DNA of 64,000 nt from Methanooceanicella nereidis (GTDB lineage: Archaea > Halobacteriota > Methanocellia > Methanocellales > Methanocellaceae), in NCBI RefSeq assembly GCF_021023085.1, contig NZ_PGCK01000005.1, positions 62,001-126,000 on the forward strand, read 5' to 3'. The notes beneath the pieces were generated by a model, which was not told the origin of the DNA, did not search any database, and was given only the letters and a program-made list of their open reading frames with translations. Below, one piece after another: positions 1 through 64,000 of the stretch (position 1 is the stretch's first letter; every line of letters starts with the position of its first letter). Both the position numbers and the translations under genes were made by a program.

Positions 1-334
1 TGTCATTTATCGGTTCTTGCATAAATGGGTGTTTTTCATCAAAAATATCGAACCTGTCCCCCCATTCAGTGGCGTATAAATCTAATATTTCGTGGTCAAA
101 ATATCCATTTTCAAGTATATCGGCAAGATCTTCCGTATCGCCAGGATTAAACGCATCCATAATAAATGCGATAAGTAAGCGATATATGCCAAACTCAATA
201 GGAGGGGCGGGATCATAAATACATTTAAGATTATGCGACTCTTTCAGAGTACCCAGAATACCCATGTGCCTAATACTACCCGATTGATCAATGGAACCAA
301 TCCATGGTTCTGTTAATAGATTATATGATGCCAA
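1..334 (-). CDS. cas8e: Cas8e (Cse1/CasA), Cascade large subunit, 5' part only
   Basis: This is the large subunit of the type I-E CRISPR Cascade complex, which recognises the PAM and recruits Cas3. I translated the reverse strand from a TTG at 332-334. The product begins MASYNLLTEPWIGS, and the NLLTEPWI motif is the hallmark of the Cse1 N-terminus. About 111 codons are present before the gene leaves the window at base 1. A GAGGTG ribosome site lies about six bases before the TTG and overlaps the cas3 stop region, so the gene follows cas3 directly in one operon. The remaining Cascade genes (cse2, cas7, cas5, cas6) and cas1-cas2 are expected further left. The family call is firm. The C-terminal two thirds cannot be seen. 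Confidence 0.9.
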   Translation of the reverse strand, partial: MASYNLLTEPWIGSIDQSGSIRHMGILGTLKESHNLKCIYDPAPPIEFGIYRLLIAFIMDAFNPGDTEDLADILENGYFDHEILDLYATEWGDRFDIFDEKHPFMQEPIND

Positions 335-346
335 ATTTTCACCTCT

Positions 347-3025
347 TCATAATTTTTCCATTCTCAGCCCATACTCGTCATCATTTGTTATTACAACACG
401 ATCGCCATTCTTATTGACACCTTTCCACATCACGGAATTCATACATAATATGCTCAAACCTTTTAGCCACATAGGACCCTGTATTATCTGTTTATAACCA
501 GGTTCAGCGTCATATTCATTGATCCAACTACAGGGTATGCTGGCCATTTTCAACATCAAACGCTTCATCATATCTTTAGAAGGAGCGTTCTTGCAATTAA
601 TAAAATCCTCGAACTCGTCGTCATTCAGGATTAATAATCGGTTAGTATTATCGCCGAGACGTGTCTTTGCATAAAAGTAGGATCTGGTGCCAGTATCATC
701 CTCATCAAAGGAAAATGCGCTTGACATCAACGCCAAACTGAATTCCTTTTTATTTGGATCTGTAATTAGATATGGCGAAGCTTTCCCTTTTTCACCATCT
801 ATACTATGTCGCATATCGTCATAAGAGTCGGAAAGATCCTGGATTGTGATACCAGAAGATGATGGCATCATGTCCGGAGTATAAATTGAATATGCTTTCT
901 CGACGAGCGTACGTATATCTGTCGGTATCAGAATATTATCTAAGGATCCAATGATGTCTAGCGTTCTCAAAAGTGTATACCTATGATAAATAACTTCAGA
1001 AGCCCCAAAATCAGGTTTTCCTTGGGCGGGAAGTAATATATGCAGCCTTGGTATCGTTCCAGTCGGTCTGTTTTTACGGTCGTGTCGATGAAGACGGCCT
1101 GCTCTTTGCAAGATAAGATCGATAGGTGCGATCTCAACGATCATCTCATCAAAATCTAGATCGAGGCTTTGCTCAACTACCTGTGTAGCAACCAGTATCG
1201 CTCTTTTAGGTCTCACAGTATAATCAGGATGACTTTCGATGAGCAAACTTCTTTTATCAAATAATTTAAGAGCTTTTTTCTCGATCACTCCCCTTATATC
1301 GGCCGTAAACCTTGAATGGAACAATAATAGTTCAACGCTATCGTCTTTTAAATTCTTCAGGGCTTCATAGACTTTCTGAGCAGCTTTAACGGTATTTAGT
1401 ATGATACATATGCAGCCGCCATTAGTAGACGATTCAAGAGCAAGTGACGCAATTTTATGGTATTCACCGATAAATCCGGGATGCTTTTCTAAACTAATGT
1501 TCATATGCTTAGATGACCCGGCAACTGCTTCTTCGATGATATTATTATTTTGGTCGACGTAAGTTACTAAAGGATAGCCCATAGTTGGCTGGAAAGTTCC
1601 AAGATTTTTTTGACCTTGGTTTATGAAAGAAGATAATAGTTCTTGCTTTTTATCAGAAGGCAATGTTGCTGACAAGAGAATGACAGGAATTTCAAGACAG
1701 GAGCACCACTTAAGCAATAGCCATAATATTGTGCTCATATATGCATCATAAGCATGGACTTCATCTATTATCAATACTTTATTTGATAACCCGAACAGTC
1801 TAAGGAAACCAAATTTAACGTTAAGTACACTCATTAGACTCTGATCGATTGTTCCTACAGAATACGGAGCCAGTAGGGCTCGTTTTGAAGGCTTGAACCA
1901 ATTCATTATTTCTATAGTATTATCGAATTCATCATCGTATTGCACATTTATTGGGGATACCTCGTCTATGACCCAGGACATTCCATGGACTAGATGTGGT
2001 TTTATGATAGCATCTTTATTATGTAATTCTAAAAATTCATTTACTCTACCATACATCTGGTTACTGGTGGCCGCAGTCGGAAGTGCAACATACATACCGG
2101 ATAGATTATTCTTCCTCATTATTTGGACCGCAGTATATATTGCGGCCTCAGTCTTGCCTTCGCCCATCGGGGCTTCGATTATGATCATACGAGGGATGCT
2201 ACATGACTTGATAATATCTACACATTCTTGTTGAATAGGTCGTAATTTAGTAAATGTAGAACCCGGCCAAACCTCACAAAACTCGACCTTATCTTCCCAG
2301 GATATACCATCATCAAAACCTAGATAACTAATGGCTTTTTTAGCATTAACCCGGCTAATATTCGCATATTCTTCAGTTGAACACTGTAAATCAGTATATC
2401 GCATCAAATCTACATTTGATGCAATCCAGTCGCTTAACACTATTAACCCGCTAAGTAATAAGCCTGCTTTACCATTGTCAATAAATTCCACTGAGGATAT
2501 TTCAGGAGGTTTAAATATACTTTTTACTTCATTATTCAGTATTTCTTTATAATTATCCCAGTATTTTTTCAATGTCGGATAATCAATTGGATCCTTAAAA
2601 TTAGATCTGCTATGATGGTTCAGTATACTATTTGATACGGTATTATAGGATCTTCTGCTCCAGCCTTCTTTAGATAATTGTTCCTTAATCCAATCATGGC
2701 TTCTTTTTTCATGAAGGAATCTTCTATCATATTCCGGAGGAAAAAGTATGCCTGACGTCATGAGTTCCTGAGCTAATTTTTCATTCTTAATTTGAAAGTC
2801 AGGTTCGCATTTACCAATATCATGAATAGCTGCCAGATAAGCCATCCATGCCATACTGGACGTTTCATCAAGCCCGGTCGCCGAAGAAAATTTTTTATTT
2901 ATGATTTTAAAACAAGGAGTCGATAATAAAGATAAGGCAATATTACCAACGTCAATCATGTGATGTAACAATGAATGTCTGGGATTAGATTTAGCCCATA
3001 TTATATTTGGATCAATTTCTATCAT
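347..3025 (-). CDS. cas3: CRISPR-associated helicase/nuclease Cas3 (type I-E)
   Basis: Cas3 is the ssDNA nuclease-helicase that Cascade recruits to degrade target DNA. The HD nuclease half shows LLHHMIDVGN near residue 20 and HDIGK near residue 70. The helicase half shows Walker A (APMGEGKTEAA), the DEVH box (DEVHAYD), SATLP and the motif VI arginine segment QRAGRLHRH. All catalytic signatures are intact. I prefer the ATG at 3025 (892 aa), which is preceded by GGTGTGGTG. A TTG at 3058 would add 11 residues. The length fits the family. The gene is first in the operon and cas8e follows after 12 bases. An AT-rich region with TATA-like boxes precedes it. Confidence 0.95.
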   Translation of the reverse strand: MIEIDPNIIWAKSNPRHSLLHHMIDVGNIALSLLSTPCFKIINKKFSSATGLDETSSMAWMAYLAAIHDIGKCEPDFQIKNEKLAQELMTSGILFPPEYDRRFLHEKRSHDWIKEQLSKEGWSRRSYNTVSNSILNHHSRSNFKDPIDYPTLKKYWDNYKEILNNEVKSIFKPPEISSVEFIDNGKAGLLLSGLIVLSDWIASNVDLMRYTDLQCSTEEYANISRVNAKKAISYLGFDDGISWEDKVEFCEVWPGSTFTKLRPIQQECVDIIKSCSIPRMIIIEAPMGEGKTEAAIYTAVQIMRKNNLSGMYVALPTAATSNQMYGRVNEFLELHNKDAIIKPHLVHGMSWVIDEVSPINVQYDDEFDNTIEIMNWFKPSKRALLAPYSVGTIDQSLMSVLNVKFGFLRLFGLSNKVLIIDEVHAYDAYMSTILWLLLKWCSCLEIPVILLSATLPSDKKQELLSSFINQGQKNLGTFQPTMGYPLVTYVDQNNNIIEEAVAGSSKHMNISLEKHPGFIGEYHKIASLALESSTNGGCICIILNTVKAAQKVYEALKNLKDDSVELLLFHSRFTADIRGVIEKKALKLFDKRSLLIESHPDYTVRPKRAILVATQVVEQSLDLDFDEMIVEIAPIDLILQRAGRLHRHDRKNRPTGTIPRLHILLPAQGKPDFGASEVIYHRYTLLRTLDIIGSLDNILIPTDIRTLVEKAYSIYTPDMMPSSSGITIQDLSDSYDDMRHSIDGEKGKASPYLITDPNKKEFSLALMSSAFSFDEDDTGTRSYFYAKTRLGDNTNRLLILNDDEFEDFINCKNAPSKDMMKRLMLKMASIPCSWINEYDAEPGYKQIIQGPMWLKGLSILCMNSVMWKGVNKNGDRVVITNDDEYGLRMEKL

Positions 3026-3058
3026 AACACCACACCGATTTAATATAATTGTTACCAA

Positions 3059-3221
3059 CTTATCTTCAATTTTTTGTATATTAAATATAGGATTTATATT
3101 ACAAAAATTGCGAACAATTATTAACCAATATATACATCATGTGACATTTTATATTGTTGTGTCTTATGACTTAATATTATAAAAGATTATTGGTCAACCG
3201 ATTACCAAAGAATATTAGAAA
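3059..3221. other. AT-rich upstream region of the cas operon
   Basis: This stretch lies between the cas3 start and the structured repeat and has no credible ORF. On the minus strand a TATA-like run (TGTATATATTGG, around 3125-3137) could drive cas3. Short inverted segments (TTGGT...ACCAA) occur around 3190-3208. I see no CRISPR repeats. Confidence 0.4.
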
Positions 3222-3438
3222 GCGTTCGGCGAATGCTTTTAGGGTCTGCCCGAAGCGAGCGTTAGCGAGCGAAGGGATGCGTAGATGGCAGGGTAATGGA
3301 CGCGGCCTCTGTCCGCGTCGCTTAGGACTTGCAGCATAACAGAGCGAAGCGAATGTTATGCGGGGTGCAAGCCCGGCCCTGACATCGAAGCACCCTAAAA
3401 GCCGAGTAGCGAGGCCAAAGGCCGAGCGTCGAACCGCG
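3222..3438. repeat. Structured interspersed element, copy A
   Basis: This ~217-bp element recurs at 40831-41056 with high identity, except inside its stems. An 11-bp perfect inverted repeat, GCTTTTAGGGT (3235-3245) and ACCCTAAAAGC (3392-3402), closes it. Inside are hairpins GACGCGG/CCGCGTC (3299-3305/3313-3319), CTTGCA/TGCAAG (3328-3333/3366-3371) and GCATAACA/TGTTATGC (3334-3341/3354-3361). The first and third change sequence in the other copy while still pairing. It lies 117 bp beyond the 3' end of tRNA-Arg. It may be a structured RNA or a foldable mobile repeat. No coding capacity is evident. Confidence 0.8.
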
Positions 3439-3555
3439 AAAACAAATAAGAAAATAAGAAAAGATTATTCATCAAAAATAAAAAATGAATATAGGATCGT
3501 GAATTCTAACGTTTTTGTTAGTTTATTAAAGAAGAAAATATTCATAATAAAACAG

Positions 3556-3629
3556 CGGACTCGCCGCGATTCGAACGCGGGTCTTAGGGTTCGAAGCCCC
3601 ACAGGATGTCCTGGCTACCCCACGAGTCC
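3556..3629 (-). tRNA. tRNA-Arg (anticodon TCG)
   Basis: The reverse strand folds into a cloverleaf with no intron. The acceptor is GGACTCG/CGAGTCC with discriminator G. The anticodon stem TGGGG/CCCTA encloses the loop CTTCGAA, which gives anticodon TCG, reading CGA. The T arm is CCGCG-TTCGAAT-CGCGG. CCA is not encoded. The structured element copy A lies downstream. Confidence 0.95.
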
Positions 3630-3859
3630 AACGACGCACTTTACTTGCGCCCCTAAATATTAAAACTTTTGTATCGGAAAATTATAGTGCCATCAGACAT
3701 ATAGCTAACCTATAATAGGATAGCAACTCTTATGGACTTTATTAATTCAGTATTTAATCCCATGTAAACCGATAAGTTTTAACCTTTAAGAAAATGTTAT
3801 GAAGAAATGATTAATTAATAAGATATAAAATAATATTATATATAATTAATTTTAAGGGA

Positions 3860-3935
3860 AATGTTTTTATATTATAATTAGAGCCCGGATTTGAAAACGG
3901 TTAACTAAGGCTTAAAGTGCCCGTTGCCGCGCCAA
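3860..3935 (+). ncRNA. Possible small RNA upstream of glnA
   Basis: A TATA-like run (TTTTTATATTATAA, around 3865-3878) is followed about 25 bases later by a nested hairpin: AACGG/CCGTT at 3896-3900/3921-3925, with GGC/GCC inside. There is no ORF here. The position, some 180 bases before glnA, suggests either a separate small RNA or an upstream transcript. Evidence is limited to promoter spacing and one modest hairpin. Confidence 0.25.
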
Positions 3936-4004
3936 AATTACATTTTTCAAGTGCCATAACTGTATCTTTAATTCTACATTCACCACACATAACACCAAAC
4001 GCAT

Positions 4005-4018
4005 AGAAATATATAAAT
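4005..4018 (+). promoter_or_regulatory. TATA box of glnA
   Basis: GAAATATATAAATAC is a strong archaeal BRE/TATA match. Transcription is predicted to start about 25 bases downstream, near 4040, just before the operator at 4044-4065. Confidence 0.65.
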
Positions 4019-4043
4019 ACATGAAGTAGGTATTGTATTTCAC

Positions 4044-4065
4044 AGTAGGAAACATACTTCCTACT
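4044..4065. promoter_or_regulatory. NrpR-type operator of glnA
   Basis: GGAA (4048-4051), six bases, then TTCC (4058-4061) exactly matches the GGAA-N6-TTCC operator described for the nitrogen repressor NrpR in methanogens. The dyad extends by AGTA/TACT to 22 bp. It sits just downstream of the expected transcription start, where a bound repressor would block initiation and 2-oxoglutarate would relieve it. The nrpR gene itself is not in the window. Confidence 0.75.
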
Positions 4066-4101
4066 TAGAAAGGATATGTAAGTTTGGTGGAGGAACCAAT
4101 T

Positions 4102-5541
4102 GTGTCAGACAAATTAAAGAACGTGTATGACCTGATAGAGAAAAAGAAAATAAAATATGTAGACTACAAGTTCGTGGACGTGCCCGGAACCTGGCAGCAC
4201 AAGACTCACCCGATCTCCGAACTTGACGACGATGTATTTGAAAATGGTACCGGATTCGATGGTTCGAGCATCAGAGGCTTCCAGAACATCGAGGACAGCG
4301 ACATGCTGCTTATGCCGGACGCAACCACCGCATTTATCGACCCATTCATCGCCGAGCCCACAATATCCATAACCTGTGATGTAAAAGAGCCTGGCAAGTC
4401 AGACGGCTACAGCAGAGACCCGAGACACATCGCTAAAAAGGCAGAGGAATACTTAAAGTACAGCGGAATAGCAGACACCAGCTACTGGGGTCCTGAACTG
4501 GAATTCTTCATATTCGACGATGTGCAGTTTGACGTGCTTACTCCATACAAGGGCACCGGCTACTCAGTTAACTCAAACGAGGGCGTATGGAACTCCAACC
4601 ATAACAGCACCCCCAACCTGGGCCACCGCGTAAGGTTCAAGGAAGGCTACTTCCCGGTCGCCCCGACTGACACCCAGACCGACATCAGGAACGAAATGGT
4701 CGGCCTGATGGAAGAAATTGGCATTAAGGTAGAGCTGCACCACCATGAGGTCGCCACCGCAGGCCAGGCAGAGATCGATATGAGGTTCGACACTCTGGCA
4801 AGCATGGGCGACAAGGTCATGAAATACAAGTATGTGGTCAAGAACGTTGCCGCAAGGAACGGCAAGACCGCGACCTTCATGCCCAAGCCGCTCTTTGGAG
4901 ACAACGGCAGCGGAATGCACGTCCACCAGAGCTTATGGAAGGATGGCAAGCCATTGTTCTTCGACGAGAACGGTTACGCATTACTTTCACAGACCGCATT
5001 ATATTACATAGGCGGTCTATTGACTCACGCCCCCGCACTTCTGGCTTTCTGCAGCCCGAGCACGAACTCTTACAAGAGGCTTGTCCCGGGATACGAGGCG
5101 CCGGTTAACCTGGTATTCTCAAGCAGGAACAGAAGCGCTGCGATACGCATACCCATGTACTCGAACAACCCCAAGACAAAGCGTATAGAGTTCAGGCCGC
5201 CAGACGCGACTGCTAATCCGTACCTCGCGTTCGCAGCCATGCTCATGGCAGGAATTGACGGCATAAAGAAGAAGATCGACCCGACCGAGGCAGGATTCGG
5301 CCCGCTGAACAAGAACATATACCACCTGGCCGCAGAGGAAAGGGCGAAGATCAGGTCTGTACCTGGATCGCTCGACGAAGCGCTCAACGCACTGCAATCC
5401 GACTATGACTTCCTCCTGGAAGGCGGAGTATTCACCAAAGAACTCGTAGAGGGCTGGATCGACTACAAGAGGTCCAACGAGATAGACCCGGTCAGAATGA
5501 GAACCCACCCGTACGAAGTATACCTGTACTACGACGCATAG
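4102..5541 (+). CDS. glnA: Glutamine synthetase, type I
   Basis: This enzyme makes glutamine from glutamate, ammonia and ATP in the cytosol, the main step of ammonium assimilation. The beta-grasp segment with GFDGSSI is near residue 55. The catalytic barrel motifs [20 protein letters not shown] and [10 protein letters not shown] are present, followed by the ATP/glutamate segment NRSAAIRIP. The 479-residue length fits GSI. I start at the GTG at 4102, because GGAGG (4089-4093) lies seven to eight bases before it; TTG 4084 and GTG 4087 are less likely. The gene is monocistronic and ends at a T-rich tract. The GGAA-N6-TTCC operator implies nitrogen control. Confidence 0.96.
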
Positions 5542-5549
5542 ATCGTGGG

Positions 5550-5577
5550 ATACCCTCCACCTCTTTTTTTATTTTTA
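5550..5577 (+). terminator. T-rich terminator after glnA
   Basis: The bases just after the glnA stop read CCTCCACCTC followed by runs of T (TTTTTTTATTTTT). This is the usual oligo-T type of archaeal termination signal. No strong hairpin is present. Confidence 0.5.
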
Positions 5578-5612
5578 ATACAATTTTTCTTTCTTTATCA
5601 ATAGCATGTCCG

Positions 5613-5795
5613 ATGAAAAGTTTATTATGGACTCATTTACCAGTATCATGTGATATGCCGGGATCTATGGTTAGTGACATCATCAATAAGATCATATCAG
5701 GGCCGTTCTGTTGTATAGTCATTTTTGCGCCAGGGCTGATTATCCCGCTCTATAAGTGGCTAAAGTCGATGCTGTCCGGCAGGAAAGAAAGATAA
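5613..5795 (+). CDS. Possible small hydrophobic protein (60 aa), uncertain
   Basis: This short ORF starts with ATG and encodes a peptide with one hydrophobic stretch (FCCIVIFAPGLIIPLYKWL, around residues 32-50) and a basic tail ending GRKER, as in a single-span membrane protein. It sits between the glnA terminator and the convergent pantoate kinase gene. I see no clear ribosome site. A second ATG, six bases upstream in another frame, opens a 15-codon ORF. I do not recognise a family. It could be chance, although the hydrophobic-then-basic layout is suggestive. Confidence 0.3.
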   Translation: MKSLLWTHLPVSCDMPGSMVSDIINKIISGPFCCIVIFAPGLIIPLYKWLKSMLSGRKER

Positions 5796-5802
5796 TGAAA
5801 AA

Positions 5803-6630
5803 TTATATGAGATGTGCGCCGGATAGGTTTATTTTAGTCTTCCTTACTTCTCCGAACTCGTATAAGCCTTCAGGCATCGTAGAGAATACCGTATCGCCCA
5901 GCATCGCCATCGATGCCATTCCGCCGTGAGATTCCACTGCTTCGACCGCATCCATAGCCCTGGAGCTTATTAGCCCGGTATCAACGGAAAAGTCCCTCGA
6001 CAATTTCATAAAGTTCTCGAAAGTCGGCCGTCTTAACAAACCATCAAGGCACTTTTTCCCGGCCTTATTGATCAGTTCCCTTTCTTTGCTGTCCGATAAT
6101 ATTGTCTTTGTAGATAATGGCCCGAATGAAATGTAATAAATGTCCATGGCAGGGACTGGTATCCGGTCAATTATAAAAGGAGTCCCGGGCTTAAGCCTTA
6201 CAGTGACTCCGCCGCATGTCATCCCGGCGACATCGCCCAGCCCGGTGCTGTTCCGGACCTCGGCCACATGGGCGGCATAGCTCAAATCGTTAAAAGTCTT
6301 TTCCAGTTTCAGGGCTTTGTTGAGCGCAAGTGCAGTGCTCAGCGCTCCTGCTCCGCTTGCCCCGAAACCGCCTCCTACCGGTATGGAAAGTCTGCTTTTG
6401 ACTGTGACAGGCTTATCCGTGAGCAATTCGATCAACGTTCTTGTCGTGACCGCATCTGTTTCTTTTCCATTAAGAAATATTTCAGTACGGTCTGACGGAC
6501 TCACTTCAGTGTATGCCCCGTCATCAAGTGCCAGCCCGCACCCGCATGAGCCCATTCTTAAGGGGTCATCTTCCTCGTGGACGATAAAGAACCCGGTGAT
6601 GTGCGCCGGAGCGAAGGCTTTGCCCATCAT
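5803..6630 (-). CDS. Pantoate kinase (GHMP family)
   Basis: This is the archaeal GHMP-type kinase that phosphorylates pantoate to 4-phosphopantoate, replacing bacterial pantothenate kinase in CoA synthesis. The glycine-rich ATP loop IPVGGGFGASGAGALS lies near residues 83-98. The N-terminal APAHITGFF matches the family start. The second GHMP motif region is TGLGDVAG. The length of 275 aa is normal. The ATGATG start overlaps the coaBC stop by four bases (ATGA), so translation is coupled to the gene for a later step of the same pathway. Confidence 0.9.
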   Translation of the reverse strand: MMGKAFAPAHITGFFIVHEEDDPLRMGSCGCGLALDDGAYTEVSPSDRTEIFLNGKETDAVTTRTLIELLTDKPVTVKSRLSIPVGGGFGASGAGALSTALALNKALKLEKTFNDLSYAAHVAEVRNSTGLGDVAGMTCGGVTVRLKPGTPFIIDRIPVPAMDIYYISFGPLSTKTILSDSKERELINKAGKKCLDGLLRRPTFENFMKLSRDFSVDTGLISSRAMDAVEAVESHGGMASMAMLGDTVFSTMPEGLYEFGEVRKTKINLSGAHLI

Positions 6631-7847
6631 TTAAAATACTCCGATACCGCGTCAAGTATGGCAGAAGCGACAGCCCTCTTCTTGCCGGAACTCCTGCTCA
6701 CTGTCCCGTCAGCCTGGATTATGAACACGTCGTTCACTTCAATGTCGCGAACGCCTCCGAAGCGGTTTGCGACCACCATGTTCGCGCCTGAAGAGTCCAT
6801 TTTCTTAATGGCCCTTTCGACAAGCTCGTCCTCGCCGACAGTCTCTGCCTTGAAAGCGACTATGAATACAGCGGGGAACTCGTGCCTTACGCGCTCGAGT
6901 ATCTTTTCAGCAGGCCTGAGAGTTATCGTTACCGGGCCTGAAGAGCTGATCTTTTCAGACGAAGGCACTACGGTGAAATCGGATATCGCCGCGGCGCTGA
7001 TATAAATATCGTAGCCGGTCCTCAGCTCGTTCATAACTGCATTCATCATGTCTGCGGCGCTGTCCGCAAATATCTCTTTTATGCCCCTTATGCCAAGCCG
7101 GTGGCGGTGCACGACAGTGACGTCTGCGCCGCTGCGAAAAGCCTCCAGAGCGATCTCGGTGCCCATGCGGCCCGTGCTGCGGCTTGTCAGCACGCGTATC
7201 GGGTCTATCTCCTCAAAATTGGGCCCGCTGGTTATCAGTATCTTCTTGCCCTTCAGCGGAGATGATGAAAGGATACGCTCCGCGTTAAGGACGATCTCAT
7301 CGTTTTCCGGAAGCTTCGCGATCTTTTCCTCTATCTTAGGCATGAGGAACCTGACCCCGATACTTTCCAGCTTCTTTATGTTTTCCTGTACAATAGGATG
7401 ATCGAACATCGTCCCGTGCATCGCCGGGACGACCATGATAGGGATCTTTGAGCCTATAGCGGTCGTAGCAAATGTAGTTACGGTGGTGTCATCGATACCG
7501 GAGGCTATCTTACTTATGGTGTTCGCTGTGCACGGCGCGATCAAAAGAAGGTCATAGGCTTCCTCACGCTTTCCGCAATATGCGACATGCTCCACATCTC
7601 CGGTTATCTCTGTTATGGCCTTTCTGCCGGTAGCATATTCAAGAGCCCATGGATGGATGATAGTCTTAGCGGCTTCGCTCATTACGCCCTGTACTTCAGC
7701 GCCGTTACGGATAAGCTCCCTGGCCAGCTTAATCGATTCTACTGCCGCAATGCTTCCTGTCACGCATAATATTATCTTCTTGCCCGCAAGAGAAGTGCTT
7801 CTTGATGCGGTAAGATCGAGCGTGGGATGAGAGACGTTCAAGCTCAA
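6627..7847 (-). CDS. coaBC: Bifunctional CoaBC: phosphopantothenate-cysteine ligase / PPC decarboxylase
   Basis: This protein joins 4'-phosphopantothenate to cysteine and decarboxylates the product to phosphopantetheine. The N-terminal flavodoxin-like CoaC half begins KKIILCVTGSIAAVESI and carries PAMHGTMFDHP. The CoaB half begins GKKILITSGPNFEEIDPIRVL and continues with STGRMGTEIA, AAAISDF and, later, AFKAET. I start at the TTG at 7847, which has GAGG eight bases upstream and gives 406 aa, close to archaeal homologues. The frame stays open to 8015, but that extension is not conserved-looking. It lies in an operon with pantoate kinase. Confidence 0.94.
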   Translation of the reverse strand: MSLNVSHPTLDLTASRSTSLAGKKIILCVTGSIAAVESIKLARELIRNGAEVQGVMSEAAKTIIHPWALEYATGRKAITEITGDVEHVAYCGKREEAYDLLLIAPCTANTISKIASGIDDTTVTTFATTAIGSKIPIMVVPAMHGTMFDHPIVQENIKKLESIGVRFLMPKIEEKIAKLPENDEIVLNAERILSSSPLKGKKILITSGPNFEEIDPIRVLTSRSTGRMGTEIALEAFRSGADVTVVHRHRLGIRGIKEIFADSAADMMNAVMNELRTGYDIYISAAAISDFTVVPSSEKISSSGPVTITLRPAEKILERVRHEFPAVFIVAFKAETVGEDELVERAIKKMDSSGANMVVANRFGGVRDIEVNDVFIIQADGTVSRSSGKKRAVASAILDAVSEYFK

Positions 7848-8183
7848 TGATAGAACCTCGTTCTTATGTAAAGCCTGAAGGATTTTAAAGTTTCTTATTA
7901 TAGTCGGTAATATTTTGACTCGCACGTTGTATCGTTTTTCATCTCTGGTCCCATGCCATAAATAAAAAAAAGAAACGCCGGGCCCCGGAGACAAAAAGTT
8001 CTCATGATAGACCAATAAGAACTGATAATTAAAAGATAACAGCGGACAAAGTTTTTATTTTATGTGTTATTTTTGAGGCATACGTTAACCACATCGGAAT
8101 GCATTATCTTTATATACTCAAAGTTACTATGACGTGATGATTACTTAAGGCAAGGTTATCAAAAAATTTCTGGAGTTAATTAG
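7848..8183. promoter_or_regulatory. Divergent promoter region between coaBC and spt4
   Basis: This spacer of about 336 bp separates divergent operons. On the plus strand CTTTATATACTC (around 8108-8119) is a good TATA box for spt4, leaving a leader of about 45 bases. On the minus strand TTTATTTATGG (around 7958-7968) could serve coaBC. A short GC palindrome (CCGGGCCCCGG) lies near 7980. I see no ORF of its own. Confidence 0.5.
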
Positions 8184-8411
8184 ATGGCAAAGCAGAAATC
8201 TGAGTCCCGTTCTCGGAAAACGGGTAGCAATTTGAAGGCTTGCAGGGACTGTCATAGCCTGGTGGAAGGTCCGGTTTGCCCGACCTGCCAGTCAAGCATA
8301 CTCAGCGAAGACTGGTCCGGCTATGTGGTCATCATTGACCCTGTGAAGTCTGAGATCGCGGCCCTGATGAATATAAAGCGTCCTGGTAAGTTCGCTTTGA
8401 AGGTGCGGTAA
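8184..8411 (+). CDS. spt4: Transcription elongation factor Spt4 (RpoE'')
   Basis: Spt4 is the small zinc-ribbon partner of Spt5; the pair clamps RNA polymerase for processive elongation. The 75-residue protein has the zinc-binding pairs CRDC and CPTC (residues 20-37), followed by the Spt5-contacting segment SEDWSGYVVIIDP. Length and ending match archaeal Spt4. The gene begins a cluster with the dephospho-CoA kinase, rps24e and rps27ae, a common archaeal order. It has a clear upstream TATA box, and GGAG precedes the ATG. Confidence 0.93.
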   Translation: MAKQKSESRSRKTGSNLKACRDCHSLVEGPVCPTCQSSILSEDWSGYVVIIDPVKSEIAALMNIKRPGKFALKVR

Positions 8412-8412
8412 T

Positions 8413-8946
8413 TTGGCCCTGAAGTTGCCGGTAGAGTTAAGGGAGAAGCTAAAGAAGCCCTATGGTAAGCTTTACCGCTGCAAAGGAGAAGATTGCCTTA
8501 AGCAAGTGATAGAAGAATTACCAGACCCTGTCAGGATCATTTCGATAGGGGATGTGACCACATATTACCTGCTGAAGGCTAACGTTATCCCTGATATGTG
8601 CCTTGTGGACGACATGACCATGAGAATTCCTGTCGACCGGGCAATGAAGCAGGGAACGGCCCACAGATCATTCAAAGAGGTAACCGTCATTAACCCTCCC
8701 GGCGTCGTTACGGGAGAGCTGATGGACGCGATTAAGGACAATATGGACTCCAGAATTCCCGTCCGGATATTCGTCGACGGGGAAGAGGATCTTGCGGTCA
8801 TACCGGCGTGCATATACGCTCCGATCGGTTCGGTCGTGATATACGGCCAGCCCGGCGAGGGCATGGTCGTGGTAGAGATCACCGAGGAGAAGAAACAACA
8901 AACTTTATCTTTGATAGAGCAAATGATAGAGGAAAACGCCAGTTAA
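8413..8946 (+). CDS. GTP-dependent dephospho-CoA kinase (DUF359)
   Basis: This archaeal enzyme phosphorylates dephospho-CoA to CoA, the last step of CoA synthesis, and is unrelated to bacterial CoaE. Family features are IISIGDVTTYYLL (residues 42-54), CLVDDMTMR, NPPGVVTGEL and VDGEEDL. Acidic residues in these motifs are implicated in GTP and metal binding. The TTG start follows the spt4 stop by one base, so the genes are co-transcribed. Together with the divergent pantoate kinase-coaBC operon, three CoA enzymes sit within 3.2 kb. Confidence 0.9.
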   Translation: MALKLPVELREKLKKPYGKLYRCKGEDCLKQVIEELPDPVRIISIGDVTTYYLLKANVIPDMCLVDDMTMRIPVDRAMKQGTAHRSFKEVTVINPPGVVTGELMDAIKDNMDSRIPVRIFVDGEEDLAVIPACIYAPIGSVVIYGQPGEGMVVVEITEEKKQQTLSLIEQMIEENAS

Positions 8947-8973
8947 TATCATCAATATTCGATGGTGAATAGT

Positions 8974-9273
8974 ATGGAAATAAAAGTACTTGAAGAAAAG
9001 AAAAACCCTCTCTTAGAGAGACGCGAGGTCAAGTTCTGCGCCACGCACAACCTTGGCACACCGTCGAGAGAGGAAATAAAGAACAAGATAGCCGCATATC
9101 TGAACTCCAAGCCTGAGCTCGTCATCATAGAGCAGATGAGGTCTGCCTATGGAAAGCGCGAGACATACGGCTATGCAAAGATATACGAGACAGAGGACCG
9201 CTTAAAGCGCGTCGAGACAGAGCACATCATCCAGAGGAACGCTAAACCCGCTCCCGAGGAAAAGAAGGAATAA
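8974..9273 (+). CDS. rps24e: Ribosomal protein S24e
   Basis: This is a small-subunit protein found in archaea and eukaryotes. The sequence [19 protein letters not shown] and the [26 protein letters not shown] stretch (broken here only by description) are typical. The tail is charged. The ATG at 8974 is chosen because GGTGA precedes it by about five bases; an in-frame GTG/ATG at 8962 would add four residues. It is the third gene of the spt4 cluster, directly before rps27ae. Confidence 0.95.
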
Positions 9274-9289
9274 TCAGGCAGTGATGACT

Positions 9290-9475
9290 ATGGCAAAGAA
9301 GGCAGCACCAGCAAAAGGAAGCGGCTTAAAGTCCAGAATGTACGAGGTCAGCAAGGAAGGCAAGGTCACCAGGAAAGGCCAGACCTGCCCGAGATGCGGT
9401 GACGGAGTATTCCTCGCAGCCCACAAGGACAGGACGTCCTGCGGCAAGTGCGGGTATACCGAGTACAAGAAATAA
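9290..9475 (+). CDS. rps27ae: Ribosomal protein S27ae
   Basis: This is a small zinc-ribbon ribosomal protein. [13 protein letters not shown], followed by CGKCGYTEY, supplies the four zinc cysteines. The N-terminus is basic and lysine-rich. The ATG at 9290 gives 61 residues; ATG 9281 in the same frame adds MMT. The gene follows rps24e by 16 bases, as in many archaea. The tRNA-modification gene kae1, which often comes next, is not present here. Confidence 0.94.
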
Positions 9476-9744
9476 GAACAGCACAGACTTTTAGACCATA
9501 ACTATCACCGAGATGGACGCTCCCCCGGATCGATGATGATTATAGGTATGCCATGCCGGCCGCCCAGTATTACCCGGTACCGGATGGCGTACGTTCACAT
9601 ATCTTTTCTAAACTTTTCTCGTCATCAGGAGAACATCGCAGCCCTGAACCTGGTAATATTTTCCAGTATGTCGATTTATTATCAGTTATAAAAAAAGAAA
9701 AGTATAAAATAGCTATAAAGCGATTGACAAACGAAGTGAAAATA

Positions 9745-10407
9745 ATGCCAATGAATATTATCAATGTTAAAGTGGACGACGAGCAGGAAGAGACTATCCT
9801 GAGCGCCGGCAAGGATACCGGATATGTCATGATGATCATGAACGATGAAGGCGGCATAAGAATATCGACCGAAGAGCTGGAGACTATGGTCGAAGGCGAG
9901 AACGATGCCGCTACCATCGATTTTACATCGGAGTACTATGAGCACGTATTCGAGTGGCTTGGGGACAATGACGTTGAGGTCACGGACGATATAGTGGAGA
10001 CCATCAGCCAGCAAAAAGAGGCCGAGTTCCAGTTCGAGGAGAACGAATATGCGGAAGCTATCAAAAAGTCCGAAAAGCTCACGACGTCCATGATCGACCA
10101 GCTAAAAGAAAAGCTCGAGCAGGGAATTGATACGGCTGTCACTCCAAAAATGAAGAATGATTACAGGGCCGCGTTAAAAAAATTAAACAACAAAGAGTAT
10201 GATCTTGACTATATCACGAAATGGTCGGTGCGCCTGATCGGGGAAGATGAGGCGGAAAAATTCAGGGAGAATATTGACGGCACTGAAAGCGATTTCGTGG
10301 ACCGCATTTTAAAGAATCGTATGTATAACAGGCTTTTCATAGATGACTATGCATTTTTAGAGGGCGACGGAAGCTTAAAGTGGGTCAGCCTCGAAAAGAA
10401 AAAGTAA
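9745..10407 (+). CDS. Conserved-looking acidic protein of unknown function
   Basis: I do not recognise this family. The likely start is the ATG at 9745 (220 aa). A TATA box (AAGTATAAAATAG, around 9699-9711) lies 45 bases upstream. The open frame back to 9553 runs through that promoter and is probably not translated. The protein is very acidic, has no membrane segment or cysteine cluster, and is helical in its second half. An N-terminal strand-rich part (NIINVKVDDEQEETILSAG) precedes it. It lies 34 bases before comB on the same strand and may be co-transcribed. Confidence 0.7.
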   Translation: MPMNIINVKVDDEQEETILSAGKDTGYVMMIMNDEGGIRISTEELETMVEGENDAATIDFTSEYYEHVFEWLGDNDVEVTDDIVETISQQKEAEFQFEENEYAEAIKKSEKLTTSMIDQLKEKLEQGIDTAVTPKMKNDYRAALKKLNNKEYDLDYITKWSVRLIGEDEAEKFRENIDGTESDFVDRILKNRMYNRLFIDDYAFLEGDGSLKWVSLEKKK

Positions 10408-10441
10408 ACTGGTGCCTGATGATATGCCCGGAGCTTGTGAC

Positions 10442-11131
10442 ATGAGATACTATATTGCCGCCGAAGGTAAAGCCGAATACTTAATATCCCCGGCAGGAGT
10501 CCCGGTCATAATCGACGTGCTCAGGGCATCTTCTACGATAATTGCCGCTTTATGGAAAGGCGCTGAGAAAGTCATACCGGTAGAGTATGAGGACTGGGCC
10601 TTAAAGCTTGGTAAGGACATTGGCGCGGTATTGATCGGGGAGAGAGACGGTGTACGCCTGGAGGGGTTCGACTATAATAACTCGCCGAACGAGATATTGA
10701 AAGCGGACCTGAAAGGAAAGACCGTGGTAATGACAACCTCTAACGGTACGAAGGTGATGGTCGACGGCGGCATCATAGCGAGCACGCTGAATGCAGGGGC
10801 TGTCGCGAACCATATCAAGGATTCCGACCGCACATACCTTTTGGCATCCGGGTCGCCTCTAAAGTCTGACGAAGACATGTATACTGCCATGTTAATAGAA
10901 AAGCTCATCAAGAAAATGGAGCAGGGATATTCGGTTGATGATGCATTGAGCCTGTCATCTCATGAGGAAGATTTTATCTCGCTCCTGGATAGCATCAGAC
11001 ATTCAGGCTCGGGAAAAAAAGTCTCACATCTCGGATATGCCGATGACGTCGACATGATATGCACCTCGGTCAACAAATTCCCGATAATACCTGTCTACAG
11101 GAATGGTGCCATAAGGTTATCATACACTTGA
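10442..11131 (+). CDS. comB: 2-phosphosulfolactate phosphatase ComB (coenzyme M synthesis)
   Basis: ComB hydrolyses 2-phosphosulfolactate to sulfolactate, the second step of the phosphoenolpyruvate route to coenzyme M. Family signatures are IIDVLRASSTI near residue 24, IGERDGVRLEGFDYNNSP and VVMTTSNGTK, followed by LASGSPLKSDED. I start at the ATG at 10442, giving MRYYIAAEG, because GGAG lies eight bases upstream; a GTG at 10412 would add ten residues. The presence of ComB supports a methanogen. It follows the acidic unknown protein. Confidence 0.93.
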   Translation: MRYYIAAEGKAEYLISPAGVPVIIDVLRASSTIIAALWKGAEKVIPVEYEDWALKLGKDIGAVLIGERDGVRLEGFDYNNSPNEILKADLKGKTVVMTTSNGTKVMVDGGIIASTLNAGAVANHIKDSDRTYLLASGSPLKSDEDMYTAMLIEKLIKKMEQGYSVDDALSLSSHEEDFISLLDSIRHSGSGKKVSHLGYADDVDMICTSVNKFPIIPVYRNGAIRLSYT

Positions 11132-11264
11132 CAGGGCACCATAAATCAGGTCCTGAATAATTTTTGCCATTTCATATGCAGGATACTATTTTATCCATAT
11201 GTGACGAGAAGTATTTTATAGTTGCATACCATACATGATATGCGTCTTAAATTTGAGGGAGTCT

Positions 11265-11897
11265 ATGGAAGTCGAAACTTTAAAAAAGCTCGCGCTGATG
11301 GGCGCCATTCATGATCATGTCGACCTTTCATCCTCGACGTTCGCGTATACACTGGGTACGAGCGCCCAGACCGCTGCAAGAAGGCTTGCATTGCTGGAGA
11401 ATGATGGTTTTATCACGCGGATAGTCACAAATGAAGGGCAGAAGGTGCACATCACTGATAAAGGGCTTATAGTCCTTAAGTCGGAATTCATGGACTACAA
11501 AAAATTATTCGAGTGCGATCACGTGAACAGTATTAAAGGAAAAGTGACCACAGGACTTGGCGAAGGCCAGTATTATATATCGCTTGACGGGTACAGGCAG
11601 CAATTTATAAATAAGCTAGGGTTCGACCCGTATCCGGGCACGCTTAACATTAAGCTCAACAAACCGTTCTTGCACGGTGATTCGAGTGTCATAAAGATAG
11701 ACGGGTTCAAGGACTCGAACCGCACATACGGAGGCGGAAGGTGTTATCTCGTTAAGATAAACGATATTAGGGCCGCCATCATGAGGCCGGACCGTTCGAG
11801 CTATCCCGAGACATTAATAGAGATCATAGCCCCGGTGAACCTGAGAAAAACGCTGGGACTTAAAGACGGAGATGAAGTAGAGGTGTTAATAGAATGA
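11265..11897 (+). CDS. ribK: CTP-dependent riboflavin kinase with N-terminal winged helix
   Basis: This archaeal riboflavin kinase makes FMN using CTP. The C-terminal kinase domain starts near residue 80 with KGKVTTGLGEGQYY. It continues with GFDPYPGTLNIKL, GGGRCYLVKI and the ending LRKTLGLKDGDEVEVL. The N-terminal ~75 residues form a winged helix (TSAQTAARRLALLENDGFI), as in archaeal homologues that also bind DNA and regulate riboflavin genes. The ATG at 11265 has GAGGGAG just upstream. A TATA box (GTATTTTATAG) lies near 11212. The stop overlaps ribB by four bases. Confidence 0.92.
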   Translation: MEVETLKKLALMGAIHDHVDLSSSTFAYTLGTSAQTAARRLALLENDGFITRIVTNEGQKVHITDKGLIVLKSEFMDYKKLFECDHVNSIKGKVTTGLGEGQYYISLDGYRQQFINKLGFDPYPGTLNIKLNKPFLHGDSSVIKIDGFKDSNRTYGGGRCYLVKINDIRAAIMRPDRSSYPETLIEIIAPVNLRKTLGLKDGDEVEVLIE

Positions 11898-12592
11898 TCC
11901 AGGACGCCATAAGGGCACTCAGGAACGGGCAGGTAATCCTGCTGTACGACTATGATAACCGTGAGGCAGAGACTGACCTGGTCATAGCTGCCGAATTCAC
12001 GACACCGAAAAGTGTCTATCAGCTCAGGAGGGATGCCGGCGGCCTGATGTGCGTCGCCATCGATCCGGTGGTCTGCTCAAATCTCGGCATACCTTACATA
12101 GTGGATGTGCTGAGATATGCGGGTAACTCAGGTAACGGCTTCAAGTCCATCGAGTCCATCTACGAGAAGGTCGGCGACATACCATACGACTCAAAATCAT
12201 CGTTCTCATTATGGGTCAACCACAGAAAGACATACACGGGCATTACCGACGTTGACAGGAGCCTGACCATTAACAAGCTTGCAGAAGTCACGCATCAGGC
12301 CATGAACGGCAACCATGTGAATTTCGGGGCCGAGTTCAGGTCTCCAGGGCATGTGCCTTTATTGAGGGCGGCGCCGAACCTGCTGAAGGACAGGAAAGGC
12401 CAGACCGAGTTGTCCATCGTTCTTGCGAGGGCGGCGGGGGTAACTCCCGCGATGGTCATGTGCGAGATGCTTGATGGCGAGACCGGAAAAGCCCTTTCGA
12501 AGAAGGATGCCATGGAATATGCGAGAAAGCACGGGCTGGTCTTCGTAGAGGGTAAAGATGTTGAAGAGCTGTTCAATTCATCCATGAATTGA
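11894..12592 (+). CDS. ribB: 3,4-dihydroxy-2-butanone 4-phosphate synthase
   Basis: RibB converts ribulose 5-phosphate to the four-carbon precursor of riboflavin. The metal and substrate segment DYDNREAETDLVIAAEF lies at residues 18-34, followed by RRDAGGLMCVAI. The later GHVPLLRAAPNLL and RKGQTELSIVLARAAG segments match archaeal RibB. At 232 aa it is monofunctional, with no GTP cyclohydrolase II fusion. The ATGA overlap with ribK makes a two-gene flavin operon that the winged helix of RibK could autoregulate (inference). Confidence 0.95.
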   Translation: MIQDAIRALRNGQVILLYDYDNREAETDLVIAAEFTTPKSVYQLRRDAGGLMCVAIDPVVCSNLGIPYIVDVLRYAGNSGNGFKSIESIYEKVGDIPYDSKSSFSLWVNHRKTYTGITDVDRSLTINKLAEVTHQAMNGNHVNFGAEFRSPGHVPLLRAAPNLLKDRKGQTELSIVLARAAGVTPAMVMCEMLDGETGKALSKKDAMEYARKHGLVFVEGKDVEELFNSSMN

Positions 12593-12699
12593 ATTTCAAC
12601 ATCACTTTCGTTTAATTTAAATTGAAAAGACCACAATTTACCTATTTCTTTTTCTGTCCTTACCAGAAGCTTAATTGAAAGATAATAGTATAGACCTCA

Positions 12700-12850
12700 C
12701 TTTTTCACCACAAAGCGCACAAAGGCGACCAGGGACCACAAGCTTTCACCGCGAAGCGCACAAAAGGGCACAAGGGTACACAAAGGACTTTTTTTAGAAG
12801 ATTAACATATCTAAAAAAATGTGGACCTTAGATCTCTTCGTGGTGAAAAA
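12700..12850. repeat. CACAAAG-type hairpin repeat, locus 1
   Basis: Left-arm units of the type CCACAAAGCGCACAAAGGCG are followed by a core (TTTTTTAGAAGATTAACATA, then a run of A) and a short right arm ending CTTCGTGGTGAAAAA, the reverse complement of the left unit. The same architecture recurs at 35805, 42248, 48866, 49695 and 58511. It is non-coding and fills most of the ribB-mptA gap. Confidence 0.8.
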
Positions 12851-12957
12851 CCGTGTCCATGGATACCTTTGTATCATAAAGAATGAATAAAAGATCAGTA
12901 GATACGAATACCGAGATCATTTAAAATCATAAAAAGAAGTAAGATAATAAAAAGTGA

Positions 12958-13908
12958 TCAAACGACGATATTGCCGTTGTTCATCACTTCTTTCTTGAGC
13001 TCGCCGAAGGTCGCCTTCCGCTCCGCGAACGCGTTATGGCGGTGGATGCTCTCCTCGTTTACCTGCTTTATCGTGATTATCGTGTCCTCTGGCAGGTTCG
13101 GGAACCTCTCGACAAGGTTCTTAGCCATCGTCCTGACACAGTCCTCGACAAATTTAGGGTTTTTATGAGCCGTTATGACAACATGCCTTTCATCGTCACG
13201 CTTTAGCAGCTCGTACATCTGGGAACTCATTGAATTCTCTATGATATCAATAATAGCCTCGATGCCAACTTTGACGCCGTTACTTGATTCTACCATGATC
13301 GTGCCTATACCGCGCTGGTTGTGCGTAGGCATGGGCATATCGCACAGGAACTCGCTGATGGTGGCATCATCGACGCCGAGCTTTGCGAGTGTGTTAAAGG
13401 CCATTTCCTTGGAGATCTCCTGGGCGCACGGACAGGCTGTCATCGCAATGACGTCCGCACCGATGGTCTTCCTGATCTTGCCGTCCCGGGATACGATCGC
13501 GTCGGCATAGATGTCGTATACTTCCTGGCATTCCATTTTAGTCCGGGGCGATTTCTTTTTCATCATATATTCGCCTTTCATACGGACTTCCGCGTTAGTA
13601 GCGTATTCGTGTTTTTCAAGAAGGTTCTTTGATACGTCAACGCACAGGTCCTCTATCGCATATATCGGCTCCTGCACGGCGTCCTCAAGCGTCTTGTCGA
13701 TGACCTCGAGGTTCCTTGAAAGGTTCGCCCCTTTCCTGTCGGAGGGGAGATCTACAAAAATATCAAATGTTGGGATCAGCACTATAGGCCTTTTGTCACT
13801 TCTGGTTATCTCTACCATCTTTTTGACTTCTGTTATACCCACTCTTGTTAGGCCTATGTGGACGTCAGGATTATTTGCTTGCACGTCTGGAAGTATCAAT
13901 ATCTTCAC
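12958..13908 (-). CDS. mptA: GTP cyclohydrolase MptA (methanopterin synthesis)
   Basis: MptA is the Fe(II)-dependent cyclohydrolase that opens GTP to 7,8-dihydroneopterin 2',3'-cyclic phosphate, the first step of tetrahydromethanopterin synthesis. Features are the N-terminal LPDVQ, the GADVIAMTACPCAQE cysteine motif near residues 150-163, and MPMPTHNQRG with metal ligands. The C-terminal ESIHRHNAFAERKATFGEL segment also matches. The length of 316 aa is normal. GGGTGA precedes the ATG. A pair of strong hairpins lies about 75 bases upstream (13985-14050), which raises the possibility of a leader element. Confidence 0.95.
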   Translation of the reverse strand: MKILILPDVQANNPDVHIGLTRVGITEVKKMVEITRSDKRPIVLIPTFDIFVDLPSDRKGANLSRNLEVIDKTLEDAVQEPIYAIEDLCVDVSKNLLEKHEYATNAEVRMKGEYMMKKKSPRTKMECQEVYDIYADAIVSRDGKIRKTIGADVIAMTACPCAQEISKEMAFNTLAKLGVDDATISEFLCDMPMPTHNQRGIGTIMVESSNGVKVGIEAIIDIIENSMSSQMYELLKRDDERHVVITAHKNPKFVEDCVRTMAKNLVERFPNLPEDTIITIKQVNEESIHRHNAFAERKATFGELKKEVMNNGNIVV

Positions 13909-13984
13909 CCAGAATGTATTCTTTAAAGACTTTAAATGAGATAAGCTTTACCGTATAAGGATTTTTCGCCTTGTGTCGCAAAAT

Positions 13985-14050
13985 TGCACGGACCGGTCTT
14001 TGTAGAGGGGAATCTATGAGAGCCGGTAGCCGTGCATCGCTGAAGAGCGA
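13985..14050. ncRNA. Two adjacent strong hairpins upstream of mptA
   Basis: TGCACGG plus ACCGG (13985-13996) pairs with CCGGT, AG bulge, CCGTGCA (14023-14036). Its loop contains TAGA/TCTA around GGGGAA. Directly abutting is TCGCT-GAAG-AGCGA (14037-14050). On the plus strand ACCGTATAAGG (13960-13970) is a TATA box about 25 bases before the first stem, which suggests a short plus-strand RNA. On the minus strand the same stems would lie upstream of mptA. Strand and function are unresolved. Confidence 0.5.
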
Positions 14051-14191
14051 CTTTGACTTGCGATTTGCTGTCTTTGTGTCTATTATGTGGCTTCATTTAT
14101 CAACTTTCCCTAAAAACAGCATTTAACTAAATATCGATGCGTTTTTGAGGGTAGGAATGGAATTTTTCTTACTTTAATAAAAATCCTGGTC

Positions 14192-14764
14192 TTAATATGA
14201 TAATTTTAGATCGAGACAGCCGCCGATATATGAAGACATAAATGTGCGAATATTTTCTAGCTCTTTTTTAGTCATCGCATTGATATTCATATTCTTCAAA
14301 GATGTGGCCATTAGCTTTGAAGCGAAATTGCTTCCGAATATCATGCTGACCTGCCTTTCCCATTTTTTTATATTCTTTTCAGCTACCGATGCCGGTATGA
14401 TACACTTTTCAGAGACATTATCAATGTCCGGAGGCTGGGAAAATAATAGCCGCACTGTACGTGATATGGCCCGAATGTTCGCAGTCCTGCGGCAATTTAT
14501 GTAGACGTGCACATCATCATATTCATGGCTTATGACGAGCGCTTTTTGATCGCCGGCATCAATCGACAGCTCATAGGAGCATAACAACTTCATAGAGGAT
14601 ATTATTTGTTTTACGCCATGGTTTATATCGGGGAAAATATCGTCCTTGCAAATGACAACAATATCATTTACACCATACATTTCGCCTGATATTGAGCTCG
14701 CGATCTTTTTCGCCCATTTTCTAGCATACTCATTCGACACGCTATCACCGGTAATATATGCCAT
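14192..14764 (-). CDS. Hypothetical protein, divergent from the pilus operon
   Basis: I do not recognise this 190-residue protein. It is soluble, without signal or membrane segments. It has scattered cysteines (ICKDD, LLCSYEL, INCRRT, EKCIIP) and a charged helical C-terminal third (NIKKWERQVSMIFGSNFASK). It is transcribed away from the pilus-like operon with about 78 bp between starts, so the two probably share a control region. A role in that system is possible but inferred only from position. Confidence 0.7.
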   Translation of the reverse strand: MAYITGDSVSNEYARKWAKKIASSISGEMYGVNDIVVICKDDIFPDINHGVKQIISSMKLLCSYELSIDAGDQKALVISHEYDDVHVYINCRRTANIRAISRTVRLLFSQPPDIDNVSEKCIIPASVAEKNIKKWERQVSMIFGSNFASKLMATSLKNMNINAMTKKELENIRTFMSSYIGGCLDLKLSY

Positions 14765-14842
14765 ACTTATTTACAATAATCTATAAATAATACATATTAT
14801 ACTTTATTACATAATTAAGAAAAAAAGTATATTGGGATAGAT

Positions 14843-16555
14843 ATGAGCACTGTATCCAGAGAGGACTTATTAAAGGTCGACGATAGTAACGTTCCAAGAA
14901 AAAAGCTAAAGCTCGGAAACCGTAACGTACCGCCGGACACCGTAGTGAACGACAGGGCCGGTGTGAATTATGCGGGCGCTAATGACAGCCGGAACGTATC
15001 GATCCCGGAGGAAGACAATGCATATGCGCCATCGGGGTTCAAGGTCATAAAGAGCTATAGTATCGATGATAATTGCAGTGCCCAAATATTGTGGGACGTC
15101 ACGTCAAGCAGATACAGGTATCTCCTCATAGAGCCGTCTTTGACAGCCGTCGAGTCAAAGACCTATTCAGATATTGTTACTGAGCTTCACAAGAAACCCC
15201 GGTCAGAGCTATACCTTATGAAAAAGCTTGGAGGGCGTCAAAGAATAAGACAAAAGTTCGACAGGCTTTGTAGAGAGAAACTTGTGGATAAACAGCTTAA
15301 GGAAAAGATGCTTTACCACATAGAGAAGGATTTCTGGGGCTATAAAAAGATCGACGCGCTCCTTAAGGACAGGAACGTGGAAGATATAAGCTGCAACGGC
15401 TATTCGAGGCCAGTGTATGTGTATATCCCCGAGTTTGAATCGATACCCACTAACATTGTTTTTGAAAGCGAAGAGGAACTTGACGACTTTGCGATGTACC
15501 TCGTCCAGAGAGGCGGGAAATCTATCAGCGCAGCAAATCCGATACAGGACGTGGCGCTGCCGGACGGGTCAAGGCTGAACGGGACGATATACAGGGAAGT
15601 AAGCTCGAACGGCACAACTTTCTCGATCAGGGTAGCAAGCCGCGCCAGGGGTGCTGCAGAATTGTTACGCCGCCGAACTTTCTCTCCGGAGTCAATGGCT
15701 TTTCTCTGGCTGGCAATGGAGAATAAGTGCAGCATGGCGTTCATCGGAGGGACCGCCTCTGGAAAAACGGCCGCTATGAACGCTGTGTGCAGTTTTATCA
15801 CAGATAAGAATAAGATCGTGACCATAGAGGATACGAGGGAGGTCAGGCTGTCCAGCCAGAACTGGACGCCGCTGGTCGTGAGGGAAACAGGTGATTCTCC
15901 TATCACAGAGTTCGACCTGCTAGTCGCGGCGTTCAGGCAGCGCCCGGAATATGTCATAGTCGGTGAGGTCAGGACGCCGGAAGGCTCAAGAGCCGCCATC
16001 CACGGTATAAATTCGGGCCATACGGTCATGCTGACGTTCCATGCTGATTCATCCGCTAATTTTTTCAACAGGATCACGAACGAGCCTTTCAATATTTCTC
16101 CGTATATCGCTTCGAGCCTGTCGCTATGCATAAGCCTGGCCATGGTCACGGTCCCCTCAGGAGGCCTTGATGTAAAGGTCCGCCGGTGTAAGTCCATATC
16201 CGAGGTCGTCGGGGTAAAAGAGGATGGCACGGTAGATATGAGCATGATCTTCGAATGGAACCCGGCCACAGACGCAATGACGATGAAGACCGGCAGATCC
16301 CGGGTACTGGGTAAAATCAAGGAGGAAAGAGGCTGGGATGACGAGCGCCTTATCAAGGAGATAAGCGCCAGGACGTTCATCCTCAGATGGATGAGCGAGA
16401 ACAATATCATAAATGAGGAAAGGGTCAGAAAGGTCGTGGAGTATTTCCATCGGGATGGCGAAGGTATGCTGGGATTCATAAAGGAGCATCCTGGCATTAT
16501 CGGGACAGAGGACATCGTACCGGAGCGTGCTGCCTGTGAGGTTGAAGGAGCTTAA
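14843..16555 (+). CDS. Type IV pilus/archaellum-type secretion ATPase (GspE/TadA family)
   Basis: This hexameric ATPase powers assembly of pilus-like filaments from the cytoplasmic side. Walker A is GGTASGKTAA, near residue 300. The Asp box is TIEDTREVRL, the Walker B region RPEYVIVGEVRTPEGSRAA, and the His box GHTVMLTFHAD. The first ~90 residues are low-complexity and probably unstructured. The central domain with RNVEDISCNGYSRPVYVY is the usual N2 region. It is the first gene of an eight-gene operon and overlaps the next gene by 29 bases. The substrate is unknown. Confidence 0.92.
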   Translation: MSTVSREDLLKVDDSNVPRKKLKLGNRNVPPDTVVNDRAGVNYAGANDSRNVSIPEEDNAYAPSGFKVIKSYSIDDNCSAQILWDVTSSRYRYLLIEPSLTAVESKTYSDIVTELHKKPRSELYLMKKLGGRQRIRQKFDRLCREKLVDKQLKEKMLYHIEKDFWGYKKIDALLKDRNVEDISCNGYSRPVYVYIPEFESIPTNIVFESEEELDDFAMYLVQRGGKSISAANPIQDVALPDGSRLNGTIYREVSSNGTTFSIRVASRARGAAELLRRRTFSPESMAFLWLAMENKCSMAFIGGTASGKTAAMNAVCSFITDKNKIVTIEDTREVRLSSQNWTPLVVRETGDSPITEFDLLVAAFRQRPEYVIVGEVRTPEGSRAAIHGINSGHTVMLTFHADSSANFFNRITNEPFNISPYIASSLSLCISLAMVTVPSGGLDVKVRRCKSISEVVGVKEDGTVDMSMIFEWNPATDAMTMKTGRSRVLGKIKEERGWDDERLIKEISARTFILRWMSENNIINEERVRKVVEYFHRDGEGMLGFIKEHPGIIGTEDIVPERAACEVEGA

Positions 16556-17420
16556 AATAAAATATCCAGAGATCCCGGTCATACGAAGGCTGTCAAAAAG
16601 CCTGATTTCTTCGGGCAGGATGGACGGGTTCATGTCGTGTTACGAGAAATGCAGGATCGATATGACTTGCCCGGAATATGTTTACAGGACATTACTGCTC
16701 TCCATTGGAGTCCCCATAGCGGTAATAATATCGGCCATAGCCGTCGCATTACCGGGAATGATCCCCGGGCCTTTGACGGCAATATATTCGATACCCGCAG
16801 GTATATTCGGCGGCGCCATAACATTTTATGCCAGGGTCTACTCGATCCGGTCGCTTAAAAATTACAGAGGTGCGCTAATGGACGCGAAAGCCGTTCATTC
16901 GGTGGGTTTTATGCTGACGATGGCCGAGTCGAACGTGCCTCTTAAGAGAATGTTCCAGAACCTATCGAACCTCGGGACCGTCTATGGAGAGGACATAGCC
17001 CTGGAATCGACGTATATCATATCGCTTGCGGAAGAGGACGGGATGGACATAATATCGGCTGTCAGCAAAGCGCAATCAGTATCGCCGTCTGTGATATGGC
17101 AGGAGATACTGATCGGGATATCAGGCGTATACAGCAGCGGAGGGGAGCTAAAGGAATACCTTAAGGGTAAATACCAAACCCTTAGCGAGAGGAAAAGAAC
17201 CGACGTCAGGAAATATAACGACACTGTCCAGGGATTATCGTCCGTTTACCTTTCAGTCATCGGAATTGCAGCGATCTTTATTGCACTGATAAATCTTGTC
17301 TTTAACATGGCGAGCCTCTTTTCGAACGACTCGCTGGTATGGCTTGATGCCCTGATCATAGTGCCCATCGGCAGCTTCGTTATCATGCGCATATTAAAAG
17401 TGACCAACCCGGAGGCTTAA
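16527..17420 (+). CDS. Pilus platform membrane protein (GspF/TadC type), first copy
   Basis: This is an inner-membrane platform protein of type IV filament systems. The 297-residue chain has a hydrophobic pair near residues 53-90 and a cytosolic domain carrying GFMLTMAESNVPLKRMF, typical of GspF. Two more spans lie at the C-terminus (SVIGIAAIFIALINLVF and LDALIIVPIGSFVIM). It starts with GTG at 16527 or, better placed after GGAG, at 16536. It overlaps the ATPase gene, so the two are coupled. A second platform gene follows. Confidence 0.88.
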   Translation: MLPVRLKELKIKYPEIPVIRRLSKSLISSGRMDGFMSCYEKCRIDMTCPEYVYRTLLLSIGVPIAVIISAIAVALPGMIPGPLTAIYSIPAGIFGGAITFYARVYSIRSLKNYRGALMDAKAVHSVGFMLTMAESNVPLKRMFQNLSNLGTVYGEDIALESTYIISLAEEDGMDIISAVSKAQSVSPSVIWQEILIGISGVYSSGGELKEYLKGKYQTLSERKRTDVRKYNDTVQGLSSVYLSVIGIAAIFIALINLVFNMASLFSNDSLVWLDALIIVPIGSFVIMRILKVTNPEA

Positions 17421-17423
17421 GAC

Positions 17424-18344
17424 GTGCAAGGTACACTGGCGGGCATATTGCAGGCTTCTTTAAAGATGGGGTCCTATGCGGACACTACCGACATAAGGAG
17501 CATAGTAAAGTCTATAGGAATGACGAATGTAACGCTTGTATCATTTATTCTCGGAGCTGCTCTCGCATCGTTATCGCTGCCTTTCTACCCGATAGACGTG
17601 GCCATAGCGATCTGGCTTATCTCGGGTCTTGTCCCTGCAGCGGCGGCCTATATTTTAATATCGTCATATGATGCCGGGATAGAGTCCAGAGGCCCTGAGC
17701 TTTTCTATGATATTTCGGAGCAGGTCAAGGCAAGCGGCACCATAGTTAAGGCTTTAAAGAGGGTGTCCAGGCATAATTACGGGGCCATGTCCGACGAAAT
17801 AACAAGGATACTGTCAGAAATGGAGGACGAAGGCTATAATATCGCCGGCTCGCTCGATGAGATGGCAAAGAGGGTTAGCCAGCAGTATATTACGAGAGCT
17901 GTCTCGGTCATTAAAGAAGCGCTGACATCAAGCTCTAACCTTGAGGTCATACTGAAGATAGTCGCGGAAGAAGGGAGGCTTGCATTATCCCTGGAAAAAG
18001 AGCGGCGTGCAGGAATATCTTCTTCGGTGTTCGTCATATATCTCACCGCGATAATGTTCCTCGCCGTCATCTCGTTGTGCATCACGTCGTTCATGCCCTT
18101 ATTCCAGAAGCTGAACGCAGTCTCCTTCGATGTAAGCCAGTCCCCGATAAGGGACATGGTGATGCCTTATTATATTTTATCTATATCTGTCGCCCTTTGT
18201 TCAGGGCTTGTCATAGGCGTTATGAGGGACACCACAGTCTTCGGAGGCTTCAGGGATTCCGCGATACTCATTGCCATCACGTTCCTGGTCTATGAGCTGG
18301 TAGTGTTCCCCGGTAAAAGTATAATGGGGGTATATGGCTTTTGA
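17424..18344 (+). CDS. Pilus platform membrane protein (GspF/TadC type), second copy
   Basis: This second platform protein has the same layout as the first: a hydrophobic pair around residues 35-80, a cytosolic domain with EQVKASGTIVKALKRVS, and C-terminal spans (VIYLTAIMFLAVISLCI and others). Systems with separate TadB- and TadC-like proteins use both. The GTG start follows GGAGG by nine bases, three bases after the previous stop. It overlaps the next gene by four bases. The two copies share little obvious identity. Confidence 0.87.
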   Translation: MQGTLAGILQASLKMGSYADTTDIRSIVKSIGMTNVTLVSFILGAALASLSLPFYPIDVAIAIWLISGLVPAAAAYILISSYDAGIESRGPELFYDISEQVKASGTIVKALKRVSRHNYGAMSDEITRILSEMEDEGYNIAGSLDEMAKRVSQQYITRAVSVIKEALTSSSNLEVILKIVAEEGRLALSLEKERRAGISSSVFVIYLTAIMFLAVISLCITSFMPLFQKLNAVSFDVSQSPIRDMVMPYYILSISVALCSGLVIGVMRDTTVFGGFRDSAILIAITFLVYELVVFPGKSIMGVYGF

Positions 18345-19096
18345 AGGCTTTTGACGATCATGCTGTTTCAGAGCTGCTCGGCTATACGATCCTCGTCGGC
18401 ATAGTAATATTAGCGGTCATCTCGCTCACTTCGACGGGCACCGGGGCGATATACTCTACAGTAAAATACCAGGAATTTTTAGGCGCCTCGGGGGCATTGA
18501 AATGCCTGGCACACCAGGTCAGCTCTTCCGCCGTGTCCAACAATACTTTTTACAGGGCTTATGAGATGGCCGTTCCTGCCGGATATGAACTGGAAGTTAA
18601 AGACAGGTACGATGATCTCGGCTCTATAAGGTTACTGGCGGACGATACGCCGCTTACGTCTTTAAGGACAGGAAGCGTGAAACTTAAATCACCTTACAGG
18701 TACGCCGTATTTGAAGGCGGCGCGGTCATGATGAACGATACCGGCATCCTGTCCGAAGGGCGGAAGCCGATGATCTATACTGTAGGATCACAGTCAGGTA
18801 GAGACGTGCTATATATTTCGATCGTATCTATCGTAAGCGATACGTGGACATATTCAAATGGCGTTCCTATAACACTTCGTATCCGCTGCGGATCGGTAAA
18901 ATGTATGAACTGGACGCTGGATGGTAAAAATGCCACATTATTGATAGACTCCGTAGAGCCGGGCATATGGGAGAAAAGGCTCGTTGGCCTGGGCTTTAGT
19001 ACAGAATACGAGAACGGAACATTAAAAGCAACATCCGGAAAGGTCGCTGAGATCTATGTCACATATGCGGAGATCGGGGTCACAAAAGAGGTATAA
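18341..19096 (+). CDS. Pilin-like protein with archaeal pilin N-terminus (DUF7289-like)
   Basis: This is a predicted filament subunit or minor pilin. The N-terminus, FDDHAVSELLGYTILVG followed by a hydrophobic helix to about residue 30, is the archaeal class III signal layout: a short charged leader and then a helix that packs in the filament core. The remaining ~220 residues are predicted beta-rich and exposed, with several Asn-X-Ser/Thr sites. It starts at TTG 18341, inside the end of the platform gene. It is similar in order and style to haloarchaeal DUF7289 genes; that family match is from memory. Confidence 0.78.
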   Translation: MKAFDDHAVSELLGYTILVGIVILAVISLTSTGTGAIYSTVKYQEFLGASGALKCLAHQVSSSAVSNNTFYRAYEMAVPAGYELEVKDRYDDLGSIRLLADDTPLTSLRTGSVKLKSPYRYAVFEGGAVMMNDTGILSEGRKPMIYTVGSQSGRDVLYISIVSIVSDTWTYSNGVPITLRIRCGSVKCMNWTLDGKNATLLIDSVEPGIWEKRLVGLGFSTEYENGTLKATSGKVAEIYVTYAEIGVTKEV

Positions 19097-19538
19097 TGAG
19101 GAGGGTGTCGCCAGTTCGACGGAGTACATCTTACTTCTCGGAGTGTCGACCATGATCTTCACCGCGATCTGTATCGGCGTAAACAGCTTTGAGAATACCG
19201 CGTCATCTGACTCGTCATATGCTTCCGCGACAAGGATAGCGGCGTATGTAAGCGATCTGATCTCGGACGCGGTATTATGCGCCGGAGAGGATAATGGGGA
19301 GATGTCAGTGGAAATAGAACTCCCGGAACGTATCAATGGCATGACGTACATGGTATACCCGTCGGAGGACGGAAAACGGATACTGGTCAGGATAAATTCT
19401 CCCGGCCTTGAAAAAGAATATGGTTATCCGTTGATCACGGCTTCTGATAGCTTAAAACTGTCAGGCTCTGTCATCAGCTATCCGAAAGGGCATATGATCA
19501 GGATCGATCCGGCAGCAGGGAGTGTTACGATCTCCTGA
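19056..19538 (+). CDS. Pilin-like protein (DUF7266-like)
   Basis: A short basic leader (RRSGSQKRYNEEGVASSTEY) precedes a hydrophobic helix (ILLLGVSTMIFTAICIGV), the pilin pattern. About 115 exposed residues follow. The ATG at 19056 (or 19065) lies inside the previous gene, giving about 40 bases of overlap. The Glu after the processing site (STEY) is compatible with the conserved +5 Glu of pilins. It is the fifth gene of the operon and probably a minor pilin; no specific function can be read. Confidence 0.75.
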   Translation: MSHMRRSGSQKRYNEEGVASSTEYILLLGVSTMIFTAICIGVNSFENTASSDSSYASATRIAAYVSDLISDAVLCAGEDNGEMSVEIELPERINGMTYMVYPSEDGKRILVRINSPGLEKEYGYPLITASDSLKLSGSVISYPKGHMIRIDPAAGSVTIS

Positions 19539-19549
19539 GAGGTGCTCGG

Positions 19550-20101
19550 ATGGATGATAAGGGTTCTTTCACAATAGATTTTATCGCCGCCTGTACGCTG
19601 CTTATCATCGTGATGATAGGAGTGTATTATAGCGGGATGAACATGGTCGCCGCAAGGTTTACAGATAGCTATGCGTCTGAATTACAGCCTCTTGCCGACA
19701 GGATATGCGATATGCTGGTCAGAAGTCCGGGCTATCCGCAGGACTGGCATAACGACCCGTCATCTGCGGATAACGCCTCGTATATAGGGCTGTCATCCGG
19801 AAAACCAAACCTGCTCTCCGACGATAAGATCCGGGCGCTATCATTTTTTAATGCCGCCACAGTAAGGCAGGTTTTCGGGATCGAGGACCGGGATAATGAA
19901 TACGGATTGCATATCGAGGTAATATCAAAGGATGGCACTGTGATCAAGTCCTGCGGGAGCGCCATATTACCGCACACAAAGAATGTGGCGATCTCTACAA
20001 GAGCAGCGGCCATTGAACAGGAAGACGGGACATACAGGAATGCCTTGATAAAAGTATTCGTCTGGAGGGAACATGTCGGTTCGGCCGCGACTGATCTGTG
20101 A
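19550..20101 (+). CDS. Pilin-like protein (DUF7287-like)
   Basis: MDDKGSFTIDFIAACTLLII shows a short charged leader and then a hydrophobic helix (residues 9-28). The rest of the 183 residues look extracytoplasmic, with a Pro/Asp/Asn-rich stretch (SPGYPQDWHNDPSSADNAS). GAGGTG lies seven bases before the ATG. It overlaps the next gene by 29 bases. The layout marks it as another minor pilin or pseudopilin of the same system; the family assignment is by resemblance. Confidence 0.75.
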   Translation: MDDKGSFTIDFIAACTLLIIVMIGVYYSGMNMVAARFTDSYASELQPLADRICDMLVRSPGYPQDWHNDPSSADNASYIGLSSGKPNLLSDDKIRALSFFNAATVRQVFGIEDRDNEYGLHIEVISKDGTVIKSCGSAILPHTKNVAISTRAAAIEQEDGTYRNALIKVFVWREHVGSAATDL

Positions 20102-20513
20102 TGATTCAGGCATCGCACACATGCTCGAAGCGATGGCCGCATCGATACTGCTGGTCTCGGTGCTGGCATGCCTTAACGTTGCGGCGCCCGCCATGAACGA
20201 TGATACGGAGGATCTGATGCTGTTATCATCAGATATGTTGAACATTTTGATGTACAGGAGCAGTACGCCGGAGCACCCGAACTTAGGACATGCCATGTCT
20301 TCCGGAACGGACTGGGAAAATGACTCGGCGAAGATCGATGAGGATGCCCGCAGTATGCTGCCTGATCGTGTTAAGTATTACATGGTCACTGGATATGGGT
20401 GTATCGGGGACCGCCCCCCTTCGGGAGTGAATGTATGCGTAAGGCCTTTTCAAGCTTATTGCATCGATACCGGACAGATAATGGATTGCAGTATCATGGT
20501 ATGGAGGGCTTAA
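20073..20513 (+). CDS. Pilin-like protein (DUF7288-like)
   Basis: The leader ends SGIAHMLEAMAAS and runs into a hydrophobic helix (ILLVSVLACLNVAA). The Glu within HMLEA is placed like the conserved pilin Glu. The exposed part is short (146 aa in all) and has four cysteines in the last 45 residues (YGCIGD, NVCVRP, AYCIDT, MDCSIM), which could form disulfides outside the cell. GGAGGGA directly precedes the ATG within the end of the previous gene. Confidence 0.75.
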   Translation: MSVRPRLICDDSGIAHMLEAMAASILLVSVLACLNVAAPAMNDDTEDLMLLSSDMLNILMYRSSTPEHPNLGHAMSSGTDWENDSAKIDEDARSMLPDRVKYYMVTGYGCIGDRPPSGVNVCVRPFQAYCIDTGQIMDCSIMVWRA

Positions 20514-21026
20514 ATGACCGGAAAATACGATGAAAAAGGCCAGATGATCATCATGACGGCAATGGTTGCCGGTCTTTTATTGATATCCATAGCATTTTTT
20601 ATTACGTCAGTAAAAGATCCCGGAATTGATTCTACGGAGAGCCCATACCTGACGGCCGATGCAAAAGACAATATACTGTGGGCGCAGGACGCCTCACTGG
20701 ATGATGCGGCTGCAAGGACAGGTTCATTGTACGCATGGGATGACCGGGTATTTGCGGTTAACTGCTTTAAAAATACTGCCGCATATGCCGTCAATAGCCT
20801 TGCCGATAATCTACAGATGCATGGAGTCGCGTATCAGTTCTCATATAACCGGACACTTTCAAATGAGTATATTCTTCAAAATCCCGGCCTGGATCTCGAA
20901 AATATCGATGGCGTTCTCGTATATGAAGAGTCGGGAGACGCGAAAATATACGGGTGCTCTTATGATGCGCATATCTATGACGGTATCACATGCATCAAGA
21001 TCGGCAGGATAACGGTAAAAACATAA
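20514..21026 (+). CDS. Pilin-like protein (DUF7261-like), last gene of pilus operon
   Basis: MTGKYDEKGQMIIMTAMVAG continues into a hydrophobic helix to residue 31, again the pilin-type N-terminus (leader, Gln/Met, then helix). The C-terminal domain is about 135 residues. The ATG follows the previous stop immediately. A 15-bp perfect hairpin (21035-21077) ends the operon. Five pilin-like genes for one ATPase suggests one main subunit plus tip/minor pilins. Which is major is not evident. Confidence 0.75.
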   Translation: MTGKYDEKGQMIIMTAMVAGLLLISIAFFITSVKDPGIDSTESPYLTADAKDNILWAQDASLDDAAARTGSLYAWDDRVFAVNCFKNTAAYAVNSLADNLQMHGVAYQFSYNRTLSNEYILQNPGLDLENIDGVLVYEESGDAKIYGCSYDAHIYDGITCIKIGRITVKT

Positions 21027-21034
21027 TAAGTATT

Positions 21035-21077
21035 ATTGAGGGCTTTGATGTCTGCCCCTTATATCAAAGCCCTCAAT
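21035..21077. terminator. Bidirectional hairpin terminator
   Basis: ATTGAGGGCTTTGAT (21035-21049) pairs perfectly with 21063-21077 across a 13-base loop. It lies between the end of the pilus operon and the end of the convergent gene at 21095. It is flanked by AT-rich sequence on both sides, as expected of a shared terminator. Confidence 0.7.
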
Positions 21078-21094
21078 GGATAATAACTAATGGT

Positions 21095-21526
21095 TCAAAG
21101 CTCGTATTCCTGGACTTTATCCCAGCCCGACTCCACGTAGAATACAGGCTTATCAAAGAGCTTCTTGTGTAACGAGAGATACCTTTCAAGTACGTCCAGG
21201 ACATCGTCGCGCGGTACGAAATATATCATAGAGTCCATTCTCTCTGTGATCTTGTCTATATCGTCAAAAATGTTCGCGAAGCTGTTGACTATGACGAACT
21301 CGTTCTCTTCCATGGTTTCCATAGACCTGCAGAGCTTTTCCGTCTTCTCCATCAGACGGTACTGAAGGCGGTTGTACTCGTCAAGGTTCTTGATGAACAT
21401 GTCGACGTTAGGGACTGCTCCGCTCTCCACTATGTCTTTTCCTGCGCTTATGTACTCTCTGGATATATCGTCCATTGTGAGGTCAACGTTCGGAAAGTCA
21501 ACCTTTATTCTCCTCTCGTTTTTCAT
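21095..21526 (-). CDS. Hypothetical helical protein (143 aa)
   Basis: I do not recognise this family. The probable start is the ATG at 21526 (MKNERRIKVDFPNVDL); the frame upstream is open to 21703 but overlaps the palindrome and the end of the next gene. The protein is almost entirely charged helix (DEYNRLQYRLMEKTEKLC, NIFDDIDKITERMDSM), suggesting a coiled coil. It has one cysteine and no membrane span. It lies downstream of the 392-residue unknown protein on the same strand and converges with the pilus operon. Confidence 0.65.
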   Translation of the reverse strand: MKNERRIKVDFPNVDLTMDDISREYISAGKDIVESGAVPNVDMFIKNLDEYNRLQYRLMEKTEKLCRSMETMEENEFVIVNSFANIFDDIDKITERMDSMIYFVPRDDVLDVLERYLSLHKKLFDKPVFYVESGWDKVQEYEL

Positions 21527-21633
21527 ACTGACCAAAAGACTACAAATAAACGATAGTATATAGCCTTTCTTCTGCAAATAAAAAATATTACGCAAAACGG
21601 AATTAAAATAATAAAAATTATGAATATTAGAGG

Positions 21634-21651
21634 TAAGCAAGCGCTTGCTTA
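21634..21651. terminator. Perfect 18-bp palindrome
   Basis: TAAGCAAGCGCTTGCTTA is a perfect palindrome at the stop of the minus-strand 392-residue gene, followed on that strand by T-rich sequence. It is best read as a terminator or attenuator between that gene and the 143-residue gene; an operator is the alternative. Confidence 0.5.
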
Positions 21652-21653
21652 GC

Positions 21654-22832
21654 CTAAATAAGTAGCCCTGTGGCGTCTTCCACCATTCCGGCCCCGATTC
21701 CAAGCTTTTTTATATTGGTTTTTATTCCTTCGGCCTGGAAATCAAACTTCTTAACGTTGACAAGGAACTCGTTATAATTGAAAGTGCCGCCATGCTTGAA
21801 GCTGAACTTATGGTGCGAATATGCTTTTACGGCCACATTAAGCGAATAGCCATCGCACTCGCTCCTGAACTTCCAGTTCACCATGCGCGAATCGTTTTTC
21901 ACGTCTATGTTATTTATCCAGAACAGCCGGTCGTGCTCCGCCGAGTAGAACATCCCTTTGTTACGCAGCGCATAATAGATGTCCTTACTTCCGAAGTACG
22001 GCTTGAAAAAGACGAAGTATGAGCCGTCCTTGAACATCAGCCTGGACCAGTTCCAGGGCACCAGGGGCGTCGATAGAATGACTTTTTGCAGGTAGCACCT
22101 GCCCTCGTACTCCTTATCGTTTAAAGTGCCCTCAAAGTCATAATAAAGGTTATAGACCTGATAGTTCAATCCCATCTTCATCTCGTTAAGGATCTCTTCA
22201 TCATAGCCTTTCAAGGGCTTTTTGACCTTAAAGTCGCATTTTATCTGATCGCTGTCTATGCTGACACGGTATTCAGGCACAGTGCCGGAGATAGACATAT
22301 CAAAGCCGTTACCCGTAGAGCATATCGAATTTCCTGTCGCGATAGTCTTTGTCTCTACCGCCGGGACAGCAAGCTTCTTTTTACCGTCATAGCACCATAC
22401 GAAAGCCCCGGTGTTAAGCTCGCCAGTGTTAGAGTTAAGCCCGTTAAGCTCGATGTCGTCTATTATCGATTTTCTCGTATTTCTTCTGCCGAAGGACGAT
22501 ACAAGCTGCATCGGCTTCTTTTTATCGAGAGACGTGAATATGGCGAACCAGTACTCTTTCCCGTAAGGGATAAGGTACTCGTATTTGTATAATATCTCGT
22601 CGAGGCATGGCGAGGGCTCAGCCGCCCTGTAGATGCTTGTCTTGAACTTGCTGTTAGAATAGAACATGGACATTTTCGGCAGCGAGTAGCGGGATATCTT
22701 GCTGTGTAATAATTCCTCGTACCGCTCCCTTGAATCTATGATGTTCTTTCCTTTACTGACTATTCGATTATTATAAAGTGAGAACTCTAACCTATTCTTA
22801 AGACTATCCAGAATATCGTTTTCTCTCACCAT
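21654..22832 (-). CDS. Hypothetical protein, lipocalin/CrtC-like fold possible
   Basis: This 392-residue protein has no membrane span or signal peptide. It is rich in aromatic residues and appears beta-rich. Segments such as PYGKEYWFAIF, FVWCYDGKKKLAVPAV, LVPWNWSRLMFKDGSYFVFF and GLNYQVYNLYYDFEG recall the AttH/CrtC (carotenoid hydratase, Svf1-like) double-lipocalin proteins. There a G-x-Y stretch is followed by a P-x-x-W-x-W motif; here EGRCYLQ precedes PWNW. That is resemblance only. It may be co-transcribed with the 143-residue gene. TATA-like AT-rich sequence lies upstream. Confidence 0.65.
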   Translation of the reverse strand: MVRENDILDSLKNRLEFSLYNNRIVSKGKNIIDSRERYEELLHSKISRYSLPKMSMFYSNSKFKTSIYRAAEPSPCLDEILYKYEYLIPYGKEYWFAIFTSLDKKKPMQLVSSFGRRNTRKSIIDDIELNGLNSNTGELNTGAFVWCYDGKKKLAVPAVETKTIATGNSICSTGNGFDMSISGTVPEYRVSIDSDQIKCDFKVKKPLKGYDEEILNEMKMGLNYQVYNLYYDFEGTLNDKEYEGRCYLQKVILSTPLVPWNWSRLMFKDGSYFVFFKPYFGSKDIYYALRNKGMFYSAEHDRLFWINNIDVKNDSRMVNWKFRSECDGYSLNVAVKAYSHHKFSFKHGGTFNYNEFLVNVKKFDFQAEGIKTNIKKLGIGAGMVEDATGLLI

Positions 22833-22973
22833 CTCTTACCCTCGAATCGTAATAAGCTATATAAATTCCTCATATCTTAATAATTACTATAGGTAAGGGC
22901 CGTAAGCGGTATAGAACTTATTTAATAAAATATTATCGATAATTTTTCTTTTTCATTCGTTTTTGATTTTAAG

Positions 22974-22993
22974 GCTACGAAATGATTCGTAGC
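22974..22993. promoter_or_regulatory. 8+4+8 dyad, possible operator
   Basis: GCTACGAA and TTCGTAGC flank ATGA exactly. The dyad lies about 12 bases before a TATA-like stretch (23006-23013). A related core, CTACGAATTGTAG, occurs at 24036-24048 upstream of the P-type ATPase. This suggests a regulator-binding site, not a terminator. Confidence 0.4.
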
Positions 22994-23034
22994 TAAAATA
23001 ATAATTATATATTTGATAAAAGTAATAATAACAT

Positions 23035-23246
23035 GCAGAACAGCAGGGTAAGCTACCGGATCGTTCCCGATAAACTTCCATGAAAAACTCCTTTCGAAAC
23101 CCGGATCCCCCCGGTGCTATACCTTACTCAGAGACTGGAGAAGCCCCGGTATCACCACCAGGAAAATGTTCGGTAATAGTTGTGTCTGCCTTAGAAAAAG
23201 GGTCATAAGGAGGGGATGGGTGGCCCTTTTTCCCACCCTCTTTTAG
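23035..23246 (+). ncRNA. Candidate non-coding RNA
   Basis: A TATA box (TTATATATTTG, 23006-23016) is followed by ~200 bases with no credible ORF but with pairing potential (for example GGTGCTATACC against GGTATCACC). It ends in GGGTGG/CCACCC (23218-23223/23233-23238) and TCTTTT, a hairpin terminator. The base composition is clearly more GC-rich than the flanks. A 14-codon ORF after AGGAGGGG near the end is possible but slight. The minus-strand reading gives only low-complexity peptide. Confidence 0.4.
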
Positions 23247-23354
23247 ATATGAATCAGTGATTTTTATGCTGTTCCTGACGGATGGCAGGCAGACGACTGA
23301 TTTCACAGAAATACAGAAACACAAAAAAATCCCAAAACTGAAGAGCAGTAAAGT

Positions 23355-23987
23355 TCAATTTAGAATGCCGGCAAAGTACTGGACTTCCCATGCCTCGTAC
23401 AGTGCTGCTATCGTCAACAGCAATATGACGACTACAAGAAGTTTGGCGTTATCCAGTATAGATATCAAATACGCTTTTAGCCGGGACTCTTCCCCGAAAT
23501 CTTTCGGCCATACCAGGGCTTTGATCTGCCTGACGCATGCGAATATGGCTACTACATATGCCTCGCCTTCAAGCAATATTGTAAGATAATGAGGAATCAG
23601 GTTCTTTAAAGGCAGGACACCTTCGACAGGGATTATCAGCATGATACCCCACATCAGCGCCCTTATTGCGCCCATGATAGGGGCCCATATCGGAAATATC
23701 AGTGAAGGTATTGTGATCACTGCTAAGGTGCCGAGGAAAAAGTTCGTGATAAGTGTCACTCCTGCTGCCCGGAGCACATCGCCCGACTGGTACGCTTCGC
23801 CTACTGCGCTAAGCGGGCCCTCGCTGAAACTTTCGCCCGTCTGCGTGAGAAGCATGAGCTGAAGGTCGGGGGACGATAGCGCTATCAGAGCGCCTATGAT
23901 CACCAGCCCGAAATAAAATATGTTGACAGCTAATAGTAATTTCCAATCCTTTTTTAAGATATCCTGGATGTCTTTTATCAGGCTCAT
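23355..23987 (-). CDS. Stage II sporulation protein M-like membrane protein (DUF95)
   Basis: This is an integral membrane protein of 210 residues with an amphipathic N-terminus (MSLIKDIQDILKKDWKLL) and about five hydrophobic segments. Family features are the NFFLGTLAVITIPSLI segment and the LIPHYLTILLEGEAYVVAIFA motif, which corresponds to the LPH...E...A signature of the SpoIIM/DUF95 family. In archaea these proteins have no sporulation role and no defined function. The gene is alone, divergent from mgtA, with CTACGAA-type dyads on both flanks of the region. Confidence 0.8.
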   Translation of the reverse strand: MSLIKDIQDILKKDWKLLLAVNIFYFGLVIIGALIALSSPDLQLMLLTQTGESFSEGPLSAVGEAYQSGDVLRAAGVTLITNFFLGTLAVITIPSLIFPIWAPIMGAIRALMWGIMLIIPVEGVLPLKNLIPHYLTILLEGEAYVVAIFACVRQIKALVWPKDFGEESRLKAYLISILDNAKLLVVVILLLTIAALYEAWEVQYFAGILN

Positions 23988-24021
23988 TTTTTATCTACTT
24001 ATAAAGATAAAGATAGGGTAA

Positions 24022-24065
24022 AAAGATTAATGTTTCTACGAATTGTAGTTCATCGATTAATCTTT
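24022..24065. promoter_or_regulatory. Nested dyad upstream of mgtA
   Basis: AAAGATTAAT (24022-24031) is the inverse of ATTAATCTTT (24056-24065). Inside lies CTAC-GAATT-GTAG. The nested dyad sits between the divergent SpoIIM-like and mgtA genes and could bind a regulator of one or both, or fold in an mRNA leader. Confidence 0.4.
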
Positions 24066-24163
24066 ATTAAAAATAACCCATATTAAAGACCTAAAAAATT
24101 CTTTTATCACCTCTAAAAATTAAATATAATAAATATAATAATAATAATGTTAGAGACAATACT

Positions 24164-26683
24164 ATGAGCCCGGAGCAGAAAGCTTTCTGGAGCTTATCCC
24201 CGGAAGAGTCGTTTAAGCTTCTTAATACGTCACAGGACGGCCTTGACAGCGAAGACGCCGGGCGCCGGCTAAGAGACAGCGGACCTAATGTCCTGAGGCC
24301 GAAGAGAAGCTTTAACGTTTTAAAATTATTTCTTGCGCAGTTTAAAAGCCCCATAATAATCATATTGCTTTTTGCAGCCGCACTATCATTATTTCTCAAA
24401 GACCCTACGGACGCCATAATAATAATGATCATAGTCCTGGTAAGCGGCCTGCTTGGTTTTTGGCAGGAGCTGGATGCCACGAACGCCGTAAACAGGCTCA
24501 TGGAAATGGTAAAGGTAAAGGTCACGGTCATCAGGGACGGCATAAGCAGGGAGATATGGTTCGACGATGTGGTTAAGGGCGACATCGTACTGCTTTCCGC
24601 AGGAAGCGCCGTTCCCGGCGATTGTATGATCCTTGAGTCGAAGGACCTTTTCGTAAATGAAGCTGTGCTTACCGGGGAGACGTTTCCCGTCGAAAAAATG
24701 CCGGGGACCCTTCCGCCGAATACCCCCCTGAGTAAAAGGACAAACGTAGTGTTCATGGGAACGCATGCCGTGAGCGGTTCCGGAAAGGCGCTCGTTTTCA
24801 GGACAGGAAAGGAGACGGAGTTCGGCAGGATCACGGAGAGGATAGGATTAAAGCCCCCGGAGCCTGAATTCGAAAGAGGCGTAAAGCAGTTCGGGTACCT
24901 GCTCATGGAAGTCACGCTTTTTCTCATAATCGCCATTTTCGCTATCAACGTATATCTTGTAAGGCCGGTCCTTGAATCGTTCATTTTTGCCCTGGCGCTG
25001 GCCGTCGGCCTTACGCCTCAGCTATTACCCGCCATAATAAGCATAAACCTGGCGAGAGGCGCAAAGAGAATGGCTTCAAAGAGCGTCATAGTCAAGCAAT
25101 TATCGTCGATAGAGAACTTTGGAAGCATGAACGTGCTTTGCTCGGACAAGACAGGCACAATAACGGAAGGTATCATAAAAGTGCATTCCGCTGTCGACAT
25201 CCAGGGCGCGGAAAATAAAAAAGTGCTTTTTTACGCCTACCTTAATGCGGTATATGAGACGGGCTACGCCAGCCCCATAGATGAAGCGCTGAGGTCGTAT
25301 TCAGAATTTGACATCACCGGCTATGATAAGGTCGATGAAGTACCCTATGATTTTTTTCGTAAAAGGCTGAGTGTGCTCCTATCCACATGTGAAAAGAACA
25401 TCATGATAACAAAAGGCGCGATGAAGAACGTGCTCGAGGCCTGCGATCTGGCAGAAAGCCCTGACGGCAGTATTATCGAGATCGATAAGGTCTCTGATGC
25501 ACTGGAAAGACAGTTCACGGACCTGAGCGGTCAGGGATATCGTACGCTGGGTATTGCATATCGTGAGGTTTCCGGCCGGCACATTACCAGGGATGACGAG
25601 AAAGGAATGACATTCCTCGGAACGCTCGTGCTATACGACCCTCCGAAGCCAGATATAGCCGACATCATTAAAGAGCTGAAAGAGCTGGGTGTTTCTTTAA
25701 AGATCATAACAGGGGATAACCGTCTTGTCGCGGCAAGCTTAAGCAGGGAGATCGGCCTTGGATCGGCAAAGATAGTCGCCGGGCCGGAAATAGCTATGAC
25801 AGGTGATGATGCCCTCATAAACATAGCAGCCAGTGCAGATGTTTTTGCAGAGGTAGAGCCTAACCAAAAAGAGAGGATCATACTGGCGATGAAAAAAGCG
25901 GGGAATGTCGTCGGCTACATCGGAGACGGCATCAACGACGGCCCCGCCCTTCACGTCGCCGACGTCAGCATTTCGGTGGAAAGCGCGGTCGATGTGGCCA
26001 AGGATGCCGCAAGTATAGTTCTTCTGGAAAAAGACCTCGGTGTGCTTGTCGAGGGGGTAAAGGAAGGGAGGGTGACGTTCGTCAACACCCTGAAATATGT
26101 TTTCATGGCCACAAGCGCGAATTTCGGTAACATGTTCAGCATGGCGGGAGCGTCGCTGATCCTGCCGTTCCTCCCGCTGCTGCCGAAACAGATATTATTG
26201 ACCAATCTGATGACGGACCTCCCCGAAATGACGATCGCTGCCGACAACGTAGACCCGGAAATGGTTGATGTCCCGCGCAGATGGGATATCGGGTTCATAA
26301 AAAAGTTCATGATCACCTTCGGCATCCTGAGCTCCGTATTTGACTTTCTCACGTTCGGAGTGCTTATTTTGATAATGAACGCCTCTATGGACCAGTTCCG
26401 TACAGGGTGGTTCCTCGAGTCGATCGTCTCCGCGACCATGATCGTGCTGGTGATAAGGACCAGAAAGCCTTTCTTTATGAGCAGGCCTGGGCGATATTTG
26501 TTCTTATCTACATTATTCGTTATCGCCGCGACGCTGTTGTTCCCGTATACGCCTCTTGCGCCTATATTTGGTTTTAAGCCTCTTCCGCCGTCCTTCATTT
26601 TAGTGTTAGGGCTGATAGTCCTTGCATACGTCATAATGGCTGAAGTCACAAAGAGGCTTTTCTATAAGATGGTAAAATATTGA
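24164..26683 (+). CDS. mgtA: P-type ATPase, magnesium-importing MgtA type
   Basis: This is a membrane cation pump of the P3B class, which imports Mg2+ down its gradient at the cost of ATP. The cation N-domain is at residues 1-70. TGETFPVEK is the actuator loop, the phosphorylation motif CSDKTGTITEG is near residue 325, TGDN appears in LKIITGDNRL, and the hinge is YIGDGINDGPAL. About ten membrane segments are visible. The NLMTDLPEM segment in the sixth region is characteristic of MgtA. The 839-residue length is as expected. A nested dyad and an AT-rich leader precede it. Confidence 0.88.
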   Translation: MSPEQKAFWSLSPEESFKLLNTSQDGLDSEDAGRRLRDSGPNVLRPKRSFNVLKLFLAQFKSPIIIILLFAAALSLFLKDPTDAIIIMIIVLVSGLLGFWQELDATNAVNRLMEMVKVKVTVIRDGISREIWFDDVVKGDIVLLSAGSAVPGDCMILESKDLFVNEAVLTGETFPVEKMPGTLPPNTPLSKRTNVVFMGTHAVSGSGKALVFRTGKETEFGRITERIGLKPPEPEFERGVKQFGYLLMEVTLFLIIAIFAINVYLVRPVLESFIFALALAVGLTPQLLPAIISINLARGAKRMASKSVIVKQLSSIENFGSMNVLCSDKTGTITEGIIKVHSAVDIQGAENKKVLFYAYLNAVYETGYASPIDEALRSYSEFDITGYDKVDEVPYDFFRKRLSVLLSTCEKNIMITKGAMKNVLEACDLAESPDGSIIEIDKVSDALERQFTDLSGQGYRTLGIAYREVSGRHITRDDEKGMTFLGTLVLYDPPKPDIADIIKELKELGVSLKIITGDNRLVAASLSREIGLGSAKIVAGPEIAMTGDDALINIAASADVFAEVEPNQKERIILAMKKAGNVVGYIGDGINDGPALHVADVSISVESAVDVAKDAASIVLLEKDLGVLVEGVKEGRVTFVNTLKYVFMATSANFGNMFSMAGASLILPFLPLLPKQILLTNLMTDLPEMTIAADNVDPEMVDVPRRWDIGFIKKFMITFGILSSVFDFLTFGVLILIMNASMDQFRTGWFLESIVSATMIVLVIRTRKPFFMSRPGRYLFLSTLFVIAATLLFPYTPLAPIFGFKPLPPSFILVLGLIVLAYVIMAEVTKRLFYKMVKY

Positions 26684-26741
26684 GTATCTGAATAAGAGGG
26701 GTTAGTAACACCTTTCCTGAACTATTTTTAAAAAGCAAAAC

Positions 26742-27794
26742 TTACGCCATCGGGAACCTTAGCAGCGCTGCTATCCCGCCAAGCTTTTCAAGCCTCTGGC
26801 CCGGCTCGAACTCGGTGGAGAATACGACCACTTTACCCCTGGAGTATTCCACGCTCCGCATCATTTCCTCGACGTCGGACATACCTTTCTCGCGGAAGTT
26901 ACGTAAGGTCTCATCCGCTATCAATAAAGTCTCCACAGCGCCGAAATCTACTGCCTTTTTAGTCTCATTATACCCGTATGCGGCCTTGCCGTCCTTCGCG
27001 ATCTCTGCCATGAGGCTTTCGATATAGGTGGCCTCGCGGGTGATCCTGGTCTCTTCTATCAATCTCTGTAAAGCGCCTCTCCTCAGGACTTCCTGGAAGC
27101 CGGATGAGCCTATCGAGGAAGTGTCTTCGACGACGACCTTTTCTGCGACCTCTTTGTAGTTGCTCTTGAGGAACTTCACGAAATCGTCCTTGATAAAGCC
27201 GGGCCCGGCGACCACTATGGTCTGGGCTTTTTCCGCATATTTTAACTGGGATGCCACTTCGCCGAAGAAATCCCCTCTGGCGTCGGTGCCTTCGCGTTTT
27301 CCGGAGGATGATTGCCTTATCCTGGATACTTCCTCGACTCCGTACTGTCTGACGTTGCCGATCACGGCTTCGCCTTCCTCTATCGTGGCTATGACGACCT
27401 CGGGGCGCTTTGCAGCCTCGACCGCCTCATGTACACGCTCTAGCTGGTCGTTCTTCCAGTATTTTACTATGGATAGCTCGTTGAACGGCTCTATGTTGAT
27501 AGTATGATATGCGCCAGTGTCAAGATCAGAGACTATAGTGCCTTTTATCCTGAGCCTGTTTGAGAACTTGTGGAATTCCACGGTCTCGACGTCAACGCCG
27601 AGCCTCACCAGCTTTTTCTCTATCTTGTCAGGCCTTATCTTATCGGAGACCGCGTCAACCGCCCTGAATGTCATAGCGAACACAAGGTCATGGGGCTCTA
27701 TAATGTACTTTAAGTGCCAGAGATCGTCCAGCGACTCGGGCGTCAGCGATATTTCGCCCTGGTGTCCCTTCAGTTCCTGCTTGTTGACCTTCAT
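26742..27794 (-). CDS. pelA: mRNA surveillance protein Pelota (Dom34)
   Basis: Pelota is the eRF1-like factor that, with aEF1A/ABCE1, rescues ribosomes stalled without a stop codon. Domain 1 (residues 1-130) is Sm-like, with MTFRAVDAV and RIKGTIVSD. The central domain has the VVAGPGFIKDDFVKFL segment. The C-terminal domain contains KAVDFGAVETLLIADETL and the family ending GQRLEKLGGIAALLRF. The length of 350 aa is normal. The ATG overlaps the rqcH stop by four bases, so rescue and quality-control factors are coupled. Confidence 0.96.
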   Translation of the reverse strand: MKVNKQELKGHQGEISLTPESLDDLWHLKYIIEPHDLVFAMTFRAVDAVSDKIRPDKIEKKLVRLGVDVETVEFHKFSNRLRIKGTIVSDLDTGAYHTINIEPFNELSIVKYWKNDQLERVHEAVEAAKRPEVVIATIEEGEAVIGNVRQYGVEEVSRIRQSSSGKREGTDARGDFFGEVASQLKYAEKAQTIVVAGPGFIKDDFVKFLKSNYKEVAEKVVVEDTSSIGSSGFQEVLRRGALQRLIEETRITREATYIESLMAEIAKDGKAAYGYNETKKAVDFGAVETLLIADETLRNFREKGMSDVEEMMRSVEYSRGKVVVFSTEFEPGQRLEKLGGIAALLRFPMA

Positions 27795-29785
27795 TGTATT
27801 ATCCTCGACTCTCCTGCGGGCATGAACGGGGATATTTTGTCAGGCGACGCTATCTGCCTGATGACCTTCGCGTCTTCCTCACTGGCTTTGTCGACAAAGT
27901 AGCGGTATATTTTTTTGGCCATGTCGTCCTGGTTGTACTCTCCGGGCTCTATTGTAACATGATACTTCGCCCTGGACTTTACCGAATCGACCGGCCCGCC
28001 TATAATGTAATATCCGGTCTCGTCCACCCTTATGCCGACCGCCGCCCTTACCTGCACGTCGTTGAAATAGTTTCTTTCGCCGCGTATAATAAATGCACCC
28101 TTCGCGACATATTCACCCGATTCCGGGGTCTTCGATACCTGCTCGGGCTTTACCCAGTAGCAGTCTCCCGAATACTGTTTCGCTTTCCATACCGATGAAT
28201 ATGATACCGCGAACTGTGCGACCTCGTTCAACGCCTGCTCGGTCACCTGCTTTCCTTCCGTCTTTACCACCGTGATAGGTGCTCCGTGTGCCTGTGCATG
28301 GAAGAATATGTCCTTGTTCTCCATGTACTTCTTGACGACCTCTTCATTAGTGTCCGCGTCTCTGCCGGCGATCACTAAGAAGCCGTCCGACGTGTAGAAC
28401 CACCTGAACCTCTCGTACCATCTCGGCTTACGGCGCTGGACCGTTACCTTCTTGTGGTTAGCCGCTTTTTCCTGGGGCTGTGCCTTTGCTATAAGCTTCT
28501 TCGTTTGCTCGATGGCCTTCAGCGCGCCTTCTTTCTTGGACTGTACCTTCTTGGCCTTTTCATAATAGACCTGCGCGTTTTGCGGCACCGTCAGGTTGAT
28601 ATTAAGGTTTACAGTGGCTTCAGGGATGTTCACGGTCAGCGTTCCGGTCGCGGAGTCTATGGCCTGTATCATCGATGCGGCAGCGTTGCCGGTCTTTTTA
28701 GCATCTTTCAGTATCTTACGGATGTCATCCCAGGAGTAGCCTTTTTCCCTTGCCCCTTTAATGACCTTGAGGACCTCTTCCACCTTCGGGTATTCGGCGT
28801 ATATGACCTCGCCTTTCCTGACGTTCTCCTTTTCATCCTTCTCGAACTTCTTGATGGCATCTTCCTGCTGCCTTAAACGCCTCTCAAAGACATTGAGCTT
28901 CTCCTCTTTCTTTTCGACTATCGCTGCCTTTACCTCGGTAGCTACCTGCTTACTGTAGTATGCGTCGAGCGCCTTGTTGAAAGATTCGAAGTACACTTTT
29001 TGATGGTTTTCATATTTTTTCAGCTCTAAAGGCAGGACGTCAATATCCTTTCCGTTTTCCTGAACGATATATGCCCTGTACGTCCCGTCTGCCAGCGGCC
29101 TGAACAGTGCCTGGATAGCGCTCAACAGCAGCCTTATCTCGCTTTCGACCAGCGTCCTGGCTTCCTTGTTCTTATCGATGCCTGCCTTCAGGCAAGCCTC
29201 TTCCGCGTACATGCCGCCGATGTTGGTCTGGGTGGCGATCGTCCTTACGACGTCCTTATCGGAATCCGAGAATAATTGGGACAGCCTCTCTACGGTGAGC
29301 TCGAAGGGGCTTAGCTGTGCGGGCGGGAACTCGTACTGTTCGCCCCTGACAACGTCCCTGTCCCTCATCTTAAGGGACTTGAGGGGCATCATGATGCGCC
29401 TCTGGTCGTCTAAAAGTATGACGTTGCCCCTGTTGAATAGCTCCACCACAAGGGTGTTTTTCACCCCTCCCCTGGTCACGTCTATCTCTAAGATACGGTC
29501 GAAAGCGTGCTGCTCCAGTCTGGTGATACGCCCTCCCATCATGTATTTTCTCAGCATCATGGGGAACGCCGGCGGCAGCTTCGGGGATTCCCGGGGGTGT
29601 TCCGTGATATGGAACCTTTTACCTGCTTCGGCAATGAGGTCGTACTTGCCTGTCTTGAATTCCTGGACCTTCAGGCGGATCTCGTCGGCCGTGTGCTGGT
29701 ATGCTTTCTCCAGCTTGGCGTCGATCAGGAACTGCATCTCTTTTACGACTGTGTAAACGTCGACGCTTGTCATTTCTTCTTTCAT
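27791..29785 (-). CDS. rqcH: Ribosome quality control factor RqcH (NEMF/Rqc2 family)
   Basis: This NFACT-family protein binds split large subunits carrying a peptidyl-tRNA and, in bacteria and eukaryotes, adds C-terminal Ala/Thr tails. The N domain begins MTSVDVYTVVKEMQFLIDAK. A long coiled coil spans about residues 290-450. The NFACT-R domain holds KPRWYERFRWFYTSDGFLVIAGRDADTNE followed by KDIFFHAQAHGAP (shown in two parts). The start is ATG 29785, with GGGTAAG upstream; GTG 29794 and ATG 29773 are alternatives. Older databases call it fibronectin-binding protein. It forms an operon with pelA. Confidence 0.94.
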   Translation of the reverse strand: MKEEMTSVDVYTVVKEMQFLIDAKLEKAYQHTADEIRLKVQEFKTGKYDLIAEAGKRFHITEHPRESPKLPPAFPMMLRKYMMGGRITRLEQHAFDRILEIDVTRGGVKNTLVVELFNRGNVILLDDQRRIMMPLKSLKMRDRDVVRGEQYEFPPAQLSPFELTVERLSQLFSDSDKDVVRTIATQTNIGGMYAEEACLKAGIDKNKEARTLVESEIRLLLSAIQALFRPLADGTYRAYIVQENGKDIDVLPLELKKYENHQKVYFESFNKALDAYYSKQVATEVKAAIVEKKEEKLNVFERRLRQQEDAIKKFEKDEKENVRKGEVIYAEYPKVEEVLKVIKGAREKGYSWDDIRKILKDAKKTGNAAASMIQAIDSATGTLTVNIPEATVNLNINLTVPQNAQVYYEKAKKVQSKKEGALKAIEQTKKLIAKAQPQEKAANHKKVTVQRRKPRWYERFRWFYTSDGFLVIAGRDADTNEEVVKKYMENKDIFFHAQAHGAPITVVKTEGKQVTEQALNEVAQFAVSYSSVWKAKQYSGDCYWVKPEQVSKTPESGEYVAKGAFIIRGERNYFNDVQVRAAVGIRVDETGYYIIGGPVDSVKSRAKYHVTIEPGEYNQDDMAKKIYRYFVDKASEEDAKVIRQIASPDKISPFMPAGESRIIQ

Positions 29786-29969
29786 TTGATACACTTACCC
29801 TAATGATTTTTTTAAAAAGTATAAAGCGATGAATTTGATTTTCTTGTAACAAAAGAATGTGCTGATAAATAAACTTTAGCATCGAAGGCTTCGCATATTT
29901 CAAGAATCGCTTTTTGTTGTCCTCACCTTTATTTTCATTGAGGCCGAAATTTTATTTTGAGGTGGGCTT

Positions 29970-30608
29970 ATGTCCCGGGACTTGTTGAAAACGTTAGCCC
30001 TTATTGCCATAATATTAGCTGTCATAGCTATTATCGCTTTATTTGTTTCAGGTTATATTTCCGCATTCTTCCCTGGCCGTACTATAGACCAGAGCAAAGG
30101 CGTCAGCGAGAAGACAGGCATCAGAGGCATAGCAGGAGGGGCCAGAAGCACTGCTCCGTCATCAGAAGCGGCTAAAACAGCGCCGCAGGGATTTCCCGGA
30201 ATGAACATGACACAGCCTCCGCCCGAAATGATGCCCGTAAGCCCTCCGGAGCAGCATACGGAGCAGCACAGGTATATGTCTCAAGGATACAGGATGCCGC
30301 AGGGGATACCTATGGGATACCCTGCAGAAGGCTATCCGCCAATGATGCCCGGAGTGCCTTCACCTCAACCGGGCGAAAAGAACGTGACGACGCCTGCTCC
30401 TACAGTGCCGGTAAGATATCCGTCTGCAGGTACACCCGCAATTCAATACCCGCCGGTCTATGAGCAGCCTGAAACTGACTGGCCTTACATTCTCAGGGCA
30501 CTGATGCAGGTATTACCGTTCATATTCTCAAAACAGGGTGGCGTTAACCCGCTATGGCCGGTGTGGCCGGAATACAGCCCGGCGTTCCAGTGGCCTCAAC
30601 AATACTAA
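29970..30608 (+). CDS. Membrane-anchored Pro/Met-rich protein of unknown function
   Basis: One N-terminal membrane helix (LLKTLALIAIILAVIAIIAL, residues 5-24) is followed by ~150 residues of low-complexity Pro/Met/Gln/Tyr sequence (GIPMGYPAEGYPPMMPG and similar) that is probably extracellular and disordered. The C-terminus is aromatic (PLWPVWPEYSPAFQWPQQY). No family is recognised. GAGGTGGG lies just before the ATG. It converges with the radical SAM gene and overlaps its end by four bases. The Tyr/Trp/Pro content would suit a surface or adhesive protein. Confidence 0.7.
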   Translation: MSRDLLKTLALIAIILAVIAIIALFVSGYISAFFPGRTIDQSKGVSEKTGIRGIAGGARSTAPSSEAAKTAPQGFPGMNMTQPPPEMMPVSPPEQHTEQHRYMSQGYRMPQGIPMGYPAEGYPPMMPGVPSPQPGEKNVTTPAPTVPVRYPSAGTPAIQYPPVYEQPETDWPYILRALMQVLPFIFSKQGGVNPLWPVWPEYSPAFQWPQQY

Positions 30609-31873
30609 AATCCGCACTGCAGGTCCAGCGGACACCCTCCGCCGCAATACTGGAACTGTACGCAGTTCCTGCATTTATCAGGCGCGAAACCATGCTCCCT
30701 CAGCTTTTTCGCCAGGTCACATTCCCATATCTTTTCAAGGTCGTCCGTCAGCGCGTTCCCCATAGGCTTAAAATAAGACTGGCACGGTAAAACGCTGCCG
30801 TCCGGCTCTACAGCAAGAGTAAGCCTGGCCGCGGAGCACGCTTTTATCCCCAGGCCCATCTCTATCGGGTTAATATGGTGATACCTTGTCGGCGTATACC
30901 ATATGAACTCCATGCTGTGAGCTTCGGCTGTATCGATGATGTCGGGTAAAAGCACTTTCAGCTCATCGACCGGGACACCTTCAGTCTCTACTCCTCTGTT
31001 CGCCCTTATGATGGCGTTGATGCCGAACTTCTTTATGCCGAGGCTGTTCAGGAACGGTATCAGGTCGAGTATAGTATCCTTATTCTTCTCCGTGATCGTG
31101 GTATTAGTGGTCGTATATACCTTGCTGACGACGTTCTTTATGCCTGCCACCGTCTCCTTGAACGCGTTCGCCCCGCACATCTCGTTATGTATCTTCGGGT
31201 CCGGCGACTCGATAGTGATCTGCACATAGTCAAGCCCGGCCTTATTCAGCGAATCCACGCGCTCTGGAGTGAGCAGCCTTCCGTTAGTGATAAGTCCTGT
31301 GACGGCGCCAAGCTTCTCGGCATATATGATAAGTTCCTCGAGGTCGTCGCGCATCAGCGCTTCCCCGCCGGTAAAAACGAGATTAGGGACCTCGAAGTCG
31401 ACGCACTTCTTAATGATCTTCTTCCACTCGTCAGTGGTCAATTCCTTCGTCGTTTTCGGGCCGCCGACATAGCAGTGTCCGCAATTATTGTTACACCTGT
31501 AAGTTATGGCAAGGTCTATCCTCAGCGGTGCTTTCAAAAGCTGATGCTCAGGCTCCTTCATCTTGACGTCGTAACATGAGAAAGGACATGCGTTATCCTC
31601 GGCGACTCCCCACATGATGCTCTGGAGGCGCTCATAGTCGGCGCTGGCTCGTTCCTTACTGACTTTGTATTTCATCATGATGCGAAGCAGCACGTTATCC
31701 TTGATGCTTCCGACAAGCGGGGGCTTTTCGTTATACTTCATATAATATCTCATGAAGTCAGTCCCGATGCGGTCAAGGTAAAGGATATAGGAAGCGTTCA
31801 CTATCAGCAGTCCGGTGCCGTCCTTCTCTTCTCTCAGGTGCAGCCTTGAGCCGTCTATCCTTGTCTTTATCAT
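30605..31873 (-). CDS. Radical SAM/SPASM enzyme with PqqD-like N-terminus, likely peptide-modifying
   Basis: This is a radical S-adenosylmethionine enzyme. The core motif CNNNCGHC (CX3CX2C) lies near residue 125, followed by VFTGGEALMR. The C-terminal SPASM region has the further cysteines for auxiliary Fe-S clusters: KACSAARLTLAVEPDGSVLPC, then CRNCVQFQYCGGGCPLDLQC. The first ~90 residues (YILYLDRIGTDFMRYYM and following) resemble the PqqD/RRE precursor-binding domain. I start at ATG 31873, which overlaps the upstream stop as ATGA and has AGGAGG six bases before it. The upstream gene encodes a Cys-Ala repeat tail, the obvious candidate substrate. Confidence 0.9.
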   Translation of the reverse strand: MIKTRIDGSRLHLREEKDGTGLLIVNASYILYLDRIGTDFMRYYMKYNEKPPLVGSIKDNVLLRIMMKYKVSKERASADYERLQSIMWGVAEDNACPFSCYDVKMKEPEHQLLKAPLRIDLAITYRCNNNCGHCYVGGPKTTKELTTDEWKKIIKKCVDFEVPNLVFTGGEALMRDDLEELIIYAEKLGAVTGLITNGRLLTPERVDSLNKAGLDYVQITIESPDPKIHNEMCGANAFKETVAGIKNVVSKVYTTTNTTITEKNKDTILDLIPFLNSLGIKKFGINAIIRANRGVETEGVPVDELKVLLPDIIDTAEAHSMEFIWYTPTRYHHINPIEMGLGIKACSAARLTLAVEPDGSVLPCQSYFKPMGNALTDDLEKIWECDLAKKLREHGFAPDKCRNCVQFQYCGGGCPLDLQCGF

Positions 31874-33561
31874 GTACATCCTCCTCCGCCGCCGGCACAT
31901 GCACACGCACACGCACAGGATACGCATGCACAGGCGCAGGATACGCAGGCGCATGAAGTCCTTCCGGTAGGCGCTGCGTACGAGCCTCTGATATTTGAAG
32001 TGGGCGGCGGCGCATTAGCCTCTTTCCTCACCCCGATGAACCTTTCAACGTTAGCTACGACGCCGGCGGAAAACGATTCGACAGAATTACTGATCGAGTT
32101 CGCGAAATTCTCTACCGTCGCGGTGGTCCTGTCTGTCGGCCTCGGCACTTCGGGCGTAGGAGTGGGAACGGGCTTCGCCGCTTCTTCGCCTCTCGTCGGG
32201 ACCCTGTACTCGTAGGGACGCGGAAGTCCCCAGTAATACGGGTACCACCAGTAATACGGTGGCACGCGGTAAGTATCGCTTCCGGGCGCATCGGAAACAT
32301 ACTCTTTTGTCTTTTCCTTGAACTCCTCGTCAGCGAGCAGCCACATCATGTTAGAGTCATATTTTTCGAGTTTTAACTCCGGCGTCTCTACCGCTTTGAT
32401 CTCGTCCCATGCGGTGTATATCTTCTGCCGGTAATATACCTCGGTGTCCCTTCTGCAGTAAGGCCTTGTCTTATCAACCACACGGCGGGCTATGACCTTG
32501 AAGCACTCCAGAAGTTTAGCCTCGTCAAGCCTGTCGTCGACGATGGACTCTACGAATAGCTTTTCATAATATTTCAAGCCCTTTTTGGATACAAGTTCGA
32601 GCCTGATAGGGTCAGTAGAGATAAGCTTGATGTTGCCCTTTTTCATCAGCTGGAACATGATTATGGTCAATACTCTTTTTGGGTCGATACGAAGCAGCGT
32701 CGCGGCTTCCGCAGGGTCAAGTTCCTTGTTGACGCCGATCCCATCCATTTTTACTACAGGTGAACTATACGGGTTACGTTTTGTGGAAGCCCCTGCGAAT
32801 ATGATTATCATGAATATCCCGAAGAAGAATAACATCGGGCAGATGCATCCGCAGACATCTTCGAAGAAAAACGGCGTGACGCCGGGGAAGTACGGCTCTG
32901 CCGTGGGCTCGGCCTTACCAAAGACAGCTCCGGGCTGCATGTATTTATCGGGGAATGCCACCGCCACCTCGAACTTCTGGTTCGGCGCGAGATTTTTCTC
33001 CTCGAAATAAACGGCAAGCTGACCGTTCTCTATCATTGTATTATCATATTCACGCTTGCCGGTGAGCACTTCATCCTTGCTCACGCCTTCGGGAAGGTAT
33101 ATCTTGACCCTGGTATCATCGATGTACATGTCCCACCAGACGGGGATGAAAGTGACAATATCATACCCTTCCCGGTCCGCCTGATAAACGAACGGGTAGA
33201 GCGAAGAATAGATGTTAAGCTTAACGTTATCGCCGGGCCTCAGGTTAAAGTCCTGTATCTTTATCTGGCCGCCTTCTACCCTGAAGTCATGCCTTTTGCT
33301 GCTGCCGTCCTCCACATAATAGACTTTCTGGTTTGATGTCGTCAGAGGTATCCATACCTCGTTCCAGACACCCTTCACGATGTCAGCGTCTATACGGTAT
33401 TCCATGTAGACGACGCCAGTCGTATTAACGTCAAGCAGGACGTGCTGGTTATTGACCTGCCACCGGTATTCCTCGGCCGATGCCACAGGTGTCATTGATA
33501 ATATGATGATCGCGATGAACGTGATGCAAAGCGCTTTTTTAAAATCCGACGACATGTCCAT
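31870..33561 (-). CDS. DUF2207-type membrane protein with Cys-rich C-terminal tail
   Basis: The N-terminal signal peptide (ALCITFIAIIILSMTPVASA) precedes a ~200-residue extracytoplasmic domain of DUF2207 type. A membrane helix (CPMLFFFGIFMIIIFAGAS, around 240-260) and a cytosolic part with a helix-turn-helix-like segment (DPAEAATLLRIDPKRVLTII) follow. A Pro-rich linker then leads to a tail with ten cysteines in the last 27 residues, built of CAC and VSC units and ending in five Gly, Cys, Thr. By topology the tail is cytosolic and reachable by the coupled radical SAM enzyme. The start is ATG 33561 or 33555 (AAGGA upstream). It lies four bases after the preceding gene. Confidence 0.85.
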   Translation of the reverse strand: MDMSSDFKKALCITFIAIIILSMTPVASAEEYRWQVNNQHVLLDVNTTGVVYMEYRIDADIVKGVWNEVWIPLTTSNQKVYYVEDGSSKRHDFRVEGGQIKIQDFNLRPGDNVKLNIYSSLYPFVYQADREGYDIVTFIPVWWDMYIDDTRVKIYLPEGVSKDEVLTGKREYDNTMIENGQLAVYFEEKNLAPNQKFEVAVAFPDKYMQPGAVFGKAEPTAEPYFPGVTPFFFEDVCGCICPMLFFFGIFMIIIFAGASTKRNPYSSPVVKMDGIGVNKELDPAEAATLLRIDPKRVLTIIMFQLMKKGNIKLISTDPIRLELVSKKGLKYYEKLFVESIVDDRLDEAKLLECFKVIARRVVDKTRPYCRRDTEVYYRQKIYTAWDEIKAVETPELKLEKYDSNMMWLLADEEFKEKTKEYVSDAPGSDTYRVPPYYWWYPYYWGLPRPYEYRVPTRGEEAAKPVPTPTPEVPRPTDRTTATVENFANSISNSVESFSAGVVANVERFIGVRKEANAPPPTSNIRGSYAAPTGRTSCACVSCACACVSCACACACAGGGGGCT

Positions 33562-33564
33562 TCC

Positions 33565-34011
33565 TTATTCTATCTGTTTCTCCAATCCGAAAGGTATGAG
33601 CTCGGGGAACGAATAGGTTATGATGCCCGTATGCTCGGTCGCCTCAAGGTTTATCTCGCAAATGCCTTTCCGGGCCATCCTGTCGAGCACCATCTCCGCC
33701 TGGCTCGACTCGAAGCCGACGTTGATCAGGTCTGCGACGGTGACGCTGCCTTTGTTCTTCTTCGCCATGGCCAGCACCTGCCTTTCCATATTATGGTACC
33801 TGGCATCCTCCATTTTTTCTTCCATTAAAGCCGAATATGCCATATACCCCACGAAAGCCGCCGCTCCCAGCATGGCAAGCCCTACAAGGCCTGTCGCCAC
33901 GGACCAGCCTCGCCCCGCTATGACAGCCATGATTGTGATGAACCATACAGGAAGGCTTATGGCGATAATGCCCAGGCTGGCGAGTATCAACATGATGGTT
34001 TTTTGTTTCAC
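33565..34011 (-). CDS. Small membrane protein with C-terminal winged-helix-like domain
   Basis: Two N-terminal membrane helices (residues 5-30 and 38-62) are followed by a charged helix and a ~75-residue domain. That domain (NKGSVTVADLINVGFESSQAEMVLDRMARKG, given across the motif) looks like a winged helix that separates strands and recognition helix. No named family is recognised. It is the first gene of the three-gene operon with the DUF2207 and radical SAM genes (three-base spacing), so it may sense or regulate that system. Confidence 0.75.
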   Translation of the reverse strand: MKQKTIMLILASLGIIAISLPVWFITIMAVIAGRGWSVATGLVGLAMLGAAAFVGYMAYSALMEEKMEDARYHNMERQVLAMAKKNKGSVTVADLINVGFESSQAEMVLDRMARKGICEINLEATEHTGIITYSFPELIPFGLEKQIE

Positions 34012-34050
34012 AAATTTTTATATTATCCGGCATGACTATAGATTTTTTGT

Positions 34051-34626
34051 CTATGAGGCCCACAGGGCTTTAATTAGTGCCATCGATAAAAACGCGGCGA
34101 CAGGTATCCAGAGATTTTCCAGCTTACCTGCGTATGCCTCTGTGATCATGCCTGCGATAGAGCCGATAAAAATGAGAGGCCCTACAAAAAAATACCCGAC
34201 AGCCGATGAAACGATAATGCCTGAAACTGTCCCCGCCAGCGTCTTTTTTGTATATGGCAATTTACGCCTGCCGAACTTCTTTCCCATCGTACTTGCGACC
34301 CCGTCACCCAGCGTCAGCACTATGATACTTGCATAACAAACTTCTGGCGCATAGTACAAGGAAATGACTAGCAGCCCGGCTATGGAGACAAGATAAAGAA
34401 AAGGCTCGAACGCACATCCTTTCATCTCCCCGTCGCGATAAAGGATTGATAGATACTCTTTTTTGACATAACGCTTCGCTAGCTCAAGCGCGATAAAAAC
34501 GGCCAGTCCCAGCGATATGAGCGCGATCGAGATATATGCCGAATAAAGGGCGATGAAAACAAAAGCCGTGCCGGAGATATGCACCAGTTTCCTGGGCTCG
34601 ATGATATGAAACGCTTCCATACCCAT
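34051..34626 (-). CDS. Dolichol/phytol/diacylglycerol kinase-like membrane protein
   Basis: This is a polytopic protein of 191 residues of the SEC59/DGK1/VTE5 superfamily, which phosphorylates isoprenoid alcohols or lipids with CTP. The motif LTLGDGVASTMGKKFGRRKL, followed by KKTLAGTVSG, is the superfamily signature. The N-terminal EPRKLVHISG is also typical. About six hydrophobic segments are present. In archaea the likely substrates are dolichol or recycled isoprenoid alcohols for ether lipids and glycan carriers, but the sequence cannot decide. The gene is downstream of purM on the same strand. Confidence 0.82.
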   Translation of the reverse strand: MGMEAFHIIEPRKLVHISGTAFVFIALYSAYISIALISLGLAVFIALELAKRYVKKEYLSILYRDGEMKGCAFEPFLYLVSIAGLLVISLYYAPEVCYASIIVLTLGDGVASTMGKKFGRRKLPYTKKTLAGTVSGIIVSSAVGYFFVGPLIFIGSIAGMITEAYAGKLENLWIPVAAFLSMALIKALWAS

Positions 34627-34653
34627 ATCCCGGCAAAAAGGGTAGCTACAGGG

Positions 34654-35679
34654 CTACCACAGGTTAATGCCGCGTATCGTACAGCCGCTCTCCACGACCG
34701 ATCCTACGATCTTACCGTCAGTCATCTTGACGATCGGGCCGGCCTCGTCCTTCGAGGTGATCATCAAGTAGCCCATACCCATGTTAAAGGTACGGTACAT
34801 CTCCCTGTCGTCTATGCCACCCTCTTCCTGGATGAATGTGAACACGTCCTGTACCGGCAGCGGGTCATGGAAGTCGAATCCAAGCTTCGTGATGCGCTTT
34901 AAGTTGTTTAGGCCTCCGCCGGTGACATGGGCCATGCCCTTGACGTTGAACCTCTTGAAGATACCTACGACCTCAGAGTAGATACGTGTCGGCTTTAACA
35001 ATTCTTCGCCTATCGTAACATTATTATTGTACGGGAACGGGTCAGAATATTTCAGTCCGGCGTCCTGTACGACCTTCCTGACAAGGCTATATCCGTTAGA
35101 GTGTACGCCGTTGGACGGGAAGCCTATGATGACATCTCCGACCTCGACCTTTTCTCCGGTGATGATCTTATCCTTTTCTACGACGCCCACGCAGGTGCCG
35201 GCGAGGTCGAACCCTTTGATTATGTCCGGCAGAGACGCGGTCTCCCCGCCCACTATAGAGATGTTCGCCTGTCTTGCGCCTTCGTTAAGGCCTTTGATGA
35301 CCTGGCTTATCAGCTCTTCGTTTGGCTTTTCAATTGAGATATAATCGACGAACGCCAGAGGCTCGATACCCATAACATAAAGATCGTTCACGTTCATCGC
35401 GATACAGTCGATACCGACCGTATCCCATTTTTCCATGATGTCGGCTATGATCAGCTTTGTGCCTACGCCGTCAGTGGTGATCGCCAGTGCGTAGTCTCCC
35501 ATGTCAATGAGACCGGCATAGTGGCCGGACTCTCCCATCGGCTGCCCGAACCCGGTGCGCTTGTAGGTGAGCCCTTTAATGATGCCCGATTTTATTCCTT
35601 CGAGCTTTGTGACATCCACGCCTGCTTCCGCATAGGTCAGGCCTTTCTGAGGTCCCTTATTTCCCGTATCTTCTTCCAT
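34654..35679 (-). CDS. purM: Phosphoribosylformylglycinamidine cyclo-ligase PurM
   Basis: PurM closes the imidazole ring to give AIR in purine synthesis. It shows LTYAEAGVDV at residue 14, ITTDGVGTKL, the MNVNDLYVMGIEPLAFVDY segment and VGGETASLPDII, all typical of PurM-type ATP-binding proteins. FPSNGVHSNGYSLVRKV is also present. The length of 341 aa is normal. The start MEEDTGNKGPQKG is a short polar extension. It is followed by the lipid kinase-like gene after 27 bases, probably in one transcript. Confidence 0.96.
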   Translation of the reverse strand: MEEDTGNKGPQKGLTYAEAGVDVTKLEGIKSGIIKGLTYKRTGFGQPMGESGHYAGLIDMGDYALAITTDGVGTKLIIADIMEKWDTVGIDCIAMNVNDLYVMGIEPLAFVDYISIEKPNEELISQVIKGLNEGARQANISIVGGETASLPDIIKGFDLAGTCVGVVEKDKIITGEKVEVGDVIIGFPSNGVHSNGYSLVRKVVQDAGLKYSDPFPYNNNVTIGEELLKPTRIYSEVVGIFKRFNVKGMAHVTGGGLNNLKRITKLGFDFHDPLPVQDVFTFIQEEGGIDDREMYRTFNMGMGYLMITSKDEAGPIVKMTDGKIVGSVVESGCTIRGINLW

Positions 35680-35804
35680 GATGGAGAGATAAGCCCCGAA
35701 AGATAAATAAAAGTTACTCTTAGTCTTGAAGTTACTTATAGAATTAAATTTAGTAGCACCTGGTATGCCTCATCATCATTAATTGATCGTTTCGATATTC
35801 TATT

Positions 35805-36117
35805 TACCACAAAGGCGAACAAGGAACACAAAACTGCTAACCACAAAGCGCACAAAGGCGAACAAGGAACACAAAGGACCTTTTTAAGAAGATGATCATA
35901 TACTAAAAAAAATTTTGTGTACCTTACTCGCCTTCGTGCGCTTCGTGGTTAACAACTTAGTGTACCTTACTCGCCTTCGTGCGCTTCGTGGTTAACAACT
36001 TAGTGTACCTTACTCGCCTTCGTGCGCTTCGTGGTTAACAACTTAGTGTACCTTACTCGCCTTCGTGCACTTCGTGGTTAACAACTTAGTGTACCTTCGA
36101 GCCCTTAGTGGTTAACT
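35805..36117. repeat. CACAAAG-type hairpin repeat, locus 2, with 43-bp tandem array
   Basis: Two left-arm units (CCACAAAGCGCACAAAGGCG type, 35807-35878) and a core (35879-35913) lead into a right arm. There a 43-bp unit, containing TTACTCGCCTTCGTGCGCTT, is repeated four times, followed by a degenerate fifth copy. Right-arm units are reverse complements of left-arm units. The array has grown on one side only, which suggests replication slippage within a hairpin element. Confidence 0.85.
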
Positions 36118-36437
36118 TGACCGATGAACATACGAGGCAGAGAACTTATCGCCTCAAGATTTCGGTATGAACATCCGTATCGGGCAACGAGCCGTATCGT
36201 TGTCTGAGGGTATTATCGTCCCCGTGTTCGAGCATTCCCCACTCTTTCCATCCTTCGGTACATAAAACTTACATTGAGAGCAGACTGGCATTCTTCTATC
36301 ACCTTCATCCCCGGAGATGCTAACGCATGCATAGGGTTTTGTTAAAATAGAAGTATATAGCAGCCAGTATAATAATTTTTAGATGGACAAAAAACAGAAA
36401 ATTAAAGCTTCGGACAGGTGTCCAAAGCCTTCGTCAC
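36118..36437. other. Gene-free stretch downstream of lysC
   Basis: There is no credible ORF. Small hairpins occur: GAGGC/GCCTC (36139-36161) and GGACA-GG-TGTCC (around 36413-36424, just past the lysC stop, possibly its terminator). C-box-like ATGA and D-box-like CTGA words are present, but their spacing is too long for a convincing archaeal C/D RNA. Confidence 0.35.
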
Positions 36438-37841
36438 TTAAAACTTATCTAATGCGAATTCCTGGTGGAGCACTCTTACTGCCTTCTGGGCGTCGTCCCT
36501 GTTAACGACGAAGGATATGTTAGCCTCCGAAGAGCCCTGGCTGATCATCCTTATATTAATGCCCTCTTTGCCAAGAGATGTGAATACCTGGCCTGCCACG
36601 CCGGGCGAGCCCGCCATTCCCTCCCCTACGACAGCGACAACACACACGTTGTTGTTACACGTGATATCTTTCACGATGTCGTCGTTAAACTCGGCCCTTA
36701 AAGAATTTATAGCAGAATTTGCCTGCAGGCCGTCAATGGCGATCGAGACGTTGAACTCGCTCGAAGCCTGGCTGATCATTATGATATTGACCTCGCCTTT
36801 GCCCAGCGCGGTGAATATCCTTCCGGCGATGCCGGGGGTGCCGGACATCGACGCGCCGCTGATATTTATGAGAGAGATGTTCTTTATCATCGTGACTGCC
36901 TTTACGAGGCTGTTCTTTTCAGCGTCGTTGTTCATCACGACCATTGTTCCGGGGTGATCGGGCTGGAACGTGTTAAGCACCCTTACCGGTATGCCCTTCT
37001 TCACGGCTGGCTCTATCGTCTTCGGGTGAAGCACTTTAGCGCCGAAGTATGACAGTTCCATGGCCTCAAGATATGTAACGACAGGAAGCGTCCTTGCCTC
37101 GGGAACTATCCTCGGGTCGGTCGTCATGATACCGTTGACGTCGGTGTAGATCCATATCTCGTCCGCGTCTATCGCCGCGCCTATTATGGAAGCGCTGTAA
37201 TCTGACCCGCCTCTTCCCAGCACGGTTATGATACCCTTCTCGTTGGACGCTACGAAACCGGTCACCACGGGGATCATGTTATCCCGGAGAAGCGGAAGAA
37301 GTTTCTCTTTGATCTTCGTGTCACAGCTTTTGTCGGGTTTCGCGCTCTCATACCTGCTGTCGGTTATCAGGCCTGCTTCCCCTCCGGCAAAGAACCTCGA
37401 CTTAACACCGAGGGACCTTATCGCGCCGCTGATGATGGGTACGCACATGCGCTCCCCGTATGAATATATGTAAGCGAGAGACCTGTTCGTAAGCTCGCCG
37501 AGATAGCAGACGCCGATGAGCGCGTTCTTTAGTTCGGACAGCCTCTGGTTGATCTCACCCGAGACCTCGTTGCGTATGGCCTCATCGTCGATAGCGTCCT
37601 TAATTGCGAGCTCATGCCTGCTGATGATCTCGTTAAAGTGGCTCTCGAAATCTATGGTGTTGCAGGTCTCGCTCGAGATCTGCGCCATTTCGTAGAGCTT
37701 ATCGGTGATACCGGTCATAGCCGATGCGACTACGATGACATCGTTCCCTTCGTCATAGTACTTTTTGACGAGCTTTGCGACATTTTTTATCCTGGAACCG
37801 TCGCCGACCGAGGTTCCTCCGAACTTCATCACGATCTTCAT
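36438..37841 (-). CDS. lysC: Aspartate kinase
   Basis: This enzyme phosphorylates aspartate, the entry to threonine, methionine, isoleucine and lysine. MKFGGTSVGDG at residue 5 is the kinase signature, and LGRGGSDYSASIIGAAI and TDVNGIMTTDPRIV mark the catalytic domain. Two ACT domains follow (about residues 320-390 and 400-467), each beginning with a MSGTPGIAGR- or MAGSPGVAGQ-like segment, so feedback control by amino acids is likely. The length of 467 aa is typical of archaeal/monofunctional forms. It is not in an operon with neighbours. Confidence 0.95.
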   Translation of the reverse strand: MKIVMKFGGTSVGDGSRIKNVAKLVKKYYDEGNDVIVVASAMTGITDKLYEMAQISSETCNTIDFESHFNEIISRHELAIKDAIDDEAIRNEVSGEINQRLSELKNALIGVCYLGELTNRSLAYIYSYGERMCVPIISGAIRSLGVKSRFFAGGEAGLITDSRYESAKPDKSCDTKIKEKLLPLLRDNMIPVVTGFVASNEKGIITVLGRGGSDYSASIIGAAIDADEIWIYTDVNGIMTTDPRIVPEARTLPVVTYLEAMELSYFGAKVLHPKTIEPAVKKGIPVRVLNTFQPDHPGTMVVMNNDAEKNSLVKAVTMIKNISLINISGASMSGTPGIAGRIFTALGKGEVNIIMISQASSEFNVSIAIDGLQANSAINSLRAEFNDDIVKDITCNNNVCVVAVVGEGMAGSPGVAGQVFTSLGKEGINIRMISQGSSEANISFVVNRDDAQKAVRVLHQEFALDKF

Positions 37842-38083
37842 TTATACCACTGTCTATGGTGACCACTATTGCGCCTAGTTTTGAGTTAGATTATATAAGA
37901 AAATTACGCATATAAGGTCTTGCTGGTTGACAGGAAAATTCATAAAAAACCTTTTGAAGAAAAATATTGGGCTAGTTGGAACTTGTGCTTTAATATCCCG
38001 AAAATATGAGGCGATTTTAATACTGATCACCTGTATGAATTTAGAAAATAGAATATATATTAAAAAATAAATAAATTTATTTG

Positions 38084-38989
38084 ATGGCGATCGTGGTAGG
38101 GACTGACCTCACAAAGACTTATAATGGCCTTCGGGCCGTCGACAACATCAACTTTTCAATAGAGCGCACGGAATGCTTTGGCTTTCTGGGGCCCAACGGC
38201 GCGGGGAAGACCACAGTAATGAAAATGATAAGCTGCCGCTCGCCGGTAGGCAGCGGCGATATTGTCGTCAATAATATGAGCGTAAAGACTGACGCCAGAA
38301 AGATAAAAAGTGTCATAGGGGTCGCGACGCAGGAAGATAACCTGGACAGGGACCTTACTATCTTTGAGAACCTTGCGATATATTCCCGGTACTTTGATAT
38401 TTCAAAAGGCGTGGCAAAAAAGCGGATAGATAAGCTTCTCGGCTTTTTTGACCTTACCAGTAAAAGAGATACGCGCGTGGACGAACTTTCGGGCGGGATG
38501 AAGCGAAAGCTGATAGTCGCCAGGGCGCTTGTGAACGACCCTGAGATTTTGATCCTCGACGAGCCTACGACAGGGCTGGACCCGCAGGCCCGGAGGCAAA
38601 TCTGGGATACGGTCATCAGACTAAAGTCCGAAGGCAAGACGATCATCCTCACAACGCACTACATGGACGAGGCTGAGGAGCTATGCGATAGGCTCGCTTT
38701 GATGTTCGACGGAAAAATACTGGAATACGGCTCGCCTAAGGAGCTGATCGAGAAGATCATCGGCACCAATGTCTGCGAGCTTTATGCCCCGGACAAGGAG
38801 TCCGCAAATGAGATAAGCAAGACGATACCGGGCAGCATAGAGCAGGTAGGGAGCAGGTTATACATCTACGGGAACGACGCGAACGTCCTCAGGAGAATGT
38901 GCGAGGCGGCCACCAGCGCAAAGCATAGCGTGAGGCGCGCCACGCTCGAGGACGTGTTCTTAAAGCTTACAGGGAGGGGTCTGAAATAA
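38084..38989 (+). CDS. ABC transporter ATP-binding protein (DrrA/NodI type)
   Basis: This is the nucleotide-binding subunit of an ABC-2 exporter. Walker A is GPNGAGKTTVMKM near residue 38. The Q-loop region is ATQEDNLDRDLT, the signature LSGGMKRKL, and Walker B LILDEPTTGLDPQARR. The switch histidine is in LTTHYMDEAEEL. The last ~90 residues form the extra domain typical of DrrA-like proteins. I start at ATG 38084, following a TTG. Its stop overlaps the probable start of the permease gene. The cargo is unknown. Confidence 0.93.
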   Translation: MAIVVGTDLTKTYNGLRAVDNINFSIERTECFGFLGPNGAGKTTVMKMISCRSPVGSGDIVVNNMSVKTDARKIKSVIGVATQEDNLDRDLTIFENLAIYSRYFDISKGVAKKRIDKLLGFFDLTSKRDTRVDELSGGMKRKLIVARALVNDPEILILDEPTTGLDPQARRQIWDTVIRLKSEGKTIILTTHYMDEAEELCDRLALMFDGKILEYGSPKELIEKIIGTNVCELYAPDKESANEISKTIPGSIEQVGSRLYIYGNDANVLRRMCEAATSAKHSVRRATLEDVFLKLTGRGLK

Positions 38990-39756
38990 AAATAGAGCTT
39001 CCCACGCTCAGGGCGAGGCATATCTGGTCAAGGAACAGGGATGTCTTTAAAAAGTTCGCGCTGTCCAGCATCCTGCCTTATTTTGCCGAGCCTTTACTTT
39101 TCATACTTGCGCTTGGATACGGCCTGGGGATTTTTGTCGGGGAGATAAACGGCGTCAGTTACGCTCAGTTCCTTGCACCGGGCATACTATCGTCGTCGGC
39201 GATGTTCGCAGCGTCATACGAATGCACGTACTCGACGTTCGTGAGGATGATATTTCAAAAGACCTTTGACGCCATCCTTTGCACACCGCTCATGGTCGAG
39301 GACATCGTGCTCGGAGAAATATTGTGGGGCGCTACAAAAAGCCTGATCAGCGGCATATGCATCTTTATCGTTATCCTAGCCCTTGGCCTCATCAGTTTAG
39401 AGTCGGCCGTAATAATCATACCGACGATCATTATCGTAGGGTTGATGTTTTCTTCCCTGAGCATGTTCTTTACTTCGATAGTGCCGACGATAGACTCGTT
39501 CAACTATTATTTCACACTGCTGGTCTCGCCGATGTTCCTCCTGTCAGGGGTTTTCTTCCCGATAGAAAATCTGCCCCCGATAGTCAAGGATATTTCATGG
39601 TGGCTGCCGCTGACGCATGCAGTAAATATTATACGGTCCGCTGCGCTGGGAGAACACAACCCGTCGTTCTTGCTGGATATATCCTGGATGATAGTGTTCA
39701 CGCTGATATTCTATGCGCTATCCACGGTACTTATGAAGAAAAGGCTTATTCAATGA
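38986..39756 (+). CDS. ABC-2 type permease (NodJ type) lacking an ordinary start codon
   Basis: This is the membrane partner of the ATPase. Six hydrophobic segments and the SPMFLLSGVFFPIENLP motif near the last loops identify an ABC-2 exporter permease. The conserved N-terminus is encoded well before the first ATG (39202): I read IKIELPTLRARHIWSRN, then SSILPYFAEPLLFILALGYG, exactly the NodJ start. In this frame there is no ATG, GTG or TTG between a stop at 38926 and 39202. An ATA at 38986, five bases after GGGAGGGGT, is the best candidate. A frameshift from the ATPase gene is the alternative. Confidence 0.85.
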   Translation: MKIELPTLRARHIWSRNRDVFKKFALSSILPYFAEPLLFILALGYGLGIFVGEINGVSYAQFLAPGILSSSAMFAASYECTYSTFVRMIFQKTFDAILCTPLMVEDIVLGEILWGATKSLISGICIFIVILALGLISLESAVIIIPTIIIVGLMFSSLSMFFTSIVPTIDSFNYYFTLLVSPMFLLSGVFFPIENLPPIVKDISWWLPLTHAVNIIRSAALGEHNPSFLLDISWMIVFTLIFYALSTVLMKKRLIQ

Positions 39757-39760
39757 ATCA

Positions 39761-39952
39761 TTATCGAACGATCTCGATGTCATTCTTTTCGCAGATAGCT
39801 ACCCCGTAACTCCCGAAATCCACCTCGAATGTGTTCCGGCCGCTGCCGGTGATCTTATAGAGGATGACCCCTTCGGAGCCTTCGGGTATCACGTCGCCCC
39901 CAAGTGAGCCCTTTAGCTCACGCAGGAGTACAACTCTGTCATTCACGCGCAT
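39761..39952 (-). CDS. Small beta-barrel-like protein (63 aa)
   Basis: This short acidic protein begins MRVNDRVVLLRELKG and ends YGVAICEKNDIEIVR. Its pattern of strands with glycine turns (PEGSEGVILYKITGSGRNTFEVDF, described in part) suggests an SH3-like barrel, similar in style to DUF4926-type proteins. No function can be assigned. It converges with the ABC permease, ending four bases from it, and has a TATA-like sequence (ACTATATAAAG) about 15 bases upstream of the ATG, suggesting a leaderless mRNA. Confidence 0.65.
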   Translation of the reverse strand: MRVNDRVVLLRELKGSLGGDVIPEGSEGVILYKITGSGRNTFEVDFGSYGVAICEKNDIEIVR

Positions 39953-40044
39953 ATATGACCAACTATATAAAGTAGATTTAAAGTCGTATAAACTTTTGGT
40001 TTGTCCCGGAAAGTCTTATTAACCATTTATACATTCTACCTCTC

Positions 40045-40818
40045 ATGAGCCATATCGTTGCCATGACCATAGCCGGTTCGGACTCCGGCGGAGGCGCCGG
40101 GATCCAGGCGGACCTCAAGACCTTCCAGGCCCTCGGAGTCCACGGCACCTGCGCCATCACCGCGATAACTTCGCAGAACACCCTGGGCGTCCAGGGAGTA
40201 TACGATGTCCCCGCAGAGGTCACAGAGAGCCAGATAGACTCGATCATGAGCGATTTCAACGTGATCTTCGCAAAGACAGGCATGCTTTCAAAAGCAGAGA
40301 CCGTAGAGTGCGTTGCCCGCAAGGTCAAACAGTACGGCCTGAAAGTCGTTATAGACCCCGTCATGGCCGCAGAATCCGGAGGCCGGCTCCTGAACCCCGA
40401 CGCCGTCGACGCTCTAAAGAACAAGCTCATCCCTCTCGCGGAAGCCGTCACCCCGAACACCTATGAGGCATCAGTCCTGTGCGGTTTCGAGATAAAAGAC
40501 ATAGACGACGCAAAAAAAGCCTGCGAAAAAATATACGCCCTCGGAGTAAAAAACGTCATCATCACCGGCGGCCACTTCGGCGGCATCGATATTCTTTACA
40601 ATGGCGATTTTAAGGTCTTCAGGGGAGAACTTGTCAAAGGCGGCACTCACGGCACAGGATGCACATACGCAGCCTCCCTCACCGCATATCTCGCAAAAGG
40701 AGAGCCCGTCGAAAAAGCCTGCGAGAAAGCAAAAGCATTTGTAAAAGACGCAGTGTCAAACTCGATGGACGTTGGCCATGGAGTAAGGCCGGTCAACCCC
40801 GGCGGTAAACTATTTTAA
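40045..40818 (+). CDS. thiD: Hydroxymethylpyrimidine/phosphomethylpyrimidine kinase ThiD
   Basis: ThiD phosphorylates HMP twice to supply the pyrimidine half of thiamine. [20 protein letters not shown] at residues 6-25 is the signature. The anion-hole region is [14 protein letters not shown] near residue 210, with the catalytic Cys in GTGC. The 257-residue protein is the kinase alone, without the ThiN fusion found in many archaea. The codons favour C-ending forms more than neighbouring genes. TATA-like TTATTAACC and a short leader precede it. Confidence 0.95.
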
Positions 40819-40830
40819 TTTTAATTTTTC

Positions 40831-41056
40831 GCGTTCGGCGAGGCTTTTAGGGTCTGCCCGCAGCGAGTGAGTGTAGCGAACGAGCGAAGGGATGCGTAGA
40901 TGGCAGGGTAATGGACGCCGCCTCAGTCGGCGTCGCTTAGGGCTTGCGAGCGAGCATGCAGCGAAGCTGCCATGCGAGCGGGGTGCAAGCCCGGCCCTGA
41001 CATCGAAGCACCCTAAAAGCCGAGTAGCGAGGCCGAAGGCCGAGCGTCGAACCGCG
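40831..41056. repeat. Structured interspersed element, copy B
   Basis: This is the second copy of the element at 3222-3438. The closing repeat GCTTTTAGGGT/ACCCTAAAAGC is at 40843-40853/41010-41020. The first stem here is GACGCCG/CGGCGTC (40914-40920/40928-40934), a paired swap relative to copy A. The third is GCATG/CATGC plus CAGC/GCTG (40954-40975), again different but still paired. CTTGC/GCAAG encloses it. The unpaired CGAAGGGATGCGTAGATGGC segment is unchanged. It lies 136 bp beyond the 3' end of tRNA-Met. A short piece of its end (TCGAACCGCGTGAAC) is duplicated at 41095-41109. Confidence 0.8.
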
Positions 41057-41192
41057 TGAACCAAAAAGCAATAGATTATAATATAATTCAAACATCGAAC
41101 CGCGTGAACTGAATAACCATGGAATATCAAATAGAACTATATTTAGAAAATCATTACACAAAAACAGTTATTTTTAAAATAGAAGGTATAAG

Positions 41193-41299
41193 TGTCGGAG
41201 GCGGGATCCGAACCCGCGACCTTCAGATGTCTCAGGTTATAGCGTATTCTTACAATACCCTATGAGTCTGACGCCCTAACCAGACTAGGCCACTCCGAC
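41193..41299 (-). tRNA. tRNA-Met (anticodon CAT), elongator type, with intron
   Basis: The acceptor is GTCGGAG/CTCCGAC with discriminator A. The anticodon stem TCAGA/TCTGA and loop CTCATA...A give CAT. About 32 extra bases are inserted after position 37, the canonical archaeal intron site. The T arm is GCGGG-TTCGGAT-CCCGC. The sequence around the anticodon (GTCAGACTCATA, then TCTGAAGGTC) is that of archaeal elongator Met. Isoleucine (CAT, modified) is a less likely alternative. Confidence 0.9.
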
Positions 41300-41451
41300 A
41301 TTTTGCATATCCTAAATATCATACTATGATATAACTCTTGTGGTTTATGCCTGGATAAATGCCGGAATAAATGCCGGAATAAATATTAAAAAAAGGATTA
41401 ATTAAAGGCATTTCGCCTTCCATCGCCCCGGCAAACAATATCGCCCAAAGA

Positions 41452-42147
41452 TCACATTTTTCTTGAGCGTACTTCGACCTTATCCTCATAGCCGATATAG
41501 ACCATGCTGGCATTGGTAAAGATACCGTGCTCAACCAGACCGGGTATCCGGGACAGCTTAACACTTAAAGCCGCCGGCTCAAGGATCCTGCCGAACTCGC
41601 AGTCAAGTATCATGTTACCGTTATCCGATATGACAGGCCCGTCCTTGCCGGTGCCGCTCCTGACCGTACATTTCCCGCCAAGTTTTGAAAGCTCTTTCTC
41701 GACTAGCCTGCGCGCATAAGGTATAACCTCAATGGGTACAGACCTGGCCAGAACGTCCGTGTATTTCTTATCGTCGATAATAACGACGAACTTAGCCGCC
41801 GACATAGAAACTATCTTTTCCCTCGTGTGGGCAGCGCCTCCGCCCTTAATGACGTTCAGGGCCGCGTCAACCTGATCGGCGCCATCGATGGCGATGTCCA
41901 GCTCCGGGCTCTCCGTGAGCGACGTCAGAGGTATACCGCATTCTATTGCGAGCGCCTCGGACGCATACGATGTCGGCACGCCTTTTATCTTAAGGCCGTC
42001 CTCAACGACCTTTCTGCCAAGGTATTTAATGGCGTGGGCCGTAGTCGACCCGGTACCCAGCCCGACGACCATGCCGTCGGTAACAAGCTCGCATGCCTTT
42101 TCGGCCGCGTTCCTTTTAGCCTCTTCACTGCCTGAAAGATTCTTCAT
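41452..42147 (-). CDS. rpiA: Ribose-5-phosphate isomerase A
   Basis: RpiA interconverts ribose 5-phosphate and ribulose 5-phosphate, supplying ribose for nucleotides. VGLGTGSTTAHAIKYLG near residue 28 is the phosphate loop. IDGADQVDAALNVIKGGGAA follows with the catalytic Asp and Gly-rich segment. HTREKIVSMSAAKFVVIIDDKK is also typical. The length of 231 aa matches. Three copies of a 12-base GGAATAAATGCC-type repeat lie just past the 3' end (41350-41386). Confidence 0.96.
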   Translation of the reverse strand: MKNLSGSEEAKRNAAEKACELVTDGMVVGLGTGSTTAHAIKYLGRKVVEDGLKIKGVPTSYASEALAIECGIPLTSLTESPELDIAIDGADQVDAALNVIKGGGAAHTREKIVSMSAAKFVVIIDDKKYTDVLARSVPIEVIPYARRLVEKELSKLGGKCTVRSGTGKDGPVISDNGNMILDCEFGRILEPAALSVKLSRIPGLVEHGIFTNASMVYIGYEDKVEVRSRKM

Positions 42148-42247
42148 AATTCCCGTGGGATAATGAAGGGCCTAAAATGGAAAAAATTTACGGTGAAAAA
42201 CTAAGGAAAAATGGTTCATAAATGGCGACAAAAAAGATCGCGCAAGT

Positions 42248-42570
42248 TAACCATAAAGGGCTCTAAGGCACACTAAATTGCTAACCACAAAGCGCACGAA
42301 GGCGAACATGGACCACTAGCTCTCACCACAAAGCGCACAACGAGCACAAGGGAACACTAGCTCTCACCACAAAGCGCACAACGGGCACAAGGGAACACTA
42401 GCTCTCACCACAAAGCGCTCAAAGGCGAGTAAGGTACACAAAATTTTTTGTATATAATAATTATCTTCTAAAAAAAGTCCTTTGTGAACCTTCGAGCCCG
42501 TTGAGCGCTTAGTGGTGAAAAATAGTGGTCCTTCGAGCCCATAGAGCGCTTAGTGGTGAAAAAATAGTCC
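42248..42570. repeat. CACAAAG-type hairpin repeat, locus 3
   Basis: Four left-arm units (CACCACAAAGCGCACAACG type) alternate with CTAGCTCT, then a core in inverse orientation to locus 1 (AATTATCTTCTAAAAAAAGT). Two right-arm units follow (CCTTCGAGCCC...GCGCTTAGTGGTGAAAA). Tandem duplication of about 46 bp is evident within the left arm. The element occupies most of the rpiA-moaD gap. Confidence 0.85.
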
Positions 42571-42689
42571 ATATTCACCTTTGTTGTATGCATGATCAAT
42601 AATACGCCAGTAATTCTTCGATAAAGTGATCATGTACGGCAAAAACTTTAGTCGCTGTGTACAAAATATTTTAAAGATCGATCTTAAGA

Positions 42690-42980
42690 TCAGCCGCCTG
42701 ATACCGGCGGGAATATGGCGAGCTCGTCGCCTTCTTTGATCTGCGCGGCCATGCCCTTGCCGGACTTTACATCCTTTCCGTTCAGAAGTACGTTGACGTA
42801 AGGCTTTATCTCGCCGTCCTGCAGCATGAGGGGGCCGAGGCCAGGATATTCGGATATAAGGGAAGATATCACGTCCCTTATCGTATCGCCGGCGACATCG
42901 ATCTCGATGTCCTTCTTGCGCGTGACTTCCCGGAAGTTCGCAAACAGCTTTATCTTGATCTTAACAGTAACAGTAGCCAT
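42690..42980 (-). CDS. MoaD/ThiS-like sulfur carrier or SAMP-type protein
   Basis: This ubiquitin-fold protein of 96 residues ends in Gly-Gly (FPPVSGG), the C-terminus that is adenylated and thiocarboxylated in MoaD and conjugated to proteins in archaeal SAMPs. The fold is visible in KIKLFANFREVTRKKDIEI and NVLLNGKDV...GDELAIFPP. The start is ATG 42980; an upstream GTG adds five residues. A moaA gene lies 5 kb away. It could serve molybdopterin or tungstopterin synthesis or act as a protein modifier. Two DUF2111 genes are transcribed towards it. Confidence 0.85.
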   Translation of the reverse strand: MATVTVKIKIKLFANFREVTRKKDIEIDVAGDTIRDVISSLISEYPGLGPLMLQDGEIKPYVNVLLNGKDVKSGKGMAAQIKEGDELAIFPPVSGG

Positions 42981-43036
42981 GTAACAGCATTCCACTTTGA
43001 CGCGGAGGGTTATAAAAATTATGCTCAGGCAGCCGG

Positions 43037-43417
43037 TTACTCCCGACCGCCCACCTGCTTATACACTTTCATGTACTGGTCCATCATCGACTTGATCTCG
43101 AGAGATCCTGTCGCGTCGACCACTCCTACGGCCGCTATGGCCTCCCCTCCGACAAGTATCGGGGCGACGATCACAGGGATGTCTTTATAGATCCCCGATG
43201 CCGGTACGGTCTTTATAAGCTTCTTTTCAGCAAGGCATTGCTCCAGTATCGGACCGGTATAATCTCTTGATATAACGGCACCATCCTCGATCCGCAGGCC
43301 GGGCTTATTCTTGCTCCTGGCTGTCACAGGCAGGTTGCCGAACAGCGAATGGATGCACATGGCAAGCTCGATGAGGTCGTTTGCAGTGGAATCCGGGGTT
43401 ATGGTGATCTGAGCCAT
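43037..43417 (-). CDS. DUF2111 protein, copy 1
   Basis: This 126-residue soluble protein belongs to the methanogen-associated DUF2111 family as I recognise it. The N-terminal helix (ANDLIELAMCIHSLFGNLPV) is followed by GLRIEDGAVISRDYTGPILEQ and PVIVAPILVGGEAIAAVGVVD. The last segment, with its repeated IAAVGVVDATG, looks like a GAF/PAS-type small-molecule sensor core. Its function is unknown. A paralogue lies 50 bases upstream on the same strand, and the MoaD-like gene follows. Confidence 0.8.
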   Translation of the reverse strand: MAQITITPDSTANDLIELAMCIHSLFGNLPVTARSKNKPGLRIEDGAVISRDYTGPILEQCLAEKKLIKTVPASGIYKDIPVIVAPILVGGEAIAAVGVVDATGSLEIKSMMDQYMKVYKQVGGRE

Positions 43418-43467
43418 GATTATTCTTTACGCGACTGAAGCTATTATATTTTTGCAACAGGATAAAT

Positions 43468-43869
43468 CTAAGGGGGCCACATCTGTAATTGCATGCGCAC
43501 GCGAGTTGTTACATCGACGAACTCTTTTAAGGTCAGCATTCCTGAAGTATCGATAATGCCTATCGCGGCTACGTTATTACCCTCCCTGTCCCTTACAGGG
43601 GAAATGAAAATCGGTAAACCCGTATGCTTTCCCATATTCACATTAGTACGTATCACATCGCCCATGTCATCGAATAAAGCGCAGTCGAGTTCATTGCATA
43701 GCTGCTCGCCGTCGTTGACGGCACCATCCTCTACCATCACACCTTCTCCAAGCCTGCTTTTTATGATAACTGGCATCCTGCCGATGAGATTATGCAAGCA
43801 CATGGCAAGAGATGCCAGCCCTATTCCGGGGACGTCAGGGGATATTGTCAATAGTCGCATTATATCCAT
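43468..43869 (-). CDS. DUF2111 protein, copy 2
   Basis: This tandem paralogue (133 aa) has aligned segments: LASLAMCLHNLIGRMPVIIK, GVMVEDGAVNDGEQL and PIFISPVRDREGNNVAAIGIID. Compared with copy 1 it retains the VEDGAV and AAIGIID motifs but differs in the middle. The divergence indicates an old duplication. ATG 43869 or the in-frame ATG 43860 could start it. It lies upstream of copy 1 in a likely operon. Paired sensors in series are unusual and worth noting. Confidence 0.8.
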   Translation of the reverse strand: MDIMRLLTISPDVPGIGLASLAMCLHNLIGRMPVIIKSRLGEGVMVEDGAVNDGEQLCNELDCALFDDMGDVIRTNVNMGKHTGLPIFISPVRDREGNNVAAIGIIDTSGMLTLKEFVDVTTRVRMQLQMWPP

Positions 43870-44135
43870 CTCTACAAAAAAATTATAAATATATTATCGA
43901 GAAAATAAACATAATGTCCAGAGGACGCCGGCCATTATCATAAGTCGCCAGACAACAGATGCCGAAAGCCGGATCAATCCGGACCGCATTGATATTCTTT
44001 ATTTTATCATATGTTCGAATGATACATGTTCAGACGCGTATAATTATAATATATAATCATTAGAATAATATGCTATTTACGGTGGCATAGGAAGCTTTTA
44101 ATACTTATAATAATATTTGACCATCTCGTATCTTT

Positions 44136-44777
44136 ATGCTGGACATAGCTTTCAATGATAAATTGTTCATACATGCTCTGGTAGGCATATTCGTTATTGT
44201 AAATCCATTCGGTAATGTCCCGCTTTTCATATCACTTACCTCTAAATTCACCGCGGCTGAGAGGAAGCACGCCATTATCAAATCAGTGGTGATCGCCACA
44301 GCCATACTGCTGGTATTTGCGCTTATAGGAAAGATCGTTTTTGACCTTCTTAACGTCACGTTAAGCTCGCTGAGAGTCGCCGGCGGCCTGCTGCTCCTCG
44401 CTATCGCATTCGATATGCTTATGGGGAAAAGCCCGGCCTCCAAGATAGACGAGTCCGAGGAAAGAGAAAGCGTGGCCGTTACGCCTATGGCGACACCGCT
44501 CATAGCCGGCCCGGGTGCGATGAGCACCGTGATGATACTGATGAACGAGGCAGCCACCCCGGTGCTAAAAGGCTCGATAATAGCCGCCATATTGATCGCC
44601 ATGGGAGCCGCGTTCATAATCCTGATAAACTCGGAACTTGTGTTTAATATCATCAAAAAGGATGGCTCGCGGGTACTGACCAAGATCATGGGCATAGTGC
44701 TGGCGACGATCGCCATAGAGATGATGGTGAACGGGCTGATAATAGCCTTCCCGGTGCTTACGGGCATAAGCGTTTAG
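44136..44777 (+). CDS. MarC family membrane protein
   Basis: This is an integral membrane protein of the MarC/UPF0056 family, with six predicted helices and 213 residues. The N-terminal FIHALVGIFVIVNPFGNVPLF and the repeated TPLIAGPGAMSTVMILMNEA segment are family signatures. The MarC name derives from the mar locus, but the physiological substrate is unsettled; small-molecule or amino acid export has been suggested for relatives. The gene stands alone, with a TATA-rich upstream region. Confidence 0.9.
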   Translation: MLDIAFNDKLFIHALVGIFVIVNPFGNVPLFISLTSKFTAAERKHAIIKSVVIATAILLVFALIGKIVFDLLNVTLSSLRVAGGLLLLAIAFDMLMGKSPASKIDESEERESVAVTPMATPLIAGPGAMSTVMILMNEAATPVLKGSIIAAILIAMGAAFIILINSELVFNIIKKDGSRVLTKIMGIVLATIAIEMMVNGLIIAFPVLTGISV

Positions 44778-45234
44778 ACCCTGATATTTAATTTTTTACA
44801 TATTTATATAAATAAACTTTATTTCCCTTGTATAAAATTTATCAGGATGCCGTACGGCAATAATTAAATATAATACTAGAAAAATAAGGTTAGACGTTTA
44901 AAAGTGATGACAGATAAATATCATATAATAATTTTATAACAAAACAGGACATATTATAATTATAACCAACGTAATATCAAGCAAGAACTAAAGAAGTCCT
45001 TATCAGAAAATAAAATATAGAGTATATAAGATAGGAAAAGATAGAAGACCACTGGAAAAATAATTAAAAGTATGAAATGATCATGATGATAAACCCGGTC
45101 CATAAAGGTATTATCCGGCAGCTTCGGGCTGATCGACAATCGCTGAAGATTTGACGCTCAAGATATCTGAAGAACAAAAGATCAAATGGCAGTGCTTTTA
45201 AAAGGATCCCTGGTGCGCTGCTGGTGGCATAAAG
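44778..45234. other. Long AT-rich leader region of the response regulator gene
   Basis: This 457-bp stretch has no convincing ORF and is very AT-rich. TATA-like words occur at several points (TTTATATAAATAA near 44805, GAGTATATAAGATAG near 45018). The last 120 bases are more GC-rich and contain short pairings (CAGC...GCTG around 45119-45130). If 45018 is the promoter, the mRNA would have a leader of about 190 bases. Confidence 0.4.
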
Positions 45235-45603
45235 ATGACTAACATTGCTATAGTTGATGATGAGCCAGATTTACAAAGACTATATAAATTAGCCCTGACA
45301 TCCAAAGGATATAATATAGTGTATATAGCAAATGACGGTGTCGATGCTATCGAAAAGAACAATAATTCGAACGTGAAACCGGATGTCATAATAATGGACC
45401 ACAGGATGCCCACAAAGAACGGTGTCGAGACCACGAAGGATATACTGACAAACAATCCCGGGATCAAGATCATTTTCGTCTCCGCGGACGAGGCAGTGGA
45501 AAAAGAAGCAAAGGATGCCGGAGCGATCCGTTTTCTAAAGAAGCCGATATCCCTTAGAGACCTTTTAAAAAATATAGACGAAGTTGCCGCGAACAGCAAC
45601 TAG
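45235..45603 (+). CDS. Stand-alone response regulator receiver (CheY-like)
   Basis: This single receiver domain of 122 residues has the acidic pair in IVDDEPDLQ, the phospho-acceptor Asp in VIIMDHRMPTKNG (residue ~52), the Ser in FVSADE and the Lys in FLKKPIS. No output domain is present, so it must act by protein contacts. No histidine kinase is encoded nearby. It converges with ilvD, one base apart. The long AT-rich upstream region is unusual for such a small gene. Confidence 0.92.
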   Translation: MTNIAIVDDEPDLQRLYKLALTSKGYNIVYIANDGVDAIEKNNNSNVKPDVIIMDHRMPTKNGVETTKDILTNNPGIKIIFVSADEAVEKEAKDAGAIRFLKKPISLRDLLKNIDEVAANSN

Positions 45604-45604
45604 A

Positions 45605-47251
45605 TCATCTTATCAGGCCGCCGGAAGAGGCGGAAGTGACATTTTTCACGTACCTTGACAGGTAGCCCCTGAGCTGTTTCCTCTTTGGCACGAAAGACCT
45701 CTTTCTTGCCTCGATCTCATCAGCGTCCAGCTTTACTTCGATTTTTTTGCCGGGGATGTCTATCTCTATTATGTCCCCTTCCTTCAACAACCCTATCATG
45801 CCGCCGTCAACGGCTTCAGGGCTGACATGCCCTATGCACGGCCCTCTTGTGCCCCCGGAGAACCTTCCGTCCGTTATCAACGCGACCGAATCGCTAAGGC
45901 CAAGGCCTGCGATCGCCGAAGTCGGGCTTAGCATTTCCGGCATTCCAGGGCCTCCGCGGGGGCCGACATACCGTATCACGACAACATCCCCTGCCTTGAT
46001 CTCCCCTCCGAGTATCGCCTTAATGGCGTCCTCTTCCGAGTCGAACACCCTGGCCTTTCCGGTGAACCTTAACATGTTCTCGTTCACGGCGCCGCTTTTT
46101 ACGACAGCGCCCTCTAACGCGAGGTTACCGTATAGTACGGTTATGCCGCCGGTGGCGTGGACCGGAGAGTCCATGCTTCTGATCACCTGTTCATCATTGA
46201 TCCTCGCCTCTTTTGCTATGGCCATTAACGACTTGCCGCTCACGGTGGGAGTGTCCTTAAGAAGGGGTGATATCCGCTTGATGACCGCTGGTATGCCGCC
46301 CGCCTCATCGAGATCTTTCATCGTGTAGGGGCCTCCCGGGCTCATATGGCATATATGCGGCGTCTCGCTGCTGATCCGGTCAAAATCATTTAGCTCCAGA
46401 GGGATGTCCCCTTCGGCGGCGATGGCGGTCAGGTGCAGAACCGTGTTCGTCGACCCGCCTATGGCCATGTCCACGCGAATGGCGTTCTCGAACGATCCTT
46501 TTGAGACGATGTCAAGAGGCTTTATATCTTTCATGGCGAGCTCGACTGCACGCCTGCCGCTCTCGTATGCGATGCGGTACTTGGAGCCGCTTACCGCGTG
46601 GGATGTGGCGCATCCCGGAAGCGACAGCCCGAGCGCCTCTGTCAGGCATGCCATCGTATTGGCAGTATAAAGACCCTGGCAGCTTCCGCACCCCGGACAG
46701 CACGCGTCCTCTATAAGCTTTAGCTCCTCTTCGGTCATCTTCCCGGCCTGCACGTTGCCTATGCCTTCGAATGACGATATCAGTGTCAGGTCTTTTCCAT
46801 TCAGCCTTCCGGGAAGCATGGGACCGCCGGTGACCGCGATACAGGGTATGTTGAGCCTTAACGCGGCCATGAGCATTCCCGGGACGATCTTATCGCAGGA
46901 GCCGAGCATTACGATACCGTCAAACCTGTGAGCCTCCACCATAAGCTCTATGGAGTCCGCGACTATTTCACGTGACGGGAGCGAGTACTTCATGCCTTCA
47001 TGGCCCATGGCGATGCCGTCGCATATCCCTATGGTACCGAACTCGAAAGGCACTCCCCCGGCCTCCCTTATGCCCTGCCTGACCTTCTCCGCAAGCTCGT
47101 TCAGGTGCTTATGCCCGGGAACGATGTCGTTCCACGCGTTGGCTATGCCTATGAACGGCTTATCCATATCGGAGTCAGTGACCCCGACGGATTTAAGGAG
47201 CGCCCTGTGAGGCGTCCTTGTCATACCTTTTTTCACTGTGTCGCTTCGCAT
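45605..47251 (-). CDS. ilvD: Dihydroxy-acid dehydratase
   Basis: IlvD dehydrates dihydroxy-isovalerate and dihydroxy-methylvalerate in valine, leucine and isoleucine synthesis, and carries an Fe-S cluster. Signatures are [37 protein letters not shown] and the C-terminal [21 protein letters not shown] (described in part). The length of 548 aa is normal, with [19 protein letters not shown] at the start. The gene is not in an ilv operon here; an AT-rich spacer with promoters lies upstream. Confidence 0.97.
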
Positions 47252-47495
47252 CGTAATACACCGAAGATAAAATGAATGTTATAGATTTGCTTATTTACTA
47301 CATCTTTTAAATGTATTCCCGTACATATTCGGTATTTCATATATAGCATTTTATAGGTAATCATGACTGATTACAGGTCATAATTATTATTATGATATTT
47401 ATTAAATATTTTTATAAAACATAGGATAGGTAGGAAAACGATATATTCTATTAATTTCAATAAGTAAGCATTAATCTGTAAAACGGCGGGAGAGC

Positions 47496-47744
47496 ATGGA
47501 AAGACCTTTTACGAACACTAACCCCAACATTGTCTTACGTCGCATGTATATATACAAAGAGGAAGAGGACGAGGACGAAAAAAAGTATTATGTCATGGCT
47601 GAGCAGGACAATGGCCGGAGACGATTCGTCACAAAGTTCAGGCTCAGGGATGACGCCGTGAGATATCTCAGGGACTACGCCAAGCGAGAGAACTGGAAAG
47701 TCCACGGGGAAGAGATCTTCAGGCCGATGGGCGGCAAAAGATAA
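47496..47744 (+). CDS. Small charged protein of unknown function (82 aa)
   Basis: This small protein has a strongly acidic stretch (YKEEEDEDEKKYYVMAEQD) flanked by basic segments and ends FRPMGGKR. The order of strands and helix (RRRFVTKFRLRDDAVRYLRD) would suit a small nucleic-acid- or protein-binding domain. No family is recognised. GGGAG five bases before the ATG and an AT-rich promoter upstream support expression. It lies 167 bp before moaA on the same strand. Confidence 0.7.
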   Translation: MERPFTNTNPNIVLRRMYIYKEEEDEDEKKYYVMAEQDNGRRRFVTKFRLRDDAVRYLRDYAKRENWKVHGEEIFRPMGGKR

Positions 47745-47911
47745 AACTTTCGACTATTTTTCATAAAATGGATATTACCATAAATAGTAATTTTTATAGA
47801 TAACCAGTAACGGGCAATGGTATCAAAAACTTATTAAGGTATTAGCTTATAACACTTGTAATTAAGCTATTCCAGATAGTTAACGTAAAATGAAAAAGGT
47901 AATGATATTCG

Positions 47912-48805
47912 ATGTCGGAATCACTGGTTGACGCCTATAGCAGAAAGATCTCAAGTTTACGAATTTCCATTACGAACAGATGTAACCTTAAATGCCTGTA
48001 TTGCCACAATGAGGGCGAGCAGGACAGCGGTAACGAGATCACCGTCGAAGAGATCGCACGGCTGGCGCGGATCACGTCAAAGTACGGCGTCGATAAAATA
48101 AAATTTTCCGGCGGAGAGCCCCTTGTTAGAAAAGATTTCGAGGATATACTCAGAGCCTTGCCGCCCATGAGAGACGTATCGGTGACCACGAACGGCACGC
48201 TGCTGGCCAAAAGGGCAAAAGGCCTGAAGGAAAGCGGCCTCAACCGTGTGAACGTCAGCCTGGATACGCTAAGCAAGGATCGTTTTGGCTTTATCACCAG
48301 ATGCGACAATAGCCACTTCGACAGGGTCCTCGACGGCATCAGCGCGGCCATAGATGCCGGCCTGACGCCCGTTAAGATCAATATGGTCTATCTTAAGGAT
48401 ATCAACGAGAACGAGATGGAAGATATGATCGATTTCGTAAGGAATAAGCCTCTTGTTCTCCAGGTCATCGAACTGATGAACTTCCAGGGCGTCTTCAAGT
48501 ACCATGCCGATGTTTCGGCCTTTGAAAGATCTCTGAAGGAAAGGGCCGATAAGATGGTCTGCCGCGAAATGCACCGCCGTACAAAATATTACCTCGACGG
48601 GGCTGAAGTGGAAGTCGTAAGGCCTATTGACAATTCCGAGTTCTGCATGAACTGCAACCGCTTGAGAGTGACCTCAGACTTTAAATTAAAGCCGTGCTTG
48701 CTCCGTAATGATAATCTTGTCGATGTCCGCGGCCTGAGCGACGAAGAGCTTGAGGAAAGATTAAAGTACGCGGTGAGCATACGCGAGCCGTTCTTTAAGC
48801 TATAA
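47912..48805 (+). CDS. moaA: GTP 3',8-cyclase MoaA
   Basis: MoaA is the radical SAM enzyme that starts molybdopterin (or tungstopterin) synthesis from GTP. The SAM cluster motif CNLKCLYC lies near residue 24, followed by KFSGGEPLVRKDF. The second cluster ligands are in FCMNCNRLRVTSDFKLKPC. The length of 297 aa is typical of archaeal MoaA. The last residues lack the double Gly tail (ending REPFFKL). The mofactor pathway partner may be the MoaD-like gene at 42690. Confidence 0.94.
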   Translation: MSESLVDAYSRKISSLRISITNRCNLKCLYCHNEGEQDSGNEITVEEIARLARITSKYGVDKIKFSGGEPLVRKDFEDILRALPPMRDVSVTTNGTLLAKRAKGLKESGLNRVNVSLDTLSKDRFGFITRCDNSHFDRVLDGISAAIDAGLTPVKINMVYLKDINENEMEDMIDFVRNKPLVLQVIELMNFQGVFKYHADVSAFERSLKERADKMVCREMHRRTKYYLDGAEVEVVRPIDNSEFCMNCNRLRVTSDFKLKPCLLRNDNLVDVRGLSDEELEERLKYAVSIREPFFKL

Positions 48806-48865
48806 GGGCTTTAACCCTTACGCCAGCACCATTCCCGCCATACAAGGTAAAAGACATACTTCTTT

Positions 48866-49016
48866 TTCACCACAAAGGTTACCAAGGACCACCAGTTTCC
48901 ACCACAAAGCGCTCTAAGGGCTCGAGGGTTCACAAAGGACTTTTTTAGAAGAATTAGCATATACTTAAAAAAGTCTTTTGTGTACCTTATTCGCCGTTGT
49001 GCGCTCCCATGAATAA
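48866..49016. repeat. CACAAAG-type hairpin repeat, locus 4
   Basis: Left-arm units (CACCACAAAGGTTACCAAGG and CACCACAAAGCGCTCTAAGG) are followed by a core (GGACTTTTTTAGAAGAATTA, then ATATAC and a run of A) and a short right arm (TTTTGTGTACCTTATTCGCC, then GTTGTGCGCTC). It has the same architecture as locus 1. It is located just after moaA. Confidence 0.8.
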
Positions 49017-49080
49017 CTTTTTGATGGTCTCTGTAAAGACTTGCATGTAACATCTATTACGGGATCGATGTTCTGCAGTT

Positions 49081-49616
49081 GTGCCTGTCGGATGGCAGGT
49101 AGGCACGTAACCTCACAGAAACACAGAACCACAAATTTTTTTTAGAATTTAAGGTCACGAAAACCCTAAGGTTCGCTCACCAAATCACCAAGGCTCTAGT
49201 ATCACCGTCAACGCACTAAAGTCTCAAATGCACGGCTCAACGCACTAACCTCTCCAAGTCACCAACGCTAAAACAAGACCCGAACATTCTCCAAACCACA
49301 AAAGTTCAATATCCCGGTCTGTGTTCCCCTTGACCTATAGCAGGGATATTTGTCGTGTAAGCGTCAACCGTGCAGTTAAAATTTAGTGTTTTTGGAGAAT
49401 GTTCGGGTCTTGTTTTAGCGTTGGTGACTTGGAGAGGTTAGTGCGTTGAGCCGAGCGTTTGGGCTGTTTGTGCGTTGACGGTGATACTGGAGCCCTTTGT
49501 GGTTTGGTGAGTAAATTCTTAGTGCTTTTTGTGCACTTAAAAAATCATATAAAAAATTTTTTGTGTTTCCGTGTTTTTGTGAGGTTACGTGTCTGCCTGC
49601 CATCCGACAGGTACAA
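49081..49616. repeat. Giant inverted repeat (about 215-bp arms)
   Basis: The left arm, about 49081-49296, is the reverse complement of the right arm, about 49391-49616. The innermost 62 bp (49234-49295 and 49391-49452) match perfectly, and the outer parts match with changes and indels. The 95-bp centre itself contains AATATCCC/GGGATATT. The outer ends (GATGGCAGG...CACAGAAACACAGAA) also resemble a single copy at 23280-23330. No coding potential is evident. It would form a large cruciform or RNA hairpin. Confidence 0.9.
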
Positions 49617-49694
49617 CCATAAAAACTTCATCTCAAAGACCAGTAAGTATGACACGTTCGTTCATTCTTAAAACCTGAGCAAAACACCGCTTAT

Positions 49695-49745
49695 CAAAGA
49701 TTTCGTGGTGAAAAATAGTGGTCCTTCGTGTCCTTTGTGGTTAGC
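49695..49745. repeat. CACAAAG-type repeat, half element (locus 5)
   Basis: Only right-arm units are present (TTTCGTGGTGAAAAATAGTGG, then CCTTCGTGTCCTTTGTGGTT). It sits between the giant inverted repeat and the NIF3 gene. It is probably a remnant of the family seen at 12700, 35805, 42248 and 48866. Confidence 0.65.
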
Positions 49746-49851
49746 TTGCATGATTTTTTATCGTACGTGTAAAGCTTATCTAAAAATGAGACTCCAAGCA
49801 TCACCGCAACACTCTATATAAGTCAGGTGGATATCTTAATCTGTAGATTTT

Positions 49852-50607
49852 ATGATGCTCAACGAGTTGATCTCAGTACTTGAAAATATCGCGCCCCCGG
49901 ATATGGCGGAGGACTTTGACGCCGGGAAGATAGGGCTTATAATAAAAGGTACGGACACGGTAAATAAAGTCGCGACAGCTCTCGACCCCACTACAGATGT
50001 CATAAAAAAGGCGATAGAAATGGACGCGCAAATGCTGATCACTCATCACACGCTCATATGGAGCCCGGTGAATAAGATCAGCGTCGGGCTTGGAAACCAG
50101 TTAAGGCTCCTGCTCGATAACGATATGTCGCTGTACTCGATGCACACTAATTATGACAGGGCAGAAGGCGGAGTGAACGATGTTCTTTCAGGCATGCTGG
50201 GGCTTAAAAGCGTTCAGGGGGCAGAGATGGGCAGGATCGGCATCGTGGACGAAATACCGCTAAGGGAATTCGCAAAACATGTCTCTGAAAAGCTCGGTTC
50301 GCCGGTGGAGTATACGGGAAATGGCAAAAAGAGGATAAAGAAAGTGCTGGTCATCGGAGGCAGCGGGTTCAAGGAAGGGCTGGGCATCGCCAAAAAGCTG
50401 AATGCTGACGCGATCGTATCGTCGGAGCTAAAGCATGACATTATCAGGGATAGCGATAATGTTGCGCTGATAAGCGCGCCCCATTATCATACCGAGGCAC
50501 CGGCCATGAAAGCTCTGGCAGAGCGACTTTCGACGTTCGTGCCTTCGGTTTTCATCGATGACCCTCCCGGCATCGAGGTGATCAGCTGCGGTGACAGAGA
50601 TATTTGA
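49852..50607 (+). CDS. NIF3-like dinuclear metal centre protein
   Basis: This is a member of the NIF3 (DUF34) family, hexameric proteins with a two-metal site whose biochemical role is unsettled; the label GTP cyclohydrolase type 2 is not established for archaea. Metal ligands are visible in MLITHHTLIW near residue 64 and in YSMHTNYDRAEGGVND. C-terminal ligands are expected in APHYHTEAPA. The length of 251 aa fits. TATA (CTATATAAG) about 35 bases upstream suggests a very short leader. It overlaps the SWIM gene. Confidence 0.92.
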   Translation: MMLNELISVLENIAPPDMAEDFDAGKIGLIIKGTDTVNKVATALDPTTDVIKKAIEMDAQMLITHHTLIWSPVNKISVGLGNQLRLLLDNDMSLYSMHTNYDRAEGGVNDVLSGMLGLKSVQGAEMGRIGIVDEIPLREFAKHVSEKLGSPVEYTGNGKKRIKKVLVIGGSGFKEGLGIAKKLNADAIVSSELKHDIIRDSDNVALISAPHYHTEAPAMKALAERLSTFVPSVFIDDPPGIEVISCGDRDI

Positions 50608-50944
50608 AGAGATCAGAGATGCGGGCTCCCTTACCGATGAGCTTGCCGAAAGGGTAGAGAAAGAGTATGGGGCCAGAGGCAAAAAGGCTATCGAAGCCTT
50701 CCGCTCGGGCAAGATTAAAAGGTACAGGGACTTTTTTGTCGTCGAAGGCAAGAAGGGAGAGTATATAGTCGAAGGGGATTTTTGCTCCTGCGACGATTAT
50801 CTCGGCAGGCTCTCTAAAAAAGGCGGGATATGCTATCACTCAATAGCGACGCGAATAGCCGACGCCACAGGCCGGTATGAAAAGGTCGATGAATGGTATA
50901 CGGATAAGTTACGCGGAAGGACGTATTTTAAAATAAAGAAGTGA
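50591..50944 (+). CDS. SWIM zinc-finger protein
   Basis: This 117-residue protein contains a SWIM domain: FCSCDDYLGRLSKKGGICYH gives the C-x-C-xn-C-x-H zinc ligands near residues 64-83. SWIM proteins in archaea are often linked to DNA repair or to RadA paralogues, but this one has no other domain and its partner is unknown. The GTG start lies within the end of the NIF3 gene (17-base overlap), so the two are translationally coupled. Confidence 0.88.
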   Translation: MTEIFEEIRDAGSLTDELAERVEKEYGARGKKAIEAFRSGKIKRYRDFFVVEGKKGEYIVEGDFCSCDDYLGRLSKKGGICYHSIATRIADATGRYEKVDEWYTDKLRGRTYFKIKK

Positions 50945-50956
50945 GCATGGGAACGC

Positions 50957-51799
50957 TCACGTGAACTCTTTGAACATCGGCATGCCGTTGCTGCCCGTAG
51001 GAACATAGATCACAGATTTATTGTTCAGGCTGTTTATCCAGTACCAGTACAGGTATTTTTCGTCTATGCTGTCCCTTATTATCGTATTCGAGTCGGCGAT
51101 ACCCTGGGCTTCGACCACTTTTCTCTTCGCCTCGAGCTCTTCGGCCTGAAGGACGAAGCTCATCCTTCCCACGTTCTGTTCTGCGGTTATCTTTGCCTCT
51201 ATGGAGTTCTGGACGCTTGGAGGCAGTTTCACGTTACGCAGCAATACCTGCTCGACTATGATACCCCTGGCGTTCAGTTTCATATTCAGCTCATCATATA
51301 TCTCGCCGCTTATCCTGTTGCGCTCCGCCGAATAGATGTCTTTGGCCTCATACCTGGCTATAACTTCTCTTATTACGCTCCTTATCTGCGGCCTGACTAT
51401 GACGTCGGCATAATCCGTTCCGACGCTCTTATAGACCTGGTCTGCCTTTTCCGGGTCCAGGCGGTATAGCACCGTCAGGTCAAGATCAACTGACAGGCCC
51501 TCTTTTGTCAGCGTGTTGACCGTATCGGAGCGTGTTTTCGTGCCCTCCTCTTCCAGAATGCTCATCGTATAGGCCTGCGTCTTTATCGACATTATCTTAA
51601 CATCAGCGAACGGGTTTTTAAAATGGAACCCGGCGTAGAGCTCATTTGCGTCCACGTTACCGAAAAGGTCATGGACCCCTACGCTGCCTGCCGGCACCAC
51701 GACTACGGGCGACAGCAGGCCCGTGACAAGGCTTACGACGATCAATAAAATGACAGCTATCAAAACAGCTGCAGAAGCGATCCCCACAGTATTTTTCAA
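50957..51799 (-). CDS. Prohibitin/SPFH-domain membrane protein
   Basis: One N-terminal membrane helix (residues 6-28) is followed by an SPFH (band 7) domain beginning VVVPAGSVGVHDLFGNVD. A helical region rich in Glu/Ala (EQNVGRMSFVLQAEELEAKR) comes next, with the ending WINSLNNKSVIYVP and MPMFKEF, as in prohibitins. Such proteins form large ring scaffolds in the membrane and modulate proteases or membrane domains. The length of 280 aa is normal. It converges with the SWIM gene and stands alone. Confidence 0.92.
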   Translation of the reverse strand: MKNTVGIASAAVLIAVILLIVVSLVTGLLSPVVVVPAGSVGVHDLFGNVDANELYAGFHFKNPFADVKIMSIKTQAYTMSILEEEGTKTRSDTVNTLTKEGLSVDLDLTVLYRLDPEKADQVYKSVGTDYADVIVRPQIRSVIREVIARYEAKDIYSAERNRISGEIYDELNMKLNARGIIVEQVLLRNVKLPPSVQNSIEAKITAEQNVGRMSFVLQAEELEAKRKVVEAQGIADSNTIIRDSIDEKYLYWYWINSLNNKSVIYVPTGSNGMPMFKEFT

Positions 51800-51871
51800 A
51801 TTTATACCTCTAAGGATAATATGAGTAAACGCTTGATAAATAATTTAAGTATATAGAGAATCATTGAAAAT

Positions 51872-52528
51872 TTACCGGATAACCGACAAAAGCAGCGTGG
51901 AGTATTCGTCCCGTAGTTCAGGGTAAGGGATTATTTCTATAGATCCGGCCTTGCATACTTTTTCACACACACCGCAACCCTTACACCTGTCAGCATTTAT
52001 GACAGGGCCGTCTCCGTCCGCCTTTATTGCTTTGAACGGGCACATGGCCTCACAAATCTTACATCCTGCACATTTTTCCGGGCTGGCGACATTTGCCGCT
52101 CCCAAACCGACGATGTCATCTATATAAGCCCGGGACATGTTTTCTGTCCTGTAAGGAATGCAACAGCATGAGCAGCAAGAACAAAGTTCCAGCGTACGTC
52201 CGGTATCGACACCGGGCTGGCGAAGTTCAGCGCTTGACCATATGACCATGCTTACCAGGCCTTCCTCTTTCGCCAGGTTTAAGCGGCTCAGCGCATCCTC
52301 TTTACATATCTCCTTTGCGCTGCCGTTCTTAACGATGTCTTTTGACCCCGGGCCCAGGTAAATGCAGCTTAGCTCCTTCGAATGTTTTTTGCATTCCCTG
52401 CGATCACGGCATGCGCAAACGCGGGCAAGAGACATGCAGGAGCTTTGCTCGATGAGCATCTTTGCCATATCGAACGGTAAAACGACAGGATACTTTCGAA
52501 AGTCAATATTTACCGGGATAACGACCAT
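51872..52528 (-). CDS. Cys-rich 4Fe-4S ferredoxin-type protein, copy 1
   Basis: This 218-residue protein has three Cys clusters. An N-terminal set (CMSLARVCACRDRRECKK, plus LSCIYLG) comes first. A dense middle motif follows (LELCSCCSCCC). Two classical 4Fe-4S motifs end it (CAGCKICEAMCP and CKGCGVCEKVCK). The ferredoxin part suggests electron transfer; the first two clusters point to extra metal centres. The paralogue at 53787 has the same order. It lies immediately downstream of orc1/cdc6 on the same strand. I know of no defined function. Confidence 0.85.
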   Translation of the reverse strand: MVVIPVNIDFRKYPVVLPFDMAKMLIEQSSCMSLARVCACRDRRECKKHSKELSCIYLGPGSKDIVKNGSAKEICKEDALSRLNLAKEEGLVSMVIWSSAELRQPGVDTGRTLELCSCCSCCCIPYRTENMSRAYIDDIVGLGAANVASPEKCAGCKICEAMCPFKAIKADGDGPVINADRCKGCGVCEKVCKAGSIEIIPYPELRDEYSTLLLSVIR

Positions 52529-52559
52529 TGAGGATCACCATTATAAAATAAATTTTATC

Positions 52560-53696
52560 CTATATGTCCAGCCTCTTTTCGACCTCTTTCGGGTCATATT
52601 TCAGAGAGACCAGCCTGCTCTGCCCCCGGGTGCCCTTTCCGGTGGTATCGACGTTGACGAGCTTTAATCCCTCAAGCCTGTTCACCATCTCATAGAAAGA
52701 GGTGTAGCCGAGGCCGGTGTTCCCTTTAAAGCATTCGAAAAGCTCACCGGACATCATTTCATATTTTCCCGAATCGATAATGCACTTCAAAAGGACCTTT
52801 TCTTCCTTTTTCAGGTTCCTGACGGTGTAATTCAGGTGTATGTACCTGGAGCCTTCGTACGCTTTTTCGACGTCCTCCCGCGATACGATCTTGCTTGCAC
52901 GGCGCTCCGCGTTAAGGCCGGCCCGCTTCAGGACGTTTATGCCCACCCGGAGGTCGCCTGTCTCTTCGGTATACTGCGTGACAAGCTCGAGTAGCTCATC
53001 TGAGACCACGTTCGGGTAGAACCCGTACTTGACACGGTGGCTCAGGATGTCACGTATCTCGGACCTTGAGTATTTGGGGAATGACACCTCTTCGGGCAAA
53101 AGCACAGACTGTACCTGCGGGTCAAGGTCGCGCGCCATGTCCAGGGTAAGGTCGCTCAGTATGGCGATCACGCCCACTTTCGTGCCGGGGACCACCTCGT
53201 GCATCCTGAGCAGGGAGTACAGGACATCGTTGACCTCCTTGCTCATCATAAGGTAGTTCACGTCGTCAAGCGCGACGATGAGCACCTTTTTCTTTTCGAC
53301 AAGGTGCTTGGCGATCTGCGAGAACAGTTTTTTGAAGGATATGCCCGAGGACGGGGGAGGATATCCAAAAAGCTTCTTGAATATCTGAGAGAATATGGCG
53401 TAGCGCGTCGAATCGACCTGGCAGTTAATGTAGACGGGGATCACTTTCTGGGTCGTGTTTTCCAGTTCCTTGAAGACTTTCAGGACTACCGAGGTCTTAC
53501 CCGTTCCCGGCGAGCCTCTGCAGTAGACGTTAAGGGGTGTCGCGCCCCTCAGTGCAGGCGCTACGCTGAACATGACGGAGCGCATCTGAGAGTCCCTGTG
53601 CAGCAGGTTCTCAGGCAGGTAATCGAGCTCAAAGTATTGCTCGTCCCTGAAAATCGTTTGATCCCATAATAGCAGGTCTTTATTCATAGGTCGCAT
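52560..53696 (-). CDS. cdc6: Orc1/Cdc6 family replication initiator
   Basis: This AAA+ protein binds origins and loads MCM. Walker A is CRGSPGTGKTSVVLK near residue 60. Walker B is LIVALDDVNYLM, with the second Asp in place. Sensor 1 is in VIAILSDLTLDMARDLDP, sensor 2 near TGDLRVGINVLKRAG. The C-terminal winged helix ends with LVSLKYDPKEVEKRL. The length of 378 aa is normal. It lies between two paralogous Cys-rich ferredoxin genes, all on the minus strand. Whether an origin is close cannot be decided, because no clear ORB consensus is visible. Confidence 0.93.
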   Translation of the reverse strand: MRPMNKDLLLWDQTIFRDEQYFELDYLPENLLHRDSQMRSVMFSVAPALRGATPLNVYCRGSPGTGKTSVVLKVFKELENTTQKVIPVYINCQVDSTRYAIFSQIFKKLFGYPPPSSGISFKKLFSQIAKHLVEKKKVLIVALDDVNYLMMSKEVNDVLYSLLRMHEVVPGTKVGVIAILSDLTLDMARDLDPQVQSVLLPEEVSFPKYSRSEIRDILSHRVKYGFYPNVVSDELLELVTQYTEETGDLRVGINVLKRAGLNAERRASKIVSREDVEKAYEGSRYIHLNYTVRNLKKEEKVLLKCIIDSGKYEMMSGELFECFKGNTGLGYTSFYEMVNRLEGLKLVNVDTTGKGTRGQSRLVSLKYDPKEVEKRLDI

Positions 53697-53786
53697 CGTC
53701 CCCGATAGATTTACATGATACTTTCAGTACACTCATAAAATATACTTTCTTATTTAATACACTATTCAAAATGCATGGTGAAAGTA
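53697..53786. promoter_or_regulatory. Short spacer upstream of cdc6 with repeated ATACTTTC words
   Basis: Within 90 bases ATACTTTC occurs twice (53711-53718 and 53742-53749), each followed by a nearby TACACT, and its inverse GAAAGTAT occurs once (53782-53789). Such spaced repeats could bind a regulator or the initiator itself. A TATA-like AAAATATACTT lies between them. Confidence 0.35.
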
Positions 53787-54647
53787 TTATTTCACCATCG
53801 ATAAGAACTGCTCAAGATATTCAATCCCCGAAGGATTGACGCCGGCGTCACTGCATGGCGAAGAGCAGCCGCCTTCATGCTCCAGCGGGAATACTTTCAA
53901 AACATTTTTATCGCATGATACCTCGCACCGGCCGCAGCCCTTGCATCTGCTTCCGTCGATCATGGGCCTGCCGTGCATGCTAACATTTATGGCGTGGAAC
54001 GGGCATGAGCGCTCGCACTTTAAGCACTGTACGCATGATCCGGAGGATATTACTTTCGCGACGCAAAATCCGGATATCCCGTCGATGAAAGCCCTTGAGC
54101 CTTCCCGCGTCCTGAACGCAAGACAGCAGCAGGGACAGCATGAGCAAAGCTCTATGGTATGCAGGGGATCTCCGCCCAGGATATCGATCTCCACGCTCGA
54201 CCAGATGATATTGTTGACCAGCCCCAGCGACCTTGACCTCTCCAGCCGGGATAAAGCCTCATCCTTGCTTATCTCTTTGACACGGCCTTTTAACGTGATG
54301 TCCCGGGCACCCTGCCCCAGGAACATGCAGCCAATGTCCGCAGGATATTCCTTGCAGCCATTTCCCTCCCTGCACACGCACGTGTTCGTGGCGCAGATAT
54401 ATGAAGACGCTTCTATCAGTTTTTGCGCCGCATCAAAATGAAGGATCGCATACTTATCCTGTAACGGAAGGTTTACCGGTACAGTAACGGCCTTAAGCCG
54501 TTCCTTCGAAACCACCGTCTCGAACAGCCTGCCCAAAACGGGCAGCTTCGATAGCCTTATCCCTAGCGCTGCCGTATGGTACATGATGCCGGCATAAACG
54601 CCGAAAGCTTTTTTATCCCGCCGGTCCCCGGATGACATAGCAATCAC
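53787..54647 (-). CDS. Cys-rich 4Fe-4S ferredoxin-type protein, copy 2
   Basis: This paralogue of the 51872 gene is longer at the N-terminus (286 aa; GVYAGIMYHTAALGIRLSKL). It has the same cluster order: CATNTCVCREGNGCKE plus IGCMFLG, then IELCSCCPCCC, then CVQCLKCERSCP and CKGCGRCEVSCD. An extra CSSPC pair is at the C-terminus. The SRAFIDGI segment after the middle motif is also shared (SRAYIDDI in copy 1). The two copies flank cdc6. The role is presumably redox or metal-dependent; nothing more can be read. Confidence 0.85.
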   Translation of the reverse strand: MIAMSSGDRRDKKAFGVYAGIMYHTAALGIRLSKLPVLGRLFETVVSKERLKAVTVPVNLPLQDKYAILHFDAAQKLIEASSYICATNTCVCREGNGCKEYPADIGCMFLGQGARDITLKGRVKEISKDEALSRLERSRSLGLVNNIIWSSVEIDILGGDPLHTIELCSCCPCCCLAFRTREGSRAFIDGISGFCVAKVISSGSCVQCLKCERSCPFHAINVSMHGRPMIDGSRCKGCGRCEVSCDKNVLKVFPLEHEGGCSSPCSDAGVNPSGIEYLEQFLSMVK

Positions 54648-54710
54648 ATGTATTCGCTCATCCGATAAATGCTTCCTGTTTATATATTATGAGCAATAAC
54701 ATAAAATTAG

Positions 54711-55163
54711 ATGGATAAAATAGTTTTCACACCGATAGGCTGTGTCCGCAATATGGCCGGTGAGAACACGCACGCCGAAGACATCAGGAACATGCTGTCA
54801 GAGATCATCATTTATCCGAAGTATGAGCGCGGCCTGATGGACATAGAAGTGAATGAGCTGATAACAGTGATATTTTACTTTAGTAAGGTAGAAAATTACA
54901 GGTTAAGGCTGCATCCCCGGGGAGATACGTCAAGGCCCATAACTGGTGTCTTTAACACCAGAAGCCAGTTCAGGCCCAACCCGATAGGTATCACTGTGGT
55001 AAGATTAAAATCAAGGGAAGGCAATAAGCTCTTTGTCGAAGGGCTGGACGCGCTGGACGGTACTCCTGTGCTTGATATAAAGCCCCATGTGCTTACATTC
55101 GACGAAGGGTTGGAAACAGATGATCCTCGGAAAGACAGAATTATCAAAGTTATTGAGCGATAA
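54711..55163 (+). CDS. trmO: tRNA t6A37 N6-methyltransferase TrmO (TsaA family)
   Basis: This SAM-dependent methyltransferase of the TsaA/UPF0066 family methylates threonylcarbamoyl-adenosine 37 in tRNA in characterised members. FTPIGCVRNM opens the domain. LHPRGDTSRPITGVFNTRSQ, followed by FRPNPIGITVVRL, is the signature, and ALDGTPVLDIKPH the third motif. At 150 aa the protein is only the catalytic barrel, as in other archaea. TATA (TTTATATATTATG) lies about 30 bases before the ATG. It overlaps the next gene by 44 bases. Confidence 0.93.
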   Translation: MDKIVFTPIGCVRNMAGENTHAEDIRNMLSEIIIYPKYERGLMDIEVNELITVIFYFSKVENYRLRLHPRGDTSRPITGVFNTRSQFRPNPIGITVVRLKSREGNKLFVEGLDALDGTPVLDIKPHVLTFDEGLETDDPRKDRIIKVIER

Positions 55164-55623
55164 GCTTGTAGAATGTTCGATAGATGAAAGCTCGCAGCTC
55201 CAGGTGAACGGCTATGAGCTGACCGTGAGCAGGATCGAGGCTTTCGAAGGGCCCGGACGCATCGGGTTCGATAATTCGGAAAGAGTGCTGCCGTCATACA
55301 GGGCTATTGAATGGGATGACGGATGGGCGTTCCTGAAAAAAGGATGCTATAAGATCACTTTTAACGAGATAGTCTCAATACCTAAGGACATGTGCGCAAT
55401 AGCCCTCCCGCGTTCCAGCCTTTTAAGGTCCGGGGCCAGTATCCATACGGCCGTATGGGACGCGGGATACAAAGGCAGGAGCGAGGCCATGCTGGTAGTG
55501 TACAACGACGACGGGTTTTATCTGAAAAAGGATGCGCGTGTCATACAGCTTCTGTTCATGAGGCTGGGCTCCGCCCAGGAAGGCTACAGCGGCCGATACA
55601 TGAACGAGAACATTTCTGGCTAG
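55120..55623 (+). CDS. dUTPase/dCTP deaminase-like protein
   Basis: This is a trimeric nucleotide hydrolase/deaminase fold. The segment ALPRSSLLRSGASIHTAVWD and the following GYKGRSEAMLVV match dUTP diphosphatase motifs 2 and 3. The N-terminal part (MILGKTELSKLLSDKLVE) resembles archaeal dCTP deaminase/dUTPase. The length is 167 aa from ATG 55120. The catalytic Asp/Tyr region is AVWDAGYKG. It could hydrolyse dUTP, deaminate dCTP, or both. It starts inside trmO and ends four bases into the convergent peroxiredoxin gene. Confidence 0.85.
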   Translation: MILGKTELSKLLSDKLVECSIDESSQLQVNGYELTVSRIEAFEGPGRIGFDNSERVLPSYRAIEWDDGWAFLKKGCYKITFNEIVSIPKDMCAIALPRSSLLRSGASIHTAVWDAGYKGRSEAMLVVYNDDGFYLKKDARVIQLLFMRLGSAQEGYSGRYMNENISG

Positions 55624-56105
55624 AACTGCCCGCGGATGCTCCGGAGCCGATCTATCAGCTCACCGGCATGGAATTTGTCTTCCATGCCCTCCACCGGTCT
55701 TATATGCCGCACTATCCCGTTCATATCGACCAGGAATAGCGTGATGAACGCTGTATCCGTATTTTTATCATATACACCGTAATCCTGAATTATCCGGCCG
55801 GCCTCATCGCTGATAAGGCGAAAAGGCAGGTCCAGCTCTCCTGCCATCTGTTTTGCGTCACCGGGGCTATCCGTGCTGATAGCCACTATTTCGCATCCCT
55901 GTCCTTTGATGTCATCGTAGTTATCCCTGAGCTCCTTGAGCTCGTCCCTGCATGTGGAGCAGGAAACGGTGCGATAAAAAAATATGAGGAGATTATTTTT
56001 ACCGGTATGCCCGGACAGGTCAAATCGATCACCGTCAATGTCGATCGCATTTATCGCCGGTGCTTTATCGCCTGACCTCACCTTACCCCTGATCATCCTG
56101 TACAT
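55620..56105 (-). CDS. Peroxiredoxin (AhpC/TSA, Bcp-like)
   Basis: This thiol peroxidase of 161 residues has the thioredoxin-fold pattern FFYRTVSCSTCRDELKELRD near residue 45. It carries the peroxidatic Thr/Cys (T-x-x-C) and a second Cys three residues later, a CXXC arrangement as in some redoxins. AISTDSPGDAKQMA and FLVDMNGIVRH complete the fold. A thioredoxin would reduce it. It is likely part of oxygen defence in this anaerobe. It converges with the dUTPase-like gene. Confidence 0.9.
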   Translation of the reverse strand: MYRMIRGKVRSGDKAPAINAIDIDGDRFDLSGHTGKNNLLIFFYRTVSCSTCRDELKELRDNYDDIKGQGCEIVAISTDSPGDAKQMAGELDLPFRLISDEAGRIIQDYGVYDKNTDTAFITLFLVDMNGIVRHIRPVEGMEDKFHAGELIDRLRSIRGQF

Positions 56106-56203
56106 ATAATTATAAGGAGGTCATGACAGGAAAATAAAAAGTATCCCGGAAAAAATCATTTTCTGACACAAAAAATTTAAAATTTGATATTCGGTCAGAC
56201 CGT

Positions 56204-57538
56204 TCAAATGCGCCGGTTCTCGTGCCACACATGATCGCTGCTGAGGATATCCAGCACGACGGCATAAACGCCTACCAGCGAGTATGCATAGATCACCCAG
56301 GGCCTTACAAGGATCGATAATATCGTGTCCAGTATGCTGCCCCGGCCCTCCTTATACTCGTTCATGGACTCTGACGCGAACAGCACAGCCAGGGGAGCGC
56401 AGCAAATGAACAATATCAGGGGCGTTATCACGTTCATATACATCATGAAGCCCATGAAGCCTATCAGGATGACGCTAAACAGAAGCCCGCCGGTACCCAG
56501 CGAATATAGCAATATGGTCTCTATGCTCTTCCGGCTCATCCGGGTATCCGCAGAGTAGATCCTCATGTACTTTTTCAGCACGCCCATGCTCCCTCTCGTC
56601 CACCTGACGCGCTGATGCCACCAGTCGCGGAAATTGATCGCGGACTGCTCGTAGCTCCTAATAGAATAATCTATTTTCATCGGGTAATTCCCGTAGATAA
56701 GCTTCATGCCGAGGTCACAGTCCTCGGTAAGGCTAGATTCGTCAAACCCGCCTATCCTGACGAGAGCGCCCTTCCTTATGAACACGTTGGAGCCGTATAT
56801 TAGATGCGTGCCCGTGATGAGCTCTGATAAAAACCTTGAAAAATTATTGATGACAGTGTATTCGTTGCCTACAAGGGTGGTAAAAAAGTTATAGTCCATG
56901 TTCCTGACCATCACCTTTCCGCCGATGCAGGCCAGTTCCGGGCTTGATACGAAATGCGCGCACGCCCGTATGAGCGCGTCCTTTTCCACGACATGGTCGG
57001 CATCATAGATACCGATGATCTCTCCCGATGCCATCTCTATACAGTTGTTTATGGAGCCGGCCTTTGAGCCGCTGTGCTCGCCGTCGTTAGGAACGGCCTT
57101 TACGTTGCAGTACTTTTCCGCGAGCCTTTTCGCTATCGCAGGAGTGGAGTCGCGGCATCTGGGGGCGACCTCATGAGCTATGATGACCTCTAAAAGGTCC
57201 TGCGGGTATCGTGACCCGATAAGGCTTTCCACACATTGCTCTAAAGTACTTTCTTCGTTAAGGGCCGGGATGATTATAGTGATAGGCAAGATACGGCTCT
57301 CCGGGACTGACGGTGTCTCGGTGGCTCTTCCCTGCCTGATAAAAACGTATGTGAATGCGGCTGTTATCAAGATGATCGCCAGCAGCAGTATATACAACGC
57401 ATATGGCATCCACTGGGCGATCAACACCTGATTCACCCAGGAAGCCACGAATATGGCCGAATATACAAGGCTACCTATAGCCACGCCCATTGCTAAAAGG
57501 ACGAATATCACACATACGAACACAAACTTGTTTTTCAC
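56204..57538 (-). CDS. Membrane glycosyltransferase, family 2
   Basis: This is a processive-type GT2 of 444 residues with two N-terminal and three to four C-terminal membrane helices. The catalytic motifs are IIIPALNEESTLEQC, GIYDADHVVEKDAL (metal-binding DxD-like), SLTEDCDLGMKLI (the TED base) and QRVRWTRG (the QxxRW acceptor motif). These make it a synthase of cellulose/hyaluronan type, so an extracellular polysaccharide is the likely product. The start is GTG. No export partner is adjacent. The dacZ gene is divergent. Confidence 0.92.
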   Translation of the reverse strand: MKNKFVFVCVIFVLLAMGVAIGSLVYSAIFVASWVNQVLIAQWMPYALYILLLAIILITAAFTYVFIRQGRATETPSVPESRILPITIIIPALNEESTLEQCVESLIGSRYPQDLLEVIIAHEVAPRCRDSTPAIAKRLAEKYCNVKAVPNDGEHSGSKAGSINNCIEMASGEIIGIYDADHVVEKDALIRACAHFVSSPELACIGGKVMVRNMDYNFFTTLVGNEYTVINNFSRFLSELITGTHLIYGSNVFIRKGALVRIGGFDESSLTEDCDLGMKLIYGNYPMKIDYSIRSYEQSAINFRDWWHQRVRWTRGSMGVLKKYMRIYSADTRMSRKSIETILLYSLGTGGLLFSVILIGFMGFMMYMNVITPLILFICCAPLAVLFASESMNEYKEGRGSILDTILSILVRPWVIYAYSLVGVYAVVLDILSSDHVWHENRRI

Positions 57539-57775
57539 GCCGTTCGACCTTCTGAATTATAACCTGTTGCTTCTTCGGTATAACCTATGATTTCAAGAAC
57601 AAATATTTAACTATAGCCAATGTATCTCAGATGGCTTGCCGCAGGAAAATCATTCCGGGCCCGCATATCGCATAATACACTCATTAAATTAATATACAAG
57701 TATTTTAAGCATAGAGTACAGTAAATATATCGTACAAACGGGAAATAAATTTCCCCGGCAATAATGAGGGAAAAA

Positions 57776-58420
57776 ATGAAGGAGATCGCCGAAGTAAACG
57801 CCGTAGGGCAGGAAGAGCGCGTAATGAACGTCGTTCTGGGTGTGGCGAAGAACATATCCAAAAGCGGCGAAGGAGCGCTTATCGTCATCGCAGAAAGGAG
57901 CGATATAGACGGATTATACGAGACGCACTACCCTCAGTTCACCTCATCTTATCCCGTTACGGAACAGGGCATGAACGTCGTCATAGAAAAGCTTGCCACC
58001 ATAGACGGGGCAGTGATATTGACACCAAAAGGAGAGCTTGTAGCTTTCGGCGCTAGGCTCTTAAGGTCGACGACGCTGCCGGGATTCGGTACAAGGCACG
58101 CCGCGGCCTCGGGTATCACCGAAGCGATATTGAATTCGACAGGAGTCCTCATATCGGAGGAATCGAGCTGGATCAAAATATTCCAGGACGGGAGCATTAT
58201 GCTCGAGATGGACTCTTCGGAGGTAAACCCGAACGTCATGGAAAAAGTGGCGGCTTTCCTTACAAGGAGCGATACGGCGCTGCTCGTTTCCGCCGGGCTG
58301 TCCATAGCCCTGCTGCAGATACAGCCCTGGTATATCGTGCTGATAGGCGGCGCATACCTGATAGTGAAATCCGCTTTTGAGACAGTGTCCTCGGTGTTGC
58401 GCGGGGCGGATAAGGTCTGA
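57776..58420 (+). CDS. Diadenylate cyclase (DisA_N domain, DacZ-like)
   Basis: This enzyme makes c-di-AMP from two ATP. TIDGAVILTPKGELVAFGARL near residue 80 carries the DGA motif. LPGFGTRHAAASGITEAI carries the RHxAA motif; both are catalytic. The C-terminal ~55 residues contain two hydrophobic segments (ALLVSAGLSIALLQIQPWYIV and following), suggesting membrane attachment. I start at ATG 57776, with GAGGG five bases before; ATG 57764 is possible. In archaea c-di-AMP has been tied to osmotic balance. Confidence 0.9.
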   Translation: MKEIAEVNAVGQEERVMNVVLGVAKNISKSGEGALIVIAERSDIDGLYETHYPQFTSSYPVTEQGMNVVIEKLATIDGAVILTPKGELVAFGARLLRSTTLPGFGTRHAAASGITEAILNSTGVLISEESSWIKIFQDGSIMLEMDSSEVNPNVMEKVAAFLTRSDTALLVSAGLSIALLQIQPWYIVLIGGAYLIVKSAFETVSSVLRGADKV

Positions 58421-58510
58421 CCGATCTATTCGGCCGGTTTTACATGCTTTTAAAGCCATAAGGATCATAATTAGTAGTTTATTTTTCTGGTTCGTCAGCT
58501 TCAATACATA

Positions 58511-58705
58511 TTTTCACCACAAGGCGCACAGGGGCGAACAAGGAACACAAATTTTTAGGATATGATAACCTTAGGGATAACCTTAGGGATAACCTTAGGG
58601 ATAACCTTAGGGATAACCTTAGGGATAACCTTAGGGATAACCTTAGGGATAACCTTAGGAAAAAGTCTTTTGTAAACCCTTGAGCCCTCGTGCCCTTCAT
58701 AGTGA
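58511..58705. repeat. CACAAAG-type repeat, locus 6, with 12-bp tandem core
   Basis: A left-arm unit (TTTCACCACAAGGCGCACAG) is followed by eight copies of ATAACCTTAGGG (58565-58660, the last ending GGA). A right arm follows (AAAAAGTCTTTTGTAAACCC...GTGCCCTTCATAGTGAGG). The tandem units replace the palindromic core of other family members. On the minus strand they read as repeated VIPK codons, with no sign of translation. Confidence 0.9.
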
Positions 58706-58855
58706 GGGGATGTTCGCTTTGTACACCTGTGATGAAAGGAAAATATCATTGTATTCCTTGCATACATGATCGGGATATCACTGAACCTGCCACACAGAAT
58801 AGATCATTAAGAAAAAACCTGAGGGATCATATGCCCGCAGGGATCAATGTTTTAA

Positions 58856-59365
58856 TTATTGGAATACCTTGAATGTCACCGACTTATTTATAAAGAAGTT
58901 CCAGATGAACACGATGAACGTCGCTATTAGCTTTGAGATCATGACGAACATGCTGGTGTCGTTAGAGAACAGGTAATGGACGAAGACGTACATTAAAGCC
59001 GTGTTCAATACAAGCCCGGTCACGGCTACCAGCGCGAACGATATGAACTGGTAGTGGACTTTTTTATAGGTATTTTTAAAATTATAGTATTTATTCAGGT
59101 AGAAGCTTATGACCATACCCAGGGTGTACGAACAAATATTCGCATACAGGTAGAACACGTTCATGAAATCGTTCAGTACGAACAGCGATCCCATGTCAGC
59201 CAGTGTCGCTATGACGCCGACGAGAAGATAGTTAAAGAATTTTTTATAGTCCGGATAGACCTTGGAGAAAGCTACGTCTGCCTTTGCTAATACGTCTGTC
59301 AACACCACACCACTCTTTTTAATGATCTTTCTATTAACGCTTGTCTGGCTATCGCTTGAGTACAC
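58856..59365 (-). CDS. GtrA family membrane protein
   Basis: This is a four-helix membrane protein (169 aa). The GtrA domain begins FFNYLLVGVIATLADMGSLF near residue 43, and the charged loop FYLNKYYNFKNTYKK separates helices two and three. It ends IWNFFINKSVTFKV, which is characteristic. GtrA relatives flip or position polyprenyl-linked sugars for surface glycans. The start GTG at 59365 leaves an N-terminal cytosolic tail of ~40 residues; a later start is possible. It fits with the nearby GT2 gene. Confidence 0.88.
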   Translation of the reverse strand: MYSSDSQTSVNRKIIKKSGVVLTDVLAKADVAFSKVYPDYKKFFNYLLVGVIATLADMGSLFVLNDFMNVFYLYANICSYTLGMVISFYLNKYYNFKNTYKKVHYQFISFALVAVTGLVLNTALMYVFVHYLFSNDTSMFVMISKLIATFIVFIWNFFINKSVTFKVFQ

Positions 59366-59385
59366 AATGTACAGTTATCGGCCCG

Positions 59386-59991
59386 TTATATCATATCTAC
59401 GAAATTTTTGAGCATTTGTAGCCCGATATTTCCGCTTTTTTCCGGGTGGAACTGTGTCCCGACCACATTTTGGGCATCGTTTGACACTATTGCCGTGAAA
59501 TCTCCGCCGTATTCTGAGGAGGCAAGAGTGTTATCGCTCACTTCGGCCCTGTATGAATGGACAAAATAGACGTAGGAGCCGTCAGGTATGTCCTTTAAGA
59601 TCGGGTGTTTCTTTTTGATGGAAAGGGAATTCCATCCCATGTGAGGGACTTTAAGGTTACCCGAAAACTTTGTGATACTGCCGGGGACAAGGCCGAGCCC
59701 GTCGATTATGCCGCCCTCTTCGCTTTTTTCGAAAAGCATCTGCATGCCCAGGCATACGCCCAGCAGAGGCACATCATTATTTTTTACACGGCCAAGGACT
59801 GCGTCTTTTAAGGGAGCGAACTGCCTCATAGCGCCCTCAAAAGCGCCCACGCCCGGAAGCACTATCGCGTCGGCGGACTCTATCTCGCTTATGTCCTTGC
59901 TTATGACCGATGGCGCTCCGGCATATGCCAGCCCCTTTTCCACGCTTCTCAAATTGCCCAGCCCATAATCGATTATGACGATCTTTGTCAT
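59386..59991 (-). CDS. hisH: Imidazole glycerol phosphate synthase, glutaminase subunit
   Basis: HisH hydrolyses glutamine and passes ammonia to HisF in histidine synthesis. IDYGLGNLRSVEKGL opens the domain. LPGVGAFEGAM is the oxyanion strand. LLGVCLGMQMLFEKSEEG contains the nucleophilic Cys, and GTQFHPEKSG the His and Glu of the triad. The length is 201 aa from ATG 59991, with GAGGAG eight bases upstream. The ATG overlaps the stop of the iron-sulfur PAPS-reductase-like gene. No other his gene is nearby. Confidence 0.95.
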   Translation of the reverse strand: MTKIVIIDYGLGNLRSVEKGLAYAGAPSVISKDISEIESADAIVLPGVGAFEGAMRQFAPLKDAVLGRVKNNDVPLLGVCLGMQMLFEKSEEGGIIDGLGLVPGSITKFSGNLKVPHMGWNSLSIKKKHPILKDIPDGSYVYFVHSYRAEVSDNTLASSEYGGDFTAIVSNDAQNVVGTQFHPEKSGNIGLQMLKNFVDMI

Positions 59992-61880
59992 GAGACGTGC
60001 TCCTCTTTTCTCTGAAACTTCACCAGGGGACAGATATCGATGCAGCTGCCGCATCCGTTACAATCGTCGCCGGTGGTAACTTTGTGGTTCTCTTTGGTTA
60101 TAGCGTTTATGGGACACGCTCCCACGCAAACGCCGCAGCCTATGCACAGCATACCGCGGCGCACTGCTTTTTCCGCCATTCTCAGCATCGATGCGGCGGA
60201 ATCCTTATCCTTCGCCCTCGCTACCATCGTGCCTGTGGCATATACCTGCAGGCTTCCGCCGTCCCGTGATACGTAAAGCACGCCGTCCATGCCCTTGACC
60301 TCTCCGAGAGGCTTGAGCATGTTCTGAAGCCTTTCCAGGTCTAGAGGCTTATCAAAGCTTCCTTCCGCTGTCGCCGAGCCGTCCTTGCAGGGCCTGTGGC
60401 CTGCGACCATCACGAAATTAAGAGTATCGACTTTATATTCGGGCTTGTTCAAAGTTATCCCGAGAGACTGCCTTAGCTCTTCCCATGGTTTCGGCAGGTT
60501 GCGCCAGCGCCAGAATCCATATGTGATATATTCTGCGGGATATCCGACCTTCTTACAATAGTCCTCGAGGAACGACGACCAGCGCGCCCACATGTCGGGA
60601 TGCTCCCTCTTGACGTACTCATAGTCAGAAAGGCTCGCGCTCGGGCACAGCCAGCACCCGATACGGTCGAACCCGCGTTCATACAGAGAATTATACGGGG
60701 CTTTTTCCCTGAAAAGGTATAGCCATATATGAAGGGCGGTCCAGTTCTGTATGGGTGATGCGCTTATCTGGTTCGTGACCCAGGGGTTCTGCCATATCCT
60801 CTGGCTTTTAGCCCTTATCTCCGACTCATACCTGCGCTGCCCTATGAAAGTCAGGCAGCCGTCAGCGTAACTACCTTCTATCAGGTTCGTAATGGGGCCA
60901 AGCTTGCATACCTTGCAGCACCACCTGGCCTCCACGGACGGAGGGCCGAAATTCGGCGCCGCGTCCCAGAATGACTCGGCCTCGGCGGTCTTTAGCTTAA
61001 GCCCGTATTTTTCCACGACATCATACACGTTCTTCGTCGTTTCAGGGAATTCGAGGCCCGTATTGATATAAAGTATATCAAAGCCGGTGATAGCTTTTTG
61101 CACAAGCAATAATGTCGCAAGGCTGTCCTTGCCGCCGGAGTATGATACCGCTACAGGAAGCCCGTATTTATCAACGGCCTTCCTGACAAAGTTGACAGCC
61201 TCTCCCTCTAATGATCCTAAATAGTTATTATTAGCTTCTATGGCGTCGTCCCAGGTCTGGCCCCCCATTAGTATCGGGGACTCGTCGTACCCGTTCCACC
61301 TTACTTTAACGGCGACGCCTCGTTTTCTCTGCTTCATGTCCTCGCCGGCCATCTTCGCGCGGCCTACGGCGATGGGCCTTCCCTCTAAAAGGACGATGAC
61401 CTCGTCGTCTATCTTAATATCCGGGTCACAGTCCACCACACCCGGCCCCAGAAGGTTGGAACTTCCCAGTAAGGGTTTTTCCGCCCCCTTATCCGCTATG
61501 ACGAAGCCTTTCTTGACCTCCATCTGCCTTGCGGCGAAAGCACGCGGCATGAACATCCATTTAAGGCGTGACGGGTCGAAACGTATCGCTCCGAACATGC
61601 GGCCGTCTACGTATATCTCGTCGAGCCTGTCCTCGTAAGGGGCCTTATTCAGCACTACAAGCTTATCTTTCGGGATAAGCCCGGAGTGGCCGAACGCGTC
61701 TTCGGCGGCGGAGTTGATAAGATCGATGTCATAGGGGAAAGCGGGGCGTATGTCGCCGGGCGGGGTGCAGTCTACATATCTCGCTGCAGAACCGCATTTA
61801 GCGCACTTTTTTCCCAGCAATGGAACATTACACTCATCGCACCAGTACAGGGTAAGCTTTCCAAGATAGACGTGACTCAT
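59988..61880 (-). CDS. PAPS-reductase-like protein with zinc ribbon, PUA-like and ferredoxin domains
   Basis: This multi-domain protein (630 aa from ATG 61880) starts with a zinc ribbon (WCDECNVPLLGKKCAKCG). A PUA-like segment with IYVDGRMFGAIRFDPSRLKW follows. The PAPS-reductase/ATP-pyrophosphatase domain has the PP-loop SYSGGKDSLATLL near residue 250. A Cys-rich set (EARWCCKVCKLGP, later GCWLCPSA) follows, and two 4Fe-4S motifs (CIGCGVCVGACP, CNGCGSCIDICP) end the chain. Methanogens have several such proteins. Roles in sulfur metabolism or RNA thiolation are guesses. It is coupled to hisH. Confidence 0.85.
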   Translation of the reverse strand: MSHVYLGKLTLYWCDECNVPLLGKKCAKCGSAARYVDCTPPGDIRPAFPYDIDLINSAAEDAFGHSGLIPKDKLVVLNKAPYEDRLDEIYVDGRMFGAIRFDPSRLKWMFMPRAFAARQMEVKKGFVIADKGAEKPLLGSSNLLGPGVVDCDPDIKIDDEVIVLLEGRPIAVGRAKMAGEDMKQRKRGVAVKVRWNGYDESPILMGGQTWDDAIEANNNYLGSLEGEAVNFVRKAVDKYGLPVAVSYSGGKDSLATLLLVQKAITGFDILYINTGLEFPETTKNVYDVVEKYGLKLKTAEAESFWDAAPNFGPPSVEARWCCKVCKLGPITNLIEGSYADGCLTFIGQRRYESEIRAKSQRIWQNPWVTNQISASPIQNWTALHIWLYLFREKAPYNSLYERGFDRIGCWLCPSASLSDYEYVKREHPDMWARWSSFLEDYCKKVGYPAEYITYGFWRWRNLPKPWEELRQSLGITLNKPEYKVDTLNFVMVAGHRPCKDGSATAEGSFDKPLDLERLQNMLKPLGEVKGMDGVLYVSRDGGSLQVYATGTMVARAKDKDSAASMLRMAEKAVRRGMLCIGCGVCVGACPINAITKENHKVTTGDDCNGCGSCIDICPLVKFQRKEEHVS

Positions 61881-62268
61881 AGCTGTGGAGAATGAGGAAT
61901 ACATATTATATTAACTTTTATGTATCGTGTCCTGCATATCGTGCCAGGATATAACATATGTTTGAAGTGAAAATTCAGTGTGCGTATATAAGTATTTTTG
62001 TAGTTAATATTTTTACTACTATTAGCTTATTTATATTCGAGTGTAGTTAGTCAAATTGCTGATCGAATATACAGTCCATAAAGGATGATATATCATGGCA
62101 GAAGATGGGGCTGACAAGGATATCGCTCTGGCTGATCATGATGATACTCGCGTTTTTTGCGTAGATCAGCCTTATTTTATTTTAGTCCTTCTCCGATTTG
62201 GGATGATGTGTTTACCCGCAATCCGAAAGGAACAACACGAAGAACATCACCTTAAAAAATCAATGACC
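61881..62268. other. AT-rich gap with TATA boxes, no firm gene
   Basis: This region of about 390 bp holds TATA-like words (GCGTATATAAG near 61983 and others). A possible 19-codon hydrophobic ORF at 62105-62164 ends at TAG. A longer plus-strand frame from 62095 overlaps the methyltransferase gene and looks like a shadow. I see no structured element. Confidence 0.35.
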
Positions 62269-63048
62269 TTATTTTTTACATTTGAAGATCAGGTAGAGCG
62301 GATAGTTGTACATTTCATAGTATCGCCTCGGGTACTTTTCTTTCCACTCGGGAAGAGGCCTGGGCTCGACCATCCTGTCGATATCAAAGCCCGCATCCTT
62401 TAAAGCGTTAAAATAGTCGTCCACAGTATAATGATAGCTGATGCAACGGCCATCGCCTTCCTCGATGTATTTTGACCAGGGCGGGATATATTCCCTGATC
62501 GCGTGATTAAAGTAGCGCAGCTGGAACACGGCGTACTTATCCGCGCCGGCATAATCGATGAGAGGGTATTGTGCCGTGTAGAAAGGATGTACCACGCTTA
62601 AAACGAACATGCCGCCGTCCTTTAGCAGGCGGCGAACCTGCCGGAACGCGTTTTCGATGTCGGCGACATAATGCATGGACGTAGAAGAAAATACGACATC
62701 AAACCGGTCCCCTTTTAAAAAACCCAGGTCTGATATGGAGCCCATGATAAGCTCTAGGTCCTGTCCTTCCATGGAGGCTTTTTTATGCGCGATCCCCAGT
62801 GAGACTTTTGAGATATCGACACCTACCACCTTCGCTCCCCTTCGGGCGAGCTCGACAGTATAATCGCCGCCGCCGCATCCGAGGTCCAGTGCCGCCTTAC
62901 CGGAAATATCGCCGAGCAGGCGCATAACTACGGGCTTCTCGATCATTTCGGAGTAGGAAAATGTGTCTGACTTGAATTTATCGTACGCAGATGCCATCTC
63001 GTCCCAGGACTTTGATATTTTATTCTCTATCTCCCTATAACCCATCAT
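62269..63048 (-). CDS. SAM-dependent class I methyltransferase
   Basis: This is a small-molecule methyltransferase of the UbiE/Methyltransf_11 type. Motif I is ALDLGCGGGDYTVELARRGA near residue 53. The acidic end of strand 2 is VVGVDISKVSL, and DRFDVVFSSTSMHYV and DGGMFVLSVVHP are the later motifs. I prefer ATG 63048 (259 aa), because starting at GTG 63084 would leave only 18 bp to the divergent gene. The Tyr-rich C-terminus may form the substrate lid; the substrate is unknown. Confidence 0.88.
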   Translation of the reverse strand: MMGYREIENKISKSWDEMASAYDKFKSDTFSYSEMIEKPVVMRLLGDISGKAALDLGCGGGDYTVELARRGAKVVGVDISKVSLGIAHKKASMEGQDLELIMGSISDLGFLKGDRFDVVFSSTSMHYVADIENAFRQVRRLLKDGGMFVLSVVHPFYTAQYPLIDYAGADKYAVFQLRYFNHAIREYIPPWSKYIEEGDGRCISYHYTVDDYFNALKDAGFDIDRMVEPRPLPEWKEKYPRRYYEMYNYPLYLIFKCKK

Positions 63049-63102
63049 AATATATTTCAGGCTGATAGACATTAAAGTTGACACATAGATACGTGAGATA
63101 AG

Positions 63103-63408
63103 ATGATAGTCGGAATGTCGGATAATGGCCGGACAGTAGAGCTTTATCTCAGGGACAGGCTTGAGGTGCGGCTTCCGGAAAGCCAGGTATCCGGGTATAT
63201 CTGGGAGTTCAAGGAGATGGAAAATTCCTGTGTAAATTTGATCGACAGCGTATATGTGGAGCGGGGAGCATCGAGATTTAACGCGCTTGGAGAGCGTTCA
63301 TGGTATTTTTCCCCCGCCATGATCGGCGAATGCGAGCTCGTGTTCTACCTTTACCGACCGTGGTCAAAGCCGTCCCCTGAGTTCAAAATAAAGGTGAAAG
63401 TAAAATAG
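63103..63408 (+). CDS. Chagasin-like cysteine protease inhibitor (I42 family)
   Basis: This 101-residue all-beta protein carries the chagasin pattern: a strand RLEVRLPESQVSGYIWEF (the L-P/N-x-x-x-G-Y-x-W loop), later FNALGERSWYFSPAMIG, and the YRPWSKPSPEFKIKVKV ending. The YRPW motif is characteristic of inhibitors of papain-like proteases. There is no obvious signal peptide, so it may act inside the cell. The start is ATG 63103, after GTGAGAT; ATG 63115 is possible. It is divergent from the methyltransferase. Confidence 0.8.
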   Translation: MIVGMSDNGRTVELYLRDRLEVRLPESQVSGYIWEFKEMENSCVNLIDSVYVERGASRFNALGERSWYFSPAMIGECELVFYLYRPWSKPSPEFKIKVKVK

Positions 63409-63479
63409 GACCATAAATGGGGGAAAAAGAAAAGAACAAGCAGGTATACAGGGTTTATTGAATGTTTTTACACCTGATT

Positions 63480-63662
63480 ATGTAGAAAGTTATATATAGA
63501 AGTGTAATCTCATAATAGAACACGACAAGAGGTCGAAATAGTATATAAGTAAGCTAAAATCCAGTTAGCATTTATAAGCACTTATATATGGGATTCCATG
63601 GCCATTATACGAAAATACGGCAATGTCGACCTCATCATAGTCGAAACTTATATATAGAATCA
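63480..63662 (+). promoter_or_regulatory. Array of TATA boxes upstream of the thermosome gene
   Basis: Four TATA elements lie within 170 bp. GAAAGTTATATATAGAAG (63485-63502) and GAAACTTATATATAGAAT (63643-63660) match at 16 of 18 positions. Others are GTATATAAG (63541-63549) and CTTATATATGG (63581-63591). GTCGAAA precedes two of them. The last is best placed for the gene, leaving a leader of about 35 bases. Multiple promoters would suit a heat-inducible chaperonin. Confidence 0.6.
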
Positions 63663-63717
63663 CAAGCACATATGAACCAGACTTCGAGTTACACCTAATA
63701 TTTAAGGAGGTTTAAAT

Positions 63718-64000
63718 TTGGCACAGCAACAAGGTCAACCAGTTATAATTTTAAGAGAGGGCTCCACCAGGACGAGGGGCCGCGACGCTCAGGGCATGAA
63801 CCTGATGGCCGCGAGGGCCGTAGCAGAGGCAGTAAGGACGACACTGGGTCCGAAGGGAATGGACAAGATGCTCGTCGACTCGCTCGGTGACGTCGTAATC
63901 ACAAATGATGGTGTGACCATCCTTAAAGAGATGGACATCGAACACCCGGCTGCAAAGATGATCGTAGAGATAGCCAAGACCCAGGATGATGAAGTGGGCG
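63718..64000 (+). CDS. Thermosome (group II chaperonin) subunit, 5' part only
   Basis: This is an ATP-driven double-ring protein-folding machine subunit. The first 94 codons are present. [20 protein letters not shown] is the thermosome N-terminus, and [16 protein letters not shown] and [20 protein letters not shown] form the nucleotide-binding segments with the catalytic Asp downstream, outside the window. It starts at TTG 63718 after AAGGAGG, seven bases away. The gene leaves the window at 64000. Multiple TATA boxes lie upstream. Subunit type (alpha, beta) cannot be told. Confidence 0.96.

Follow-up and report, generated by a model that had tools for sequence, protein, structure and literature searches.

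Radical SAM/SPASM enzymes that carry an RRE have been known chiefly for making small peptides. In Methanooceanicella nereidis (GCF_021023085.1), the gene for such an enzyme overlaps that of a membrane protein with a Cys-rich end, and the question raised by this locus is whether the enzyme can act on a tail that belongs to a full-size membrane protein, and what would then become of that tail. The window analyzed is a stretch of 64,000 nucleotides, positions 62,001-126,000 of the forward strand of contig NZ_PGCK01000005.1. The reading favored here, with a probability of roughly 0.7, is that the genes form a module dedicated to modifying the end of a membrane protein, with the tail being remodelled and retained.

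Gene layout and predicted topology of the tail protein

The module consists of three minus-strand genes (33565-34011, 31870-33561 and 30605-31873 in the open reading frames of the window), in the order given by a preliminary description of this DNA. The second gene and the enzyme gene overlap in ATGA (31873-31870, minus strand), where the stop codon TGA meets the start codon ATG as that description had also stated, and the junction ACATGA is identical in the other three Methanocellales genomes. The Shine-Dalgarno sequence of the enzyme, AGGAGG (31880-31885, minus strand), is located 6 nt ahead of the ATG at 31873 and falls within the Gly codons of the tail; an upstream enzyme start at 31954 in the list of open reading frames is probably unused, the start at 31873 being preferred by Shine-Dalgarno spacing. 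Around the module, a gene for a single-TM Pro/Gln-rich protein (29970-30608, plus strand) is convergent with the enzyme gene and has a similar gene in genome G001, and RqcH, a ribosome rescue protein (NF041120, 808 bits), is encoded at 27791-29794 on the minus strand. On the other side, a membrane protein with a weak match to CTP_transf_1 (34051-34626, minus strand), which we take to be possibly a dolichol- or diacylglycerol-kinase-like enzyme, has a similar gene in the same position in genomes G001 and G002.

The tail gene (31870-33561, minus strand) encodes a DUF2207-like membrane protein of 563 residues, so described on the basis of borderline Pfam scores, an AlphaFold model and hydropathy. 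The DUF2207-type identity previously proposed for it remains at the border: the score for DUF2207 (PF09972) was 23.9 in hmmscan, below the gathering cut-off of 24.4, but 25.2 in another search, and just two of 30 homologues match the family at E 0.1. TIGR04222 scored 11.1 against a cut-off of 43, and four of the 30 homologues match it weakly (best E 8e-4). In the model, an N-terminal helix is followed by a beta ectodomain (residues 33-204), a TM helix (230-258), positive residues, a helical domain (283-423), helices at 483-516 and a disordered tail; the predicted topology is a signal peptide, an ectodomain, a TM segment and a cytoplasmic part comprising the helical domain and a linker. The ectodomain (32950-33465, minus strand) resembles ribophorin I/Ost1 of oligosaccharyltransferase (Foldseek, with a weak match to Pfam Ribophorin_I) and also the N-domain of M1 aminopeptidases (Foldseek). 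DUF2207 proteins have been described with the C-terminus inside the cell (PMC10457818). Because the predicted topology and this published description agree in placing the C-terminus inside, the tail is very likely cytoplasmic, and the 'surface-linked' tail of the preliminary description is left without support: the predicted topology puts the tail in the compartment where the radical SAM enzyme works.

The tail itself, SCACVSCACACVSCACACACAGGGGGCT (31873-31956, minus strand), consists of 28 residues, with ten Cys and five Gly in a row, the counts first reported for it, and is the presumed substrate. The tail/enzyme pair is present in all four Methanocellales genomes in the collection for the class of the window genome, one of which is Methanocella sp. 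PtaU1.Bin125 (L112). Among these four genomes the tail is invariant save for one change of VS to AH, in G002, and the remainder of the protein is only 57-64% identical. Between pairs of these genomes 186-240 codons outside the tail differ by amino acid; the 28 codons of the tail contain 0-2 amino-acid changes versus 9-15 silent changes, and roughly one tail codon in two has a silent change. It is the protein sequence of the tail that is strongly constrained.

Anatomy and relatives of the enzyme

The enzyme (30605-31873, minus strand) is a protein of 422 residues with the order RRE (PqqD-like), radical SAM and SPASM, assigned by Pfam, AlphaFold and Foldseek; the Pfam scores are 9e-28 for Radical_SAM and 1e-10 for SPASM. 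The cysteines noted in the preliminary description were found: the CX3CX2C cluster ligands C127, C131 and C134 (31472-31495, minus strand), which are invariant across the 35 aligned members of the family (alignment A1), and seven SPASM cysteines (346, 364, 401, 404, 410, 414 and 420; 30614-30838, minus strand) in the pattern CX17CXnCX2CX5CX3CX5C, of which C346 and C364 are invariant in the same alignment and C401, C404, C410 and C414 are kept in at least 90% of members. In Bacillota members the SPASM region is reduced. The PqqD-like N-terminus proposed earlier (residues 1-95; 31589-31873, minus strand) is supported: Pfam PqqD matches 24 of the 35 aligned members (best E 7e-7), and the AlphaFold model (pLDDT 92.6) has strands at residues 2-33 followed by helices at 35-49, 57-69 and 73-91, as in an RRE, but the N-terminus of the window enzyme itself receives no Pfam PqqD score.

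The top folds retrieved by Foldseek were SuiB (2.9e-18), SkfB (7.4e-18) and CteB (8.6e-15), with anSME also among the nearest, and the best full-length sequence match that includes the RRE is the sactionine synthase SkfB. Identity of the window enzyme to most relatives outside Methanocellales is about 36-46%, and 30-33% to those of Bacillota. No NCBIfam family exceeded its cut-off for the enzyme (best 123.6 against 525, for TIGR04347), nor did any of seven proteins of related loci for the listed NCBIfam families.

Distribution and co-inheritance of tail and enzyme

A scan of GTDB with patterns derived from the tail protein gave no match, because the patterns came from the fast-evolving body of that protein. 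The survey of tails therefore used a DNA pattern for CACACAGGG over GTDB genomes, which matched at least 118 contig stretches. Among the matches listed, 113 of 118 stretches contain true tails, 114 tails in all from about 20 phyla; the other five (L057, L058, L069, L079 and L099) were rejected as chance matches of the pattern within unrelated frames. Among these matches, Bacillota contribute 45 tails and Chloroflexota 27, and the others belong to Thermoproteota, Heimdall-, Hod- and Sigynarchaeota, Bathyarchaeota, Thermoplasmatota (including Methanomassiliicoccales), Planctomycetota, Armatimonadota, Acidobacteriota, Fermentibacterota and further phyla. The system is far wider than the methanogens. 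A majority of the listed tails are at or close to the C-terminal end of a membrane protein. The Bacillota tail extends past GGGR with a conserved end AGC[ST].KDFY (for example L063, 2906-4216, minus strand, and other Bacillota loci).

A search with the window enzyme found a family member in the retrieved slice for 92 of the 114 listed tails; it has kept its motif intact in 81 cases and is no more than 350 nt away in 73. Sixteen tail genomes without an intact enzyme in the slice were searched whole, and 15 have one (E 1e-116 to 1e-195); fourteen of the 16 had no family match anywhere in the slice, and in 13 of these the enzyme is encoded elsewhere in the genome. A whole-genome search of the exception, L121 (a 1.7 Mb MAG), found no enzyme. 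The remaining eight slices without a match were not in the whole-genome set, and in most of them the tail is near the slice end. The converse comparison used 379 Chloroflexota genomes with a completeness of 90% or more, an intact enzyme being defined by E<1e-140: the intact enzyme and the tail each occur in 33, and these are the identical 33 genomes (Fisher p 3e-48), with both on one contig within 700 bp in 32. In four other Chloroflexota genomes, which lack the tail, the sole match is a SPASM relative of lower similarity (E about 1e-102), and a fifth (G496), also without a tail, has only a match of pseudo-enzyme strength. In Halobacteriota, tail and orthologous enzyme are found in the same four of 394 genomes, all Methanocellales, and the next best SPASM proteins (E 1e-38) nearly all align only from residue 100 on. 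Two outcomes had been named in advance as fatal to the proposal, tails routinely lacking a SPASM neighbor and an enzyme conserved without the tail, and neither was encountered in these counts.

The pairing is kept while gene order changes: in archaea and most Chloroflexota the enzyme gene comes after that for the tail protein, and in Bacillota it comes first. The Bacillota tail proteins differ in the body but share the tail and have a linked enzyme. Tail type tracks the enzyme tree, with 13 changes compared to a mean of 36.5 in shuffled data, and none of 200 shuffles was as low. The loci of alignments A1 and A2 were picked by the tail pattern, so that part of the tail conservation seen in A2 follows from this choice; the co-occurrence counts and the comparison within Methanocellales are free of that selection.

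Other genes recur at the module. The position ahead of the tail gene is taken, in Chloroflexota, Zixibacteria and several archaea, by a gene for a small 2-TM protein that has a zinc ribbon at its C-terminus and usually ends in [LV]TEEPKW. The third gene of the window module (33565-34011, minus strand; 148 residues), recognized by hydropathy and by its position as in other loci, occupies the same place without the zinc ribbon, which relatives in G002 and G003 keep, and is part of the module; its product is a 2-TM protein, and the 'winged-helix-like' domain once ascribed to it is not borne out by any family match. A second member of the enzyme family, in which CX3CX2C has been lost, is encoded at the module in Chloroflexota, Planctomycetota and Armatimonadota (L048, 4111-5313, plus strand; L092, 3680-5047, minus strand; L053, 1670-2974, plus strand); at least the copy in L048 keeps the PqqD-like domain. 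A class I methyltransferase is found near the module in at least 25 loci, downstream of it (L111, 3253-4017, plus strand; L132, 4724-5449, minus strand; 23 other loci), and in L132 it comes immediately after a tail gene without a linked enzyme. Clustering of all listed loci identified no exporter or peptidase that recurs beside the module; the ABC-transporter ATPases of nine listed loci are of unlike types and mostly far off.

Chemistry, fate and meaning of the proposed modification

Linkage, co-inheritance, constraint on the tail and the anatomy of the enzyme together support, as an inference without biochemistry, the original proposal that the enzyme acts on the tail of this full-size membrane protein, and this is considered highly probable. 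SuiB, SkfB and CteB, the nearest solved structures, all act on leader-delivered peptides, and by analogy the RRE of the enzyme would dock on its partner, the DUF2207-like membrane protein, while the radical SAM site would modify several Cys, or neighboring Ala or Gly, of the disordered cytoplasmic tail. The most likely outcome would be thioether bonds within the tail. Since the tail offers Cys as the likely donors and Ala and Gly as the likely acceptors, intramolecular thioether chemistry is the leading guess, held with a little less than even confidence; the adjacent Cys-Ala pairs of CACACA differ from the wider spacing of Cys and acceptor in known sactionine and ranthionine cores. The modified tail would remain on the membrane protein, as inferred because the genes have no protease or exporter as a conserved neighbor in the listed loci, and might then serve as a redox, metal-binding or sensing appendage, a final function for which the support is weak. 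Among the observations that count against a modification module, L121 has a tail with no enzyme found, and Bacillota have the same tail despite a reduced SPASM region.

The alternative that survives best, unlikely but to be kept in mind, is that the tail is modified by chemistry other than thioether formation, such as oxidation of the Cys C-beta as by anaerobic sulfatase maturases, carbon-carbon crosslinks, or a two-step process with the methyltransferase. SuiB makes C-C links, anSME is among the nearest folds, and the methyltransferase near at least 25 modules, placed directly after the tail gene in L132, hints at such other chemistry; but the methyltransferase is absent from the window locus, the window genome yields only weak matches to it, and the best full-length match with an RRE is a sactionine synthase. 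It is improbable that the tail is instead a thiolate site for metal or iron-sulfur binding, delivering to or receiving from the enzyme, or a docking peptide, with another protein such as the 2-TM zinc-ribbon partner as the substrate. The sequence is rich in CxC like metal-binding peptides and the zinc-ribbon protein is conserved too, but the window copy lacks the zinc ribbon where tail and enzyme are kept, Bacillota keep both despite the different body of the tail protein, and RRE domains in known systems bind the leader of the substrate itself. Slightly more doubtful still is cleavage and release of the tail as a small peptide, which would make it a RiPP whose very long leader is membrane-bound; GGG(R) could be the processing junction, and in favor of this the Bacillota sequence runs on after GGGR as if this were an inner site. 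Against it, no conserved peptidase or exporter is nearby in the listed loci, and the archaeal and Chloroflexota proteins end at the tail, for which a cytoplasmic location is predicted. Repeat slippage producing a low-complexity tail unlinked to the neighboring enzyme, suggested by the repeated CA units and by a Shine-Dalgarno sequence that would account for the Gly codons at the DNA level, is already refuted, as is DNA-level conservation, because the protein sequence of the tail is invariant while its codons vary (9-15 silent versus 0-2 amino-acid changes) and by the co-occurrence of tail and enzyme.

Modification of a retained tail is rated here as RRE-guided radical SAM modification, a known kind of process, acting on an unusual substrate, the pair itself being undescribed. 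No description of the pair was found in the open literature, subscription papers not being covered, and CACACAGGG occurred only in unrelated papers, apparently as DNA sequence. The SkfB, CteB and SuiB maturases share with the window enzyme the order of RRE, radical SAM and SPASM, the nearest fold and sequence, and a Cys-rich candidate substrate encoded next door, but they are only 18-19% identical to it and their substrate is a short peptide rather than a 563-residue membrane protein. RRE-containing RiPP maturases of the sactisynthase type have a short precursor with a removable leader and a linked protease or exporter; here the partner is the membrane protein instead, and neither protease nor exporter is a conserved neighbor in the listed loci. 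The SCIFF/six-Cys peptides with their CteB-type enzymes likewise combine a conserved Cys-rich sequence with a linked SPASM enzyme, but are small free peptides with other Cys spacing, and no NCBIfam score was over cut-off here. The nearest proposal in print concerns TIGR04222 membrane proteins, whose Cys-containing tails may be modified by MNIO enzymes (PMC12452194); there too a low-complexity C-terminal tail of a membrane protein is proposed as the substrate of a RiPP-type enzyme, but the enzyme is an MNIO and the tails are predicted to be periplasmic and are Ser/Gly-rich (PMC12452194). MNIO (PF05114) was found in none of the nine genomes tested. The DUF2207 protein SMU.243 is similar in having a large N-terminal domain outside, a large C-terminal part inside and a low-complexity end, but that end is Gly/Ser-rich, and neither a Cys tail nor a partner enzyme is described (PMC10457818).

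The invariant tail offers a direct target for detecting a modification, if there is one. On balance, and with somewhat better than even confidence, these genes may represent an undescribed, ancient and widespread kind of protein modification, found in mostly anaerobic archaea (including the Asgard group) and bacteria: a cytoplasmic Cys-Ala tail would be turned for good by a radical SAM enzyme into a cofactor-like appendage of the protein, rather than into a natural product. An RRE-SPASM enzyme tied to a full-size membrane protein in about 20 phyla among the matches listed suggests a housekeeping role, not one in microbial warfare.
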